The notes under the pieces: model-generated
Databases searched by the model: none
Seen by the model: only the letters and a program-made list of their open reading frames with translations
Told to the model about the DNA's origin: nothing
Assembly: GCA_010671905.1 (NCBI GenBank)
Contig: JAAHII010000001.1
Coordinates: 2,666,001-2,730,000 of the forward strand
Origin: Leptolyngbya sp. SIOISBB
GTDB taxonomy: Bacteria > Cyanobacteriota > Cyanobacteriia > Phormidesmidales > Phormidesmidaceae
Length of the DNA: 64,000 nt
Reading direction: 5' to 3'
Shown here: in pieces, positions 1 through 64,000 of the stretch
How positions within the stretch are numbered: position 1 is the stretch's first letter
Layout: each line of letters opens with the position of its first letter
Translations under genes and position numbers: made by a program

Positions 1-1
1 C

Positions 2-1021
2 AGTCAACTGCAAGCAATGGGATTTCAGGTCGGCTGGGGCAAACCTTTAGCATCTATCGATGCCTTTGGGTACGGTCTTGACGTCACCGACGGGGACTTA
101 ACCTTTGTACCCACTACTTTAGAACTCAAGTCAGAGCAGCAATCACCCAATCTGCTATCACTCAATCGCCAATCCTGGATGGATCGGATTCAACATCCAT
201 CAACAGCGGGTCTAGGCGAAGCATTGGAGCAGTATTGGCATCAAGTTGAGGGCGATATCTGCCTGCTGGAGGGGCCATCTAATCTGGAGGAGGGGGCGCT
301 TTTCAACCTGTCTTTGCCAGAGATGGCGATCGCGTTGGAGGCGCAAGTCCTGCTCGTGATGCATTCCAACACCCTGGGCATGATTGACCAGTTAGTGGCG
401 GCCCAAAAACGTCTCGGCCCGGCGTTGTTAGGGGTCATTTTGAACGAAGTCAGCGAAACGGATGATGAGTTAACTCACGGCACGATCGCGCCCTATTTAG
501 AGCAGTTGGGCATTCCCGTATTAGGCATGTTGCCCGAGTTGCCCTTCTTACAAGGAATTCGCGTTTCTGAGTTAGTGCGATACCTCAATGCTGACGTGCT
601 CTGCAGTGAAGATCATCTGGACTTAGTGGTCGAAAGTCTCAAAATCGGGGCGATGAATGTGAATTCTGCCCTCCGGTTTTTCGGCCAAGGGAGTCACCAA
701 GCCGTGGTCACTGGCGGCGATCGTCGCGACCTCCAAATCGCCGCGCTCGAAACCTCAACCCACTGCCTGATTCTGACTGGCCAAATTGCCCCTAGCAAAG
801 ACGTCTTGGCCTTTGCTAAGGACAAAGAAGTGCCCGTGCTCTCAGTGGTAACCGATACTCTGAGCACGGTCGAACGGATTGATATGCTCTTTGGTCGGTT
901 ACCCCTCAACAATCCTGACAAGGTGCCGTTGATTAAACAACATTTAGCCCCACAGGTGGATATGACGCGCTTACTGAGCTTGATTGGTTTAGAAAGGCCA
1001 GCGATCGCACCCCATAGCTAA
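2..1021 (+). CDS. DRTGG-domain / phosphotransacetylase-like P-loop family protein (5' end outside window)
   Basis: The reading frame is open to the left edge (five codons precede the first ATG at 17), so the true start lies upstream. The visible 334+ residues match the cyanobacterial family that joins an AAA_26 (BioD/CobQ-like) P-loop domain to a C-terminal DRTGG domain. The section around residues 60-190 has the dethiobiotin-synthetase-like pattern (LLEGPSNLEEG, VLLVMHSNT, GVILNEV). The C-terminal section contains VVTGGDRRDLQIAALE, the DRTGG signature region. The Walker A loop should lie in the missing N-terminus. The family is often annotated as phosphotransacetylase-like, but it lacks the catalytic Pta domain and its substrate is unknown. 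Family call is secure; function is not. Confidence 0.75.
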   Translation, partial: SQLQAMGFQVGWGKPLASIDAFGYGLDVTDGDLTFVPTTLELKSEQQSPNLLSLNRQSWMDRIQHPSTAGLGEALEQYWHQVEGDICLLEGPSNLEEGALFNLSLPEMAIALEAQVLLVMHSNTLGMIDQLVAAQKRLGPALLGVILNEVSETDDELTHGTIAPYLEQLGIPVLGMLPELPFLQGIRVSELVRYLNADVLCSEDHLDLVVESLKIGAMNVNSALRFFGQGSHQAVVTGGDRRDLQIAALETSTHCLILTGQIAPSKDVLAFAKDKEVPVLSVVTDTLSTVERIDMLFGRLPLNNPDKVPLIKQHLAPQVDMTRLLSLIGLERPAIAPHS

Positions 1022-1075
1022 CATTTTCCGCTTGGCTGATACAATGGGCGCGTTCACTCATTTCGTGTATCTCAG

Positions 1076-1591
1076 TTGAGTCAGTCTATTGATGCCCCCT
1101 TGGAGTCATCCAAGGTTGATGTATTTTTGCAAGAGTTGGCCGCGATTCAGCAGTCGGGATCCAAGCGTATTGCGATTTTGGGCTCCCGACATGTGCCAAT
1201 CACCCATCAGCAAATTATTGAGTTGATGACCTATGCCTTGGTCGTAGGCGGTAATCGCATCCTGACGTCTGGGGCAACCGGCACCAACTCTGCGGCTATT
1301 CGTGGCGCACTGAAGGGAGATCCCAACCTGCTGACAGTGATTTTGCCTCAGAGCCTGGCTAAACAGCCTCGGGAATCACGGGATCAGCTCAATCAGGTGA
1401 TGCACTTGGTTGAGAATGGCAGCAATGATGCCCTGTCTCTAGCCGAAGCCAGTGCCATTTGCAATCAAGAAATCATTTCTCGTTGCCAGCAACTGATTTG
1501 CTTTGCGTTTCACGACAGTCACACGCTGCTACGCACCTGCGAAGATGCTGAAGACCAGCGCAAGATCGTCACGCTATTTTATTTTGATTAG
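1076..1591 (+). CDS. Rossmann-fold DNA-processing (DprA/LOG-like) family protein
   Basis: The 171-residue protein starts at a TTG 55 bp after the preceding gene. It has a compact nucleotide-binding fold: a beta strand with RIAILGSRHVPITH, then GGNRILTSGATGTNSAAIRGAL, which resembles the glycine-rich loops of DprA/SMF and LOG proteins. Cyanobacterial homologues are commonly annotated as 'DNA recombination-mediator protein A'. At about half the length of true DprA it lacks the SAM-like and winged-helix domains, so a role in DNA uptake is only by analogy. The MAPEG gene begins 6 bp downstream, so the two are probably co-transcribed. Confidence 0.65.
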   Translation: MSQSIDAPLESSKVDVFLQELAAIQQSGSKRIAILGSRHVPITHQQIIELMTYALVVGGNRILTSGATGTNSAAIRGALKGDPNLLTVILPQSLAKQPRESRDQLNQVMHLVENGSNDALSLAEASAICNQEIISRCQQLICFAFHDSHTLLRTCEDAEDQRKIVTLFYFD

Positions 1592-1597
1592 GGTTTA

Positions 1598-2041
1598 TTG
1601 ACTAGGGTAGCGATGATGCTTGTGACACAACTGCCCATGCCAGCCACCTTGCTTTTGTCCATCGTGATTGCAGCGGTGCTAGTCTATGCGCCATTCATGG
1701 TGGTCGGGCTAGCCCGGTTCCAGATGGGGTACGACATGTCAGCCCCTCGCAAAATGACGGACAAAATGCCTCCCTATGCCCAGCGAGCTAACTGGGCACA
1801 CCAAAATTCTTTTGAGTCGTTGATATTGTTTGCGCCAGCCGCTTTGATGGCTTACGTGACCGGACAAGATTCGATAGTGGCACTAGGAGCCGTCCTCGCT
1901 TACCTCATAGCTCGTTTGCTCTACAGCATTTTTTACATTGCCGATATTCCTATCCTGCGATCCGCCATGTTTGCAGTGGGTAGCCTGGGCATTTACACCT
2001 TATTTTTTTTGAGCTGCCGCACCGCCTTGGCCTTGGGATAA
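1598..2041 (+). CDS. MAPEG family membrane protein
   Basis: A 147-residue integral membrane protein with four hydrophobic segments (about residues 15-38, 75-90, 95-115, 120-145). The motif RANWAHQNSFESL in the first cytosolic loop is typical of MAPEG proteins (membrane-associated proteins in eicosanoid and glutathione metabolism), which are usually 130-150 residues. The TTG at 1598 gives the longest frame; ATGs at 1613 and 1616 are equally plausible. Bacterial members often have glutathione transferase or peroxidase activity, but the substrate cannot be read here. It lies 6 bp after the DprA/LOG-like gene. Confidence 0.8.
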   Translation: MTRVAMMLVTQLPMPATLLLSIVIAAVLVYAPFMVVGLARFQMGYDMSAPRKMTDKMPPYAQRANWAHQNSFESLILFAPAALMAYVTGQDSIVALGAVLAYLIARLLYSIFYIADIPILRSAMFAVGSLGIYTLFFLSCRTALALG

Positions 2042-2046
2042 AAAAG

Positions 2047-2140
2047 ATATCGGCATGCGGAGGTCGGAATCCTGAATTGCCATGCCTGCCAGAAAGCAGT
2101 TACAACAATTCAGGGCGATCTGATCAAACTGCGGCTTGCT
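2047..2140 (+). repeat. Interspersed ~95-bp repeat, copy A
   Basis: One of four related copies in this window (also at 4861, 57386 and, inverted, 61770). Shared blocks in order: GGCATGCGGAGGT, GAATTG, TGCCAGAAAGC, TCAGGGNGA, and CTGATCAAACTGCGGCTTGC. It lies just after the MAPEG stop codon, in an intergenic region with no supported gene. Function unknown. Confidence 0.8.
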
Positions 2141-2161
2141 CTGAAAATAAACCCCTTGTAG

Positions 2162-2222
2162 GGTGGGTCACGTCCTCATAGATCGCGCTAAACCTCCCTA
2201 CCAGAGGGTGTCCTGACCCACC
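2162..2222. repeat. Hairpin-forming GGTGGGTCA inverted repeat
   Basis: GGTGGGTCA (2162-2170) pairs with TGACCCACC (2214-2222) across a 43-base spacer. Hairpins of the type GGTGGGT...ACCCACC are frequent intergenic repeats in cyanobacteria; a similar one is at 61446. The rest of the 337-bp gap 2042-2378 holds repeat copy A and nothing else I can support. Confidence 0.55.
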
Positions 2223-2378
2223 AGGCCTCATACTTTACGCCCGCTGTTTCATCCTTTGGAGTGTCGCAAACGCGTCATGAGTCGTTGCTATATTTCATCC
2301 TTCATCGTGCCGCTCCGCCTTACGGCCAAACTGCCAACTTGTTGCCAGCCAAAGCCATGAGGTCAGCTAACACGGGTC

Positions 2379-4248
2379 TTAGTTTTGGCTGTTTAAGGTA
2401 AAAGCGTCGAATTTCACCACGTCAGAGTTAGGCCGACGGGTGTCGAAATAGTAGCTAGAGACTGTGCCACTCTCCGTTTCCAAAATACTAAAGGCGGTAA
2501 TGTCGTTGCTAGCGATATAAGGCAATGGGTTACCTGCTTCATCCTGTAACGGTGCCAAGGTCGGCTCCACCGGCTCTAGCCCATTTGGATCGCCCTGCGC
2601 CGTGTAGTATGTCTGCTGATAGCCATTAAAATTTGGACTGGCTTCGGCTGGTGGCATGGGTCGACTTTCTTGCTGCCAGAAGGCGCCGTAAGTATTGCCC
2701 ACGTTCGAGGTTTCCAAAAAGTGCATACCGGAGGCACTGACAAAGCGGTTCCAAAGATGGGAGTGGCCATACAGCACGAGATCGACACCAGCGCTCTCCA
2801 ACAGGGGAACGAGATCGCGAATCAGGTAATCATCGCGACGAGGATATTCGTAGCGGACGGAGCGCAAGGTCCCGTCAGGATGGCGATCGTACAGAGTGAC
2901 TGGATCAGTAAAGGGCGGCACAACGTTGTCCCCTAAACTATGGGGCGGATGATGCAACATCACGACTTTGTAACGAGCCTGCTGAAACGCCTCACTGGCT
3001 AACTCCGACTGGAGCCACTGATACTGAGGACTCCCCGCCTGAATCGACTCAAAGATATGTTGACCATGGCCCCAGGCAATAGGATTGCCCAAATCAGACA
3101 AACGCTCTTGAAACCGTCCTTGAATATCGGCGTCAACCGCCGGCAGCCGCCAAATATTGGTCACAAATAGAGAAACTAACCGCACATCGCCAAAGGACGT
3201 CGCATAGAACTGACTGCTGGGGCGATCGCGCCCTGGCACCTCACTCGTTGGCAGCGTAAAAAGTTCTTCATAGGTATCAGTGTTAAAAGACTGATCTACA
3301 ATCCACTGCTGACGAATCGCCGGATCGCCTTGGGCATTGAATAAGTCAGGTTGGCTGTCATAAACCGCCGCCGCTGCTGAACGAGGCACTGGATCGTTGA
3401 ACTGCTCATTTAAGGGCGTCACAGGTGAAAAGCGGCCCATAACTTCATGATTGCCGATCGCGGGAAATAGAGGTGCCTGCTGAATCAAAGCACCCCCACG
3501 ATAGCGCTGGCCACTCATGGTGTAGTTGGCATGACCCTGCAAGGCTGGAAAAAACGCAGCCCCAGCCGCATCATCAAACCACTCAGAGGCGCGATCGGGA
3601 ACATTGACTAAATCTCCCGCAAAAAAGACAGCATCGACTGGCCCCACAGTTTCTGCAACCTTTTGTAGGTTCGCTGCCGTCATGGGTTTGGACTGATGAT
3701 CAGAGGTCAGCAAAATTTTGAGTGGTGCATTCGCAGACGGTGTTGCCGTCAACGTAAAAAACATCACTTGTGACCAACTCACCTTTGTCAGTCACACTCT
3801 CCACCCGATAGGGCAATCGTTGCCCAGGCTGTAGGCCCGTAATGACCGCTTCATGCCGCCAAATCGAACGCGGTGTGGGCGTTTTGGGTGACGTATCACC
3901 AGGTAGGTTAGACGCCTGATCTTCTCGCAAACGGGTCAGCTGACGGGTAGTTGCAGTGACCAGTTGGGCATTATCATCCAGCGTATCGGCGGGCTGTGAA
4001 CTGTAGTGAACGGTATGCTGCTGTCCGGCGAACTCGGTAAACCAAACAACTCGGACTGAATCTGGAGTCGGCAATTGCAAAAACGGATCAGTCAGCAAAT
4101 CCTGAGTCATCGTTTCCCTAGGAGCAACAGTTGTGGGTGAAAATTGCGCCTCCAAGGTAATCACAAGTAATGCCACGACCGTCAGCAAAATGGCTGAAAT
4201 GAGTACGGTCAGATCTTCACGCCGAGTCATACGCTGATCCTGATTCAT
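2379..4248 (-). pseudogene. Membrane-anchored purple-acid-phosphatase-like metallophosphoesterase, frameshifted
   Basis: Two overlapping minus-strand frames (4248-3700 and 3782-2379) together encode one protein. The upstream part has an N-terminal membrane anchor (residues 14-36) and a fibronectin-III-like domain as in purple acid phosphatases. The downstream part is the calcineurin-like phosphoesterase with LLTSDHQ, GDLVN, AIGNHEVMG, MLHHPPHS and LYGHSH metal-ligand motifs. The frames meet at an A6 run on the plus strand (3756-3761); removing one base gives a continuous 622-residue protein (TSDVF followed by TLTATP). It probably hydrolyses phosphoesters outside the plasma membrane. Whether the break is real is unclear: five other genes here carry the same kind of +1 homopolymer lesion. 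Confidence 0.8.
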
Positions 4249-4297
4249 CGATTGCTGCCGCAGCCCACTAGTAGTTTAAAGATTAGCCGTCCAAAAT

Positions 4298-4700
4298 TTA
4301 CATCCCGGCGGCCCCGACTTCATACAGTTCGATGGGTAAGCCATCGGGGTCGGCAAAGAACACAAATCGACAACCCGTATACTCATCTGTGCGAATGTCT
4401 TCAACTGGCACATTGGCAGCCAGCAGTCGGTCCATCCAGAGGTCTAGGGAGTCAACGGCTAGAGAGAGGTGGCGTAATCCACAAGCCTCTGGTCGAGTCG
4501 ATCGCGGCGGGGGGCTGAGGAAAGGAAAACAATTCAATCTGTGAGCCGTCAGGGAGAGCCAAATCCAGCTTGTAAGACTGCCGCTCAGCGCGATAGTTTT
4601 CAGCGATGATTTTGAGTCCTAGGATGTGGCTATAGAAATGGCGCGACATCTCATAGTCTGAGCAGATGACAGCCACATGATGAATACGCAGTAAAGTCAT
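4298..4700 (-). pseudogene. VOC (glyoxalase-fold) family protein, frameshifted
   Basis: Two minus-strand frames join into a protein of 133 residues when one C is removed from a C6 run near 4510-4516. The N-terminal half starts MTLLRIHHVAVICSDYEMS at the ATG at 4700. The C-terminal half contains GLRHLSLAVDSLD, DEYTGCRFVFFADPDGLP and IELYE. This is the compact two-module VOC fold of the YaeR/GloA2-like group, with His (HHVAV), Glu (QIELF), His (GLRHL) and Glu (IELYE) in metal-ligand positions. Substrate unknown. An earlier GTG-type start at 4745 is possible but lies outside the conserved region. Confidence 0.8.
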
Positions 4701-4860
4701 GTCATAAACCTGGGTCACAAGCCACCCAAACCTTAGCGCTGCCAATCAGCAAATAAGTAGAGCCAGGAGCAGGCTTCCTCAGGTATGCCCCAGTCCTTTT
4801 GCAGCGAGCACAATGACAGATCGGTGAATACCCAAACACCCATAGCCTTGGTATAAAAGG

Positions 4861-4953
4861 ATTCGGAATACTGAAGTCGGAAGTCGAAATTAAAAGGACT
4901 GCCAGATGGCGATTACAGTGATCTAGAGTGACCTCACCAAACTACAGCTTGCT
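4861..4953 (+). repeat. Interspersed ~95-bp repeat, copy B (divergent)
   Basis: Most divergent of the four copies: it keeps GAAGTCGGAA, CTGCCAGATGGCG, GTGACCTCACCAAACT and CAGCTTGCTAT in the same order and spacing. It lies in the 300-bp gap 4746-5048 between the VOC and DUF192 genes, which holds no other supported feature. Confidence 0.6.
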
Positions 4954-5048
4954 ATATCTCTCGCTTATAACATCGATTCCTCAAAACCCTTCTGTTCAAA
5001 GGCGGTCATCGTCTAGCAGCAGTGCCGCTCTCGTTGGAGCCGTGATTC

Positions 5049-5654
5049 TTAAGAGGCTTGAGGATCTTCTAGCCAATTAAAGGTCATGGCATCACCGACT
5101 TGTAGCTCGAGTTCTGCGGCCCGCCCACCTCGTAGCTCTAAGACGTAGTCAACAAGTTGGTTTTCGGGACCGTAGGTAGGGCAAGGGGTGCTTTCACAAG
5201 GGGGGACGTCCTCAGCGATCGCGACAATTTCGCCGTCATGAATAAATACCATATCCAGCGGAATCAAGACATTCTTCATCCAAAAGCTGACGGGCCGGGC
5301 CGGTTCAAATGGAAACAACATGCCGCGATCGTCTGGCAAAGATTCTCGCGCCATTAAGCCAGTGGCTTGTTGCTGGGGCGTTTCGGCAACTTCTAAGCCC
5401 ACAATCTGACCGTTCAAATCCACTTCAGCGGTCACAGGGAGAATCTGACCTTGAGCTAACAATTGCTGGGCCAGCAAATCTTGAGATGCTTCTGGTTGCA
5501 CTGTAGTGGGCGGTTCTGATGGCAGCGATTCTGATGGCGCAGCGCTGTTACTTTCTGAGATTGCCGGATTACAACTAGCTAAGCCAAAGATCGATAGCAA
5601 TGACAACAGCACAGAGTGCACCAGGCCCACACGCCATCTTGCAAAAAGCTTCAC
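5049..5654 (-). CDS. DUF192 family lipoprotein
   Basis: A 201-residue protein. The N-terminus has a basic start, a hydrophobic stretch and a lipobox (GLASC, Cys about residue 28), so it is predicted to be a lipoprotein, followed by a Ser/Pro/Glu-rich spacer. Residues about 75-195 are a DUF192 domain with LMARESLPDDRGMLF, VSFWMKNVLIPLDMVFI, and a C-terminal VLELRGGRAAELELQVGD. DUF192 proteins are about 120 residues of small beta-rich fold with no established biochemical role. The Cys pair in PPCESTPCPTYG is typical of cyanobacterial members. Confidence 0.88.
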   Translation of the reverse strand: MKLFARWRVGLVHSVLLSLLSIFGLASCNPAISESNSAAPSESLPSEPPTTVQPEASQDLLAQQLLAQGQILPVTAEVDLNGQIVGLEVAETPQQQATGLMARESLPDDRGMLFPFEPARPVSFWMKNVLIPLDMVFIHDGEIVAIAEDVPPCESTPCPTYGPENQLVDYVLELRGGRAAELELQVGDAMTFNWLEDPQAS

Positions 5655-5980
5655 TAACTCAACTCCTAACTGACGGGGCAGTTTTTTCGTAAGTCATGTA
5701 GAAGATAGTAGCGTTATTACGCGTACTGCCTCTCTATGTAGCTGTCACAGGATACCGAAAAAGTGGCCATTCTATAACTTGTCAGACGCGGCCGGTCAGG
5801 ACAGTCTAACGCTAATCTCTTACATTCAAGAGCAGAAATGGCCAGCGCAAACCTTATCAATGCCACACAACCGAACTAGTACTGCATCAACGCTAAACTT
5901 TCGGGTCAGTTCTTCCCAGAAGCCTTACATAGCAGGCATCATAGGGGCTACCATCCTAAATTCTGAGTCTTGACGCCGCA
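5655..5980. other. Intergenic region, no supported gene
   Basis: A 326-bp gap between the start of the DUF192 gene and the end of the DUF4335 gene. The only ORF (64 codons, plus strand) has no recognisable similarity and no good ribosome site. It should contain the leftward promoter of the DUF192 gene near 5660-5720. Confidence 0.5.
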
Positions 5981-7381
5981 CTAGTTGAACCCAACATCTT
6001 GAAACTCAACATCGCCATTCGGTTTGAGTAGCAGCAGGATGCGCTGGGGAGCACCGGAGGGCAACCATTCTGTGCCAACTACCGGAATGCCCGTGCGATC
6101 GCGATACTCAGCCGCTAAAGCATCCGCTGGCATCACCTGCACCAGAGTGCCATCAGCGGCTAACACCAGCGTATAGGTCAACGTCTGGTCCAGCTCAGCA
6201 GGAGGCATCCAGCGATCGCGTACCTGTTGGACTAAATCGGCTAAGGAGCCTGGCTCTGGCCGAGGCAAAGCGCGTTGGGTCTCCTCAGCCGATAACATCT
6301 CCGGGATGCCTTCAGCAGTCGCCTCCGCCTCCGCCTCAGTGCTAGCTGCGGGAGCAGAGGGACTCGGGGTAGGTGCGGATAGTTCTCGCGGCGGGCTCGG
6401 AGGGGCATTGACAGGGCCAGGAGTTTGACGGGTACTCGGAGCTGGCACGATCGGAGCCGGTTCTGCAGCGGGCGTCGAAGCCACGTCGCCCGCCACAGTA
6501 TCCGAGAACTGATCGGTTACCGCATCATCGGGTTTGGGGGCAGTTCGCTCTGGCTGGGATGGAGCCGAGGGGGCAATATCAGTCGAGGGGGCAATTGTCA
6601 CAGCATCATTTTTGACAGTCGGATCTGCTGGGGAAGCACCCTGCTCAACCGATGGCAGTGCCTCCGCTGGTAAGGGCTCCCCAGTAATCGCAGTATCACC
6701 GGCATCAGCTGAGTCAGCCTCGGCGGTAGCGTCCAATGACTCAGCCCTAGGAGGCACATTTTGTGGATTGGGAGTCGGAGCTATCTCTGCATCGACACTG
6801 GGGGCTTCTTGAGCGGTTTCGAGGTGCTGCTGCGATTGATAGTTGGGCCATAACGCGGTGGTGATCCCCACAGCAGCGACCAGCCCCGCCGCTGCCGTCC
6901 CCCATTGTCGCCAGGAGCGGCGCTGTGGAGCCGACATCAGGGGTACCGGAAGCGGTCGCACAGCGTCATTGAGTTGATCGAGCACCGCTTCTAAGTCAGC
7001 TAATTGCACCGCGCCCAACCTGACACGAGTTTCTCCGGCTGATGTTTGAGTCTTGCCCAGATGCCAAGTATGTTGAGTCAAGCTATCGGGTGCGAGATAA
7101 GGTGCGTTGATAGTCGGTGCGTCTACGCCAGTCTCACCCGTAAGCTGAGCCTGTACATAATGCTGCACCGACGCCATCAAGGGTATAAAAGACGCTCGAT
7201 CGCCTCGAATTTCGATCACTGCCGCCGCATCACTGAGGTCACGAATCTGCAAGTGATAGCGCAGCACCTGCACCACAGGCTTATCCGACCATTGCGAAAC
7301 CGCTGCTTCCCGTGCCATCACTTCGAGAGTGACCGTGGGGGAATCGTAACGCAATGGCGTGAGCGGCGCGGTTGAGGTCAT
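5981..7381 (-). CDS. DUF4335 domain-containing protein
   Basis: About 466 residues from the ATG at 7381; a GTG four codons upstream is less likely. Residues 1-155 are the conserved cyanobacterial DUF4335 domain (LRYDSPTVTLEVMAR, VLRYHLQIRDLSD, TWHLGKTQT, VRLGAVQLADLEAVLDQL). A single membrane segment follows (around 165-185), then a long low-complexity Pro/Ala/Glu-rich stretch (190-370), then a conserved C-terminal module ending in NGDVEFQDVGFN. The DUF3038 gene lies immediately upstream in the same direction, a conserved pairing in cyanobacteria. Function unknown. Confidence 0.85.
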   Translation of the reverse strand: MTSTAPLTPLRYDSPTVTLEVMAREAAVSQWSDKPVVQVLRYHLQIRDLSDAAAVIEIRGDRASFIPLMASVQHYVQAQLTGETGVDAPTINAPYLAPDSLTQHTWHLGKTQTSAGETRVRLGAVQLADLEAVLDQLNDAVRPLPVPLMSAPQRRSWRQWGTAAAGLVAAVGITTALWPNYQSQQHLETAQEAPSVDAEIAPTPNPQNVPPRAESLDATAEADSADAGDTAITGEPLPAEALPSVEQGASPADPTVKNDAVTIAPSTDIAPSAPSQPERTAPKPDDAVTDQFSDTVAGDVASTPAAEPAPIVPAPSTRQTPGPVNAPPSPPRELSAPTPSPSAPAASTEAEAEATAEGIPEMLSAEETQRALPRPEPGSLADLVQQVRDRWMPPAELDQTLTYTLVLAADGTLVQVMPADALAAEYRDRTGIPVVGTEWLPSGAPQRILLLLKPNGDVEFQDVGFN

Positions 7382-7490
7382 TAGAGCAAGCACACAGGCT
7401 GCAACGTCAGCAACAAGTTCGAGATCATTTCAGCAAAGGAGGGTAAAGAGATATGGGCTCAGAGCAAGTTGAAAGAAGGCCAAGACAGGC

Positions 7491-8057
7491 TTAACGAGAT
7501 CGCTCCAACAGGGCCAGCCAGAGCTTACGCCGACCGCCCGATTGACTATAAAACAACAAATCGACTAACAGCTTGAGAGCCAAATCACGCAGGGTATCTG
7601 GCGTCGGCAAATCATCAGGAGCCATCCGCTCTTCATAAAAATTGTTGAAAGCATCCAGATAGTCACCGAGCACAGCCACCCGATGAGGAGGCTGTTGTTT
7701 AGCCGTGACCACCTCTAGCTTGGTGACCGCCTCACGAATTTTGGTCTGGTGCTGCTGGGCTAAATGCACGCTGACCAGCACGAGGCCACGGGCTTCATCA
7801 ACATCCAGTTTTTTACGCCCTTGACCTTTGCGTAGAGGACTCGCTTGTCGCAACCGCCAGAGCGTGACGCGATCGCCCATTAAGCCCTGTAAGCCCAGGT
7901 GTTGCGCTGCTTCTAGCATGGCTTCTGATCCCAAACCCACAAGCGATTCCAGCGCCAACAGCACCAAATCTAGTTGAGCTTTAATGCTGTCCAACTGATC
8001 AGGTCCAGGGGTTGGCCCCAAAGGGGTAACTGGATTCGAGGACGGTGAAGATTCCAC
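7491..8057 (-). CDS. DUF3038 domain-containing protein
   Basis: A 188-residue, mostly helical soluble protein. The N-terminal 25 residues are Pro/Ser-rich; the remainder matches the cyanobacterial DUF3038 family (LDLVLLALESLVGLGSEAML, VTLWRLRQASPLRKG, DLALKLLVDLLFYSQ). It is upstream of and co-directional with the DUF4335 gene (109-bp gap), the usual pairing of these families. No catalytic motif or membrane segment is visible. Function unknown. Confidence 0.85.
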   Translation of the reverse strand: MESSPSSNPVTPLGPTPGPDQLDSIKAQLDLVLLALESLVGLGSEAMLEAAQHLGLQGLMGDRVTLWRLRQASPLRKGQGRKKLDVDEARGLVLVSVHLAQQHQTKIREAVTKLEVVTAKQQPPHRVAVLGDYLDAFNNFYEERMAPDDLPTPDTLRDLALKLLVDLLFYSQSGGRRKLWLALLERSR

Positions 8058-8190
8058 AATGACGTCCCAACTCTACGGTACAGATTAGCCGCAGATGTCA
8101 CGCTTGGGTTACCAGTCTTGAAACGACTGGCTAAATTGCCGAGGCCAGCGGCCATGACATTGCCGCTCAACTAATCTGGCCAGCGATGCG

Positions 8191-8910
8191 TTAGTCATTT
8201 TCAATAAAGAGTTCCATGCGATCGCCACGAAACCGGGTAACCCCATACTCAATCACCTGCCCACTTTGATTCACGTTGACTGATTCCGACAACAAAATAG
8301 GCTTAGTGGCAGGCATGCGCAAAATGCGGGCATCTTTGGTCTGAGGCAAGCGGGCCGACAATCGAGTAGAGCGACGAATATGATCGCAGCGATATTCGGC
8401 CTGCAGCATCGCCGAGATCGAGCGATAAGCCTGACAATGCTCGACCAAGTCGGGAAAGAGCGCACTGGGGAAATAGCTACTGGCCAAACTCAAGGGCACA
8501 TCATCAGCCAGACTGACTCGCTCAAACAGCACCACGAGAGCGCCCGCTGCCATTTCTAGAGATTGGGCAATGCGGGCATCAGCTGGCAGTTCAGTCGCTT
8601 GCAAGATTTGCCATTGAGGGGCTACTGATTGCGCCTTGAGCGATTCATTAAACCGTACCCGCTTACCAATCGAAACCGTGATGGGGGCAGCCACGACGAA
8701 TGTGCCTCGCCCGCGCTCAACATCCACAATGCCTTCATGTCGCAAAACTTCCATCGCGCGGCGCAGGGTATGGCGATTGACCCCAAAGCGATCGCTCAAT
8801 GTAGCCTCGGTCGGCAAGCGATCGCCCACTTTGAACACAGCATCTTGAATGTTTTGGCGAAGTTCATCGGCGATCTGCTGATACAGCGGCAGGGTATCTT
8901 GACTCATCAT
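8191..8910 (-). CDS. phnF: PhnF-type GntR/UTRA phosphonate-metabolism regulator
   Basis: A 239-243-residue GntR-family regulator of the HutC/UTRA subfamily. The N-terminal winged helix (LPLYQQIADELRQNIQ, VGDRLPTEATLSDRFGVNRHTLRRAMEVL, GIVDVERGRGTFV) is followed by a UTRA ligand domain (about 90-235). It is divergently transcribed from the C-P lyase genes phnG-phnJ, which supports the PhnF call. The intergenic region has repeated TCTAGA-type half-sites that are likely its operators. The start is at the ATG pair 8910/8907; a GTG at 8922 is an alternative. Probably represses the phn operon in the absence of inducer. Confidence 0.87.
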   Translation of the reverse strand: MMSQDTLPLYQQIADELRQNIQDAVFKVGDRLPTEATLSDRFGVNRHTLRRAMEVLRHEGIVDVERGRGTFVVAAPITVSIGKRVRFNESLKAQSVAPQWQILQATELPADARIAQSLEMAAGALVVLFERVSLADDVPLSLASSYFPSALFPDLVEHCQAYRSISAMLQAEYRCDHIRRSTRLSARLPQTKDARILRMPATKPILLSESVNVNQSGQVIEYGVTRFRGDRMELFIEND

Positions 8911-9083
8911 CGACTCAATCACAAAAGTATCGTCAACAGCCAGGTCGCATCAGCGCATCAAGCTGTCAACTCTCCCAAAACTTTACCGCTAATCAACTAT
9001 GACCAAACAAACATAGCGAGACCGCCCCGTCAGGCTGGTCAGCACTCAGCACCGAGTCAATGTCGTGTATCTCACATCTCTTT

Positions 9084-9138
9084 GACTAGACTTCTCGGTA
9101 AACTCTAGAAATGCAACAGAGACATCTAGACGTCTAGA
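9084..9138. promoter_or_regulatory. Putative PhnF operator region
   Basis: Between phnF and phnG are a perfect 14-bp palindrome TCTAGACGTCTAGA (9125-9138), another TCTAGA (9104-9109) and GACTAGAC (9084-9091). Clustered symmetrical (T/A)CTAGAC half-sites fit GntR/HutC-type operators. The phnG start at 9156 is only 18 bp beyond the palindrome, so bound PhnF would block initiation. Confidence 0.55.
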
Positions 9139-9155
9139 CAAATATTGTCAGGTTC

Positions 9156-9623
9156 ATGATGCCCTCATCACAATCACCGCGAACTGCCTGGATGGCAATT
9201 TTGGCCAAGGCTCCGTTAGAGCTTTTGGAAGAATCCTTCCAAGCTTTGGGAACACTCCCGCACTACCAGTATCTGCGATCTCCCGAAATTGGGTTGACGA
9301 TGATACGAGGGCGGATTGAGGGGACAGGTGCCCCTTTTAACCTGGGCGAAATGACGCTGACCCGGTGTGTGGTGCAAATTGCAGGAGTGCAGGCAGACGA
9401 GTTGATCGCCGGATTTGGTTATGTCGCTGGGCGATCGCAGCGGCACGCTGAGTTAGCGGCCTTAGGTGATGCCCTGCTGCAGCATCCTGACTGGCAGTCA
9501 CACGTGGAGGGCAAAGTGATTCAAGCTTTGCAAACAGCAGCACAGGAAAAAAGGGCACAAATCACCGCTCAAGTCGCAGCCACCCGCGTCAATTTCTTCA
9601 CGCTTAAACGGGGGGAAAGTTAG
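9156..9623 (+). CDS. phnG: C-P lyase subunit PhnG
   Basis: A 155-residue PhnG homologue (E. coli about 150). Motifs: AWMAILAKAPLELLEE near the N-terminus, LRSPEIGLTMIRGRIEGTG, and FNLGEMTLTRCVVQ. In the known GHIJ core complex PhnG cooperates with PhnI to form alpha-D-ribose-1-methylphosphonate 5-triphosphate from ATP and methylphosphonate. First gene of the operon; its TAG stop shares a base with the GTG start of phnH, so translation is likely coupled. Confidence 0.9.
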   Translation: MMPSSQSPRTAWMAILAKAPLELLEESFQALGTLPHYQYLRSPEIGLTMIRGRIEGTGAPFNLGEMTLTRCVVQIAGVQADELIAGFGYVAGRSQRHAELAALGDALLQHPDWQSHVEGKVIQALQTAAQEKRAQITAQVAATRVNFFTLKRGES

Positions 9624-10219
9624 TGGCATTAACTCAATTGCCCGGTTTTTTCGATCCAGTGCACGATGCGCAACAGACCTTTCGGGCGTTACTAGAGGCC
9701 TCATCACGACCTGGTCTGCAGCAGACCACCGCGACCTTGACACCCCCATCAGAAATGGCTCCCAGTTGTGCCGCTGCTGCTCTCACCCTATTTGATCTAG
9801 AGACTAAGGTGTGGCTACAACCCGGCCTCTCTCAAGCTGTCCGTGGCTGGCTCCTGTTTCACACTGGCTGTGTATTAACCGATAGTCTACCCACTGCCGA
9901 TTTTGCCATCATCTGGGACGTCGCCGCGATGCCCAATCTCCCATCGTTTAATTGGGGTAGTCCGGCTTATCCCGAGTTATCCACTTCATTGCTGTTGCAG
10001 CTGGACCGTTGGACGGGTGGCCCCGTGATCAAACTGCAGGGCCCTGGTATCGACCATAGCGTTGGCATTGACTTGCCACTGTCGCCCACATTTTGGCAAC
10101 AGTGGCAGCAGATGACATTGAGTTACCCCTTGGGTATTGATTGCTGGTGTTTTCACGATCAGCAGGTGATCGGTCTACCCCGCACGGTCGGTCCTACCTT
10201 TGAATCCCTAGAGCAGTGA
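9623..10219 (+). CDS. phnH: C-P lyase subunit PhnH
   Basis: A 198-residue PhnH (E. coli 194). It starts at a GTG overlapping the phnG stop codon, preceded by GGGGGAAAG. Recognisable segments: LPGFFDPVHDAQQTFRALLEASSRPG, AALTLFDLETKVWL, and KLQGPGIDH. PhnH has a PLP-transferase-like fold without PLP and is a structural part of the PhnGHIJ core complex. It overlaps the following GNAT gene by four bases. Confidence 0.9.
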   Translation: MALTQLPGFFDPVHDAQQTFRALLEASSRPGLQQTTATLTPPSEMAPSCAAAALTLFDLETKVWLQPGLSQAVRGWLLFHTGCVLTDSLPTADFAIIWDVAAMPNLPSFNWGSPAYPELSTSLLLQLDRWTGGPVIKLQGPGIDHSVGIDLPLSPTFWQQWQQMTLSYPLGIDCWCFHDQQVIGLPRTVGPTFESLEQ

Positions 10220-10737
10220 ACGAGATGAATGATGTCACAGGCCTCAACCTGCGAATGGCTACCGAGACTGATCTGCCGGACATTTTGCGGCTGTATCAAC
10301 AACCTGATTTAGATGATGGCAAAGCGCTACCCCTGCCAGAGGCGATCGCTTGGTTTCACAAAATTCAGCAATATCCTAGTTACCAGCTCTTGGTGGCCGA
10401 GTGGGGCGATCGCATCGTGGGTACGTTGATGTTGCTCGTGCTAGATAATTTAATCCATCTGGGGGCACCCTCTGGTCTAGTGGAAGCGGTGGCTGTCGAT
10501 CCTCACTATCACGGCCAAGGCATTGGTCGACAAATGATGCACTGGGCCATGGCTGCAGCCCGCCAGAGTCACTGCTATAAGCTAGTGCTCTCTTCGAGTC
10601 TCACCCGCGATCGCGCCCATGCTTTTTACGAATCTTTGGGATTTCAGCAGCGGGGGATGAGCTTTGAAGTGACTTTGGCAGAGTGCTCAGCCAACACCGC
10701 TGCGGTTGATGAATCACAGAACTTGATGGTTGGGTGA
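10216..10737 (+). CDS. GNAT N-acetyltransferase embedded in the phn operon
   Basis: A 173-residue GCN5-related acetyltransferase. The acetyl-CoA loop HGQGIGRQMMHWAMAAA lies at about residues 95-112, after VEAVAVDPHY. The GTG start overlaps the end of phnH (GTGA); ATG at 10225 is an alternative. Its place between phnH and phnI suggests a PhnO-like role, N-acetylating aminoalkylphosphonates before or instead of C-P cleavage. That substrate is inferred from context only. Confidence 0.75.
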   Translation: MNEMNDVTGLNLRMATETDLPDILRLYQQPDLDDGKALPLPEAIAWFHKIQQYPSYQLLVAEWGDRIVGTLMLLVLDNLIHLGAPSGLVEAVAVDPHYHGQGIGRQMMHWAMAAARQSHCYKLVLSSSLTRDRAHAFYESLGFQQRGMSFEVTLAECSANTAAVDESQNLMVG

Positions 10738-10803
10738 GATCGCGTGATGCACCCGTTCTCAAGATATCCCAGGTAATAACGTTGGTTTACGGTTGAGGCG
10801 TTC

Positions 10804-12033
10804 ATGGCATACGTTGCAGTTAAAGGGGGAGAGCAGGCCATCCAAAATGCAGAGGCGCTACTAGCAGCCCTGCGTCGAGGTGATCCTGCCGTTCCGGAAT
10901 TATCCCTTGTGCAAATTAAAGAGCAGTTGCAATTAGCGGTTAATCGCGTGATGGCCGAGGGCAGCTTGTATGATCCTGACCTGGCGGCATTAGCGATCAA
11001 GCAAGCCTGGGGCGATCTGGTGGAAGCGGCCTTTTTACTGCGCGCGTATCGCACTACCCTGCCCCGGTTGTATTACAGTCAGCCCCTCAACACCACTGAC
11101 ATGCAGGTACAACGACGGATTTCAGCCATCTTTAAAGAGGCGCCGGGGGGCCAACAGCTCGGCCCAACCTTTGACTACGTGCATCGTCTACTCGATTTCA
11201 AACTGGCGGCCGAAGACAATCAATATGCGGTTCCTCAGAGCCCCGTCGCCGCTCCGTCCATAGCGCCCCCGCGAGTTTTGAACACGCTGGCTCGAGAATC
11301 CTTGATTCAGCCTCCCGAGACGGCCACCCCTACCACCACGGCCTCAGGCCCGACTGGTTCGGATGCCCCCTATGACATCACCCGACAACCGTTAGAAACG
11401 CCTGTAGATCGCGATGCGCGGTTGCAGAATTTGGCCCGAGCCGATGAAGGCTTCCTGTTATCGATGGCCTACTCTACCCAACGGGGCTATGGTACCAATC
11501 ACCCTTTCGCCGGTGAAATTCGCATGGGTGATGTAGAAGTCGTGATTTGCCCGGACGAATTGGGGTTTGAGGTGGCGATCGCTGATATCACTGTGACCGA
11601 AGTGCAAATGGTTAATCAGTTCAAAGGCAACAAAGACATACCGCCTCAATTTACCCAAGGCTATGGGTTAACGTTTGGCTATAACGAACGCAAAGCGATG
11701 TCGATGGCACTGATGGATCGGGCCTTACAAGCAAAGGGCTTGGATGAAGCGATTGACAATCCGGCTCAGGATGAAGAATTTGTGCTGTACCACTCTGACA
11801 ATATAGAGGCACAAGGCTTTGTCCAGCACCTGAAGCTACCCCACTACATCGACTTCCAAGCAGAGCTGAATTTGATTCGTCAACTACGCGAGTCATCCTC
11901 CTCAGCGTCCACTACCGCCAAGTCAGTAGCGGCTCAACCCAGCACTCCTAGTCCATCCTCCACAGACACCACAGTCGCCCACAATTCCCCCGCTCATGCT
12001 GAGGCCACGTCAAGACCTGACAAGCTGATCTAA
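10804..12033 (+). CDS. phnI: C-P lyase subunit PhnI
   Basis: A 409-residue PhnI, longer than the usual 350-370 because of a Ser/Thr/Pro-rich tail after about residue 360. It begins MAYVAVKGGEQAIQNAE, the standard PhnI N-terminus, and contains LYDPDLAALAIKQAWGDLVEAAFLLRAYR (split here only by description), YSTQRGYGTNHPFAGEIR and LPHYIDFQAELNLIR. PhnI is the nucleosidase-type catalytic subunit that attaches phosphonate to ribose C1 of ATP. A 66-bp gap separates it from the GNAT gene. Confidence 0.92.
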   Translation: MAYVAVKGGEQAIQNAEALLAALRRGDPAVPELSLVQIKEQLQLAVNRVMAEGSLYDPDLAALAIKQAWGDLVEAAFLLRAYRTTLPRLYYSQPLNTTDMQVQRRISAIFKEAPGGQQLGPTFDYVHRLLDFKLAAEDNQYAVPQSPVAAPSIAPPRVLNTLARESLIQPPETATPTTTASGPTGSDAPYDITRQPLETPVDRDARLQNLARADEGFLLSMAYSTQRGYGTNHPFAGEIRMGDVEVVICPDELGFEVAIADITVTEVQMVNQFKGNKDIPPQFTQGYGLTFGYNERKAMSMALMDRALQAKGLDEAIDNPAQDEEFVLYHSDNIEAQGFVQHLKLPHYIDFQAELNLIRQLRESSSSASTTAKSVAAQPSTPSPSSTDTTVAHNSPAHAEATSRPDKLI

Positions 12034-12157
12034 CATCTGTGTCAACGACCTTAGCCGTTCATACAGATACGGCTCTCGCCCCCCCAGACAAGTCCGCTGG
12101 TGAATCCAACCGACAGCGACGACTGATGCCGCGATCGCCCCGACCCACTGCCTTCTC

Positions 12158-13129
12158 TTGCCCATGACGACGTTTGATCCCATGATGCCAGCTGATTCCT
12201 CCCATCCTCAGCCACAGATAGCTCCTACTGCAGCCCCTGCTAGGACCGCTGCTAAGCCTGTAGCACCGGAGACCGGCTTCAACTTTGCCTATCTCGACGA
12301 ACAAACGAAACGCTCGATTCGGCGAGCCATTTTGAAAGCGATCGCCATTCCCGGACATCAAATCCCTTTTAGCTCTCGTGAAATGCCGATGTCATATGGG
12401 TGGGGGACTGGCGGCATCCAAGTCACGGCTTCAGTGATTGGGCAAGACGACACCCTCAAGGTGATTGATCAGGGCGCTGACGACACCACCAACGCCGTCA
12501 ACATTCGGCGATTTTTTCAGCGGGTATGTGGTGTGGCGACGACGGAAAAGACCAGCGAAGCCACGATTATTCAAACCCGTCATCGCATTCCTGAAGCCCC
12601 CCTGCAAGCTGGACAAATCATGGTGTATCAAGTGCCGATGCCAGAGCCATTATTCTTTATTGAGCCATCACGCACTGAAGCCAACAAGATGCATGCCTTA
12701 CAGGAATACGGACCCATGTACGTGCGCTTGTACGAAGACATTACCCAATTTGGTCACATTGCCATGGCTTACGACTATCCAGTCATGGTGGGCGATCGTT
12801 ATCTGATGAAGCCCAGCCCGATTCCTCGATTTGACAACCCGAAGATGCATATGAATCCGGCCCTACAAATCTTCGGGGCTGGGCGCGAAAAACGCATCTA
12901 TGCAGTACCGCCATACACTCAAGTGAAGAGTTTAGAATTTCAGGACCACCCCTTTCAGACTGAGACGTGGGATCAGGCCTGCGAATTTTGTGGTGCCACT
13001 GATAGCTATCTGGATGAAGTGGTGATCGATGATCAGGGCGCTCGCATGTGGATTTGTTCTGATACGGATTATTGCCATCAGCGGCAACAAGCGGATGCTG
13101 TCACCGAAGGAATTATTGAGGAAGCTTGA
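12158..13129 (+). CDS. phnJ: C-P lyase catalytic subunit PhnJ (radical SAM)
   Basis: A PhnJ of 321-323 residues depending on start (TTG 12158 or ATG 12164). A low-complexity N-terminal extension of about 40 residues precedes GFNFAYLDEQTKRSIRRAI, where E. coli PhnJ begins. The iron-sulfur cysteines are in the diagnostic PhnJ order C-x2-C-x21-C-x5-C (CEFC ... CSDTDYC, near residues 278-308). The enzyme cleaves the C-P bond of ribose-1-phosphonate 5-phosphate using SAM. phnK, phnL and phnM do not follow: the next gene is unrelated and 400 bp away. Confidence 0.94.
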   Translation: MPMTTFDPMMPADSSHPQPQIAPTAAPARTAAKPVAPETGFNFAYLDEQTKRSIRRAILKAIAIPGHQIPFSSREMPMSYGWGTGGIQVTASVIGQDDTLKVIDQGADDTTNAVNIRRFFQRVCGVATTEKTSEATIIQTRHRIPEAPLQAGQIMVYQVPMPEPLFFIEPSRTEANKMHALQEYGPMYVRLYEDITQFGHIAMAYDYPVMVGDRYLMKPSPIPRFDNPKMHMNPALQIFGAGREKRIYAVPPYTQVKSLEFQDHPFQTETWDQACEFCGATDSYLDEVVIDDQGARMWICSDTDYCHQRQQADAVTEGIIEEA

Positions 13130-13529
13130 GTCGCAGTTGTCCGCGCTGTCCGACTCATAGCCTTCACATTTGAGTCGCTTATAGTGTCAGCGTGTTCAGA
13201 ACTCCGTAAGCAACTGATAATATACTCTTATGGGTGCTTATAAACGAATAATGATTTCAGCCGCGATCGCAAGTAGACAACGTTCTCTTTGATCTCACCT
13301 TTAAAGATTTTTCACACTTTATAAACAGACTTACCGGAAGTTTCAAGAATTGCCGCCGATTTTTCCGCAGCTTGTTATAAAGACGGTATACGCAAGTCCA
13401 CTATCAGCCATCATACTGATTGCAGTGCTCCTCAGAGACTGTTGGATGACGTCCCACTGGCAGTCGATTACGTCAGGTGAAAGTTGAGCGGCGATCGACT
13501 TTTTTGAATGCTCTGCAGTTTCGGCAAAT
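13130..13529. other. Intergenic region after phnJ
   Basis: A 400-bp gap without a supported gene. The antisense ORF at its right end (13343-13567) overlaps the start of the next gene and has no similarity. An A/T-rich stretch near 13212-13250 (GATAATATACTCTTAT) could hold promoter elements of the downstream gene. No strong terminator was seen after phnJ. Confidence 0.4.
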
Positions 13530-15119
13530 ATGGCTAAACAGTCTGATAACAACAGGATGATCACCAATCAGGATGGCCCGTCAGTCGTTGCCCACAAAGA
13601 TCAGGCAGTCAAACCGACCTCGTTAGAGCTCGCACAAATTTATGCTTTGATCGATAGCATCTTGCCGTTTGAAGCCTGTCTCTACTATCAAGTTGCCCCT
13701 TTATACATTGATGGCAGTTGCTTAATCATGGGCACCGTCGATCCTGACGACCCAGCTGCCACCGAGTATGTGACCAGGCAACTGTCCTACATCAATTACT
13801 CCATTCGCTTTCAGAAAATTGCCTCTGAATGGCACCGTGATTTGCTATCGCAATACCTCAAACACACCGCTGAGGAAAAACAGGCAAGTTCCAGTTCCTC
13901 AACAGCAACGCCGACCGCCACAGCTGAGGCGAACGCCACACCAGCATCCGCCTCAGCTGTGGCCGCAGCAGAGACCGCCGAGCGCACGGATCAGCCAGTC
14001 TCCAATGCAGGAGCTGCCATCACGGATGAGCAACTGCAGGCGACCTTGATCCTCGAACAGATTGAAGAAATGACCGCCACCATGCCCCGAGACTTCACGT
14101 CTCACCTCGTGGCGGAAGAGCAAGAATATGCCTTAGAGGATGAGGCATCACCCGCGATCGCCCTAGAAGCAGTGCCCGCGAGTCCACCGGCACCTGAGCC
14201 GATAGCAGAGAATCGTCCTGAGAGTCCGCCCGCTCAATCAGAAGATGATCACGAGTCTTTGTCGCCAACCCCTCAGGCAGCCTCAGTTGCGACTCCCTTA
14301 CCAGCGCCCCCAGTTCCTACCCCGCCGCCACAATCGGTGATTAGTGAGCCCGCCGCCGCCGCGATAGAAGCTCCCCCTGTCAGCAGGCCCGCAACAACAC
14401 CCGACGAGATAGAAGCCCCCCCTGTCAGCAGGCCCGCAACAACACCTGAAGAGGTCGCACCGGCAGCATCCGTTCCAACCTCTTCAGAGTCACCGACAGC
14501 TCCTGTAGATGACTCTGACGATGATATTAGTCGTTTGCTGTGTGCTTTGCCCCCCAAAGTCCTGATGCAGGCACTCTTAGATAAAATCATCGGGGATGGT
14601 ATTGGGCGACTATATTTGAAGGAACAAGCCAGCTCAAACCGCATTCTGTGGAGTCGTAATGGTGTTTTAGAAGGGCTGATTGAACCCGTTGAAAGCCAAG
14701 TCCTGCAAGCCGTCATCAATGAGTTCAAGCAATTAACGCACGTGGCGATGACCCCAGTCACTCAACCTAAACAAGTAGAGATTGAGCGTACCCAGAATGG
14801 CCAGCGGATTTTGCTGAGACTCAAAATCATTCCCGGCACTGATACTGAACAAGCCACTTTACAGGTGCTCCGAGGAGCAGCCTTAGCCTTTCATCAGCAA
14901 CAGCAAATGGATCGTTTAGGGCGGCGCGCCATGGATGCCGCCCAGATGTTGCAACATCGCCTCAACATTTTGCGCGATAGCGCCCGCAAGTCACTCGATT
15001 TTCCACCAACGCGCTCAAAAACATTGACGGCACTCGTCAAGCTCTTAAAAGAACTTGATATCCAAGTCCAAGAGATTGAAGCAGCCTATAACGCCCATGA
15101 GGAAGAGTCTGACAACTGA
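13530..15119 (+). CDS. PilB/GspE N-terminal-like protein lacking the ATPase domain
   Basis: A 529-residue protein in three parts. Residues 30-115 resemble an MshEN/T2SS-E N-terminal domain (YYQVAPLYIDGSCLIMGTVD). Residues 120-335 are Ala/Pro/Glu-rich low complexity with a 15-residue tandem duplication. Residues 340-529 resemble the second N-terminal region of cyanobacterial PilB-like proteins (IGRLYLKEQASSNRILWSRN, QVEIERTQNGQRILLRLKI, ATLQVLRGAALAF) and end in helices. There is no Walker A or B motif, so it cannot be a PilB motor itself. A regulatory or scaffold role in pilus or secretion biology is inference; family assignment is moderate. Confidence 0.55.
   Translation: MAKQSDNNRMITNQDGPSVVAHKDQAVKPTSLELAQIYALIDSILPFEACLYYQVAPLYIDGSCLIMGTVDPDDPAATEYVTRQLSYINYSIRFQKIASEWHRDLLSQYLKHTAEEKQASSSSSTATPTATAEANATPASASAVAAAETAERTDQPVSNAGAAITDEQLQATLILEQIEEMTATMPRDFTSHLVAEEQEYALEDEASPAIALEAVPASPPAPEPIAENRPESPPAQSEDDHESLSPTPQAASVATPLPAPPVPTPPPQSVISEPAAAAIEAPPVSRPATTPDEIEAPPVSRPATTPEEVAPAASVPTSSESPTAPVDDSDDDISRLLCALPPKVLMQALLDKIIGDGIGRLYLKEQASSNRILWSRNGVLEGLIEPVESQVLQAVINEFKQLTHVAMTPVTQPKQVEIERTQNGQRILLRLKIIPGTDTEQATLQVLRGAALAFHQQQQMDRLGRRAMDAAQMLQHRLNILRDSARKSLDFPPTRSKTLTALVKLLKELDIQVQEIEAAYNAHEEESDN
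14367..14456 (+). repeat. Tandem 45-bp duplication inside the PilB-N-like gene
   Basis: Two adjacent 45-bp units (14367-14411 and 14412-14456) encode the peptide EAPPVSRPATTP plus three residues twice, with only a few base differences. In-frame duplication in a low-complexity linker; likely length-polymorphic. Confidence 0.85.
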
Positions 15120-15169
15120 GACGCCCCCTCAAAGACAGCTCGGAGGAGACCTAACAGCACAGTCAATCC

Positions 15170-16261
15170 TCAAGTTGCGCTATCACGAGCCAAAATATCT
15201 TGAAACCACGCTTCATATCGCACCGCTAAGGCGTCTAATGAATATTCGGTTTCTGCCTGGTGGCGGCAAGCTTGACGGTCAAGGCAGTCAATTTTAGCAA
15301 TCGCGTCAATCAAGCCTTCAACGCTGTCCGGCTCGACTAACCAACCTGTCTTGCCTGGACGAATAATTTCAGTCGGACCACCACGATGATAGGCCAGTAC
15401 CGGCACGCCACAAGCCAACGCTTCGATCGCAACATTACCAAACGCCTCGATCCATTTAGGCGTCATTAACAGAGCTCGACAGGTCCGAATGGCGGCTTGT
15501 AAACCTCGCGTATCCAAAAAGCCTAAATATTCGATCGGGGCATGCGGATAGCTTGACTGCAAATGTTCCCAATACGCTTGATTTTCCAATTTCCCTAAAA
15601 TTTTCAAAGGAATTTGCGTGGCTTGAGCAGCCGCGATCGCATCTTCCAAACCCTTTTCGGGAGAGATGCGCCCCATCCAACCCAACGCCCGGCCAGGAGT
15701 GGCGCAGAAGTCATACAAACTCAAATCCACCGCACTCCCAATAGAGCGATAGGTATGAGGGTGTGGCAAGGTGGCGGCTTGGGCTTGCGTACATACTGCC
15801 ACGGTTCCCGGAAAGGCCATCGTGGTTTGGGCAATCACCACATCCATGGCATCCGTTAACGACCCCATACTGACATAGTGCGCGATCGGCGTCTGAAAAA
15901 AGGGCGTGAGATAAAACGGTAGCCAGTCGTAGCAAAAGTGCAAAATGATATCGTAGTCAGCCTGAACGGTTTGGGCATAAGTCATCATGGCTGATAACAC
16001 TGATGGCTCTGGCATCACCACTGGCGTATCACGTTGACTGGTATGAGCGGTCGGCTGTAGCTTGCCTGATATTTGCACCAAGCGATCGCAGTTACTCAGA
16101 ACTGATTTTTCTGGGGCCACAACGGTGAGCCTGTGATGCCGCTGTTGTAATCCTTGAACTGCATTTTGCACAAATAATTCAACCCCTCCTCCCAGGCCGG
16201 TGCCGAGGGGGGCAACCGCCGTCGAAATGAGCAAAATTCGGTAACTCTGAGCAGGTGGCAT
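15170..16261 (-). CDS. Family 4 glycosyltransferase
   Basis: A 363-residue GT-B fold glycosyltransferase. The N-terminal domain starts with a strand and glycine loop (ILLISTAVAPLGTGLGGGVEL). The C-terminal donor domain begins near residue 195 with GWMGRISPEKGLEDAI and has the retaining GT4 E-x7-E signature in EAFGNVAIEALACGVPVLAY followed by HRGGPTEII. The donor is a nucleotide sugar; acceptor unknown. It stands alone, convergent with the PilB-N-like gene (50-bp gap), so context gives no pathway. Confidence 0.85.
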   Translation of the reverse strand: MPPAQSYRILLISTAVAPLGTGLGGGVELFVQNAVQGLQQRHHRLTVVAPEKSVLSNCDRLVQISGKLQPTAHTSQRDTPVVMPEPSVLSAMMTYAQTVQADYDIILHFCYDWLPFYLTPFFQTPIAHYVSMGSLTDAMDVVIAQTTMAFPGTVAVCTQAQAATLPHPHTYRSIGSAVDLSLYDFCATPGRALGWMGRISPEKGLEDAIAAAQATQIPLKILGKLENQAYWEHLQSSYPHAPIEYLGFLDTRGLQAAIRTCRALLMTPKWIEAFGNVAIEALACGVPVLAYHRGGPTEIIRPGKTGWLVEPDSVEGLIDAIAKIDCLDRQACRHQAETEYSLDALAVRYEAWFQDILARDSAT

Positions 16262-16459
16262 GGCATTAAGGCTGTTTTGCTAAAACAGCAAGAAAATCAG
16301 GCTTCATAAATGTGACAAACAATTTTTCTGAAAACCGCTTGGGTCAACCCCGGCAGATCGAGACCAGCCATCCCACATGCTGCCAGTCCAACTCCCTGGG
16401 GATATGAGTTGAAACAGGAGAAAAGTCAGTTACACATACATCACTAGCGTAACAACCCT

Positions 16460-17890
16460 CTATTGATCAGAGGATTTCCCATCATCCGCCAAGCGTTTCT
16501 GCGAAGTATCGCTCTCGCCCAAGAGTCCAGCTGTATTAGGCGAGCTGGGACGCATTTTATTCAACTGGTCGAGCGCCCAATCAGCGGTTTGTCTAACATC
16601 AGGGTCGTCATCAATGGCAGCATGACCTAGCATTTTTCCAGATTGCTTAAATGAGTCAAAAATTTTCGTCAGGTCCCGAATCGCATTTTTACGCACCTCG
16701 GAATTTTCGCTCTGCAGAGCAATCATGACGGCCCGATTCATCGGTTTCAAAGTCTGACTGGTAATCTCAGCCAGAGCCGCCAAGATCAGGCTTTGTTCTT
16801 GAGAATCAACCTGGGTCAGTAGATTCACTAGCGGTTGCATGGCGGCCGAATTACCACGCTGGCCTAGCTCCCAAATAGCTCGCCGTCGCAACTCTGGATC
16901 AGGCTGCTGTAGATCTTGAATCAGTTCGTCAATAATATTGACCTTGGCAATTCGAGGTTCAGCTACATTACCAAGCGGCATCGATTGATGTTGAATATCC
17001 AAGGCCGCCGGTGGCTGCTGCTGGTTGCTAGTCGGTGGCTTGCCGTTGCGGCTATGACCAGTAACAGACTGTGAGGGGGGCGGTGGTACCTGAGGAGAGC
17101 CTGAACGAGGGGATTGAGCTCGAGGATTCAAGTTTTCTGTAGGATCGAGGTCATTCTGAAGGTCACTTGCTGACTGATCTTGTCCTCGTCGCTTGCTGAA
17201 CCACAGCGTGAAGCCTCCCGCAATTCCCCCGAAAACAAGAATTAGCGCCCCTACGACGATTAATAGCGGGAACCGACTATCTTCTGCAGGGACAGCTTCA
17301 GTGGGCGGTGCCGCATCACCATCCACTTGGGCAGAAGCATCTTCCCCAGAACTGTCAGCAGTTGTCCCCTCTCCGGCAGCCTCAGCCTCAGCTTCGTTAG
17401 GAGCCGCCGCCGGTTCCAGAGCTTCACCACTCTCTGATACGGGTGGTAACTCTAGAGACGGGTTTGGTTCAGGCGAGGTCTCATCGGTCTCGGATTCATT
17501 GGGAGATGTCGCATCCGTATCCGGGGATGATGACGCCCCAGTCGGATCAGCCAGTCGCTGCTGCGTCAGAGGATCTAGAATCCCTGTGCTGACCAGCCCT
17601 TGCTCCTGTTGAAATTGTGCCAGAGCCTCTCTCGTCGCATCGTCAAAAACGCCTGTTACAGGGCCATCGTAGTATGCCAGATCCTGCAAACGGCTTTGCA
17701 AAGCTTGAATCGCTGCAGAGGGTTGCTGTGCAGAAGGATTGCTCGTGTTGTCATCGGCCTGGCTGATAACAGTTTCTGCACCCATCTTCCACTCCGTTGT
17801 GGAAATTCTAGAGTCTTGAGCGATCGCGGCTGTCGTCAATCCGCAAGTCGCCGCCGATGTTAGTGCAATTAGTAGAACACGATTAAACAT
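16460..17890 (-). CDS. Peptidoglycan-binding / HEAT-repeat membrane protein
   Basis: A 476-residue protein with a signal peptide (cleavage probably after AAIAQ, about residue 25) and one PG_binding_1 domain (residues 60-112, LQSRLQDLAYYDGPVTGVFD...FQQEQGL as separate conserved blocks). An acidic low-complexity stretch, a membrane helix (about 208-232, FPLLIVVGALILVFGGIAGG) and a basic stop-transfer KRRG follow. The C-terminal 170 residues form HEAT-like repeats (DELIQDLQQPDPELRRRAIW, MIALQSENSEVRKNAIRDL). It would bind the cell wall outside and offer a protein-interaction surface in the cytoplasm. Function unknown. Confidence 0.75.
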   Translation of the reverse strand: MFNRVLLIALTSAATCGLTTAAIAQDSRISTTEWKMGAETVISQADDNTSNPSAQQPSAAIQALQSRLQDLAYYDGPVTGVFDDATREALAQFQQEQGLVSTGILDPLTQQRLADPTGASSSPDTDATSPNESETDETSPEPNPSLELPPVSESGEALEPAAAPNEAEAEAAGEGTTADSSGEDASAQVDGDAAPPTEAVPAEDSRFPLLIVVGALILVFGGIAGGFTLWFSKRRGQDQSASDLQNDLDPTENLNPRAQSPRSGSPQVPPPPSQSVTGHSRNGKPPTSNQQQPPAALDIQHQSMPLGNVAEPRIAKVNIIDELIQDLQQPDPELRRRAIWELGQRGNSAAMQPLVNLLTQVDSQEQSLILAALAEITSQTLKPMNRAVMIALQSENSEVRKNAIRDLTKIFDSFKQSGKMLGHAAIDDDPDVRQTADWALDQLNKMRPSSPNTAGLLGESDTSQKRLADDGKSSDQ

Positions 17891-18741
17891 GTATATCTGT
17901 TATCCAGCTTATTGCCAGTTCTGCATAGCGCAGTTTTGTTTCAATGTATGCCTTATACATATCGTCCATTGCCAGAGCCAAGCGCTGAACTTACTTGCGT
18001 TCATTAAAATGCCGACATTTAGAATACTTTACCGAGCTCTCCCGCAATATCGGGATAATGACTCAACAAAAGTCAAGCAGGGAATTGACATCGGAATGAC
18101 TCCCGAGACAAACGCAGCACTACATAACGCAGACTTCCACATCAGTTTCGCAAACGCAGCAGTTTTGTGGCTTAGTAGCCCAACCACAGCATACCCAACC
18201 AGACAGCTAAATTCCTCTACGAGTATCCATTTTACAGACCCCGATTAGCCATGAGTTGAGTCAATGAACACACGATACTAGATAGATCGAACTCCCTGTC
18301 AGTGTACTGGAATTTACCTCACTCCTCTTGTATTGGTTTGCGAAACTCGCGCTCGGGCATCGATGATCAACCTAACATGTAGACTCTGGCTAAAATTTGA
18401 ACAACAGTCACCAAGAAATGAGGTTGGTTGTTCCGGCTCAACCTAACCCAAGCACATTCAGACATCATTGGCGGTGCTAATGCCAACGACAAGGCAGAGA
18501 ATAATGACGGCGTTCTCAGGACTTGTACGCAGGAAAGTTTTTTATCAATCAGAACTCAACGGGCCATGATGTATGCATCATGGCCCGTTGAGTAGACATA
18601 CCGAACTAGAAAGGCAAATCAGGTACATCAGCCAGGAGGCCTCAGTCTAGAGACGCCTTTCTCTTAATCACTTCCTTCATCACCCCATCCATAGATGATG
18701 AGAGGCGATAGCGAGTGACATTCGAGCAAGATCATTGACCT
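17891..18741. other. Long intergenic region without supported genes
   Basis: 851 bp between the start of the PGBD/HEAT gene and the end of ylqD. A 119-codon plus-strand ORF (17889-18248) has Cys-rich, non-protein-like composition and no similarity, so it is left out. The one clear structure is the perfect hairpin at 18554-18593. Confidence 0.5.
18554..18593. repeat. Perfect 18-bp inverted repeat with 4-base loop
   Basis: ACTCAACGGGCCATGATG pairs perfectly with CATCATGGCCCGTTGAGT around the loop TATG. It lies about 150 bp beyond the ylqD stop codon on the leftward transcript. No T-tract follows on either strand, so it is not a canonical intrinsic terminator; a protein-binding palindrome or RNA-stability element is possible. 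Confidence 0.85.
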
Positions 18742-19185
18742 TTATAACTCGCCGCGAATTTCTTCAATCACGCCATCACGCAGCAGAATTTCTACCTGCA
18801 TCTTTTTAATCAAGTTATCACCCTGACTCACGGTGAAAAAGCTATCAACTTGTCCTTGATTAACTTCTTGATCTAATTCCAGAGTTTGTACTGATTGGAG
18901 TTGCTGCAGCAACTGATTTTTTTGTTGCAGCATTTTACTCTTGTCTTGATTGAGCTTATTTTGCACAGAAGAAATTTGTTGTTTGACGGCCGGATCGTCG
19001 GGGTTCGCCGCCTGCTTCTGAACCTCTGAAACCACTCGCTGTCCCTGCATTTCAAGCTGCTGCAAGCGACTGTCGGTTTGATTAATTTGACTTTGTAATT
19101 GCTTTTGAGCTTCCTCTTTCCATAGAGGTGTCACGATCGCTTTGATGGTGATGTTGCGTTTGAGCTGCAGTTGAGACACGTCCAT
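18742..19185 (-). CDS. YlqD family coiled-coil protein
   Basis: A 147-residue protein. The N-terminal strand segment (LQLKRNITIKAIVTPLWKEE) and C-terminal segment (DNLIKKMQVEILLRDGVIEEI) are the conserved YlqD caps. The middle (residues 25-105) is a Gln/Lys-rich heptad coiled coil. YlqD proteins occur in Firmicutes and cyanobacteria and have no established function. The acyl-CoA synthetase gene ends 116 bp upstream in the same direction. Confidence 0.8.
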   Translation of the reverse strand: MDVSQLQLKRNITIKAIVTPLWKEEAQKQLQSQINQTDSRLQQLEMQGQRVVSEVQKQAANPDDPAVKQQISSVQNKLNQDKSKMLQQKNQLLQQLQSVQTLELDQEVNQGQVDSFFTVSQGDNLIKKMQVEILLRDGVIEEIRGEL

Positions 19186-19301
19186 ACTCTCTAACTAATT
19201 GTCTGGGATGCGGAATGCACTGCTTAAAGTTGGCAGAGGATGTTGCCGATCGCAAGTCTTGAGATTTAACCTTCGGGGGAAGTTTACACAGCAAGGTTAG
19301 C

Positions 19302-21275
19302 TCAGGCAAACATCCCGTCAATCATATCGTGATAGCGAGCGGCGACTACAGGACGCTTAATTTTCAAGGTTTGGGTCATGGTGCCATCTTCGATCGAGAA
19401 GGGGCTCGCGATTAATCGAAAGGGGCCGACCCGATCATCAGCCCGGTAGCCAGGACGATCTTTGACTCGACTATTGAGTTCTGCTCTAAACAGTTTTTGA
19501 ATGCGATCATCTTCGAGGGTGATACTAGGCCAGCCTTGAAGGTTTTCGGCTTCTTGACCGGGCGCATCGAGGAATAATGACTGGGGCGTAGCCCAAGCTT
19601 GTAACGCCTCAACATTTGGCACAATCAGGGCACCGAGCGAACGTTGATCTTGCCCGACGAGCATCAGCTGATCAATGTAGGGACTTTGCACACAAACATC
19701 CTCAATCGGTTGCGGCTCAATGTTTTCACCGTTGGTCAGGACGATGGTGTCCTTCGCCCGGCCCGTCAGGACAATATTGTAATCAGCGGTCAGATAGCCC
19801 AAATCGCCCGTATCAAACCAGCCTTCGGTATCAATGGCCTTTTGGGTGGCTTCGGGATTTTTGTAATAGCCCTGCATGATTTGTGGACCGCGGACGAGTA
19901 CCAGGCCCTTTTGTTCTAGTGGCAGGGGTAATCGCGTCTCCGGGTCAACAATTTTGAATTCGGTGCCCGGAATCGGTTGTCCGGCGGCGCCGCGCAGGTT
20001 GCTCCAGATGCGGCGAGCCGAGATGACGGGAGAAGTTTCGGTGAGGCCATAACCCACCAAAATCGGCACGTCCAGCGTTTCGAAAAACAAATCGATATGG
20101 CGAGCGAGGGAACCGCCACCGCTAATGAGCTGTTTCACCTGACCGCCAGTGGCTTCACGCACCTTGCTGTAAACAATCTTTTCGCCCAGCCTATGCAAAG
20201 GCCAAGTCAGGCTCTGCAATACCCATGCCACCGCTCGTTCAATGGGCGACGTGTGCGGGTTTTCGAGGCTGAGACCCGTAGCGATGCGGCGATTTTGGAC
20301 ATAGGTTTTGCTGCAGCCGAACAGGGTATTGACCAGCTTTTGCTTACTGGCGGGTTGCTCGCGAAAGCGCTTCTGAGCACCTTCGTAAATGGATTCCCAA
20401 ATGCGCGGCACCCCAACCATGTACTGCGGCTTGGTGTCTTTAAAGTCGGCTTTGATGTGCCGAATGCTGGTGTAGGTCTGAGTACAGCCTTGGGCATAGA
20501 GGAAATATTCAGCCGTGCGACCAAAGGTATGCCAGGTCGGCAGCAGGCCCAAGACGCGATCGCCGGGTTGCGGTTGCACCACCGCCCCTAACGTCGTGAT
20601 TTGGTGCAGCAAGTTGGCGTGGCTAATCATCACCCCTTTCGGTTTACCGGTTGTGCCAGAGGTATAAATCAGCGTCGCTAAGCTGTCGGGTGTCACCGGC
20701 ACGGGCTTCCAGGTGTGCTGGCTACCCACTTCCAGCAGTTGCGAATAGTTGAGCATTTTGAAGGGCGTGTGCTCAGGCACCGTTTCATCCGATAGGAGCA
20801 CCGCAAACTGCATAGGTAGGTCTTGAAAGCGATCGCTCAGCCGCTGCCAGAGCTTAAGGTTTTCCACAATGAGAATAGTGCTATCACTATGCTCAGCGAT
20901 GTACCTTAATTCCTCGGTTTCGGCCTGGGCGCTCCTGACGGCATCAATCCCTCCAGCGGCCATGACGCCTTGATCAGCGATGAACCAACGATGACTATTG
21001 TCGGCAAACAACGCCACGTGGGTGCGGGGTTGCATCCCCAAGCCTTGTAACCCTGCAGCGAACTGCTGAATAGCGGCCCACAGCTCTTGAAAAGTGAGTT
21101 GGGCACTGGGTTGGTTATGGGGATCATCCATCGCCAACCGCGTCCCATAGCGTTCTGCTGTCAGCGGCCAAATTTCGGGCAGGGACTGAATTTGCCCATA
21201 ATCGCCGATTTCGGATATGCCAGCGCGATCGCGCCGATCTAAAACTTGTAAAACAGTGGTCGAAGGTTGATTCAT
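19302..21275 (-). CDS. Long-chain acyl-CoA / acyl-ACP synthetase (AMP-binding)
   Basis: About 657 residues from the ATG at 21275 (MNQPSTTVLQ); an ATG-less extension to 21311 is less likely. ANL-superfamily adenylating enzyme with P-loop LIYTSGTTGKPKGVMISH (near residue 180), LVGYGLTETSPVIS, GWFDTGDLGYL, and the catalytic-Lys region MTQTLKIKRPVV near the end. The long insertion after the A5 motif is typical of the cyanobacterial Aas/FadD-like enzyme that reactivates free fatty acids, as acyl-ACP in tested cyanobacteria. It probably recycles membrane-derived fatty acids. Not in an obvious operon. Confidence 0.88.
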   Translation of the reverse strand: MNQPSTTVLQVLDRRDRAGISEIGDYGQIQSLPEIWPLTAERYGTRLAMDDPHNQPSAQLTFQELWAAIQQFAAGLQGLGMQPRTHVALFADNSHRWFIADQGVMAAGGIDAVRSAQAETEELRYIAEHSDSTILIVENLKLWQRLSDRFQDLPMQFAVLLSDETVPEHTPFKMLNYSQLLEVGSQHTWKPVPVTPDSLATLIYTSGTTGKPKGVMISHANLLHQITTLGAVVQPQPGDRVLGLLPTWHTFGRTAEYFLYAQGCTQTYTSIRHIKADFKDTKPQYMVGVPRIWESIYEGAQKRFREQPASKQKLVNTLFGCSKTYVQNRRIATGLSLENPHTSPIERAVAWVLQSLTWPLHRLGEKIVYSKVREATGGQVKQLISGGGSLARHIDLFFETLDVPILVGYGLTETSPVISARRIWSNLRGAAGQPIPGTEFKIVDPETRLPLPLEQKGLVLVRGPQIMQGYYKNPEATQKAIDTEGWFDTGDLGYLTADYNIVLTGRAKDTIVLTNGENIEPQPIEDVCVQSPYIDQLMLVGQDQRSLGALIVPNVEALQAWATPQSLFLDAPGQEAENLQGWPSITLEDDRIQKLFRAELNSRVKDRPGYRADDRVGPFRLIASPFSIEDGTMTQTLKIKRPVVAARYHDMIDGMFA

Positions 21276-21538
21276 GGCTGGCAACTCACAGCTATGTGGG
21301 CTTGCGGTCATCGTACAACAGGATTCCGTCCAGACTAATCACAAACGCTTGATGACAGTCATTGATATCGACCAGAATCATGACCGGCTGGGATCAAGCA
21401 GCTCGCTGGCTGTTGCACCGCGAGCCCTCAAGTCTGGTCAGCTTGGTCAGAGGGTGGCATCGATCGAGCAGCCGGTTCCCGTTTTTCAGGTAGCGATTTA
21501 TGCTGAGATCGGTGAGATCATGATGAGGTTTGGAAAGC

Positions 21539-21823
21539 ATGCCCAAGGCAACCTGGAATGGTGTGGTATTAGCGGAAAGCGATCGCTGTGAAGTGGTGGA
21601 AGGCAACCAATACTTTCCCCTAGACTCACTCAAGATGGAATACTTCAGGACCAGTGAGAAAACCACTTTTTGTCCCTGGAAAGGCACTGCTTCTTACTAC
21701 ACGATTGAGGTTGATGGCCAAACTAATCCGAATGCCGCTTGGGTCTATCGTGAGCCTAAATCAGCGGCTAGTAATATCAAAGACCACGTCGCCTTTTGGG
21801 GGGGAGTCAAAGTCGAAAGTTAG
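21539..21823 (+). CDS. DUF427 domain-containing protein
   Basis: About 94 residues from the ATG at 21539, preceded by GGAAAG; a TTG at 21530 gives three more residues. The whole protein is a DUF427 domain: MPKATWNGVVLAESDRCEVV, YFPLDSL, CPWKGTASYYTIEVDG, and NAAWVYREPKSAASNIKDHV as conserved blocks. These small beta-rich proteins have no established activity. It is isolated, divergent from the acyl-CoA synthetase and convergent with the CO2-hydration gene. Confidence 0.88.
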   Translation: MPKATWNGVVLAESDRCEVVEGNQYFPLDSLKMEYFRTSEKTTFCPWKGTASYYTIEVDGQTNPNAAWVYREPKSAASNIKDHVAFWGGVKVES

Positions 21824-21860
21824 GGTGGCCGGTTTCAAAAGCGATCGCTGATTCCATACA

Positions 21861-21883
21861 AACCACCCGATTCTTGGGTGGTT
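21861..21883. terminator. Bidirectional hairpin between DUF427 and cup genes
   Basis: AACCACCC (21861-21868) pairs with GGGTGGTT (21876-21883) around a 7-base loop, followed by GCGGTTTCT. It lies between two converging genes and could end both transcripts; the U-tract is weak. Confidence 0.5.
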
Positions 21884-21890
21884 GCGGTTT

Positions 21891-23036
21891 CTAGCGCTCA
21901 GCCAGCTGAACGACGGCTAGCCGCGAAGACATCAAACGATCCATCCAACTGGCTAAAAATGCCTGATTAGCGGATTGTTCTTCAGGTTCCTCGGTTTTCG
22001 GATGATGCGGTAAGAGTCCCTGTAGCGCCGCAGACGTCACGCAAAACATGGATTTTTGAAAGCTTTGGGTGATTTGCACTCGCACATCTTCATCACTCCG
22101 CAATCCCTGCCGGTAGTAGTCGGCTAGGTAGTCTGGCACGAAATGGCGCATATCTTGCATCAGCAGGGTCGGGGGAATGCCTGCCCCGCCCACCGGAACG
22201 GGATCGGCATACAGCGCACCATAAGCAAAGCGGGATTGATCTGGCGAAATCTGCTGCACTTGAGCATTGTAGGAAACGGTACCGAGGAAGGGCGTTCCCC
22301 GGAAGAACACCGCTTCTACATAAGGGACAGCAACATCCATTAAGAAAGTAAGTTTCGCAGCAGTGGGCAATAAGTCATAGCGATCGCCCTTAATCTCCAC
22401 ACTGTAGGTAATCGGTAAGCTAGCCGCCGCCACCAAACCATCTTTGATGTAAGCCACAACTTCCGGAATTGAGGTAATGCGGTTTTGGTCATACAAATCA
22501 GACAGCGTGAGGAAGATGTCGCTCATCACGGTCCAAAATTGACCTAACCCGCTGTAATAAGCTGATTGCCGAACCTGCTCGGGCAAAAAGTCGGGAAACA
22601 GCCGATGGAGCCCTTGCAGCAGGAGGTTGCCCTTGAGCTTGGCTTGAATCGCTCGTTCGCAATTTTGCTTAAATTCATCACCGTCGAGATAATGATCTAG
22701 CCCCCCGCCCCCATGCCAGAGCATGGTTCGCATGCAGTATTCGGCATATTCGTAATTGATGCGATCGTGCCACCAGTGCTTAAACAGCTTGCTGAGCGTA
22801 ATGTCTCCGTTGAAATATTTGAAGAATGGAAACAGCAGCAGGAATTGATGATCGGCAATGTATTTCAAGTTGATGGCATAGGCATCTAACACCACACCGT
22901 AGCTCTTCAGAATGCCGACCACTTCGAGCAGATTAGTCTCGGTGTCAGGCAATAACGCTTCGGCATTGAGCAGCCGTTCAATAAATGGCTGGAGCGGATG
23001 GTCGGTAGCCAGTTGAGGCGACAGGGTGTTAGTCAT
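21891..23036 (-). CDS. cupB: CO2 hydration protein (CupB/ChpX type) of NDH-1 CO2 uptake
   Basis: A 381-residue member of the cyanobacterial CO2-hydration family (Cup/Chp). Conserved segments include HPLQPFIERLLNAEALLPDT, HGGGGLDHYLDGDEF and YADPVPVGGAGIPPTLLMQD. It is the last gene of the leftward ndhF-ndhD-cup cluster, 38 bp after ndhD. Cup proteins sit on the NdhD/F arm of specialised NDH-1 and convert CO2 to bicarbonate in the cytosol. The absence of cupS, the length and the adjacency to the ccm operon favour the constitutive NdhF4/NdhD4/CupB form over the inducible CupA form; that choice is moderate. Confidence 0.82.
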   Translation of the reverse strand: MTNTLSPQLATDHPLQPFIERLLNAEALLPDTETNLLEVVGILKSYGVVLDAYAINLKYIADHQFLLLFPFFKYFNGDITLSKLFKHWWHDRINYEYAEYCMRTMLWHGGGGLDHYLDGDEFKQNCERAIQAKLKGNLLLQGLHRLFPDFLPEQVRQSAYYSGLGQFWTVMSDIFLTLSDLYDQNRITSIPEVVAYIKDGLVAAASLPITYSVEIKGDRYDLLPTAAKLTFLMDVAVPYVEAVFFRGTPFLGTVSYNAQVQQISPDQSRFAYGALYADPVPVGGAGIPPTLLMQDMRHFVPDYLADYYRQGLRSDEDVRVQITQSFQKSMFCVTSAALQGLLPHHPKTEEPEEQSANQAFLASWMDRLMSSRLAVVQLAER

Positions 23037-23074
23037 GAGAAGTCAACAGTGAACGGTATCGGCATCAAGGAAGT

Positions 23075-24595
23075 CTACAAAGCTGCAGGCGGTATCTGTT
23101 GAGCAACTTCGATCACGGGTGAGAGCTCGCCTAAGGTGGTGATCTCGCTCCAGCGTGCCAGCCAGTGTGGTTGTAGACCTAAAACCACGATGATGATGGC
23201 GAGGGCAATGGCTGGCACGCGATCGCGCCAGGCCACCGGGGGCAGCATCACATCGGATTCCACTTTGTCACTCGGGGGCGTAATCGCGAGTCGCCCAAAG
23301 AACGCTCGATTCACCAGCAGCAAAAAATATACTGCCGTCAATCCAGAGCCGACCATACATAGCAGAGTGGGGATGGGAAAAGCGAGAAAGCTACCGCGAA
23401 AGACCAAGAACTCTGAAATGAAGCCCACCATGCCAGGAATCCCCGCACTGGCCATCACCGCTAAGATCATCAAACTGCCGACAATGGGCAAGCCTCGTTC
23501 TGGATTGAGCAAGCCCCGCAACACCGTCAAATCGCGGGTCCCTGTTTTTGCATAGACAATGCCGACCAGTAAAAATAGTAGCCCCGAGATCAGACCATGA
23601 CTGACCATTTGCATCACCGTCCCGAGAATCGCGAGCGGCGTGGCGGCAGCAGCAGCCAACAAAATATAGCCCATGTGCCCAATCGAGCTATATGCCACCA
23701 TTTTTTTCATATCGGTTTGGGCGATCGCGGCCAAAGAACCATACAGCACACTGACGACCGCCCAAGCCGCCAACCAAGGCGACAAGAGGCGCCAGGCATC
23801 GGGTAGCAGTTGTAGTCCAAACCGGACAATCCCATAGGTACCGAGCTTCAATAAAACCCCGGCGAGCAGCACTGAAACTGGGGTCGACGCTTCGACATGG
23901 GCATCGGGCAACCAGGTGTGAAAGGGAAACAGCGGAATCTTAATGCCAAAACCCACCAAAATTGCAATCAGCAATAGGCTTTGTGGCAGCAGCGCGATGG
24001 ATTGGGTCAGGGTCGGATCGTAGTTAAAAGAGTTCGAGCCACTGAGCCATACAACACCCAAAAAGCTCCCCAAGATCAAGATTCCAGACGTCGCCGTGTA
24101 GATCAGAAACTTCGTAGCTGCGTAACCCCGGCGAGCACCACCCCAAATCGCAATCAGTAGATACAGCGGAATCAGTTCCAGCTCATAAAAGATAAAGAAT
24201 AGCAGCAAATTATGAGCTAAAAAAGCGCCCGCCACGGCAGCGTTAATGAGGAGTATCAAACTGAAATAAAGTCGCGGCCGCTGAATGGTTTCAGAACTGG
24301 CATAAACCGCGATACAGCCCAGCAAACTGTTGATGACCAATAACGGCAGGGACAACCCATCGACCCCGAGCTGGTAAGTCAGCCCGAGCGTATCAATCCA
24401 GGGAAGAGATTCAACAAACTGCAATTCCGGCTGCTGGAGATCAAACTGGGCAACGACCAACAATGTCCCCAGTAAAGAAGCTCCCTGAATGAGCAGGGTC
24501 ACGAACCAAACTTGCTTGCCTGGTCCTGTTTGCGGCCACAGGCCCACAATTAAAGCCCCGATTAGAGGGATCAGTATCAACGCACTCAGCATCAC
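23075..24595 (-). CDS. ndhD4: NAD(P)H dehydrogenase subunit NdhD (CO2-uptake type)
   Basis: A 506-residue proton-pumping antiporter-like subunit with about 14 hydrophobic helices. The conserved core is intact: FFIFYELELIPLYLLIAIWG (Glu in TM5), GFGIKIPLFPFHTWLPDAH, and VAYSSIGHMGYILL. It lies between ndhF (7-bp gap upstream) and the CO2-hydration gene. Together these build the distal membrane arm of an NDH-1MS-type complex powering CO2 hydration at the thylakoid. The D4 label rests on gene neighbourhood, not on a tree. Confidence 0.85.
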   Translation of the reverse strand: MMLSALILIPLIGALIVGLWPQTGPGKQVWFVTLLIQGASLLGTLLVVAQFDLQQPELQFVESLPWIDTLGLTYQLGVDGLSLPLLVINSLLGCIAVYASSETIQRPRLYFSLILLINAAVAGAFLAHNLLLFFIFYELELIPLYLLIAIWGGARRGYAATKFLIYTATSGILILGSFLGVVWLSGSNSFNYDPTLTQSIALLPQSLLLIAILVGFGIKIPLFPFHTWLPDAHVEASTPVSVLLAGVLLKLGTYGIVRFGLQLLPDAWRLLSPWLAAWAVVSVLYGSLAAIAQTDMKKMVAYSSIGHMGYILLAAAAATPLAILGTVMQMVSHGLISGLLFLLVGIVYAKTGTRDLTVLRGLLNPERGLPIVGSLMILAVMASAGIPGMVGFISEFLVFRGSFLAFPIPTLLCMVGSGLTAVYFLLLVNRAFFGRLAITPPSDKVESDVMLPPVAWRDRVPAIALAIIIVVLGLQPHWLARWSEITTLGELSPVIEVAQQIPPAAL

Positions 24596-24602
24596 TACGG
24601 CC

Positions 24603-26441
24603 CTACCACATTGTCCAAGTCATCAACAGCCCTAACAGGCCCACCCCAATCACAATGGTCAAGATATACCCTTGTGATCGTCCTGAGATGCTGTATTTCA
24701 GGCTTTCTCCTCCCATCAGAGAAGCCAGCCCAACACTATTAACGAGACCATCGACCACATAGCGATCGAACCAACTACTGGCAAAAGACAGCCGCTCAAC
24801 CACCCAAACGACGGTCAGGCGATAAAGCTTTTCTGTGTAAAAGTCGTAGGCCAGCAAGTCTTGCAAAATACGCACAGGCTTTTGGGCCGACCGCGCCAGC
24901 GATTGACTCAGGGGAATCGTGGCTCCAATCACCATGCCGACAACGCCGGAAGCAATCAGCGCGCCAAAAGCGGTCAGGTTAATGTACTCCCAAGGTGGTA
25001 AGAGATCCATGCGATGCATCCCTAGAGGCACCACTAGCGTCACGACCACTAGCGTCATCATGGGCACAGCCATGGGCCAAGCCACCTCAGGGGCTCGCCG
25101 AGATTTGGGTTGAGCAGCCCCCCAAAAAACCAGGCGAAAGACCCGAGTCAGGTTTAAAGCCGTCAAAAGATTGACCAGCAAGAAGACCACAACCAAAGCT
25201 GGTTGGTCATTCCAGAAAAACTCAATGCCCAGGTTATAGCCCCAGAAGCACCCTAAAGGAAAGATCCCCACCAGCCCCAGTGCCGCCGTGATATAAGCCA
25301 CGGTGGTGGCAGGCATCTTGCTTCCCAGACCGCCCAGTTCGGTCAGATCTTGCGAATTAGTCGTCACAATAATGGCGCCCACGCTCATAAATAGCAGGGC
25401 TTTGGCGATCGCATGGGTCAATAGCAGCGTGAGCGCGACCCCAGGCCATTCTGTGCCCACCGCAATAAAGACGAGTCCCAGATAGGCACTCGTCGAGTAA
25501 GAAAACGTCCGCTTAATATCAACTTGGGCGATCGCAACAAAGGACGCGCCTAGGGCCGTCACCGAGCCAATAAACACGAGCAAAGCTAAAGCAGTCGGAG
25601 ACATGACCACAATCGGCTGCAGACGAATTAAAACGTAGGCGCCGCAGGTTACCACAACCGAATTGCGCAAAATTGAGGCCGGGTTCGGGCCTTCCATCGC
25701 TTCGTCGAGCCATAGATGTAGCGGGAACTGAGCACATTTACCCGTCGGCCCAGCAATCAGCGCGACCCCCAGCAGAGTTGCGGCCAGAGGTGCCAGATCC
25801 GCAACCTTGACCCACTCATATAAATCGTTAAACCGTAAACTCCCGGCAAAGGCCGAGAGCGCAATCACCCCCATCAACAACAGCACATCACCAATGCGCT
25901 TGGTCAAAAAAGCATCGCGGGCGGCGGTCACGACCAAGGGCTGCGCATACCAAAAGCCGACCAACAAATAAGTCGACACTGTTAGCATCTCTAGCAAGGA
26001 GTATGACAAGAACAAAGAGCTACTGAGAATGACACCACTCATCGCCGCTTCGAAGAAGCCCATCAGGCCAAAAAAGCGTCCCAAAGCCCAATCTTTTTCG
26101 AGATAGCCCAAGGCAAACAGCTGGGCCAGAAAACTCAAGCCAGTAATCAACAGCACTATCCCTAGACTGAGCCCCGACAACTCAAAGGAGACATGCAGCG
26201 TGAGACCAGTCGTTTGAAACCAATTCCAGTTCAACTCTTGGGTGCCCTGACCTTGAATGCTTTGGAAGGCGATCGCACCGTGAACAAATGCCAGCAGGGT
26301 CATGACGAGGTTGAGATAAGCAGCTGGTCGCTGACCAGTTTGACGAATCAATCCCGTAGACCAGGGCAGGGTCGAGATCGTCCCCAGCAATCCGTAGACC
26401 GGAATCAGCCAGCCGCTTTGAGTCCAAAAATCTACCATCAC
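24603..26441 (-). CDS. ndhF4: NAD(P)H dehydrogenase subunit NdhF (CO2-uptake type)
   Basis: A 612-residue Nqo12/NuoL-type subunit, mostly transmembrane, with GPTGKCAQFPLHLWLDEAME (the conserved Lys/Trp motif), FSYSTSAYLGLVFIAVG, and a C-terminal amphipathic arm (FYTEKLYRLTVVWVVERLS). It starts the leftward ndhF-ndhD-cup operon and is divergent from ccmK2, separated by 637 bp. The same divergent arrangement of ndhF/ndhD/chpX and ccm genes occurs in heterocystous cyanobacteria, which supports the F4 assignment. Confidence 0.85.
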   Translation of the reverse strand: MMVDFWTQSGWLIPVYGLLGTISTLPWSTGLIRQTGQRPAAYLNLVMTLLAFVHGAIAFQSIQGQGTQELNWNWFQTTGLTLHVSFELSGLSLGIVLLITGLSFLAQLFALGYLEKDWALGRFFGLMGFFEAAMSGVILSSSLFLSYSLLEMLTVSTYLLVGFWYAQPLVVTAARDAFLTKRIGDVLLLMGVIALSAFAGSLRFNDLYEWVKVADLAPLAATLLGVALIAGPTGKCAQFPLHLWLDEAMEGPNPASILRNSVVVTCGAYVLIRLQPIVVMSPTALALLVFIGSVTALGASFVAIAQVDIKRTFSYSTSAYLGLVFIAVGTEWPGVALTLLLTHAIAKALLFMSVGAIIVTTNSQDLTELGGLGSKMPATTVAYITAALGLVGIFPLGCFWGYNLGIEFFWNDQPALVVVFLLVNLLTALNLTRVFRLVFWGAAQPKSRRAPEVAWPMAVPMMTLVVVTLVVPLGMHRMDLLPPWEYINLTAFGALIASGVVGMVIGATIPLSQSLARSAQKPVRILQDLLAYDFYTEKLYRLTVVWVVERLSFASSWFDRYVVDGLVNSVGLASLMGGESLKYSISGRSQGYILTIVIGVGLLGLLMTWTMW

Positions 26442-27078
26442 CTTTGTGCTTATCGATACATCAAAGCGGCGCTACAACTGCAGCACTATCGGGATTCCAT
26501 TAACTAGACAGTTATTCAAGCGCCCTAGCAAACAGGGCAGAACCGCTACCCTGCGAGGCAAGCTTAAAAGATCAAGCCAAATAACCCATCATTGCACTCA
26601 ACTAGTCTCCGCCTCACACGGCACCAGAGCCCAAATTTGAGTGAACCCACTTGCTCAATTAGGGCTTATCATAAACTGATTTTGGAGATCGTCAAAATGA
26701 CCAACTCTCAATCCTTTGAAGCGACGACCATCAACCCAAAAGACATTAATTTTCTTAACGAATTATTTCCGCAATGTGAGCGGTGGAGGAGTGCAAGCTG
26801 CTGCATAAGCGACAGTTCATGAATCAAGTCTGCGTAACATTGCATTAGCTGTCTTGATATTTCATATTAAGGACAATCATCGAGGCTTATATTGCCAAGG
26901 GGACAGTGGCCTCATATCCTTGACTTACATGGAGTTTGAGTGGGCCATTCCCGTGCCTTCTGGCGAAGCAGTACTAAAGCAGCATTTCTTAATATTGAAT
27001 GCCTGAATTTTGGGTTTGCAGTCAGTTCCAAGTGCGGTTTTGGAGGCCCATAGCGTCTTAAGAGGGAGATAACGATAA
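26442..27078. promoter_or_regulatory. Divergent control region between ndhF and ccmK2
   Basis: 637 bp that must carry the leftward ndhF and rightward ccm promoters. No convincing gene: a 42-codon frame from the ATG at 26697 is the only candidate with some coding look. ccmK2 has a good ribosome site (AGGGAG, 8-13 bases before ATG 27079). I did not find a clear LysR (CcmR/CmpR) box by eye. Confidence 0.5.
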
Positions 27079-27387
27079 ATGCCTATTGCAGTTGGAATGA
27101 TTGAAACCAAAGGGTTTCCTGCTGTTGTGGAAGCTGCTGACGCGATGGTGAAAGCAGCAAGAGTAACCTTAGTAGGCTACGAAAAGATTGGTAGTGGTCG
27201 GGTGACCGTTATCGTCCGTGGAGATGTTTCCGAGGTTCAGGCTTCAGTCTCTGCTGGCATTGAGTCTGCTAAGCGAGTCAACGGTGGGGAAGTTCTATCG
27301 ACTCACATTATTGCTCGTCCTCACGAAAACTTAGAATTTGTGCTGCCAATTCGTTACACCGAAGCAGTCGAACAGTTTAGAACCTAA
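27079..27387 (+). CDS. ccmK2: Carboxysome shell hexamer protein CcmK2
   Basis: A 102-residue single-domain BMC protein beginning [20 protein letters not shown] and containing [18 protein letters not shown], whose KIGSGR loop lines the hexamer pore. The end (EAVEQFRT) is short, as in CcmK2. Hexamers tile the facets of the beta-carboxysome shell. First of six co-directional ccm genes. It is nearly identical to the next gene over the shared 95 residues. Confidence 0.95.
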
Positions 27388-27666
27388 GGTACGTCACTTT
27401 TGCTGACTTTTCGGGATTGCTTGCAGCCAGGCTCAATGTCTGCCACGAGTGTTTTTTTAGACAACAGTGCAATCTTCTGGTGCTACTTGATCTCTATTAG
27501 AGAGTTGGTGCTCCCGAGCAGTTTCGAGCTGTCACGACAAGCATTTGTCGGTGCCTAAAGGCAGGGGTGTCAGATTGGTAACTGACTGAGTTTAGGTCGG
27601 CTACAGATCCGGGTTCCCTCAGTTTTCAAGCTATGTAATTCATTTTGATTCAAAGGAGTTAGCGTT
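27388..27666 (+). promoter_or_regulatory. 279-bp spacer between ccmK2 and ccmK1
   Basis: Unusually long for genes of one operon and without coding potential. It contains a T7 run near 27450 and several short inverted repeats (such as CACGACAAGCATTTGTCGGTG at 27532-27552, of which ACAAGCATTTGT forms a short hairpin). It ends in a strong ribosome site AAAGGAG before ccmK1. It may carry a processing site, terminator or second promoter. Confidence 0.4.
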
Positions 27667-28005
27667 ATGGCCATCGCCGTTGGCATGATCGAAACCTTAG
27701 GCTTTCCAGCCGTTGTAGAAGCTGCAGATGCCATGGTGAAAGCAGCTCGTGTGACCCTGGTGGGCTATGAAAAGATTGGTAGTGGTCGCGTTACTGTGAT
27801 CGTCCGTGGTGACGTCTCCGAAGTGCAAGCTTCGGTCTCCGCTGGCGTCGAAAATGTGAAACGAGTTAATGGCGGTCAAGTTCTCTCCACTCACATCATT
27901 GCTCGTCCTCACGAAAACTTGGAATTTGTCTTGCCTATTCGGTATACCGAGGCAGTAGAACAGTTTCGCGAGAGCGTGAGTGGCATTCGCCCTTACGGTC
28001 GTTAG
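27667..28005 (+). CDS. ccmK1: Carboxysome shell hexamer protein CcmK1
   Basis: A 112-residue BMC protein, paralogue of the preceding one, with pore loop KIGSGR and a longer C-terminal tail ending SGIRPYGR, which is the CcmK1 hallmark. It forms shell hexamers, possibly mixed with CcmK2. Preceded by AAAGGAG; ccmL follows 13 bp after its stop. Confidence 0.95.
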
Positions 28006-28018
28006 GTAAGCACTTAAT

Positions 28019-28321
28019 ATGCTTTTGGCTAAAGTTCGCGGCACAGTTGTCAGTACCTGTAAAGAGCCGAGTCTAAGTGGCGTTAAGTTCTTAATGGTGC
28101 AGCTCATTAGTGATACGGGTGAGCCCCTACCAGATTACGAAGTTGCTGCTGATGTCGTGGGCGCAGGGCCGGGAGAGTGGGTGCTGATTACCCGAGGTAG
28201 CGGTGCTCGGGAACATCAGGGATATCACGATCGCCCGGTAGATGCAGCGGTAATCGCGATCGTCGACACAGTCTCTCTGAGTTCAGGCACGCTTTACAGC
28301 AAGCGTGATGATTTCAGTTGA
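28019..28321 (+). CDS. ccmL: Carboxysome vertex pentamer protein CcmL
   Basis: A 100-residue BMC-P/EutN protein: MLLAKVRGTVVSTCKEPSL, GVKFLMVQLISDTGE, VVGAGPGEWVLITRGSGARE, and PVDAAVIAIVDTV. Pentamers cap the twelve vertices of the shell. An intrinsic-terminator-like hairpin follows its stop codon, before ccmM. Confidence 0.95.
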   Translation: MLLAKVRGTVVSTCKEPSLSGVKFLMVQLISDTGEPLPDYEVAADVVGAGPGEWVLITRGSGAREHQGYHDRPVDAAVIAIVDTVSLSSGTLYSKRDDFS

Positions 28322-28334
28322 TTTAAGAGTCTGA

Positions 28335-28368
28335 GGGGACGGTTCAGATCGGGTGCCGTCCCCTTTTT
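28335..28368 (+). terminator. Terminator-like hairpin between ccmL and ccmM
   Basis: GGGGACGG (28335-28342) pairs with CCGTCCCC (28356-28363) around a 13-base loop, directly followed by TTTTT. This is a canonical intrinsic terminator shape inside the ccm operon. It could lower ccmMNO expression relative to the shell genes. Confidence 0.75.
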
Positions 28369-28433
28369 GTGGACAAACGTCGCTACTGCTACCGCCGCGA
28401 GAGGGCAGATAAATCAAGGGAGGTATCGGGTTC

Positions 28434-30395
28434 ATGTTGACCCGGCATACAGCAGCCCCGCCAATATCTTGGTCGCAAAAATCAGTGAAACCGATGATAG
28501 ACGCTACCGCAATCGTGCATAACTTTGCTGAGGTTGTCGGCAACGTGCAGATTGCTGGCGATGTTTTGGTGGCACCAGGAGCGGCGATTAGAGCAGATGC
28601 TCATACTGTTTTTGGCATCGGTGCGGGTGCCACGATTCAAAACGGCGTCGTCATCCATGCATTGCGCGAGGGCCGAGTACTCGGCGATGATGACCAATCC
28701 TATTCGGTATGGCTTGGTCGTAACGCCTGTATTGCTCACAAAGCCATCATTCAAGGACCTGCCTACATTGGCGATAACGCTTTTGTAGGCTTTCGCTCTA
28801 CGGTTTTTAACGCGCGTTTAGGGGCTGGGTGCGTTGTGATGATGCATGCCCTGGTGCAAGATGTTGAGATTCCGCCGGGCAAAATTGTGCCCTCAGGGGC
28901 AGTTATTACTCAGCAAGAGCAGGCTGATCGCCTAGCCGATGCTCATGAACAAGATTTCGCCTTTGTTGAAGAATTAACCACCATCAATCAAGCGCTGCGA
29001 GCAGGTTATGGGCAGGCGACAGCGGCGTCACCTCAGTCTGCAAACCCAGTCGCTCAGCGCGATCGCTCACCGCTAACCTCTATCGCTCAAGACAACGGAA
29101 CTAAAACCATGCAATCTCAAAGACTGACCACCGATGTCGTACAGCAAGTACGACAACTGCTGAGCCAAGGGTACAGAATCGGCACAGAACATGCTGACGC
29201 CCGCCGCTATCGGAGTAATGTCTGGCAAACCTGCAGCCCCATTCAATCGACCCGTGAGGGTGATGTTTTGACCGCTTTAGAAGGCTGCTTGGCTGAACAT
29301 GTCGGTGAATATGTCCGCCTCTTTGGGATTGATCCGGTCGCGAAAAGTCGGATTGCACCGATTACAATTCAGCGACCTGATGGCAAAGCGATGGAAGTGA
29401 AAACTCGCTCAGTGCCATTGGCGAGCCGGCCCAGTTCGGCAGCCAGTGGTCACACGTCTAGTCAAGCTAGTGGCGATCTCGGTCAACAAGTCCGTAATTG
29501 GCTCAGTCAGGGATATCGCATCGGGTTAGAACACGCCGATGCCCGCCGTTTTCGTAGCAATGTTTGGCAAAGCTGTTCACCGGTGCAGTCCAGCAGCGAG
29601 CGCGAAGTGATGGCGGCTCTGCAAGCCTGTATGCGTGAGCACCAAGGTGAATATGTCCGGATGTTTGGGATTGACCCAGTCGCGAAGAAACGGATTTCTC
29701 CGGTGACGATTCAAAGACCGGATGGACCGGCTGCCTTTAGCGCCTCAGGGAGTACAGCCGCGACGTCTCTTGGTAGCTCGGGCAATTATGCTGCGGCCTC
29801 AATAGCCCCCTCAGGTCAACTCTCGGGAGAGGTCGTGCAGCGAGTGAGAAGCTTGTTGAGTCAAGGATTCAAGATTGGTACTGAGCATGCTGACACGCGA
29901 AGATTTCGCAGTAATGTCTGGCAAACTTGTACCCCTCTTGTCGCAAGCCGCGATGCTGATGTGTTATCTGCTCTCAATGCCTGTATACAAGAACATGCTG
30001 GCGAGTATGTCCGCGTGTTTGGTATCGATCCGGTCGCCAAAAAGCGATTGGAACCCATCATCATTCACCGCCCTGGCCAGGCGAGCAGCAACGGTCATGC
30101 CGTTAGTCAATCCTTTCAAAATGGGGCTTCGCCTGCGGCTCCAGCACCGGCTTACAACACTGTTAGTCATAACGGGCATCAACCTCTGTCTGAAGATGTG
30201 GTGCAACAGGTCAGGCAGCTCATCGGCCAAGGCTATCGCATCAGCCTAGAACATGCTGATGTCCGACGATATCGCAGTGGTGCGTGGCAAACGGGGGCCA
30301 TGATTGAGGGCCAGAATCCTTCGACGGTGCTATCGGCACTTGAGTCCGGTTTGGCATCTCACGCAGGGGGAGTATGTCCGGCTCGTGGGCGTTGA
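28434..30395 (+). CDS. ccmM: Carboxysome assembly protein CcmM (gamma-CA domain plus four SSUL repeats; last repeat frameshifted)
   Basis: Residues 1-200 are the gamma-carbonic-anhydrase-like trimer domain ([50 protein letters not shown]). Four RbcS-like SSUL repeats begin near residues 228, 345, 463 and 585 (pattern [20 protein letters not shown]). Repeats 1-3 carry the Cys pair (WQTC/WQSC and a Cys near EGC/QAC/NAC) used for redox control of Rubisco condensation; repeat 4 lacks both. In repeat 4 a G5 run (30366-30370) shifts the frame and truncates the protein at 653 residues. With four Gs translation continues as [13 protein letters not shown] to a stop at 30444 (669 residues). An in-frame ATG at 29109 could start the short M35-like isoform. 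Confidence 0.93.
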
Positions 30396-30456
30396 TCCAC
30401 AAGCGAAGCGGCGGGTACTGGAAACGACGATTCAGCGACCATAGTGATTTTCTTGC

Positions 30457-31062
30457 ATGGTGCAGGCACATGAACAGCTAACGGCAGTGGATTATTACAT
30501 CGGCGGCAATGTGGAAGTTGCGCCTGATGTTGCGATCGCTGCTGGGGTTGTCTTAGAAGCCGCACCTGGGGCTCGACTCATTATCGCCTCAGGGGTTTGC
30601 ATTGGCACGGGCGTGATTGTGCAAGCCGCTAGTGGCAAGCTGGTGATCGGCATCGGGGTGAACTTAGGGTCAGGAGTATTGATTGTCGGCCAGGGGATTG
30701 TCGGCCCCCATGCCTGTATCGGTGCTGACAGCTCACTGCTAAATCCCCAGGTGACCGCAGGGGCAGCGATTCCAGCGCGCTCCTTACTGGGAGTGAACAA
30801 CCAGAACCCAGGTAACCCCGAGCACAATGGGCACAGCAGTCCATCGGCGAATGGGCAGGATGGTCAATCTGACTCCTCCCACTCGGATGAAGACACGGCC
30901 CACATGCCGGAGCCAGCCATCGCTGAAGTCACCGAGTCAGAGGCCGAGGCCGGCCTAGCACCAGCCCGCATCGTCTATGGTCGTGAGCAAGTGACTCAAC
31001 TGATGCAAACCTTGTTTCCCCATCGGGATACCCTCAACGGCAATGGTAAAGGTACGTCCTGA
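30457..31062 (+). CDS. ccmN: Carboxysome assembly protein CcmN
   Basis: A 201-residue protein. Residues 1-120 form a left-handed beta-helix of hexapeptide repeats that binds the CcmM gamma-CA domain. A low-complexity linker (about 120-175) leads to an amphipathic C-terminal encapsulation peptide (VYGREQVTQLMQTLFPHRD) that contacts CcmK shell proteins. The full adapter architecture is visible. It starts 12 bp after the restored ccmM stop codon. Confidence 0.93.
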   Translation: MVQAHEQLTAVDYYIGGNVEVAPDVAIAAGVVLEAAPGARLIIASGVCIGTGVIVQAASGKLVIGIGVNLGSGVLIVGQGIVGPHACIGADSSLLNPQVTAGAAIPARSLLGVNNQNPGNPEHNGHSSPSANGQDGQSDSSHSDEDTAHMPEPAIAEVTESEAEAGLAPARIVYGREQVTQLMQTLFPHRDTLNGNGKGTS

Positions 31063-31151
31063 TATGACAATTTAGCGGTGTCTGCCCGACACTGGCGCTC
31101 AGAGTTCTTACAATAAAAGCACGCCCGTTCATCATTCTGTGAGGCCCCGCA

Positions 31152-32003
31152 ATGGTGGCAACTGATTCTCAAAAGCTAACGCTGGCAAAACCCTCTCCCC
31201 ATGCTCAGCGATGGGGGTCAAAATTGAGGGGAGCAGCCTTGGGCCTCGTCTCAACCCAAAGCTTTCCGGCAGTAGTGGGCACCGCCGATGCCATGCTCAA
31301 ATCTTCTGATGTCATGCTCATCGGGTATGAAAAAACGGGCGCGGGGCACTGCACGGCAGTCGTGCGAGGGGGCGTTGCTGATGTTCGTATGGCCGTTGAG
31401 GCTGGAACCGCCACGGCAAAACAGTTTGGCCAGTTCATTTCGGCGTCTTTGATTCCTCGCCCCCTACCTAACCTAGAAGCTGTTCTCCCCATCTGCATGC
31501 ATTTAGACGAGCTCGATCGCATGGGCAAAGGGCGAGTCGGCAGTGGGGCTTTGGGCTTGTTAGAAACCCGTGGTTTTCCCGCCATGGTGGGAGCGGCGGA
31601 CGCGATGACGAAAGCCGCAGAGGTGCAAGTTGTGGCCCATCAGTCTATTGGCGATGGCTTGTGTACGGTGATTATTCGCGGGTCGCTGTCTAACGTGGCG
31701 ATCGCCGTCGAAGCTGGCATGCACGAAGCCGAACGCATCGGTGAACTCCATGCAGTCATGGTCATTCCTCGACCGCTGGACGACTTAGAGCAATCGCTGC
31801 CGCAAGCCGAAGAAGTCGAAACTCCGCAACCTGTCCGACTGCCGATCAAGCTCGAAGAAAAAGAGAAAGAACTGGTGTCATTACCAGAAACAGCTGCCGC
31901 AGAGGTGTCTCAAGAAATGGCAGTCCCCGAACCGACAGACGTACCCGTGCCGCCAAAGGTCGTGCCGCAACCACCGCCCTTGCAAGCAGGCGAACTAGAT
32001 TAA
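31152..32003 (+). CDS. ccmO: Tandem-BMC carboxysome shell protein CcmO
   Basis: A 283-residue protein with two BMC domains: about residues 28-115 (GAALGLVSTQSFPAVVGTAD, pore region KTGAGHC) and about 130-215 (GALGLLETRGFPAMVGAADA, SIGDGLC). A charged, Pro-rich tail of about 65 residues follows. CcmO forms pseudohexameric trimers needed for shell closure. The tail is longer than usual. Completes a contiguous ccmK2-K1-L-M-N-O operon. Confidence 0.92.
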   Translation: MVATDSQKLTLAKPSPHAQRWGSKLRGAALGLVSTQSFPAVVGTADAMLKSSDVMLIGYEKTGAGHCTAVVRGGVADVRMAVEAGTATAKQFGQFISASLIPRPLPNLEAVLPICMHLDELDRMGKGRVGSGALGLLETRGFPAMVGAADAMTKAAEVQVVAHQSIGDGLCTVIIRGSLSNVAIAVEAGMHEAERIGELHAVMVIPRPLDDLEQSLPQAEEVETPQPVRLPIKLEEKEKELVSLPETAAAEVSQEMAVPEPTDVPVPPKVVPQPPPLQAGELD

Positions 32004-32149
32004 ATTCGCTGTTCTGGGATGGCAAAAACCAAGATATGAGAGGGATTCTGTCGCTCATCATCAGGCAACACACATGCCCTGACCACGACAAACCGGCATC
32101 TTTCGTCCCATTCTCATCAAATGAGGTGAGCGATCGCTGCACGGATTCA

Positions 32150-33175
32150 TCACTGGGCAGCAAATTCTTTAACAGTTATCCACACATCTTCTAAGAGGCT
32201 GCTGGAATCAGCGTCAAACCATGTAATGTCATGCTTGCGGAACCAGGTTCGCTGTCGCTTCGCAAATTGCCAAGTATTTTTGACGATAAGTTGCTGCGCT
32301 GCCGCCAGCGAATAATCGCCAGCAAGATAACCCAGAATCTCGGCGTAGCCTAGCGTTTTCAATAATGGCAAATCAGCACCGTAACGCTGGCAGAGTTGCT
32401 CCACCTCAGCCACTAATCCATGGTCAATCATCTGACGTGTACGCTGCTGAATCCGAATTTTGAGAGCCTCAGGCTCGCCATCCAATCCTATATATAGGAC
32501 AGGATAATCAGGCGGGTGCCGACCTTGTTGAGCAGACAAGGGCAGCCCCGTCACATAAACCACCTCTAACGCGCGGATGGTGCGAACTGCATCATTGGGA
32601 TGAATCCGCTGACTGGCTTTTAGATCCGCTTGCTGCAACATGGCATAACAATGAACCTGACCTAGCCGAGTGAGCTGTGATCGCAGCCCTGGTTGCGGCG
32701 CCACTGGAGGAATTTGCAAGCCATCCACCACGGATGAAATGTAAAGTCCTGTACCACCCACCAGGCAAGGTAAACATTCTCCGGTATCGTGTATCTGCTT
32801 GATCAGGACTTGAGCATCGTGCTGATACTCTGCAACGGTCATTGCCTCCGTTGGGTCGCGGATATCAATCAAGTAATGAGGGGCGCGTGATCGCTCCACC
32901 AGCGTCGGTTTAGCAGTCCCAATATCAAGTTCTCGATAAACCAGACGCGAATCCGCACTCAGGACACTGATGGGGAGACGTTCTGCCAACGCCAATGAGA
33001 GTCCGGTTTTACCCGTAGCCGTAGGCCCCGCGATCGCGATCAGGCATGGCAAGACTGCTTGACCCTGCATATAGCGTAGGTCAAGTGTATTATTCGACTG
33101 TGGGGTAGCAGACATAGAGTCTTGCGATAACATCCCTGTTTCAAGTATCCCCAGAAACTGCCCTATGCACTGCAT
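32150..33175 (-). CDS. miaA: tRNA dimethylallyltransferase MiaA
   Basis: Transfers the dimethylallyl group to A37 of tRNAs reading UNN codons. Walker A is GPTATGKTG (about residue 50 of the longest frame), then SADSRLVYRELDIGTAKPT and PHYLIDIRDPTE, and a C-terminal WQFAKRQRTWFRKH. The longest frame (341 residues from 33175) has an atypical 35-40-residue leader; ATG at 33115 or 33070 is a more usual start. Divergent from gyrB. Confidence 0.93.
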   Translation of the reverse strand: MQCIGQFLGILETGMLSQDSMSATPQSNNTLDLRYMQGQAVLPCLIAIAGPTATGKTGLSLALAERLPISVLSADSRLVYRELDIGTAKPTLVERSRAPHYLIDIRDPTEAMTVAEYQHDAQVLIKQIHDTGECLPCLVGGTGLYISSVVDGLQIPPVAPQPGLRSQLTRLGQVHCYAMLQQADLKASQRIHPNDAVRTIRALEVVYVTGLPLSAQQGRHPPDYPVLYIGLDGEPEALKIRIQQRTRQMIDHGLVAEVEQLCQRYGADLPLLKTLGYAEILGYLAGDYSLAAAQQLIVKNTWQFAKRQRTWFRKHDITWFDADSSSLLEDVWITVKEFAAQ

Positions 33176-33260
33176 GAGCGGGTTTGTGCTAAAATTTTAG
33201 GGTCTTTTGACTTAAGCTGCGGCCAGAGGCGTTGATGCGCCATTTAGGAGTAAGGATTTT

Positions 33261-35201
<1,941 letters not shown>

Positions 35202-35301
35202 GGTTTCAGCGATCTGCTTTTTTGATCTCTGAACCCATATCGTCCTATGGTGAAAGGACTGCAAACCCAGACACCTCAAGCTTTAGGAGTAGGAAAATAC
35301 C

Positions 35302-36586
35302 GTGCTAAGACGTCATTTGAGCCCGACCGTCGCGATTTTGCTCGGCCTGTCTTTTTTGGCGGCCTGTGAGGGTGGTCAGCCCACCACCGACGAAGGCGGT
35401 GCCGGTACCGTGACCGTGCTAGGAGTCGTTGTAGGCGAACAGCAAGAGAAGCTGGAAGCAGCGTTTGCCCCGTTCGAAGCCGAGACGGGAATTGACGTCA
35501 TTTACGAAGGCACGGATGCGTTTGCAACGCTCTTACCCGTCCGCGTAGAATCCGGCGATGCACCGGATATTGCCATGTTTCCCCAACCAGGGTTAATGGC
35601 GGATTTTGCTCAATCAGGGCAACTGGTTCCGATTACGAACTTCATGGACCCCAGTGCCCTGGCAGCAGCATATCCCCAAGACTGGCTCACCCTGGGCACT
35701 GTGGGCGGAGAGCTGTATGGCGTTTGGTTTCGCGCCTCGGTAAAAAGTCTAGTCTGGTACAACCCCCAAGCCTTTGAAGCTGCAGGCTACACCATTCCTA
35801 CGACCTGGGATGAAATGATTGCCCTCAGCGACCAAATCGTCGCCGACGGGAACACCCCCTGGTGCCTGGGTATGGAAAGCGGTGATGCTACCGGTTGGGT
35901 CGGCACGGATTGGGTCGAAGACATTATGCTGCGGACGGCTGGCCCAGAGGTTTATGACCAATGGATTACTCATGATATTGCGTTTAATGCTGAGCCCGTC
36001 CAAACCGCATTTGAGGAATTTGGCAATATTGTGCTGAATCCTGATTATGTTTCGGGTGGAACGGTCGGGGCCATCAGCACCCCCCTTTGGTGATTCGATT
36101 CAGGGTCTGTTTGGCGATACTCCCCGTTGTTATCTGCACCGACAAGCAAATTTCATTGCCAGCTTCTTGCCTGAGGAGGCGTCGCCAGGTAAAACTATTG
36201 CCGTTTTTCCGTTACCAGGAATTGATGCCGAATTTGGGACTCCGGTCTTAGTTGCTGGCGATGTCTTTGCCATGTTCAATGACACGCCCGAGGCACAAGC
36301 ACTGATGGAATATTTAACGACACCAGAAGCCCATGCTGTCTGGGCTGGCCTTGGCGGATTTATCTCGCCCCATAACGAGGTCGGTCTGGATGTTTATCCG
36401 GATGCAGTCACCCAACAACAGGCTGAGATTCTGGCTGAGGCAGAAATTGTGCGTTTTGATGGCTCGGACATGATGCCTGGAGTCGTCGGTACAGGGACGT
36501 TCTGGAGTGGCATTGTGGACTATGTCGGTGGCGAGGACGTGGAAAGAGTGTTATCTGACATTGAAGCCAGTTGGCCGAGTGAATAG
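35302..36586 (+). pseudogene. Sugar ABC transporter substrate-binding lipoprotein, frameshifted
   Basis: Two plus-strand frames (35302-36093 and 36047-36586) join into a 427-residue protein when one C is removed from the C6 run 36080-36085 (GAISTP followed by FGDSIQG). Lipoprotein signal with lipobox LAAC (Cys about residue 22), then a type-I solute-binding fold similar to alpha-glucoside/glucosylglycerol binding proteins (EAETGIDVIYEGTDAF, GDAPDIAMFPQPGLM, WYNPQAFEAAGYTIPTTWDE). No permease or ATPase gene is adjacent. Break may be a sequence error. Confidence 0.82.
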
Positions 36587-36617
36587 TCTTTGTGCTCTCA
36601 TTTACATCTGACCCGAG

Positions 36618-36650
36618 AGGGAACGCAACGGTCACTGAGCGTTCCCTTTG
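36618..36650 (+). terminator. Terminator after the sugar-binding protein gene
   Basis: AGGGAACGC (36618-36626) pairs with GCGTTCCCT (36639-36647) around a 12-base loop, followed by a short TT. It begins 32 bp after the stop codon. Confidence 0.7.
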
Positions 36651-36860
36651 CGGCATAAGTTAGATTTATTAATGATGCGTCTCAAAGCAATGACATCGGT
36701 TTTCCCTCAAGGCGATCCTCGCTGCCTCGCCGCTGTGAGAACTTGGCAGAAAAAAAGATTCAACAAACTGCTGTTTGAAAGATGAAGGGAGCGACGGCAT
36801 CTGGTCAGGGTCGAGCACTACTTCCTGAATACTAACCGTTGCTGTTCACTCGCTACTGGA

Positions 36861-39132
36861 TTATAGAGAAAGAGTCGCCCAAGCCGCTGAGCGTAGAGCC
36901 AGCACATGTTCAGGCGGCAAATCAGTATTCTCATTCTCCTGTAGTTGGGCACTCGCTTGGTTAAGATCCTGCAGAAGCGCTTGAGCCATTGCTAAAGGAT
37001 CTGGAACCGTTGCCCAGCGATCACTCTGGTAGCGAAATTCTGTCGTTTTCAGAGTTTTCCAGGTTTTGAACAGGGGTGCAGTGCAGGCGATCGCAAAGAC
37101 CTCTGTTGTTCGCAACGAAGATAAAGAAAAGGAGGTATCAGGCATTTGCGGATATTTAACAGAAGTGTCGCCAGGCAAGATACTCTCCTGAGCGATCGCG
37201 TGGCTGGTCTGCTCACTCCCTTCCACAATATCCAAAGGTGGACAATATACTGATAAGCGAGTCTTATCGATGACACTGACCAGTAGATAGTAAACGGTAT
37301 CGACGCCCGCATTAGCTAACCGAATTTGATATTTCTCAGGGCGATTACGAGTCAGAGACCCAAAGGTTATGATGCTAGATTTACTCAAATCAGTACTACT
37401 GAGTTGACGCGATCGCAGCGTTTCCTCCAGCCATAGGAGTTGGCTATTTGGGGCTTGGGTTTCTAAGACTAGCCGTACTGGCAAGCGCGACGAAACTGGG
37501 TTAAGCGTTAACCGCAGCATTTTCACAGCTAATAGGCTGTGTAAGGTACCCATTAGTCTAGTCACCGCTGTTTTGACCGCTTCCTCCTCCTCAGCTGTCG
37601 TACCAGCAATCAGCGAAGCATTAGGTGTAAACAGGCCATAACCAGGCGGTATGACATCGCTTTCAGACGTGGTCTTGGCACCACCTGCAGTAGTTGAGTC
37701 AAGATCTGTCGATAGTTCAGACAATTGCAGCAGCGAGCGACTTTTACCAAACAGGCAATCGGCAGCTCTTTCACCAGGCGCAATGGTCGAAATATGAGAC
37801 ATCCCCGCTAGGGCGCTGGTGGCATCAACTCGCTCGATACGTTCTAATGCTGGGTCCAGGGCAAGTGTAAGCGCTATTTCTTTTGGCAAGCGCCGCTCAA
37901 CCTCAATCACCGGCACCCCAGCCGATAACGCTTGAGCATTAGTCAAGGTCACCTTAGCCCGTAGACCATCGACTTCCTTAACAGACAGGATGCTATCGGG
38001 CACTGAGAGCAGTCCTGGGAGCCTCGGTAAAGGCTGTAATCGTAATCCCAACTCACTATAGGGCAACAGAATGGACGGCAAGCCGCCGAGCCAGACAATT
38101 GCACTTTGATTAACGGGATCAACGCTTTGGAGCACACCATCAGCAGCTGGCTGAGGGAGGCGCCCTGACAAAAGCGGAATCCCTGGACGCTTGGTTGAGG
38201 TTTTGCCAAACACTTGCGACGATTGCTCGCCCCCCGTCCACGCTGAAAGTTTGCGATCAACTCGATGCATAAACCATTGCTGGCGCTGAGCTGGCATACT
38301 CATCCAGATTTGCTGCGTCAGGGCATACGTAAATAATCCTGCACTGAAGCCAGGCCAATTGCCTTCGAGCGCGAGCGCGCCATCTAAACATGGCTGTAAC
38401 AGCATACCGGGCCAATTAGCTGTCAAAGACGGCCAAGCCTGGGTCGGCTGCGTCAGCGGTGTCTCCCCAAGAGAGCGCCATGCCCCATTCGACACGGCAG
38501 GACGAGAGCGCACCCGAAAGTTGCCGCGCTGCACCGTTGAGAATGGCGCCGGACTCGCATCAATAACCGTCAACACCTTGACTCCCCGCAAGTTAGCCAA
38601 GAGTTGTGACAGATTTTCGACAAATAGATCTTGAACTACAGGCGTTTCATCCTCAGGCCAGCGACTATCAGCTGCTACCAGAGTGGGCAGCGCCGTTACC
38701 GTCGACTTATCTAAAAAAGACGCCTGGCTCCCTAAGCCACTGAAATGAAAGAGCACCGTGTCGCCCGGTTGAGCCTGATTGACTAAGTGCTCTTGCACAG
38801 CTGTTAAGATTTTGCTGACCGTAGCTTCTGCATCAAGCAGAGTAACGATGTTTCCGGGTAAAACCCCCAATCGTTGCACGAGTAACTCGCGCTGCAGATC
38901 GATATCAGTGAGAGCCCCCTGCAAAACCGTATCTTTATCAATGACTGGGGGGAACCTGCCAAGTACTAATCGGATAGTCATTAATCCCAACTAATACTGC
39001 AAAACACTGATTCGCCTCTGCCACAGCCTGCTGATAGGTCCCTGCAGAACCAGCCAGCCAGCTATCCGTGACGCCAAGGGCAGCAAGGACAGCACTTACA
39101 CGCTGCAAAAAATCTCGTCGTCCCAGCGTCAC
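36861..39132 (-). pseudogene. Tat-exported caspase-like (C14) protein lacking the catalytic Cys; frameshifted
   Basis: Two minus-strand frames (39132-38938 and 38990-36861) join into 756 residues when one G is removed from the G6 run 38947-38952 (STWQVPP followed by VIDKDTV). The N-terminus has a twin-arginine signal (MTLGRRDFLQR plus hydrophobic stretch). A caspase-fold domain follows (FAVLVGINDYPIS; VLFHFSGLGSQ with the catalytic His). At the usual D-x-C-x-SG site the sequence is VIDASPAPFS, so the nucleophile is missing and it is probably a pseudoprotease. The C-terminal half resembles DUF4384-type modules (ANAGVDTVYYLLVSVIDKT). Break may be a sequence error. Confidence 0.75.
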
Positions 39133-39150
39133 AGCAGGGTTATCCCTTTT

Positions 39151-40329
39151 CTAGACTTCTTGAGCAACCCGCATTGCGCGCGCCAACTCTGCCGCCACTT
39201 CAGGTCGAGAAAATTCAGGTGGGGGAAGCTCTCCCCGACGCAACATTTCACGAACTTTGGTACCGGATAAGTGAACCCGCTCTTCGGGCGAGCTGGGACT
39301 CGTCTTGGTGGTTGCCATCGTGCTGGTTCGAGTGCAGTAAAAAGCATGCTCAAACTTCAACGGGGTAATGCCAAGTTCATCTGGCCCGAACTCTTCGAAG
39401 ATGTGCTGGGCATCGTAGGTACCATAGTAGTCACCGACACCAGCATGATCCCGACCAACAATAAAGTGCGTGCAGCCGTAGTTTTTACGAACCAGGGCAT
39501 GAAAGATTGCTTCTCTAGGGCCAGCGTACCGCATTGCTGAAGGATTAATCGCTAAAATCACGCGATTTTGCGGAAAATAGTGCTCCATCATGATTTCGTA
39601 GCAGCGCATCCGCACATCGGCAGGAATGTCATCCTGTTTAGTTGCGCCGACCAACGGATGTAGAAAGAGACCATCGACGATTTCCAAAGCACACTTTTGA
39701 ATATATTCGTGGGCCCGGTGAATGGGATTACGGGTTTGGAAACCGACTACCGTTTTCCATCCCCGCTCGGCAAACATCACCCGCGACACCGCTGGGTCAA
39801 TCTGATATTTAGGAAAGAGGGGGTGGGGATCGCGCTCTAGCAGCCACACCGGCCCAGCTAGATTAGTATCGCCTTGGTCGTATACGACTTTCACACCAGG
39901 ATGTTTCTCTTCATCTGTGCGGTAGACGTTGATCGCTTCTTTGCGCTTGTCATAAGTATATTTTTCGGTCAGCTCCAAGACTCCGACAAACCGGCCGGCG
40001 CTGTCATCTAAGCGGATTGGCATGCCTGCTTGAAGGGGAGCGGCGATCGCTGAATCGACCGAGAGCGTCACGGGGATCGCCCAGGGCACGCCATTGGCTA
40101 GACGCATATCCGTCACCACCGTGTCATAGTCAGCTTGGCCCAGAAACCCTTCGAGGGGGCTAAAGCCGCCGATCGCAATCATTACTAAATCAGAAACTGC
40201 GCGCTCATCCAGCGTCACCCGAGGCATCGTATCAGCTGCTTCGAGAAATGCTTGACGCTGTTCAGGGCTAGCGATGCGATGCACGAGGGCGCCGCCATGA
40301 GCCGCTGCGATATCAGGGGATGTAGTCAA
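39151..40329 (-). CDS. sat: Sulfate adenylyltransferase (ATP sulfurylase)
   Basis: A 392-residue single-domain ATP sulfurylase making APS from ATP and sulfate, the first step of assimilatory sulfate reduction. Motifs: [35 protein letters not shown] (nucleotide-binding HxxH), [19 protein letters not shown], and [20 protein letters not shown]. It lies 18 bp downstream of the mended caspase-like gene's start side and 102 bp from mnmA, all on the minus strand. Confidence 0.95.
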
Positions 40330-40431
40330 AATACGAACCTCTCAAACTGCAAATCATAGACCTCACTAGTATTCCCTGTTGCGGCGTCTTGATCCGGCTG
40401 CACAGCATGCTCAATATATAAATTGGGGATG

Positions 40432-41560
40432 CTAGCTAGGGGCACTAGTTTGGGCAAGCGCCGCAGCGACTCGGGCCTGCACCGGCAGTGGCTCAATAAT
40501 GCCACCACCCAGAACGCGATCACCGTCATACCAGACCGCCGCTTGGCCTGGCGTAACCCCAAATTGGGGTTCATCAAACAGGATTTTGACCCGGGTGACC
40601 GCAGCTTCCTCAGATGCTTTTATGGGCAGAAGGGTAGCGGGCACGGCAACCGACCGATAGCGAATTTGGACAGTGATCGGCATCGGTTCGCTCGGGGGCG
40701 CTGCCGATACCCAGTTTACGCGGTGAACGGTACAGTCTGGATAGTGAACGCTGCCGCGATCGCCCACAATGACCTGATTACGCCCAACATCCAAAGCCAC
40801 AACGTACAGCGGGTAAGACGCCGCAATGCCTAACCCCTTACGCTGACCAATAGTGTAGTTGTGAACCCCCGTATGTTGTCCCAAAATCCGCCCCTGGGTA
40901 TCGACAATATCGCCCGGTTTCGGAGCTAGATACTTTTCCAAAAACTGCCCCATGGAGCCATGATGCTCAATCAAACAGAGATCCTGACTTTCTGGTTTTA
41001 GCAGCGGTATGCAAACCAAATTTTTCAGCCGTTTGCCGAGTCTCAGCTTTGGTTTGTTCTCCTAAGGGGAAGTGAAGTGATCCCAACATCTCTTGAGTGA
41101 GGTCATAGAGAAAATAGGATTGATCCTTATTGCGATCCACAGCCCGCAGCAATTCATACCGCTGAGTCTCGGCATTAAAACGGACGCGGGCATAATGGCC
41201 CGTCGCGATCGCCTCAGCACCTAACTCCTGACGCGCATAGTCCAGCATGGGGCCAAACTTAACCGTTCGGTTGCACTGCGAGCAGGGCAACGGTGTCACC
41301 CCAGCCTGATATCCCTCCACCAAATAATCCACAATGTTGGCTTGAAAGGTCTCACGACTATCCACAATGTGATGAGGGATGCCTAACTCTTCACAGAGCT
41401 GTGCCGCATCTACCATGCCTTCTGAACAACATTGCCCCTTGCCCTGCATAAGCCAGAGGGTCAAGCCAATCACCTCGTGGCCTTGATGATGCAATGTTGC
41501 GGCAGCGACCGAACTATCGACCCCACCAGAGAGACCCACAACAATCTTGCTCATCTTCAA
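40432..41560 (-). pseudogene. mnmA: tRNA-specific 2-thiouridylase MnmA, frameshifted
   Basis: Two minus-strand frames (41560-40967 and 41019-40432) join into 375 residues, the normal MnmA length, when one base is removed from the T4 run 40996-40999 (HTAAK followed by PESQDLC). PP-loop [16 protein letters not shown] at the N-terminus; catalytic Cys candidates in [12 protein letters not shown] and [11 protein letters not shown]; tRNA-binding C-terminal barrel with [16 protein letters not shown]. MnmA makes s2U34 in Lys, Glu and Gln tRNAs and is rarely lost, so a sequencing indel is more likely than a real pseudogene. Confidence 0.9.
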
Positions 41561-41698
41561 AAAAGCCTGGAATTTTTCTATGAATATAACTATCCTAGGC
41601 TAGCATCCGCCTCGACTGTTCGTAGGAAGGCCGAGGTCAGCTCATAGCTCATCTGTGATATTGCCCTCTAGCCCTCAGCTTTTAGCTGATCGAGTCTT

Positions 41699-42652
41699 AT
41701 GAAATCACATTCTTCTCACTGGTTCCAAGTAACGACGAGTCCCTCTCAACCCCAAGACCGCACTCAGATACCGGCGCTGCCCAAGTGGACAGTATTAATT
41801 GGCTGTTGTCTGGGGGGCGTGATCGCGCTGCCAGGTCAAGCGACCACGTTGGCCACTACTGCGACGGCAGAGACCACCATTGCGCAAGCCTTGCCGACGC
41901 CTTTACCCCCCTTGCCCACCAGTGGCAGTGCTCCGGCGACGGGTGAACAATACCTTGTATTGGTGGATGGCAGTAGCGATCTACTGTTGCAACAAGTGCG
42001 ACAGGTGGAACCCGGTGCGTTTGTCAATTACGTCGATGGCCGTTCCGTCATTCAGGCTGGGCGGTTTAGCTCCTATCAAAATGCGCAATATCGAGCTGAT
42101 GAGCTAGCCGGTTTGGGCGTAGGCGCTGCAGTTCAAACGACCGACTATGCCAGCGCCCCCATTGCCGTGACGCCACCCGCTGATTACAGTTTGTCTTATC
42201 CGGTGCCGCAAGCGGGGGGGCAAAACTTACCAGCGGCGACGGTGGCAGCCACACCTTCTTCAATTGAATTCGGGCAAGCAGTTCCTTTTGAACCGGCTGC
42301 ACCAACTTCAGCAGCGGCTTTTCCGCCACCGGCCCCCACGACAACTTACCCGAGTACACCGGCTGCACCGACCGGCACAGTTGCGCCCCCGCCGGTAACC
42401 ACACCAGCGGTCATCCAGAACAATTTGGCCTCGGGTTACTATGTCGTCATACCGGGAAATACGGTAGAACTACAGAGCATTGCCAGTCAAGTTGTGTCAC
42501 TCGGGGCTCCCAGTATCCTAGTCAACACCCGGACTGCGCCTCGAGGTCCCCACGTGGCCATTGGCCCCTATGGTGATCGTGATATCGCCCAAGAATGGAA
42601 TAACTACCTGCGCGACTCCGGTATTAACGGTGCTCGATTGCATTTTGAATAG
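41699..42652 (+). CDS. Secreted or anchored SPOR-like protein
   Basis: A 317-residue protein. A hydrophobic segment near residues 30-48 (TVLIGCCLGGVIALPGQA) is a likely signal or anchor. Two modules resemble SPOR/sporulation-related repeats: about 80-145 (EQYLVLVDGSSDLLLQQVRQ, QAGRFSSYQNAQYRADELAG) and about 240-317 (SGYYVVIPGNTVELQSIASQ, VAIGPYGDRDIAQEWNNYLR). A Pro/Ala-rich linker separates them. SPOR domains bind denuded peptidoglycan, which would place it in the periplasm or at septa. Starts ATG 41699; a strong terminator follows. Confidence 0.65.
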   Translation: MKSHSSHWFQVTTSPSQPQDRTQIPALPKWTVLIGCCLGGVIALPGQATTLATTATAETTIAQALPTPLPPLPTSGSAPATGEQYLVLVDGSSDLLLQQVRQVEPGAFVNYVDGRSVIQAGRFSSYQNAQYRADELAGLGVGAAVQTTDYASAPIAVTPPADYSLSYPVPQAGGQNLPAATVAATPSSIEFGQAVPFEPAAPTSAAAFPPPAPTTTYPSTPAAPTGTVAPPPVTTPAVIQNNLASGYYVVIPGNTVELQSIASQVVSLGAPSILVNTRTAPRGPHVAIGPYGDRDIAQEWNNYLRDSGINGARLHFE

Positions 42653-42745
42653 TCAACTCACGGCTATGGACAACATTTAAGTGAGTCAATAGCCACCAGA
42701 AGCGATCAGTCAGGACTGATACTGGCGAGTGGTTTGAATTTTGAG

Positions 42746-42779
42746 GGCTCTACAGAGATGATCTTTGTAGAGCCTTTTA
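42746..42779 (+). terminator. Intrinsic terminator after the SPOR-like gene
   Basis: GGCTCTACA (42746-42754) pairs with TGTAGAGCC (42766-42774), directly followed by TTTTAT. Located 94 bp after the stop codon. Confidence 0.85.
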
Positions 42780-42886
42780 TATGGTGAGATTTTCATCCAA
42801 ATCGATTGAGCATCAAACGGAGCTGTCTGCCTGAATTCAACGGACTGAGAGTTTGATAGTGATAGTGCAATTTTCCGAGCAAAGTC

Positions 42887-44515
42887 ATGATGGATCGCCA
42901 ACAGACCGACCAATTGTCATCGGCCGCCCCAGTCGTGGTGACCGCGCAACAGATGCAAGCGATCGAGACCACCATCTTCCACGCAGGCATGCCCGTCGCC
43001 GCTTTGATGGAGAAAGTAGCAGGCCGGAGCGCGCAATGGCTAGTGCAGCACTTTCCTCGCGATCCCACAAACCGTGTGGGGGTGATCGTCGGTCCTGGAC
43101 ACAATGGCGGAGATGCCCTGGTCATCGCCCGCGAACTGCACCATTACGGGTATCACGTGATCATCTGGTGTCCGTTTACCCAGCTCAAAGAGCTCACCGC
43201 TCAACACAAAGCTTATGGCGAGTATTTAGGCATCGAGAACACTCAAAGCAGTGCAGACCTGAGGCAATGTGATCTGATTATCGATGGGGGCTTTGGCCTG
43301 GGATTAACCAGGCCGTTGAGCGGTGCATTGGCACAAGGCATCGAGCGGATTAATCGCACGCCGATCCCAGTTGTGAGTATTGACCTACCGTCGGGGTTAG
43401 AAACGAATACGGGTCAAGTATTAGGGATTGCTATTAGAGCCGACCACACACTTTGCTTAGGACTTTGGAAGTTAGGGCTGCTGCAAGATCAAGCACAACC
43501 CTGGGTGGGTCAGCTGCATTTGATTCCATTCGATGTGCCGTCAGCGGCAATCCAAACCATTCTCGCTACAAGTCCTACAACTTGCTGTATTACCGCTGCA
43601 GCGGCGATCTCCCGTTTGCCATTACCGCGATCGCCTATTGCTCACAAATATCAAGCGGGTCATGCCTTACTGATTGCGGGATCACGACAGTATGCAGGGG
43701 CGGCATTACTGGCTAGTCAGGGAGCGATCGCGAGTGGTGTGGGGATGTTGACGATCATTGTCCCCGAGAGTTTACGGCTGATGTTGGTCAGCCAGTTGCC
43801 AGAGGCGTTGGTCATCGGCGCAACGGAAACTGCGGAGGGTGCGATTGCCGCATTGCCGAGTGATTTTTCTTGGGATCGCTATGATGCCATCGCCTGTGGC
43901 CCTGGCCTGACCATCGCTGCCGCGCCGGTCGTGGAAGCGGTGTTGCAGAGTGCATGCCCGGTCGTGCTTGATGCAGACGGGCTGAATATTCTGGCTCAGG
44001 ATGATCCCGCCAGTCAGCTACGGGAGCGCTCTGCCCCAACCTTACTGACACCTCATCTAGGCGAATTCCGCCGCCTCTTTCCATCCCTATTACAGGCGGC
44101 TGATACGCCGGGGCTAGCAGCTCGACAAGCAGCGACCACCGCTAACTGCACCCTGGTCATCAAAGGCGCCATGAGTGCGATCGCCCACCGCGATGGTCAA
44201 CTATGGATTAACCCTAAAAGTACTGCCGCCCTGGCCCGAGGGGGCAGTGGTGATGTCTTAACTGGATTAGCAACGGGTCTAGCGGCTCAGCTCTATCAAA
44301 CCGAACCCACGAGCCAAACATTATTAGATGCGGCGATCGCGGCAGTTTGGTGGCACGCCCAGGCAGGACGTTACCTAGCTAGCCAGCAAACTGATTTAGG
44401 CTGTGTCCCTAGCCAACTAGCCCGCGCCCTACCGGGAGTATTAGCTGAACAGCTAGCGATGACGTCCACATTCGCCGCCACGATTCAACCGGATTGCCGT
44501 AATGGTCAACTCTGA
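42887..44515 (+). CDS. nnr: Bifunctional NAD(P)H-hydrate epimerase/dehydratase
   Basis: A 542-residue fusion that repairs damaged NADHX and NADPHX. The N-terminal YjeF_N epimerase (residues 15-235) has VIVGPGHNGGDALVIARELH; the C-terminal carbohydrate-kinase-like dehydratase (250-530) has HKYQAGHALLIAGSRQYAGA, VLDADGLNIL, LLTPHLGEFRRLFP and the ADP/ATP site ARGGSGDVLTGLATGL. Both halves appear complete. Stands alone on the plus strand. Confidence 0.95.
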   Translation: MMDRQQTDQLSSAAPVVVTAQQMQAIETTIFHAGMPVAALMEKVAGRSAQWLVQHFPRDPTNRVGVIVGPGHNGGDALVIARELHHYGYHVIIWCPFTQLKELTAQHKAYGEYLGIENTQSSADLRQCDLIIDGGFGLGLTRPLSGALAQGIERINRTPIPVVSIDLPSGLETNTGQVLGIAIRADHTLCLGLWKLGLLQDQAQPWVGQLHLIPFDVPSAAIQTILATSPTTCCITAAAAISRLPLPRSPIAHKYQAGHALLIAGSRQYAGAALLASQGAIASGVGMLTIIVPESLRLMLVSQLPEALVIGATETAEGAIAALPSDFSWDRYDAIACGPGLTIAAAPVVEAVLQSACPVVLDADGLNILAQDDPASQLRERSAPTLLTPHLGEFRRLFPSLLQAADTPGLAARQAATTANCTLVIKGAMSAIAHRDGQLWINPKSTAALARGGSGDVLTGLATGLAAQLYQTEPTSQTLLDAAIAAVWWHAQAGRYLASQQTDLGCVPSQLARALPGVLAEQLAMTSTFAATIQPDCRNGQL

Positions 44516-45127
44516 AAAAATCTTTCAAGTTTCCTAAAATGACGAACTCTCCTGACAGTGCCTATGCTAGAAGTAATACATATTTAGGTTGTCTCAATAC
44601 TCAGACTTTGAGCTGACAGCGATGATTCACGAGCGATCTGTAACTCGCCTGTGACTAAGCGTTGCTAGTCTGATCAACTCTTTGGCGAGCTACAGCTGAT
44701 TGAGCAGATGCGACCGACTGATTACTTAATCTCTGATTGCGGATGATCGTCCCAGCCTACAGCCCTAGCCGTCTGTAGGGACCAATCCAACTAGCGTAAT
44801 CTTTCGGCAGAGAGGCATTTGAGGACTGGGAGCGTCGACGCTACGCTGACCAGTCAGTCCCTCAGACTTGGCATCGAAGGCGATGATCATTTGCGCCCGA
44901 AGCCGACTCTTCACTGCTCTGTTACTCAAAGCTGAGATCAGCTTTAGGCGATCATGGCGGGATCAGCCACCGATGCATCCTCCAGGCAAGATGCGATCGT
45001 TCAGGCATAACGAGCGCCAAGTAGCTTAGGCAACTCGACCTTCCTAGGTTTCACGGAGAACCTTGGGAGTCTTCTTACCACTGCCCCCCTTTATCTGCCA
45101 GCCTTAACGGCGCAGAGGATCCATCAG
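44516..45127. other. Intergenic region without supported gene
   Basis: 612 bp between nnr and the next lipoprotein gene. No ORF with coding character, no tRNA cloverleaf. Short inverted segments such as CAGCCTACAG...CTGTAGGG (around 44755-44782) are visible but not convincing as a terminator. Confidence 0.4.
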
Positions 45128-45790
45128 ATGCATAACCAGTTTTCATGGCCCACAGTTGGCACGCTCGGACTCGTCATCAGTAGTCTGGGAATCGCAGGCT
45201 GTCCGATGTCACTCTCGCTTGCAGATGCTGTTCCCTCAACTCATGAAGCGATCCCGCTAGCGCAATCCACATCCACCGAAACCGCGATCGCGAACTCCCC
45301 CCCACAAACGGTCAACCACGATGTTTGTGGCGCTTTGCCGGAGTGGGAACGTTTGAGCCTGGACGCGCAAACCACTGCTCTTATCGAAAATCCTCGCTAC
45401 GGTGAAGCCCTGGCAGTCGAACCACTCAAAAGTCTGTTCGAAAAATTTTGGCAGGAATCGCTGATCACGTTCACCACCTATGGCTTAAGCGCCCGTACTG
45501 AACCGGTCTACCTGAGCGGCGTCTGGACCGGGATCGAAGCCATGTCAGCTTGTTATGAGGGCGATCGCCCAGCCGCGATTAATGCTGGCACCTTAGCTGA
45601 AATGTGGCTAATCGGTTACCAGATAGCTGACTTTGTGTGGACGGGGGAAACGTATCAGGTCACCGTCGAACCTACGACTGCAGGACTCCGATTCATCCAA
45701 TTTGAGCGCTTAGAAAACGAGGACACGTTGCCACTCGTCGTCCTAGAAAGTGGAGGGGGCACCTTGACCGTCGCCTCGGGCGACTGGTAG
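45128..45790 (+). CDS. Hypothetical lipoprotein
   Basis: A 220-residue protein I do not recognise. The N-terminus has a hydrophobic stretch and lipobox (LGIAGC, Cys about residue 25), then a Ser/Thr-rich spacer. The mature part (70-220) has several aromatic-rich beta-like segments (TYGLSARTEPVYLSGVWTGI, GETYQVTVEPTTAGLRFIQF) without catalytic signature. It precedes the mobile-element-rich stretch and has no operon partner. Confidence 0.6.
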   Translation: MHNQFSWPTVGTLGLVISSLGIAGCPMSLSLADAVPSTHEAIPLAQSTSTETAIANSPPQTVNHDVCGALPEWERLSLDAQTTALIENPRYGEALAVEPLKSLFEKFWQESLITFTTYGLSARTEPVYLSGVWTGIEAMSACYEGDRPAAINAGTLAEMWLIGYQIADFVWTGETYQVTVEPTTAGLRFIQFERLENEDTLPLVVLESGGGTLTVASGDW

Positions 45791-45988
45791 TCACTGAGCC
45801 CAGGAAGTATGATCCCCAGCCCATAACTGAACAATTTCAGGCAGAGCAAAGTTCAGAGTATAAATTACCCCATGGGAAGGGCATGGCTACTCATTCGCTG
45901 AAGGCGTTTCCCAAGAGTCACCGGCGATCGGGATCAGGCAAGAAGGGCTCTCGTAAGCTGAAACGAAGCAGTAAAGTTCAGCGGCACC

Positions 45989-46010
45989 CTATATCCGACA
46001 TTTCGCAGGT
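45989..46010. repeat. Orphan end related to the IS982 left end
   Basis: ACATTTCGCAGGT (45998-46010) is the exact reverse complement of ACCTGCGAAATGT at 46329-46341, and the match extends with mismatches to TATA on the outer side. It may be the right end of an eroded second IS982-type copy. The surrounding 45791-46328 holds only a basic 80-codon ORF (45883-46125) that I do not trust. Confidence 0.5.
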
Positions 46011-46328
46011 CCTCTTACCAAACCGCACGATTTTCAAAGGCTGGTCCCATAAGGCTTTCAGCAATAGGGGCTGGAATGGAGTCATCTTGGGTTCGCTGCA
46101 TTCTGCATCAATTTGCTTGTCTTGATGAACGCTGGTTGGGTGTTCTAAGCGCGATCGCGGTCGACAGGTCGGACTGAACGGTCAGCGTTACTGGTGTTGA
46201 TGCCGGCAGCTCTGCTTCAATGTGAGTCTGCTTTTCAGCGGTTAAGAATTGAACATCCCCAAAATGGTAAAATGCTTACACGGTAAGCGTTTCAGGGTAT
46301 CCGATAAAATACCTTTTTCTGTCTTTCA

Positions 46329-47254
46329 ACCTGCGAAATGTGGGCTATATTAATGGCGCCCTATTAATACTGAGTTTAGAAGAGTTGTTCTGCCATATCG
46401 ATGACTTTTGTCAAGCGTTTGAGCCATGCTGGTGAGAGAGGTTGTTCACTGCTGGGGGACGACGGCAACACCGTGCTCAAAATAAGTCCAAGCCTGCGCA
46501 AAATCATGACGATTCTGGTGGGCTTTCATCAACAGCACGATCGCGATTGCAAAACCAATCATCGGCGCCATGTTGGCCAGTATTGGCGAGAGGCATTTCC
46601 GCCGCTGGTGAGCGACCACCGTTGTCTAGAGTGGATGCCGTCCACCTTATTGAGCCTCTGTGTCTATACTCCAGCACTGTTTCGGCAACTATAATGAGCT
46701 GAGTTGCACCGATTCAACCAACCTGCAAGGCTTCCACAACCGTCAGATTGCCCGCAACCAAGTATTTGAGGGGCTCGCAGCCTAGGACAAAACCTAAGTA
46801 GACGGGTGCTTCGGCCACCCTATGAGAAGACTCCGCCTACAAGCTGCAACTGGTGGTCAACGACGAAGGTACATTCCTGAATATGACGATCACTCAGGAT
46901 CCCGTCCCGGATCTGCTCCAGTCCCTCTTTGGCAAAGTCCTTGTGGAACGAGGCTATATGCCTCCCCCCCTGGCCACTTCATTTCTCCACGACTATGACA
47001 TGGAGTTTTTTGCCCAGCCCCAGCGGAACATGAACAATCGACTGATACCCCTCCAGGATAAGTGGCTGGCCCGTAAACGCTGCATCATCGAAACCATCAT
47101 CGACCAACTCAAGAAAATCTCACAGATTGAGCATTCCAGGCATTTTTCTCCAGGTAACTATTTTGCGCATATTCTCTGTGGACTGATTGCTCATGATCAC
47201 CGTCCGAAGAAACTATCCCTGAATTTGGACGGAGATTTGCCTGCGACTGCTTAA
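46329..47254 (+). mobile_element. IS982-family insertion sequence remnant
   Basis: Begins with the terminal-repeat-like ACCTGCGAAATGTGGG. Transposase pieces in changing frames follow the IS982 order: LEELFCHIDDFCQAFEP (about 46375), IMTILVGFHQQHDRDCK, FPPLVSDHRCLEWMPS, then from 46853 VNDEGTFLNMTITQDPVPDL, MNNRLIPLQDKWLARKRCII, and IDQLKKISQIEHSRHFSPGN to the stop at 47254. Internal stops, frame changes and a missing block (46695-46850 is scrambled) make it non-functional. The right terminal repeat was not found. Confidence 0.85.
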
Positions 47255-47287
47255 CCTGAGCTGATGTCAGAAAATCATGTACGTTCG

Positions 47288-47320
47288 AAAAATTGGGGTT
47301 TCACTGAACGAAACCCCAAT
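47288..47320 (-). terminator. Intrinsic terminator of the two-domain linker gene
   Basis: ATTGGGGTTTC (47292-47302) pairs perfectly with GAAACCCCAAT (47310-47320). Read on the minus strand the hairpin is followed by TTTTTC, 56 bp after the linker stop codon. Confidence 0.85.
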
Positions 47321-47375
47321 CACATCATAAGATTCTCCCCACCATTAGAGTCGATATTCCTATCATGAGTGATGC

Positions 47376-49010
47376 TTAAGGGAAAGGTACCAAAGCTCTC
47401 CGCTCTTCGATCTCGACCCACAACTGACGAGCAATATTGCGAATCTCAATTGGAATGCGCGGCTCTGGTGCATCCAGCAATGACTCTGGGAAAGATTCTG
47501 GAATGGGTCGAATTTCAGGAATTTGACTCGGCTTGTTCTTCGCCAAAGTAAGCTGTAGTTTTGGTCTGCCATCGCTGAAGTTTGTTTTTTCACTCCCAGA
47601 CGCTGAACCAAAGAGTTGGAAGGCATGAGTGAACCCAACAACATTGCTCACCGCATCCGTCTCGTACCCTCTCAGATAAGGGACGGTATCATATCCAAAA
47701 GCATTAAAGTATTCATCACTATCAATGTATGCATCGATTTCGGCATCAAATCCACCGGCTGCAATGATTTGGATATGTTCAGAAATCTCTTCATAGCTGA
47801 CAGGAGCCCGCCCCAATAAATGCTTGAAGTTCAACTCAATCACTGTGATATTAGGGAATTTGTCCCAAAAAAGGGTTTGGTAGCGCTCCGACTTGGCTAA
47901 TTGACGAATAAACTCACTGACTCTCAACTCTCCGTTACGCAGCTGTGATTCTGCCTTGACAAGTCGCTCACTCTCCATAAAGTGAGCATTGCCAAACACT
48001 TGTTTGTAGGCTGCATTGATGATCAAATCGAGGTTTTCAGGAGTTTCAGAGCCTAAAGTCAACTCTAAAGGCTGATTTTGTCCCAAAGCGCTACGATACC
48101 TTGCGGCAAGAGATTTGTTCACATCTTCAGGGTATGAGGCAACCTGAATTTTGGGACCAGTGGTCTTAGCTGTTGTGGGTTGTTTCTTCGCTGCAGCCTT
48201 ATCACTCGGAGGTAAACCTTTCGCTGCAGATTTAGTCTTTTTGATAGTGGACTTCGGTTCAGCGGATTTAGGAGGCGTTGGTAGCGCTATCGGCTGTGGT
48301 TCGGGCAAAACACTGATGAAAGGGATATCACTGGGATTACCCTGAGCCAAACTTGTTTGGAGCTTAGGGGAACCGTCGCTAAAGAGCGATAACTCACTGC
48401 TACAAGCTGTCCCAAGGAGAGGAAAAGCGTGGGTAAAACCAACGGTACGACCACCTACTCTAGAGTCATAAGCTCTCTGATAGGGGACTTGATCATTACC
48501 AAAAGCTTGCACATATTCATCACTATCAATATAAGAGTTTATTTCCGCCTCAAATCCGCCTTCTGCCAAGATTTGAATATGTTCGGAAATCTCTTCGTAG
48601 GATACTGGAGCACGACCCAGCAGTTGCTTGAAGTTGAGCTCAATGACTGTCACATTGGGATACTTATCCCAAAACAAGTCACGGTATCGCTCTGACTGGG
48701 CCAACTGTCGAATAAAGTCTCGAACGGTAATTTCCCCGCCCCGCAACCGAGACTCGGGCTCTCGCAGGCATTCACTTTCCATTAAGTGAGCGTTACCAAA
48801 TACCTGTTTGTAAGCCGCTTTAATAATCAAGTCAACATTGGCTGATGCGGTCACATCTTTGGTCAGCTTTACGGCCATCCCAACGCTAACTGAGTCACGG
48901 TACTTTGCAGCCAATACCGCATTAAGTCCTTGATCTGACGTACTACTACCAACAAAAGTTGTTGACTGCGCAGGCTTACTGTTTAATATGCCAAACAAAC
49001 TTTGAATCAT
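47376..49010 (-). CDS. Two-domain phycobilisome linker protein
   Basis: A 544-residue protein with two PBS_linker_poly (pfam00427) domains, about residues 55-200 and 325-470. Each has the rod-linker core INAAYKQVFGNAH, a version of IELNFKHLLGRAPVSYEEIS, and SDEY..AFG...VPY..GY. Each is preceded by a short adapter LAA(K/R)YR, and a Lys/Ala/Pro-rich linker (235-290) joins the halves. No CpcD-type capping domain and no ApcE phycobiliprotein domain. Normal rod linkers have one such domain in about 270-290 residues. It lies downstream of the three-domain linker, separated by a perfect 19-bp palindrome, and ends in a terminator. Probably organises phycoerythrin/phycocyanin discs. Confidence 0.88.
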   Translation of the reverse strand: MIQSLFGILNSKPAQSTTFVGSSTSDQGLNAVLAAKYRDSVSVGMAVKLTKDVTASANVDLIIKAAYKQVFGNAHLMESECLREPESRLRGGEITVRDFIRQLAQSERYRDLFWDKYPNVTVIELNFKQLLGRAPVSYEEISEHIQILAEGGFEAEINSYIDSDEYVQAFGNDQVPYQRAYDSRVGGRTVGFTHAFPLLGTACSSELSLFSDGSPKLQTSLAQGNPSDIPFISVLPEPQPIALPTPPKSAEPKSTIKKTKSAAKGLPPSDKAAAKKQPTTAKTTGPKIQVASYPEDVNKSLAARYRSALGQNQPLELTLGSETPENLDLIINAAYKQVFGNAHFMESERLVKAESQLRNGELRVSEFIRQLAKSERYQTLFWDKFPNITVIELNFKHLLGRAPVSYEEISEHIQIIAAGGFDAEIDAYIDSDEYFNAFGYDTVPYLRGYETDAVSNVVGFTHAFQLFGSASGSEKTNFSDGRPKLQLTLAKNKPSQIPEIRPIPESFPESLLDAPEPRIPIEIRNIARQLWVEIEERRALVPFP

Positions 49011-49177
49011 CTTTGAATTCCAAAAGCGGGAGTCTTTAAAAAGCCTTTATCAATCCAAATAAAGTTGGATTTTCGGCAAATCGAATTACGAAAGAAATAA
49101 CAAGTTCTAAGCAAGGCTCTCTTCAATAGAGATTACCTATAAAACCATAAGCTAATCCTATCAACCGAATCAATTTC

Positions 49178-49222
49178 AGTCAATCAATGCAACAGCTTAT
49201 ATTGCTGTTGCATTGATTGACT
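49178..49222 (-). repeat. Perfect 19-bp intercistronic hairpin between linker genes
   Basis: AGTCAATCAATGCAACAGC (49178-49196) pairs perfectly with the segment 49204-49222 around the loop TTATATT. It abuts the stop codon of the three-domain linker (49223). No T-tract follows on the minus strand, so it is more likely a stabilising or attenuating intercistronic structure than a full terminator. Confidence 0.85.
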
Positions 49223-51478
49223 CTAAGCTTCCGGAGCTTTAGATAATTCAGTGATCGGATTATAAAAATCGCCTAGCAACGCACCATCCAATTGTTTATA
49301 GACATCGCTAGAAATTGATTTGTCGCTGCTGGAAGCACCGCGTAATAACTGGAATGAATTCAGGAAGCCTGAGATTTTTTTGCCAACCTGGGTCTGATAT
49401 CCGCGGTAGTAAGGAACGGTTGCCGTACCAAAGGTTTTGAAGTACTCATCACTATCTAAATAAGCGTCAATTTCAGCTTCAAATCCACCTGCTGCAAGGA
49501 TTTGAATATGCTCAGAAATTTCTGCTGAAGTTTCAGGCGATCGCCCCAGCAAATGCTTAAAGTTCAGTTCGATAAACCGCAAGTTCGAGACTCTTTCAAA
49601 AAATAAGGTGCGATAACGATCCGATTTCGCTAACTGCCGCACAAAGTCCAAAACAGTAATTTGCCCATCGCGCAATTTAGACTCAGCATCTGCACAACGT
49701 TCACTTTCCATCAGATGAGCATTACCAAAGACTTGTTTGTAGGCTGCTGCAATTATTACATCAAGTTGCTCTAAAGAAGTGTTATCGACCAGCACTATCG
49801 GCACATTGTCGGCAAAGGCATTGGTATGAGGTTTAGTAATAGATGGTAAACGACACTCTTCGCCATATTTGCCAAGACCCAAAGCTCTCGCCAAATTAAA
49901 CCCTTTGGGATTAAAGACAGGTGCTTGCTGAACCTCAAGCTTTGTGAGCAAGTCTTTCTGAATCTGAGGCTTACGGTTGAACTCAGCAACGGATAGGTCA
50001 CTATTGCAAACATCTTTATTCAGCTTCTGAATGCGATTGTAGCCCGCAACGTTTTTCCCTATTTGACTGGAGTAGCTGATGTAATAAGGAACGGTCTCTT
50101 CGCCAAAGTTTTGACGATACTCTTCACTGGTAAAGTAAGAGTCAATCTCTGCCTCAAATCCTTTCTCAAGGATTATGTCAATATGCCGAGCCACCTCTTG
50201 AAAGTCATCCGGTGCCCGACCTAAGAGATGTTTGAAATTCAACTCGACGGCTCTAACATTAGAACAGGTCTCCAAGAACCGTGAACGATATAACTCCGAC
50301 TGTGCTAATTCACGCACAAAACCCTTGACAGTGATTTTCCGGTTGATCAGGTTAGATTCCGCTGTTGAAAGTCGCTGACTTTCGAGGATATATGCATTCC
50401 CAAAGACTTGCTTATATGCGGCCTGAATCACTAAATTCACTTCCTCTTCAGACGCTCCGCTTGCCAACTTGACGGGTTGACTCTTGCGGGCTATCGGAAA
50501 AGTTGCTGAGGCTTCACGCGCCTTATATTGCCTGAGCCAATCGTTGGGAGACAGGGGCGTCGCTAAAAATTTCGACGACTTATATCCAGGAACACAACTC
50601 AAGTCATTAGAAACATATCTTTCTGGAGGGGCCTCAGGTGTAGGTAAAGGCGACAGTGTCAAGAGGGAATCGGGTACAGACGAAAGTGCCTGAATGGAAG
50701 TAGGCTGATTGGACAATAGCGATTTCTGCAACTGGGGTTGCGGGCTTCCAACCATCGCTTTGTCACTTGTCGAAACCCCTCGCAATAGCTGGAAGGAATG
50801 GGTAAACCCGGCAACGCTTTTTCCAGTTTGGGTTTGATACCCCCGATAGTAAGGAACAATATTAGTTCCAAAGGTTTGGAAATATTCATCACTGTTGAGG
50901 TAAGAGTCGATCTCAGCCGATAATCCGCCTGAGACTAAAATCTGAATATGCTCTGAGATTTCTGCTTGGTTTTCAGGGGCACGTCCCAGCAGATGCTTAA
51001 AATTCAACTCAACCGTTCGCAAATTCGTACAACTTTCAAAGAATAAGGTGCGATATCGTTCTGACTGGGCCAGTTGACGAATAAACTCCAGTACAGAAAT
51101 TTCCCCACTTCTTAGCTGTGACTCTGCTCCCAGCAGCTTCTCACTCTCCATGAGGTAGGCATTCCCAAACACCTGTTTGTAAGCAGCATTAATGACGACA
51201 TCTGCTTCTGTCGGTGATGCATTGGCAGTCAGCTCAACGAGCTGAGCATCCACTAAAGCATTGCGATGAGCATCACCAGCAGGAGCCACCTGGAGCGACT
51301 CGACAACTGAAAGCTGGCCTTTAAGGGTAACCGATTCAACAACCTGTGCCCGTGCCTTAGCAACTTCTTCCTGGGCTTTCTTTGCCCTTACCACCGCAGC
51401 TAAATCAAAGCCTTCGGGATTAAATTTCTTACGATTTTCCCTAATGGCTGAAGGGCGGAATAAAGTGTTGTTGATCAT
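49223..51478 (-). CDS. Three-domain phycobilisome linker protein
   Basis: A 751-residue protein with three pfam00427 rod-linker domains at about residues 90-235, 342-480 and 570-725. All keep AAYKQVFGNA, (V/I)ELNFKHLLGR(A/S)P and a VPYY motif. An adapter FNP(E/K)GF(D/N)LA occurs at residue 19 and again at 522 before domain 3, suggesting growth by duplication of adapter-plus-domain units. It lacks CpcD and ApcE domains. A GAGG ribosome site precedes the ATG at 51478. Multidomain linkers of this kind are known from Gloeobacter violaceus, where they are associated with bundle-shaped phycobilisomes. The cpeBA genes lie 1.6 kb upstream in the same direction. Confidence 0.9.
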   Translation of the reverse strand: MINNTLFRPSAIRENRKKFNPEGFDLAAVVRAKKAQEEVAKARAQVVESVTLKGQLSVVESLQVAPAGDAHRNALVDAQLVELTANASPTEADVVINAAYKQVFGNAYLMESEKLLGAESQLRSGEISVLEFIRQLAQSERYRTLFFESCTNLRTVELNFKHLLGRAPENQAEISEHIQILVSGGLSAEIDSYLNSDEYFQTFGTNIVPYYRGYQTQTGKSVAGFTHSFQLLRGVSTSDKAMVGSPQPQLQKSLLSNQPTSIQALSSVPDSLLTLSPLPTPEAPPERYVSNDLSCVPGYKSSKFLATPLSPNDWLRQYKAREASATFPIARKSQPVKLASGASEEEVNLVIQAAYKQVFGNAYILESQRLSTAESNLINRKITVKGFVRELAQSELYRSRFLETCSNVRAVELNFKHLLGRAPDDFQEVARHIDIILEKGFEAEIDSYFTSEEYRQNFGEETVPYYISYSSQIGKNVAGYNRIQKLNKDVCNSDLSVAEFNRKPQIQKDLLTKLEVQQAPVFNPKGFNLARALGLGKYGEECRLPSITKPHTNAFADNVPIVLVDNTSLEQLDVIIAAAYKQVFGNAHLMESERCADAESKLRDGQITVLDFVRQLAKSDRYRTLFFERVSNLRFIELNFKHLLGRSPETSAEISEHIQILAAGGFEAEIDAYLDSDEYFKTFGTATVPYYRGYQTQVGKKISGFLNSFQLLRGASSSDKSISSDVYKQLDGALLGDFYNPITELSKAPEA

Positions 51479-51956
51479 AGCCTCTTCTGTACTTAACGCC
51501 TGAAAATTGGAACTATTGCGAGAATCTTAAGGTCAATGCGGCATCTGCCGAGAATAGGACAATCCAGCCGGAGCAATAGACGAATAAAACCAGCAATCTC
51601 TCTGGGCAGGCGACAGGCACACGAGCATCAAAATCCTAAAATGTGCGCCTGAGTCCCAGGGAATCAAACTCGTTCAAAGTATCATTGCCCAAACTAGCAA
51701 GCATTAGGCCACACATAAGAACCGCACCATGACTTGGTTAATCCCTACTTTGTGCCAACACCATAAATAATGGTCTCGGACAAGGTCTCACATATGAGAG
51801 AGAAAGTTGCAAAAGTTAACAGGCAAGCCTGTCAGACGCATTGGGATGGTCGATGGCTGTCTCAGCATGTTCGTCATGGGTTATCGACTCTATGGGAATT
51901 GTTATTGGATCGATCTTGTACGCTAGACGCGATTCGAAGGAATCCTAGCCCTGTTG
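51479..51956 (-). promoter_or_regulatory. Upstream region of the multidomain linker operon
   Basis: 478 bp between the linker ATG and a HEAT-like gene remnant, without a supported gene. It should contain the promoter of the linker operon. A plus-strand ORF (51770-52015) has no similarity and is not called. Confidence 0.4.
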
Positions 51957-52077
51957 TTAGCGTTTGCTTGGTTGTTGTTGGTTTATTACCGACTCCAGGC
52001 GCAATAAGGCGCTGATCGCTGACTCGCGAACATGGTTCTCAATCGACTCGTCATCAATCATGGTTTGTAAGGCTATT
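51957..52077 (-). pseudogene. HEAT-like C-terminal gene remnant cut by an IS1-type element
   Basis: The minus strand encodes about 39 residues ending at a stop at 51957: IALQTMIDDESIENHVRESA followed by ISALLRLESVINQQQPSKR. The spacing and composition look like a last HEAT repeat. Upstream the frame runs straight into the right-oriented terminal repeat of the IS1-type element at 52078. Phycobilin lyases (CpcE/F, CpeY, CpeZ types) are HEAT-repeat proteins often located beside cpeBA, so this may be the tail of such a lyase; too short to prove. Confidence 0.4.
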
Positions 52078-52870
52078 GGTGCTGTTCTAGAACTGTGTAT
52101 GAGGCAAGATGAACATTGTTCCATGGTTTTAGAACCCGTCTGTTGTCCGCACTGCCAAACTACAGAGGGCGTCAAAAACGGCAAAAGCGCTGAAGGTCAA
52201 CAGCGTTATCGCTGCCGGAATCCCGACTATGTCCGCGCCTCCTTGATCCTCAACTATCCCTATTGCGGTCACGTCTCTGCGGTACAACAACCAGTCAACG
52301 ATCTGGCCATAAACGGGAATAGCAGCCGCGGTACCGCCCATGTGCTGCAGATTAGCCCCACGACGGTGATTAAAGCACTCAAAACGACACCATCCCTTTG
52401 AGCCGGTTAATCGGAGGACTCTAGAACGTCGCCAAAGCTCACATGTCGAGCTAGCAGATGGATGAGATGTGGAGCTTTAGTCAGTCGAAGCGATCGCAAC
52501 GATGGCTCTGGCAAGCGATTGATCATCACAGCAGTGAAGTCCTCGCCGATATGCTCGCCCTCATGAAGAGAAGGCCCTCTCTACCCTCAGAAAATGCCTG
52601 CCCCCCCTTTGGCATGCAACATTCTATAACGACAGCAGGGGCGCTTACTCACGGCAACTCGACTCCTAACAGCACACCCTGGGCAAAACCAATACCCAGA
52701 GAATTGAGCGTCAGCGTCTCACTTTACGCCCTCGCATCAAGCGCCTGGCCCACAAAACGAGTGCTTCTCGAAATCGGTGTTGATGCACGACACCGTGATT
52801 GGGATGTTTATTAACCGCGATGAATTGGGTTGTGTAATCTGATGGCTTGCCACAGGTCTAGAACACTACC
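52078..52870 (+). mobile_element. IS1-family insertion sequence, decayed
   Basis: A 793-bp element. The left end begins GGTGCTGTTCTAGAACTGTG; the right end read inward begins GGTAGTGTTCTAGACCTGTG, an imperfect terminal inverted repeat. An InsA-like frame starts near 52123 with a zinc-finger pattern (CCPHCQTTEGVKNGKSAEGQ, QRYRC) and ends in ISPTTVIKAL. InsB begins near 52458 (MDEMWSFSQSKRSQRWLWQA) and continues in shifted frames to the C-terminal FSKSVLMHDTVIGMFINRDE equivalent. Frameshifts and a gap in InsB make it inactive. No target-site duplication is visible. Confidence 0.85.
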
Positions 52871-53114
52871 CCAGAGACCTATAGGCACCTTTTCGTTTAC
52901 CCCTGTTTTCAATTTAAATCACTATCGTTGCCAGTGATTTTCATGGGGTCAATCCTCAGATATTGTAGAAACTCTATCAACAGAACAAAACCTGAGAAAT
53001 GTCCCATTTGCAGCTCTATTTCAAGCGTACAAAGGGAACAAATTCTCAGGTTTATGGGAGGAATCCTGATGCCACTCTATCTCAAACAAAATCGACGATA
53101 GAGTTTCTCAAGAA
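52871..53114. terminator. Nested inverted repeats downstream of cpeA
   Basis: Three pairings: ACTCTATC (53074-53081) with GATAGAGT (53097-53104), a plausible cpeBA terminator just after the cpeA stop; AAACCTGAGAA (52988-52998) with TTCTCAGGTTT (53043-53053); and GAAACTCTATC (52968-52978) with GATAGAGTTTC (53097-53107), which encloses both. The inner ACCTGAGAAATGT resembles the IS982 end ACCTGCGAAATGT at 46329. No gene in this gap. Confidence 0.6.
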
Positions 53115-53612
<498 letters not shown>

Positions 53613-53690
53613 TTAAATCTCCAAGTTTGTTTCAGACCAAAGTTGACGAGTTGGTTGAAGTATTTCAGCACAAGCTGACTTCATAAGTGC

Positions 53691-54428
<738 letters not shown>

Positions 54429-54849
54429 CCTCTAGGCAGCTTGCTTAGCTAGGTGCTTAACCAGATTCTCCTTCACCATTAGTTACTGAATCGCACTCAA
54501 TGCCAAGACAAATGGGGACGCCAGGCAGCTTGCATTCGGCTAATCTCATTCATGAGGTGGTAGACACGAGCGGCGTGGTAATTTCTAGGTCACCGCCTCC
54601 CACCTCGGTTCGTCAAACCCTGGTCAGGGTAGGCTTATGGCCTTCCCCGCCATAGTTTTGTCCCTGTACCTTGAGCAGCGCCTCTTTCCAAACGACTAGG
54701 GACTGTCATCATTTAGCGGCTGAATCCCTCTGCTGCCAAGCGATCAGCCCCTAGCTAGTTGATTGGGTGCGGGCGCGGTAATGTCCGTCGTCAAAGCGTT
54801 CTAGATTTAATTGATGACGCGCCCTAGATGCTGTGTTGAATTCTGAGTG

Positions 54850-55020
54850 TCAAGTACTGCGTGGCAGTAGTTTGTCCGGGTCGAAAGGTTGTCTGGACTT
54901 GAGGATGCCATAGATGACACGAATGAGCTTGTGCATCAAAGCGCCAATGACCTGCATCTTGGTCTTGCCAGCCGCTAAGAGGCGTTCCCCGAAGGTTCGC
55001 GCATGGGGACAGCGCCAGAA
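54850..55020 (-). pseudogene. IS110-family transposase C-terminal fragment
   Basis: The minus strand reads FWRCPHARTFGERLLAAGKT followed by KMQVIGALMHKLIRVIYGIL and KSRQPFDPDKL to a stop at 54850. This is the C-terminus typical of IS110/IS116 transposases (MxKLL..xYGxLKSGxPFDP). Upstream the frame is shifted and lost. The rest of the 54429-55181 gap has no supported gene. Confidence 0.7.
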
Positions 55021-55181
55021 TCTTCCCTGCCCAACCGCTCAGTCGTCTTTGATACTTTGGTACCAATACGGTCTCAAAGATCTCTTAGAGATCGCGTGGA
55101 ATGGCGAACTCTAACTGCGTTAATGAGGCCGCCGACGTTGAGAGGAGTCAATAGCGGCGATCACGGCTGTTATTGCGGGTT

Positions 55182-57356
55182 CTATTGGGCAGGCTCGGCT
55201 GCTAGCAGTTGCTGATACTCCGATCGCCCCACCAAGATTAACTGCCGCCAATGCAGGCCCGCTAATAAGACAGTCATACTGCCCAACAAACTCAGAGGAA
55301 TGGCAAACATCGCAATTTCCGTTGGTAGACCCCAGAGATTTCGGCCGCTGAGTGAAGCAGGCACTAGGCCCATCCCAATAGCCAGCGTTAAGGCCGGAAA
55401 GCAGAGGCAACTCATGCTGCTAACGGCACTGAACCAAATCCAGCTCTTTTGGCGCTTAGCGAGCAGTAAGACTTGACTTGCCAAGACCGCAAAGAAAACA
55501 GACCCGACCAAAATTAAGAGACTACCGACGAGACTTACCACGTCGAGTTTGTCGCTGAAGACCGACTGATGATAAAACATCAACCAGACGATAAAGAGGG
55601 CGGCCATGAGTAACAGGTTTAGCCCGATCGCCAGAATGGGAGAACTAGTATCACCCACCAGTAAATCTCTGCCCAGGGGCAAGCGACCCTCGTGGGGTAG
55701 GCGAGCAGTGCGAAATCTGGCCCAATCTTGCAGCGTTTGGCGATCACCCAGGAGACTTAATACCAGCACCAGGCTATAGAGCCCACCGAAAAACGCGATC
55801 GATGCCAACAGGGGAAGTACGTCATAACGCTCAATCCCGGTTTCGGACAAGCCCAAAACGATCGCCATAAAAATGCCCGTGAGCCAATAGCTGTATCGCC
55901 GCGTCAGTAGAGACTGGCTGGAATTTTCAAAGCGGCGTTGCAGGGCATGGCCCAACACCACACACCAACCGCCAGCGTGCAGCACTGTCAATATCGTATA
56001 TTCAGCAAAATTAATTCGGAAAATACCGAAGGCTAAATTCAGGCCGCTCGGCGCATGGGCCAGATGATCAAAGTTGATGAAGTAGCCGGCACTGCCCACA
56101 GGCGAGAACAACGCGGCCCAGGTCAACGCGGTTGCGGGCATATCACTGTCCCAGATCGCTAATGACATCACCCCAACCAACCATTGAAAGGTGAGTCCAC
56201 CCAGCGCTGCTAACCAGGGAATTAAAGACAGCAAGAGTGGCGATTTTGTCGCTAATCCCAGCAGGAGGGCGACCCCATAGAGAATCACGGTTTGACTGAG
56301 GATCGCGACATCAAAGCCTAGCAACTGAGCCCCCGGCATCCCGGCCGCAAAGGCCGCATAAATTTGGAACGGCACCATCGCCGCGATCGCCAGATAAAGA
56401 CAGATCGGCACTCCCAACAGTTTGCCTCCCAAAATGGTCAATGCCGACCGAGGACTCATCCGCAAAAAGTTCAGCGTCCCCCGGCGCTTTTCGTCCACCA
56501 CATTATTGGTCAGCAAAAAGATACCCAACCCCATGAGAGACAGTGTCATCAGTCCCGATAGGGTCATGAAAATGTCTTGATACCACAGGGGCCAGTTGAC
56601 CAGATAAGCCTCTTTGTCGGCGGATAATTGACACTGTTGATAGTCCCCATCAGCCATGGTTAAACAGTAGTTCGGGGTCCGAGTTGCGATCGCGACCCGA
56701 GGAATCGCGACCGTAACTTGTCCTCGACCGGGACGCTCAAGGGTCAACTCAACCGTCGAATTAATCAAAGAGCGGCGGTCTGGCGAGAGCTGAGAGATAT
56801 TAGCCCCGCGGACGAGGGTGCTGACATTATCTTGATGAGCCCAGGTATGTTGGTCTGTCCAAATGGCGTTGGGATCGTCACTGACTTGGGTTTTGATGTC
56901 TGTTTCTAATTGCGCGATGGGGACACCGTCTAAAGCGACTAAGCGATCGCCAACCTGCAGTTGCGGCAGGGCTGTCGCCCCCATTGTGGACTCACCCCAG
57001 ACGGGTTCTTGAGTCGCAATGCTGCTGATGAAGAGGCCCTTGGCCCGGATGACGTTACCGACGGGCCCCGTGGGCAGTACCTGGGCTTGCACAGTGGTGG
57101 GCAACTGTGATGCATAGGACCAGTTGATCTGGGGGTAGGTTGTGAGATCGAGATCTCGAGCTTCGATCGCTCCGGGCAGCGCACTCGCAAAACCCAACAA
57201 CAGCAACACCTGTACCAGTAAAGACAGGCCAATGGCTGTGAGTACAGACCATCCTTTCAAGCGACCTTTGAGTTCTCGAAGCAGTTGTGGATTCCAATCT
57301 CCGAGCCGGTCAAGGGTCCGAGTCGTCAGCAAATCAATCACTTTAAAGATCAGCAT
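55182..57356 (-). CDS. ABC-2 type transporter permease
   Basis: About 724 residues from the ATG at 57356; the longer frame to 57395 runs into repeat copy C and is unlikely. One N-terminal membrane helix (about 35-55), a large extracytoplasmic domain (about 60-270, with a PDZ-like LQVGDRLVALDGVPIAQLET), then many membrane helices. The cytoplasmic motif DEKRRGTLNFLRMSPRS just after the second helix is typical of ABC-2 exporters. The ATPase gene lies about 300 bp upstream in the same direction; the two form an exporter of unknown substrate. Confidence 0.82.
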   Translation of the reverse strand: MLIFKVIDLLTTRTLDRLGDWNPQLLRELKGRLKGWSVLTAIGLSLLVQVLLLLGFASALPGAIEARDLDLTTYPQINWSYASQLPTTVQAQVLPTGPVGNVIRAKGLFISSIATQEPVWGESTMGATALPQLQVGDRLVALDGVPIAQLETDIKTQVSDDPNAIWTDQHTWAHQDNVSTLVRGANISQLSPDRRSLINSTVELTLERPGRGQVTVAIPRVAIATRTPNYCLTMADGDYQQCQLSADKEAYLVNWPLWYQDIFMTLSGLMTLSLMGLGIFLLTNNVVDEKRRGTLNFLRMSPRSALTILGGKLLGVPICLYLAIAAMVPFQIYAAFAAGMPGAQLLGFDVAILSQTVILYGVALLLGLATKSPLLLSLIPWLAALGGLTFQWLVGVMSLAIWDSDMPATALTWAALFSPVGSAGYFINFDHLAHAPSGLNLAFGIFRINFAEYTILTVLHAGGWCVVLGHALQRRFENSSQSLLTRRYSYWLTGIFMAIVLGLSETGIERYDVLPLLASIAFFGGLYSLVLVLSLLGDRQTLQDWARFRTARLPHEGRLPLGRDLLVGDTSSPILAIGLNLLLMAALFIVWLMFYHQSVFSDKLDVVSLVGSLLILVGSVFFAVLASQVLLLAKRQKSWIWFSAVSSMSCLCFPALTLAIGMGLVPASLSGRNLWGLPTEIAMFAIPLSLLGSMTVLLAGLHWRQLILVGRSEYQQLLAAEPAQ

Positions 57357-57385
57357 AAAAATCTCCAAGGCAGGTGAGGGATGGG

Positions 57386-57480
57386 ATAGCGGCATGCGGA
57401 GGTAGGAATGCGGAATTGAAATGCATGCCAGAAAGCGGTTTCAAGCATCCAGGGTGACCTGATCAACCTGCGGCTTGCTA
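57386..57480 (+). repeat. Interspersed ~95-bp repeat, copy C
   Basis: Close match to copy A: GGCATGCGGAGGT, GGAATTGAAATG, ATGCCAGAAAGCGG, CAGGGTGACCTGATCAA and CTGCGGCTTGCTAT. It separates the ABC permease from its ATPase gene, starting 30 bp before the permease ATG, so it may lie within their shared transcript. Confidence 0.8.
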
Positions 57481-57652
57481 TAGGAGTTAAGCGTCAGACA
57501 TCAGGGACGATCGCAACGAGCAGGATTCAACACGCAAATACAGAATTTAGGTATATCGGTCTTACGGGTTCGAGACTTCCAGCATCCCCGAGGGATCTCT
57601 AGTCGCGAATAGCGATCGCAGCGATTAGGCCGTCAGACGATTACTCTTGGCC

Positions 57653-58603
57653 TTAAGTTGCTTGGGTATGACCGATTTTGCAGAAAATATCCTCCAGGCT
57701 GTCCTGAACAGGGTGAAATTGGTAGAGGGGCACGCGGGCATCCATGAGCGATCGCAAAAGCTCGGCAGCGTCATCAGAGTTGCCGGTAAACGTCACCGTG
57801 ATTTGCTGGCCAGCCGGATCGATCACCATGTCGGAGACCAACGAGCAGTGGGCCAATTCCGTCCGTAAATCAGGCAGGCTACCACGGGTGCCGATGACAA
57901 TTTTTGATTGACTGAGCCGCTGGTACAGCGTTTCCAGAGGCGCGCTTTCCACTAAAAAGCCAAACTCTAGAATGCCGATCGCGGTGCAAAGCTCCGCCAG
58001 GTCGCTGAGCACATGGGAAGAAATCAAAATGGTCATGCCCAGACTATGGAGATTGCGCATTACCTGGCGAAACGTCTGGCGGGCAATGGGGTCGAGTCCC
58101 GACACGGGCTCATCCAGCAACAAAATCGACGGCATATGAATCACCGTTCTCGCCAATCCCAGTCGCTGTTTCATACCCCGTGAGAGGGTCGTGATCAGAC
58201 TCTCGCGTTTGTGCTCCAAATCGACCAATTCTAAAACTTGGTGGATGCTGCGGACGCGCTGTTGCCCCTTGAGGTGATACAGCCGAGCAAAGTAGTCGAG
58301 ATAGTCCCAAACGGTGAGATCTCCATACAGCGGAAAGTCATCGGGTAAGTAGCCGATTTGCCGCTTGAGATGAGCCTGGGGACGATTGGGGTCTAAGCGC
58401 TCACCTTGCAGCAGAATGTCACCAATGGTGGGGGACTCCGCGATCGCCAAGAGTCGAATCAGCGTCGTTTTACCTGCACCGTTGGGGCCAATGAGCCCAT
58501 ACACAGCACCTGACTCAATTTCGAGGTCAATCTCTCGTAACACGGTTTGGAGATCGAACCGCTTGGTCAATCGCTGAGTTTGCACAGCAAAGGACGTAGT
58601 CAT
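57653..58603 (-). CDS. ABC transporter ATP-binding protein
   Basis: About 316 residues from the ATG at 58603 (MTTSFAVQTQRLTKRF). A complete nucleotide-binding domain: Walker A GLIGPNGAGKTTLIRL, Q-loop region QIGYLPDDFPLYGDL, signature LSRGMKQRLGLARTV, Walker B ILLLDEPVSGLDP, switch His ISSHVLSDL. The C-terminal 80 residues form the DUF4162-like module common in DrrA/CcmA-type exporters. Pairs with the downstream ABC-2 permease. Confidence 0.92.
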   Translation of the reverse strand: MTTSFAVQTQRLTKRFDLQTVLREIDLEIESGAVYGLIGPNGAGKTTLIRLLAIAESPTIGDILLQGERLDPNRPQAHLKRQIGYLPDDFPLYGDLTVWDYLDYFARLYHLKGQQRVRSIHQVLELVDLEHKRESLITTLSRGMKQRLGLARTVIHMPSILLLDEPVSGLDPIARQTFRQVMRNLHSLGMTILISSHVLSDLAELCTAIGILEFGFLVESAPLETLYQRLSQSKIVIGTRGSLPDLRTELAHCSLVSDMVIDPAGQQITVTFTGNSDDAAELLRSLMDARVPLYQFHPVQDSLEDIFCKIGHTQAT

Positions 58604-58885
58604 GACGTAGACAAGTTTGTATACACAACGCACTCTGATGGAGGTTGCTGCTAACACCAGTCCTGTAGACTCAGTTGCTCATCTTTCACGCAGGACTTGC
58701 CTTCATCCGGTCAAGATTGCCTCGCACAAGGTTTAACCATCCTGATATTCAGCAACCTAATCAACAGGGGTACCCCGTGAAACTACTGGCAGTGTACCCA
58801 AGGTCAATGTCGTTACTACCTCCTACAATAGCAACGCCAACCATTTCCGACTTTTCCCTCTGAAAGCTTACAGATGGGCTACGAC

Positions 58886-61378
58886 CTAGGGCTGAAAGGG
58901 CAGCTTTCGCAATCGCACCATAGAGGCCACAGCATAGTTACGGCGGCAAGGCGCATCGGGCAAAAATTCTGTGCTACCGACTGTTTGCGGTAAAGCGATT
59001 CCCAGTTGCGCCATTTGCGCGATCGCAGATGCCGCCGCATGTCCCGATATGTCGGTGAATTCAGATGGTATCAATTGTGTCTTATCAATGACTGATGTCA
59101 GCGCCACCCCCTGCCCATAGTTAGTGGTCGCGACAAATGCCAGTGCCTTGGCAATCACCGTCATGAGGTCGGCCCGAGTGAGCTCACCCTGGGGGTGAAA
59201 CTGCTCCGTCCCATCGTCACTCTCCATGATGCCGACTGCGGTCACAAATTGAATGTCAGGAGCCGCCGGATGCGCCGCTGGGACGTCGGCAAAGGGTGCT
59301 GCAGTCAAGCGATCGGGGAGGTTCATCACCCCCGGTGCTTGAATCAGGGGTGTCAGCGCCTGAACCACCATCGCGGCGATGGTGGCCCGCTGCACCGTTA
59401 CTAACGGCTGAAAGTAGCTATCTTCGGGTATCGAGATCAGGTGATACTGGTGGGCGGCTTGGTTGATGGCGACCGCATAGGGATCATCCTCAATATCCCG
59501 AAAGCCATTCGTTTCCAACGGGTTAGGCATCTCGGTGTACATGAGCTGCACCATCCGAACTGCCGTGGCGACAGTGTAATCACGATGGGCCGCAGCATCG
59601 GGGGCAAAAATCTCGGGCTGAGCCAAGGCTTGCGGCTGGGCTAAACCCAACACACTCATGACGGTCATGACATTAGCGGCCCAGTGATTGTTGGGAACAT
59701 CCACAAAATTGTAGGTGCTAACCATATCGGTATTGAAGATTTGGTCGAGGGCGGTGCGACGGCCAAAATCTTGCCAGACCCCATAGGCCAGGGCTTGATG
59801 AGCGATCGCCATCAGCTGAGCGCGACTCATCACCGCCTCGGGGGCAAAGTAACCCAACGCATTCCCAGCCACCATGCCAATCTGTTTAGCGAGTTGCAGT
59901 TTGGGGGCGCTCCACCGATCCACGGGAACATCAACAAACGGTGGCTCTTGAAGAGACGCAGGCACCACCAAACTGTCTTCATTGACGAGGCGCTCTTGTA
60001 ACGCCGCCAACAAGATCACGACAGCTTGCTCCCGAGTGACGGGATTCTGGGGCCGAAAGGTCCCATCCACAAAGCCGCTGACTAACTGGTACTGGTTCGC
60101 CGCAATTTGAATTTGCAATGCATAGGGATTGCCCTCAATATCGATAAACGTCACCGTTGGCGACTGCGGGTCATGCAAGGGGTGTTTAGATGATGTGGGA
60201 GATGACCCCGTTGATTTAGTCGCTAACTGCAGCTCCTGAGGCAGTTCGACTGCCATCATTCTCACGAGAGCTGCAGCGGCAAAATCACGGTGGGCAGCCG
60301 CATTGGGGGCAAATTCTGAACCCTGCTCATTGAGCGGCGTGGCAATGCCGTAGGTTGTCAGTTCGCGAATGGGTTGCGCACCCCAGTGCTCCTCGATATC
60401 GGTGTAGTTAATCATCGGAGCGATCGCGGGTACCAGCTCGTCTAACGGCGCAGTGGTGCCATAGTTTTCTCGCACGACGACTTGCAAGCCATTGCGGATG
60501 ATGGCCATCAGACCAGCCCGACTCAGCGCCACATCCGGATAGGCCCGATTGTTAGGGCCGCCCGCCAAAATACCGGCCTGCTTCGCAGCATAAAATTGCC
60601 GCACACTACGATGGGTGAGCGGCACATCCTCAAACGGTGCAACCGTAATTTCGTCGGGCCTCGAGATCGCCTGGGGGTTGACCAGCATTTGCTCTAGGGC
60701 CCGCAGCAGCAGGGCGATAGCCTGTTCACGGGTGATCGGCGTGCGAGGCCGAAAGGTGCCGTCTTCATACCCCGCAATCAAGTGATAGGTCTGCGTCGCC
60801 TGCAGAATTTCCGCCTCGTACAAATTGCCTACCACATCCCCAAAGGATAAATCTGAGGTCGTGCCTGGTGGAAGATTGTTGGCCTCCAGCCAAACCGGCG
60901 GGTCAAGGTTGGGCGAGGCGACCCCACAGCGGCGTTCTTGATACACAATGATGTCGCTAACCAGCGTATTACCAGCGGCTGAGGCATCCCAAGCGGTGGC
61001 CAGGTTGCCGCCCAGGCAATAAACCTTGTGCCAGTGTTGATCAGCCGTGCGATAGTCTTCGATGGGCCGCCACTGGCGAGTGCTTTCGCCGGTAATTTTG
61101 GCAAACAATTGCTGAGCCACGTCGTGGGTATAGACAAACGTTGCCAGGCGTGAATCTTGACGGTCAAAAATCAGCCGCAGCGCGACACAGCTATCTTGAC
61201 GATAGACACTCACCACACCGGCGATCGCTAGCGGCAACACCGCATTAAAGTATGGGGTGCGGTGCAGGTAAAAATCGGTCTGCTGGTCCACACTCTGTTG
61301 GTGTTGGAGAGCTTTCCCTAAATACGTCTGAACGACCGCTAAAGATTGCCCCATCAGGGACGTCGAGACAGGATGCAT
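58886..61378 (-). CDS. Large SLH-repeat protein without an obvious signal peptide
   Basis: An 830-residue protein. Residues 1-170 are an unrecognised domain. From about residue 190 three similar blocks of roughly 200 residues follow, each with SLH-type units (YHLIAGYEDGTFRPRTPITR, PFEDVPLTHRSVRQFYAAKQ; repeated as YQLVSGFVDGTFRPQNPVTR and YHLISIPEDSYFQPLVTVQR). Each block ends with a version of FAP(N/D)AAAHRD(F/Y). About nine SLH-like units is unusually many; three suffice to anchor S-layer proteins. The N-terminus (MHPVSTSLMGQSLAVV) is not a clear signal sequence, so its location is uncertain. Confidence 0.75.
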   Translation of the reverse strand: MHPVSTSLMGQSLAVVQTYLGKALQHQQSVDQQTDFYLHRTPYFNAVLPLAIAGVVSVYRQDSCVALRLIFDRQDSRLATFVYTHDVAQQLFAKITGESTRQWRPIEDYRTADQHWHKVYCLGGNLATAWDASAAGNTLVSDIIVYQERRCGVASPNLDPPVWLEANNLPPGTTSDLSFGDVVGNLYEAEILQATQTYHLIAGYEDGTFRPRTPITREQAIALLLRALEQMLVNPQAISRPDEITVAPFEDVPLTHRSVRQFYAAKQAGILAGGPNNRAYPDVALSRAGLMAIIRNGLQVVVRENYGTTAPLDELVPAIAPMINYTDIEEHWGAQPIRELTTYGIATPLNEQGSEFAPNAAAHRDFAAAALVRMMAVELPQELQLATKSTGSSPTSSKHPLHDPQSPTVTFIDIEGNPYALQIQIAANQYQLVSGFVDGTFRPQNPVTREQAVVILLAALQERLVNEDSLVVPASLQEPPFVDVPVDRWSAPKLQLAKQIGMVAGNALGYFAPEAVMSRAQLMAIAHQALAYGVWQDFGRRTALDQIFNTDMVSTYNFVDVPNNHWAANVMTVMSVLGLAQPQALAQPEIFAPDAAAHRDYTVATAVRMVQLMYTEMPNPLETNGFRDIEDDPYAVAINQAAHQYHLISIPEDSYFQPLVTVQRATIAAMVVQALTPLIQAPGVMNLPDRLTAAPFADVPAAHPAAPDIQFVTAVGIMESDDGTEQFHPQGELTRADLMTVIAKALAFVATTNYGQGVALTSVIDKTQLIPSEFTDISGHAAASAIAQMAQLGIALPQTVGSTEFLPDAPCRRNYAVASMVRLRKLPFQP

Positions 61379-61445
61379 GGCTCACTTCCAATTAAGGATC
61401 GGGAATTTAATAATGTGCCAGTTTCTCCCCTCCCGGGAGCCGTAG

Positions 61446-61490
61446 GCGGGGTGGGTTTGATTCCCAGCACTCATGGTCAACCCACCCCGC
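61446..61490. repeat. Perfect 12-bp GCGGGGTGGGTT inverted repeat
   Basis: GCGGGGTGGGTT (61446-61457) pairs perfectly with AACCCACCCCGC (61479-61490). Similar to the hairpin at 2162 and to common cyanobacterial GGTGGGT palindromes. Part of the 690-bp gap 61379-62068, which also has a G-rich tract and repeat copy D. Confidence 0.75.
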
Positions 61491-61669
61491 TGCCCCTCCC
61501 AGGAAGGGGAAATGTTATCCCGCTGTGCCTCAGGCCCAATTGCGGAATTTATACCATCCTTGTTCCTAAGCAGACAGCAAATGCTGTGAGATTACCAAGG
61601 AAATGGCTACACGGCGATCGCTGGGGGGCATAGACAGCCCATTTCTTCACGAAAGACAACTTAACCGGC

Positions 61670-61705
61670 GGGGGCGAGGGGGCGAGGGGGAATATGTGGG
61701 GTGGG
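61670..61705 (+). other. G-rich tract with quadruplex potential
   Basis: Runs GGGGG-CGA-GGGGG-CGA-GGGGG-AATATGT-GGGG-T-GGG: four or five G-runs with short loops, which meets the usual G-quadruplex pattern. Lies between the SLH gene and repeat copy D. Confidence 0.7.
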
Positions 61706-61769
61706 TGTAGGCGCCGCCATTGGCCGGTTCAGAGGGCTGGGGCCACAGGTGATAGAGATGGGATGGGAT

Positions 61770-61883
61770 GGCAAGCCGCAGTTTGATCAGGTCGCCGTGG
61801 ACTCTTGAACCCATTTTCTGGTAATCATTTCAATTCTGCTCAATTCTGCATTCCGACCTCCGCATGCCGTCTTCTGCGATAGC
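61770..61883 (-). repeat. Interspersed ~95-bp repeat, copy D (inverted)
   Basis: Minus-strand copy. Read leftward: GGCATGCGGAGGTCGGAATG, GAATTGAAATGA, TACCAGAAAATGGG, GGCGACCTGATCAAACTGCG and GCTTGCCATCC. Carries an extra short duplication (AGCAGAATTG). The plus-strand side toward 62068 shows an open frame without a start codon. Confidence 0.8.
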
Positions 61884-62068
61884 GTCGCTGCCTATCGGCA
61901 GTTTGCAGAAAAGTTCTCAGCCGATGATCCAGCCATCTACTCACTGACCGATGCCACCGAGCCATCTCGATTCGGTATCCGATATCTGCCGCCCCTAACC
62001 AGGGGCTACCATAACCAACAGGCGTTGGCAGCTCGCACGCAACGCTGCAGGCAGTTCATCGAGTTGGC

Positions 62069-64000
62069 ATGCAGATCCTTTCCGTTACGCTCAAAAATTT
62101 CAAAACTCACCAGGACAAGCATTTCACCTTTGCGCCCGGGACGAATGCCATTTGCGGCGAGAACGGGGCTGGCAAAACCAGCATTTTAGAAGCGATCGCC
62201 TGGACCCTCTTCAACTACATAGGCGACTACGCCAAAGATGACTTAATTCGTAACGGCAGCAGCAGTGCTGAGGTGACGGTGGAGTTCATCTCCAACCATG
62301 ACGAGCGGACGTACACAGTCCAACGTCACACCAATAAGGGTTACACGATTTTTGACCCCCAGCTGAACGAGCGATTGCCCTATACCCGCATCAAAGACGA
62401 GGTGCTGCCTTGGTTACGCGATCATCTAGGGGTTTCCCCGGGCACTGATTTGGGTGAACTCTTTGCTCGCACCGTGGGCGTCCCCCAGGGCACCTTCACG
62501 GCTGACTTTTTGCAATCAGCCGAAAATCGGAAAGCGGTTTTTGACAAGGTCCTCAAGGTCGAGGAGTACAAAACCGTCTATAAAGACCTGAACAGTCTGC
62601 GCCGGTTGGCCGAAGCCAAAGTGACCGCTGTGGAGACTGAAGTCGCCGGGTATGAAGAGCAACTCGCCGGTTGGGATGCCCTACAAGCGCGTCATCAACA
62701 GGTGAACACCGCCATCAACCAGAGTGAAGCTCAAATTAAAACCCTGGCAACCCAATTAGCGACCCTCCAAAAAGAACGGGATGCGCTCAAAGCTCAGGCC
62801 GATCAGGTCCAGCAGTTGCAAACGCAGCGCCAGCAGGCCCAGGCCCAACTAGATGGCCAACAGCAGGCGATCGCCCTTCTGACCCAAACCTTAAATCAGG
62901 CCCAAGCAGCAGCGAAAATTTGCGCCGAGACGCACGCCGCTTATCAGGCCTATCAGGAGGCTGAACAGGCACTAGAGTCCCTAAATCAGCAACAAACTGA
63001 GCGCCAATCCTGCCAAAAAAAACAACAGCAGTTACAAAAAACCCTCGATACCCGCGCCGCTGACCTGACCCGACTCAAAGTACAGCTGGAAGGCTTTGAA
63101 ACCGCAGCCCAAGAAATCCAGCAGTTACAGCCCCAAATCCAGCAACAAACCGAGTTGGAGGCACAACTCAAAGACCTGCAGCAACAGCAAACAGCCCTCG
63201 CACAGGTGCGCGGTGAACTGCAGGCGAGTGAAAAACAGTCCCGCCAACAATCCCAGCAAATTGAGCAACGACAGCAAGACCTGGCTCAGCTACAGGCTCT
63301 AGAAACCGCTGTCGCCACCCTACCCGAGGTCGAACAGCGGCGCGATCGCCTGCAGCAGCAACTCAGTCGCATTGCCGCCGCCCAACAGTTTGAGGCAGAG
63401 CTCCAGCAGTTGGTGCAGCGAGGTAAAACTACCTGCGATCGCCACCAAGCCGAAGCTACTGCGGCCCTGGAGACGTTAGCCGATTTGCAGCAAAGCATCC
63501 CGCTCTTATCGGCGGAATCCATCAAAGCTCTGCAATCAACCTTAGAGTCTGGCGTCCAGGTGAATCGAACCATGGTGGCCGACGTGGAACAAATCTTGGT
63601 CGACCTCTCCGCCCAGACCGATTCGGAACGCTTGCGATCGCAGCTGCAAGAGACGCAACAGAGCCTCGCCGACCTCAGTAAACAGCAGGCGACCCTCGCC
63701 ACCCGTCCCGACAAACAGCAGCAGCTCGCCCACTTACAAGAACAACAGCTTGCGTTAGCCAAGCACACCCAGCAATTGCAGGCACAGCTTGCCACTGAGG
63801 AATCGCTAGCGACTCAACTCACCACGACCCAGGCAACTTTGGCACAGCTCGAAAACCCCAAAGGGCGCAGTGCCGTGTTGACCAAATCACTCAAGCAGCA
63901 AACCAGTGTGCAAAAACGCTACGACGAAATGCAAGCCGCCCAAACCGGCATTCAAAAACAAATTGACGCCCTGGCAAACCAGCTAGCCTCCTTTGTTGAT
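62069..64000 (+). CDS. sbcC: SbcC/Rad50-like SMC-family ATPase (3' end outside window)
   Basis: The ATG at 62069 opens a frame with no stop to the window edge (644 residues). Residues 1-165 are the N-terminal ABC ATPase half: QILSVTLKNFKTHQDKHF, Walker A CGENGAGKTSILEAIAW, and TVGVPQGTFTADFLQSAENR (Q-loop region). After about residue 190 the sequence is a long Gln-rich coiled coil. The zinc-hook CxxC, second coil and signature/Walker B half should lie downstream. With SbcD/Mre11 such proteins process DNA ends; no sbcD is in this window. Confidence 0.85.
   Translation, partial: MQILSVTLKNFKTHQDKHFTFAPGTNAICGENGAGKTSILEAIAWTLFNYIGDYAKDDLIRNGSSSAEVTVEFISNHDERTYTVQRHTNKGYTIFDPQLNERLPYTRIKDEVLPWLRDHLGVSPGTDLGELFARTVGVPQGTFTADFLQSAENRKAVFDKVLKVEEYKTVYKDLNSLRRLAEAKVTAVETEVAGYEEQLAGWDALQARHQQVNTAINQSEAQIKTLATQLATLQKERDALKAQADQVQQLQTQRQQAQAQLDGQQQAIALLTQTLNQAQAAAKICAETHAAYQAYQEAEQALESLNQQQTERQSCQKKQQQLQKTLDTRAADLTRLKVQLEGFETAAQEIQQLQPQIQQQTELEAQLKDLQQQQTALAQVRGELQASEKQSRQQSQQIEQRQQDLAQLQALETAVATLPEVEQRRDRLQQQLSRIAAAQQFEAELQQLVQRGKTTCDRHQAEATAALETLADLQQSIPLLSAESIKALQSTLESGVQVNRTMVADVEQILVDLSAQTDSERLRSQLQETQQSLADLSKQQATLATRPDKQQQLAHLQEQQLALAKHTQQLQAQLATEESLATQLTTTQATLAQLENPKGRSAVLTKSLKQQTSVQKRYDEMQAAQTGIQKQIDALANQLASFVD

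Follow-up and report, generated by a model that had tools for sequence, protein, structure and literature searches.

Introduction

What do linker proteins with three and two REP (PF00427) domains contribute to a cyanobacterial antenna when their genes lie beside those for phycoerythrin? The question is raised by two adjacent genes, here called W3 and W2, in the 64 kb of Leptolyngbya sp. SIOISBB DNA that we analysed (the window). In solved phycobilisomes a PF00427 domain occupies the cavity at the centre of a single hexamer. According to the available portions of the papers concerned, multi-REP linkers without a CpcD domain are held to be unique to Gloeobacter (PMC12525769), and the chain linker CpcN to be exclusive to the Gloeobacteria and disfavoured after thylakoids arose (PMC10696076). 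An earlier note, made from the sequence alone, proposed that this locus would extend the Gloeobacter architecture or mark a new mode of rod stacking. That idea survives in part: W3 and W2 are real multi-REP linkers beside phycoerythrin genes outside the Gloeobacteria, but descent from the Gloeobacter linkers is not supported by our domain trees. The reading we favour, and consider reasonably probable on sequence evidence, is that W3 and W2 are strings tethering three and two phycoerythrin hexamers, respectively, and added to or bridging ordinary rods.

Two multi-REP linker genes near cpeBA

Pfam agreed with the domain counts given in the earlier note: PF00427 matches W3 in three stretches (E 1.9e-146) and W2 in two (E 6.9e-98), and all five domains are full-length, scoring 164-169 bits against a curated cut-off of 28.7 (Table 1). 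At a loose threshold our own REP profile, made from 24 domains, marked two weak additional stretches of W3; at a stricter threshold it gave three REPs, as Pfam did. The arms between REPs are about 103-145 residues long. The expected lack of a CpcD cap and an ApcE domain was borne out, since Pfam found neither PF01383 (CpcD) nor PF00502 (phycobiliprotein) in either protein at E<=1. With two or three REPs and no CpcD, the proteins depart from the layout of CpeC, CpeD, CpeE or CpcC (one REP and a C-terminal CpcD), and the absence of PF00502 at that threshold separates them from ApcE. Repeated motifs had also been said to precede the domains. An LAA(K/R)YR motif does precede both REPs of W2; FNP(E/K)GF(D/N)LA stands ahead of REP1 and REP3 of W3 but not of REP2, which is preceded by NDWLRQYKAREA. 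An AlphaFold model of W3 made from 8 sequences (pLDDT 48.0, pTM 0.28), usable for helix positions alone, has three helical regions. The 44 N-terminal residues of W3 have no meaningful match in the PDB (best E 0.82), and a search of a plasmid collection gave just two weak partial matches, covering 11% and 4% of the query.

The linkers do lie beside cpeBA, as noted before. Both phycoerythrin genes score above NCBIfam cut-offs that are of equivalog level (NF058506 and NF058508), and their 3' end is about 1.6 kb from the start of W3, a link broken in the window by an IS1-type transposase remnant. The hairpin behind W3 is terminator- or stabiliser-like. The description of this DNA as HIP1-rich also holds, with 73 copies of GCGATCGC in 64 kb where about 1 would be expected under equal base use. 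We also observed a diverged cpeBA pair, followed by a degenerate fragment from the 3' part of a W2-like gene.

Table 1. Positions of the linker genes, their domains and motifs, and neighbouring features in the window
Feature	Position	Strand	Evidence
W3, three-REP linker gene, 751 aa	49223..51478	-	ORF + Pfam
W3 REP1 (PF00427)	50843..51217	-	167.1 bits
W3 REP2 (PF00427)	50081..50452	-	167 bits
W3 REP3 (PF00427)	49403..49774	-	169.4 bits
FNPEGFDLA, W3 residue 19, ahead of REP1	51398..51424	-	protein sequence
NDWLRQYKAREA segment, W3 from residue 312, ahead of REP2	50510..50545	-	protein sequence
FNPKGFNLA, W3 residue 522, ahead of REP3	49889..49915	-	protein sequence
19-bp perfect hairpin immediately 3' of W3 stop codon, no T run	49178..49222	-	-36.4 kcal/mol, z -7.11
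W2, two-REP linker gene, 544 aa	47376..49010	-	ORF + Pfam
W2 REP1 (PF00427)	48474..48845	-	164.1 bits
W2 REP2 (PF00427)	47670..48041	-	167.5 bits
LAAKYR, W2 residue 33, ahead of REP1	48897..48914	-	protein sequence
LAARYR, W2 residue 301, ahead of REP2	48093..48110	-	protein sequence
cpeA (C-phycoerythrin alpha)	53115..53609	-	NF058506, 301.6 vs cut-off 225 bits; PF00502
cpeB (phycoerythrin beta)	53691..54245	-	NF058508, 320.6 vs 275 bits; end-to-end matches to solved phycoerythrin beta chains
Remnant of an IS1-type transposase, with InsA/InsB-like pieces, lying between cpeA and W3	51964..52814	+	PF03811 above cut-off; PF12759, PF03400 slightly below theirs

Other linkers of the genome and the proposed role

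Single-domain linkers of the cpeC, cpeD and cpeE types, each with CpcD, are present in the same genome, among 14 single-REP linkers of which 8 carry CpcD. It also encodes four CpcG/CpcL-type linkers, a CpcB (so labelled by NCBIfam) and, as a protein of its own, an ApcE that combines PF00502 with three REPs. An ApcE with three REPs denotes a tricylindrical core, without C/C' cylinders. Taken together, these genes make the base antenna look ordinary, and their retention argues against a Gloeobacter-like antenna acquired by descent. NCBIfam gives neither W3 nor W2 a name, and its CpcG models alone match them, below cut-offs that the genome's own four CpcG-type proteins miss as well. The best stretch of the match starts at model position 31 at the earliest in W3 and W2, and at position 1 or 2 in those four. 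Judged by eye, neither protein has the hydrophobic C-terminus that is a CpcL trait. Thus, with no CpcG N-terminal segment, no CpcL-like C-terminus and no ApcE module, W3 and W2 would not be obvious core or membrane anchors.

Both proteins would instead have a structural role in the phycobilisome, as phycoerythrin linkers in which every REP holds one hexamer, such that W3 would join three and W2 two along one flexible chain. Without CpcD, the chains would lack at their end the usual module for stacking hexamer on hexamer, and this, combined with the missing anchor modules, suggests that they add hexamer strings to ordinary rods or bridge them. Those rods would be built from CpeC/D/E-type linkers on a conventional core, and the strings would supplement rather than replace them.

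The solved multi-REP, CpcD-less linkers CpcN of Anthocerotibacter panamensis (8imn) and Glr1262 and Glr2806 of Gloeobacter violaceus (9k9w) are each seated in several hexamers (PMC10696076, PMC12525769). As described in the available text, CpcN connects five phycocyanin hexamers as a staggered chain, in a thylakoid-free host with a heptacylindrical core (PMC10696076), whereas Glr1262 and Glr2806 fix phycocyanin hexamers to a pentacylindrical core that has no CpcG, which Glr1262 replaces, with bundles on the C/C' cylinders (PMC12525769). W3 and W2 might likewise arrange rods side by side, in bundles or staggered chains, giving a non-hemidiscoidal antenna outside the Gloeobacteria. The gross design is shared, with five REPs in CpcN, three in each Glr protein and no CpcD; the flexible arms are alike (98-110 residues in CpcN and 104-150 in the Glr proteins); and genes for CpcD-type caps lie close to the homologue at three of eight loci in relatives, the CpcN model, as far as its available description goes, requiring capped single hexamers. 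We nevertheless think such an arrangement rather unlikely: the core implied by the three-REP ApcE has none of the C/C' cylinders that are described as bearing the Glr1262 bundles, the genome encodes rod and rod-core linkers of conventional types (including the CpcG type that the Gloeobacter system is reported to lack), and in the best trees the domains are not kin to the Gloeobacterial ones.

A family of long linkers

Homologues of W3 with four REPs occur in Okeania, in Leptolyngbya, Leptothoe and Adonisia, and in one Xenococcaceae MAG, and two Xenococcus genomes encode proteins of about 2007 residues with seven. Two profiles were concordant on these counts, and Pfam agreed for the six proteins checked. 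We know of no other linker with as many as seven REPs; CpcN has five. In an alignment of 8 rows, W3 shares 58-62% identity with seven longer relatives, and the N-terminus MINNTLFRP...FNPxGFDLA contains invariant columns (F19, N20, P21, G23, F24, D25, L26 and A27 among them), as does the NDWLRQYKAREA segment of W3 (W314). The seven-REP Xenococcus proteins have the FNP motif and lack MINNTLFRP; the seven-REP protein exceeds the NCBIfam CpcG-model cut-offs, apparently by summing over seven domains. W3 is a member of this family by both its N-terminus and its REPs, which belong with the family's inner domains, a distinct group in the domain tree (98/94). W2 has inner-type REPs and no FNP motif, and is kin of the family rather than a member. 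W3 appears to have lost REP4 and is without the C-terminus conserved in its relatives; on account of these losses it could be decaying, though its frame is intact.

Array context differs among the relatives. The four-REP gene is flanked by cpeD and cpeE types in Leptolyngbya Heron Island J (L034) and Leptothoe kymatousa (L040), where the order is cpeC-cpeD-[4 REP]-cpeE-cpeE-cpcD...cpeBA; its counterpart in Okeania SIO3B5 (L041) has nearby a diverged cpeBA that is read divergently. Thus cpeBA is close to the long linker at only 3/8 annotated loci in relatives, which weighs against the reading we favour; at three of the other five (L036, L039 and L043) neither cpeBA nor cpe linkers were found within 19-23 kb. 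In favour of that reading, a CpeB match of at least 63% identity is present in 9 of 11 distinct genomes with a long linker, versus one of the seven examined without. Xenococcus PCC 7305, which has the seven-REP form, lacks any CpeB match exceeding 52% at E<=1e-40, and the cargo of that protein may therefore be phycocyanin.

Origin of the domains

CpcN is the best PDB match for both W3 and W2 (730 and 627 bits), and a Gloeobacterial origin of W3, from CpcN/Glr linkers or from a common multidomain ancestor, could be read from this. The domain trees speak against this kinship. The domains of Glr1262, Glr2806, CpcN and CpcJ form one clade (100/99), which groups with picocyanobacterial two-REP domains and with those of the CpcC, CpeD and CpeE types (99/97; 100/96 in a second tree) and stands apart from the inner domains of the long-linker family. 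Identity to CpcN is 40-44%, its high whole-protein scores being sums over repeated domains, and neither CpcN nor the Glr proteins have the FNPxGFDLA motif. A forced union of inner and Gloeobacterial domains is not rejected (AU p 0.232), although the best trees place them apart; all told, we regard this origin as improbable.

The history of the two genes also bears on whether they are dispensable or decaying, recent duplicates of ordinary linkers that leave the antenna shape unaffected. Recent duplication within the genome was a possibility that holds for W2 and fails for W3. The two W2 domains are sisters (94/86) with 72.6% DNA identity over 361 bp, which makes W2 a one-REP linker doubled within its own lineage. 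Forcing the W3 REPs into one clade is rejected (AU p 0.00295), and W3 REP2 falls with the REP2 domains of six relatives (98/86), REP2 and the last REP being position-specific across the family; on these trees W3 did not arise by recent duplication within the gene. The missing REP4, the upstream transposase remnant and the degenerate W2-like piece would suit decay, but the long open frames and a family common to Okeania, Leptolyngbya-type and Xenococcus genomes make it doubtful.

Discussion

Comparable proteins have been described elsewhere. CpeC, CpeD and CpeE rod linkers share with W3 and W2 a REP and a place in phycoerythrin clusters, but have a single REP plus CpcD. MpeD of marine Synechococcus is reported to carry two linker domains in a single phycoerythrin linker (PMC2246261); picocyanobacterial two-REP proteins that are putatively MpeD-like, judged by layout, differ in their domains from W2 and W3 and, by eye, have a CpcD-like C-terminus. 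Closest are the multidomain CpeC-like Leptolyngbya linkers U9W1D6 and U9W8A0 (UniProt), with about three linker domains alongside single-domain linkers, which a 2025 paper treats, in a passage of its methods, as CpeC fusions within individual hosts and of unclear function (PMC11976284); the available part of PMC3916487 makes no mention of them. Compared by description, they are probably of the same family as W3 or a sister one, and at a guess from the genus name they may be identical with L034 or L037. Unlike fusions arising host by host, the W3 family, whose REP2 and last REP are position-specific, spans Okeania, Leptolyngbya-type and Xenococcus genomes. In the openly licensed literature we found no paper with Xenococcus or Leptothoe, and of three for Okeania none concerned linkers, judged by title and opening of the abstract.

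Beyond the strings that we favour for W3 and W2 themselves, it is conceivable, if tentative, that some phycoerythrin-rich cyanobacteria outside the Gloeobacteria independently evolved a string-type antenna, in which three- to seven-REP linkers chain phycoerythrin or phycocyanin hexamers or cross-link rods, with phycobilisomes larger than, or differently shaped from, the hemidiscoidal type. If true, this would overturn the confinement of chain linkers to thylakoid-free lineages, as stated in the available text of the published work. The conserved three- to seven-REP family would suggest more than one origin of repeated-REP linkers. Its carriers include Leptolyngbya PCC 7375 and Xenococcus PCC 7305, whose names are those of culture-collection strains, which would make the Gloeobacteria-only view, as set out in those texts, directly testable by electron microscopy.

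Results

The two- and three-domain linkers beside cpeBA in the window are real, and they are members or kin of a wider, little-described family. In line with the earlier note, Pfam gives three PF00427 (REP) domains in one protein (W3) and two in its neighbour (W2), and neither matches PF01383 (CpcD) or PF00502 at E<=1. The phycoerythrin neighbourhood is likewise borne out: cpeA and cpeB are named by NCBIfam equivalog models, and cpeBA ends 1.6 kb before the start of W3, with an IS1-type remnant in the gap. A 19-bp perfect hairpin directly 3′ of the W3 stop suggests that W3 and W2 may be separate transcripts. The genome (8.34 Mb, two contigs; window at G000:C1:2666001-2730000) holds two further cpeBA loci, and a dispersed repeat in the window has full or partial copies in other stretches of it (L025, L027, L028, L029 and L030).

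Coordinates and lengths of linkers and neighbouring features (L025, L029 and L030 are other stretches of the same genome)
Feature	Location	Strand	Length	Remark
W3	window 49223-51478	minus	751 residues	three-REP; downstream of cpeBA
W2	window 47376-49010	minus	544 residues	two-REP; downstream of cpeBA
cpeBA	window 53116-54375
Second cpeBA	L029:13334-14593			97% DNA identity to window copy; CpeB protein identical
Third cpeBA	L029:2677-3775			diverged; CpeB 70%
W2-like linker, degenerate 3′ end	L029:2147-2303		157 bp	behind third cpeBA; 78% DNA identity
Dispersed repeat	window 54690-54828		~138 bp
MV(S/N)TF-family linker	L025:13468-15090			two-REP
CpcL-like linker and CP43/IsiA-like genes	L030:3450-8139
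Xenococcus PCC 7305	L039:5917-11940		2007 aa	seven-REP
Xenococcus MO_188.B8	L043:9980-16009		2009 aa	seven-REP
Okeania SIO3I5			979 aa	four-REP
Okeania SIO3B5			1021 aa	four-REP
Leptolyngbya Heron Island J			984 aa	four-REP
MAG.088			992 aa	four-REP
Adonisia turfae			998 aa	four-REP
Leptolyngbya PCC 7375			998 aa	four-REP
Leptothoe kymatousa			984 aa	four-REP
Xenococcaceae MAG			1003 aa	four-REP
L114			1021 aa	four-REP; from scan of the order of Xenococcus PCC 7305

Among the members found of a long-linker family, W3 alone has three REPs; it shares 58-62% identity with seven relatives, and a Pfam check of four long proteins returned 4, 4, 7 and 7 REPs, as counted. A scan of named genomes yielded 35 loci: ten with a full long-linker gene, one partial (L042), and 24 whose linkers, with one to three REPs, belong to other types (14 from picocyanobacteria). 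Class-wide, 24 of 388 genomes matched at E<=1e-58 and eight at E<=1e-100; one of the eight (G191) has a two-REP linker, and the long family is present in seven: the window's own genome plus six members of genus g2, among which G371 carries a partial gene. Within the taxonomic family the long linker occurs in 7/63 genomes and 2/14 genera; the window's genus contributes five more genomes, all of which lack it. Among 291 genomes from the order to which Xenococcus PCC 7305 belongs, 14 match at E<=1e-110: two with seven-REP linkers, three with four-REP linkers, and nine with mainly C-terminal matches. Retrieval covered seven of these nine, giving six two-REP linkers and one protein (L122) that shows less than two REPs.

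In long linkers the stretch ahead of REP1 contains FNPxGFDLA or a close variant. Such a motif also precedes REP3 in seven of the eight named four-REP proteins, and is absent there from the Xenococcaceae MAG protein and L114; REP2 follows a W-containing segment and REP4 a more variable Q..Y segment. The C-terminus of W3 aligns with its relatives' arm after REP3 and then ends, REP4 and the conserved tail being missing. The Xenococcus seven-REP proteins end in LNKWR, a tail common to 'MVSTF' two-REP linkers. A second multi-REP family, with two or three REPs, mostly starts MV(S/N)TF and often ends NKW(R/Q) (examples in L025, L057, L074, L085 and L092); this start or tail was seen in 16 fetched loci, some from the same genomes.

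A first tree covered 97 REPs from 52 hand-chosen proteins (145 columns), with 50 of 93 inner branches starred and the outgroup not forming one side of any branch. The REP2s of the long linkers, including that of W3, form one clade (98/86), and the last REPs of four- and seven-REP proteins a separate one (100/99) on the CpeC-type/MVNTF-type side, so that by domain phylogeny each long linker seems to have been fused from two types of REP; position does not separate REP1 from REP3. REPs of the Gloeobacterial linkers Glr1262, Glr2806, CpcN and CpcJ form one clade (100/99) amid CpcC, CpeD and CpeE types, their reference rows matching the PDB sequences end to end (CpcJ in part). A second tree, in which eight ApcE, CpcG-type and L028 rows, some long-branched, were dropped and the bootstrap had not fully settled, groups the inner domains (98/94), the Gloeobacterial domains (100/99) and the last REPs (100/99).

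A lineage-specific doubling fits W2, whose domains are sisters (94/86) nested in a one-REP linker group (99/96), and W3 does not look like a recent duplication: among AU tests of groups named after the first tree had been seen, forcing its three domains into one clade gave p 0.003, and all five window domains p 1.4e-05. Inner and Gloeobacterial domains form separate clades, and their forced union, a grouping also chosen after the first tree, gave p 0.232, so that a common origin may hold.

Discussion

Passages of the literature term Glr1262 and Glr2806 unique to Gloeobacter (PMC12525769) and CpcN exclusive to Gloeobacteria, with no homologues above 50% identity besides Aurora (PMC10696076); the 40-44% identity to CpcN found here (genome G123) falls under that limit. 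Parts of other papers describe MpeD as a two-domain linker (PMC2246261) and multidomain CpeC-like linkers in Leptolyngbya as later acquisitions of unclear function (PMC11976284). Heron Island J shows chromatic acclimation in a report whose main text never uses the word "linker" (PMC3916487, seen in part).

Is the family tied to phycoerythrin? In a non-random sample of 18 distinct genomes, not independent by descent (22 entries, of which four pairs coincide in their coordinates), CpeB matched at >=63% identity in 9/11 genomes with a long linker versus 1/7 without. One exception, G026, which resembles MAG.088, is a draft with no CpeB match; in the other, Xenococcus PCC 7305, the best match is 52%, the level of CpcB in the window's genome, and its seven-REP linker may therefore serve phycocyanin. 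Of the six genomes in the window's genus, one has both phycoerythrin and the long linker and five have neither, a pattern that suggests joint gain or loss. Among eight annotated relatives' loci cpeBA is visible in three. Heron Island J and Leptothoe kymatousa share the order cpeC-cpeD-[4 REP]-cpeE-cpeE-cpcD...cpeBA, and Okeania SIO3B5 has a diverged cpeBA on the opposite strand, then a CpcC type, a CpcD cap and the four-REP gene; none lies within the stretch covered in L033, L036, L038, L039 or L043 (L033 and L038 being short).

The genome holds 24 REPs: three in W3, two in W2, two in the L025 linker, three in ApcE and 14 in single-REP proteins. Eight of these 14 carry CpcD and, named by likeness, comprise two cpeC, two cpeD and three cpeE types, the single-domain linkers that the earlier note proposed seeking, and one CpcC type. 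Four of the other six are CpcG-type, matching CpcG models from position 1 or 2 with scores below cut-offs; by eye, two of these and a fifth, short linker (L028) have a CpcL-like hydrophobic C-terminus. The sixth (L029:10798) is kin to the long family. A further observation is a CpcL-like linker with a hydrophobic C-terminus in L030, directly behind three CP43/IsiA-like genes (one matching PF00421, the others by eye). ApcE has PF00502 and three REPs, an arrangement that goes with a tricylindrical core. Judging from its CpcD-bearing cpe types, CpcG-type linkers and three-REP ApcE together, the genome appears to code for an antenna of conventional build. Our best reading is that W3 and W2 are putative tethers that would add phycoerythrin hexamers on top of this ordinary antenna.
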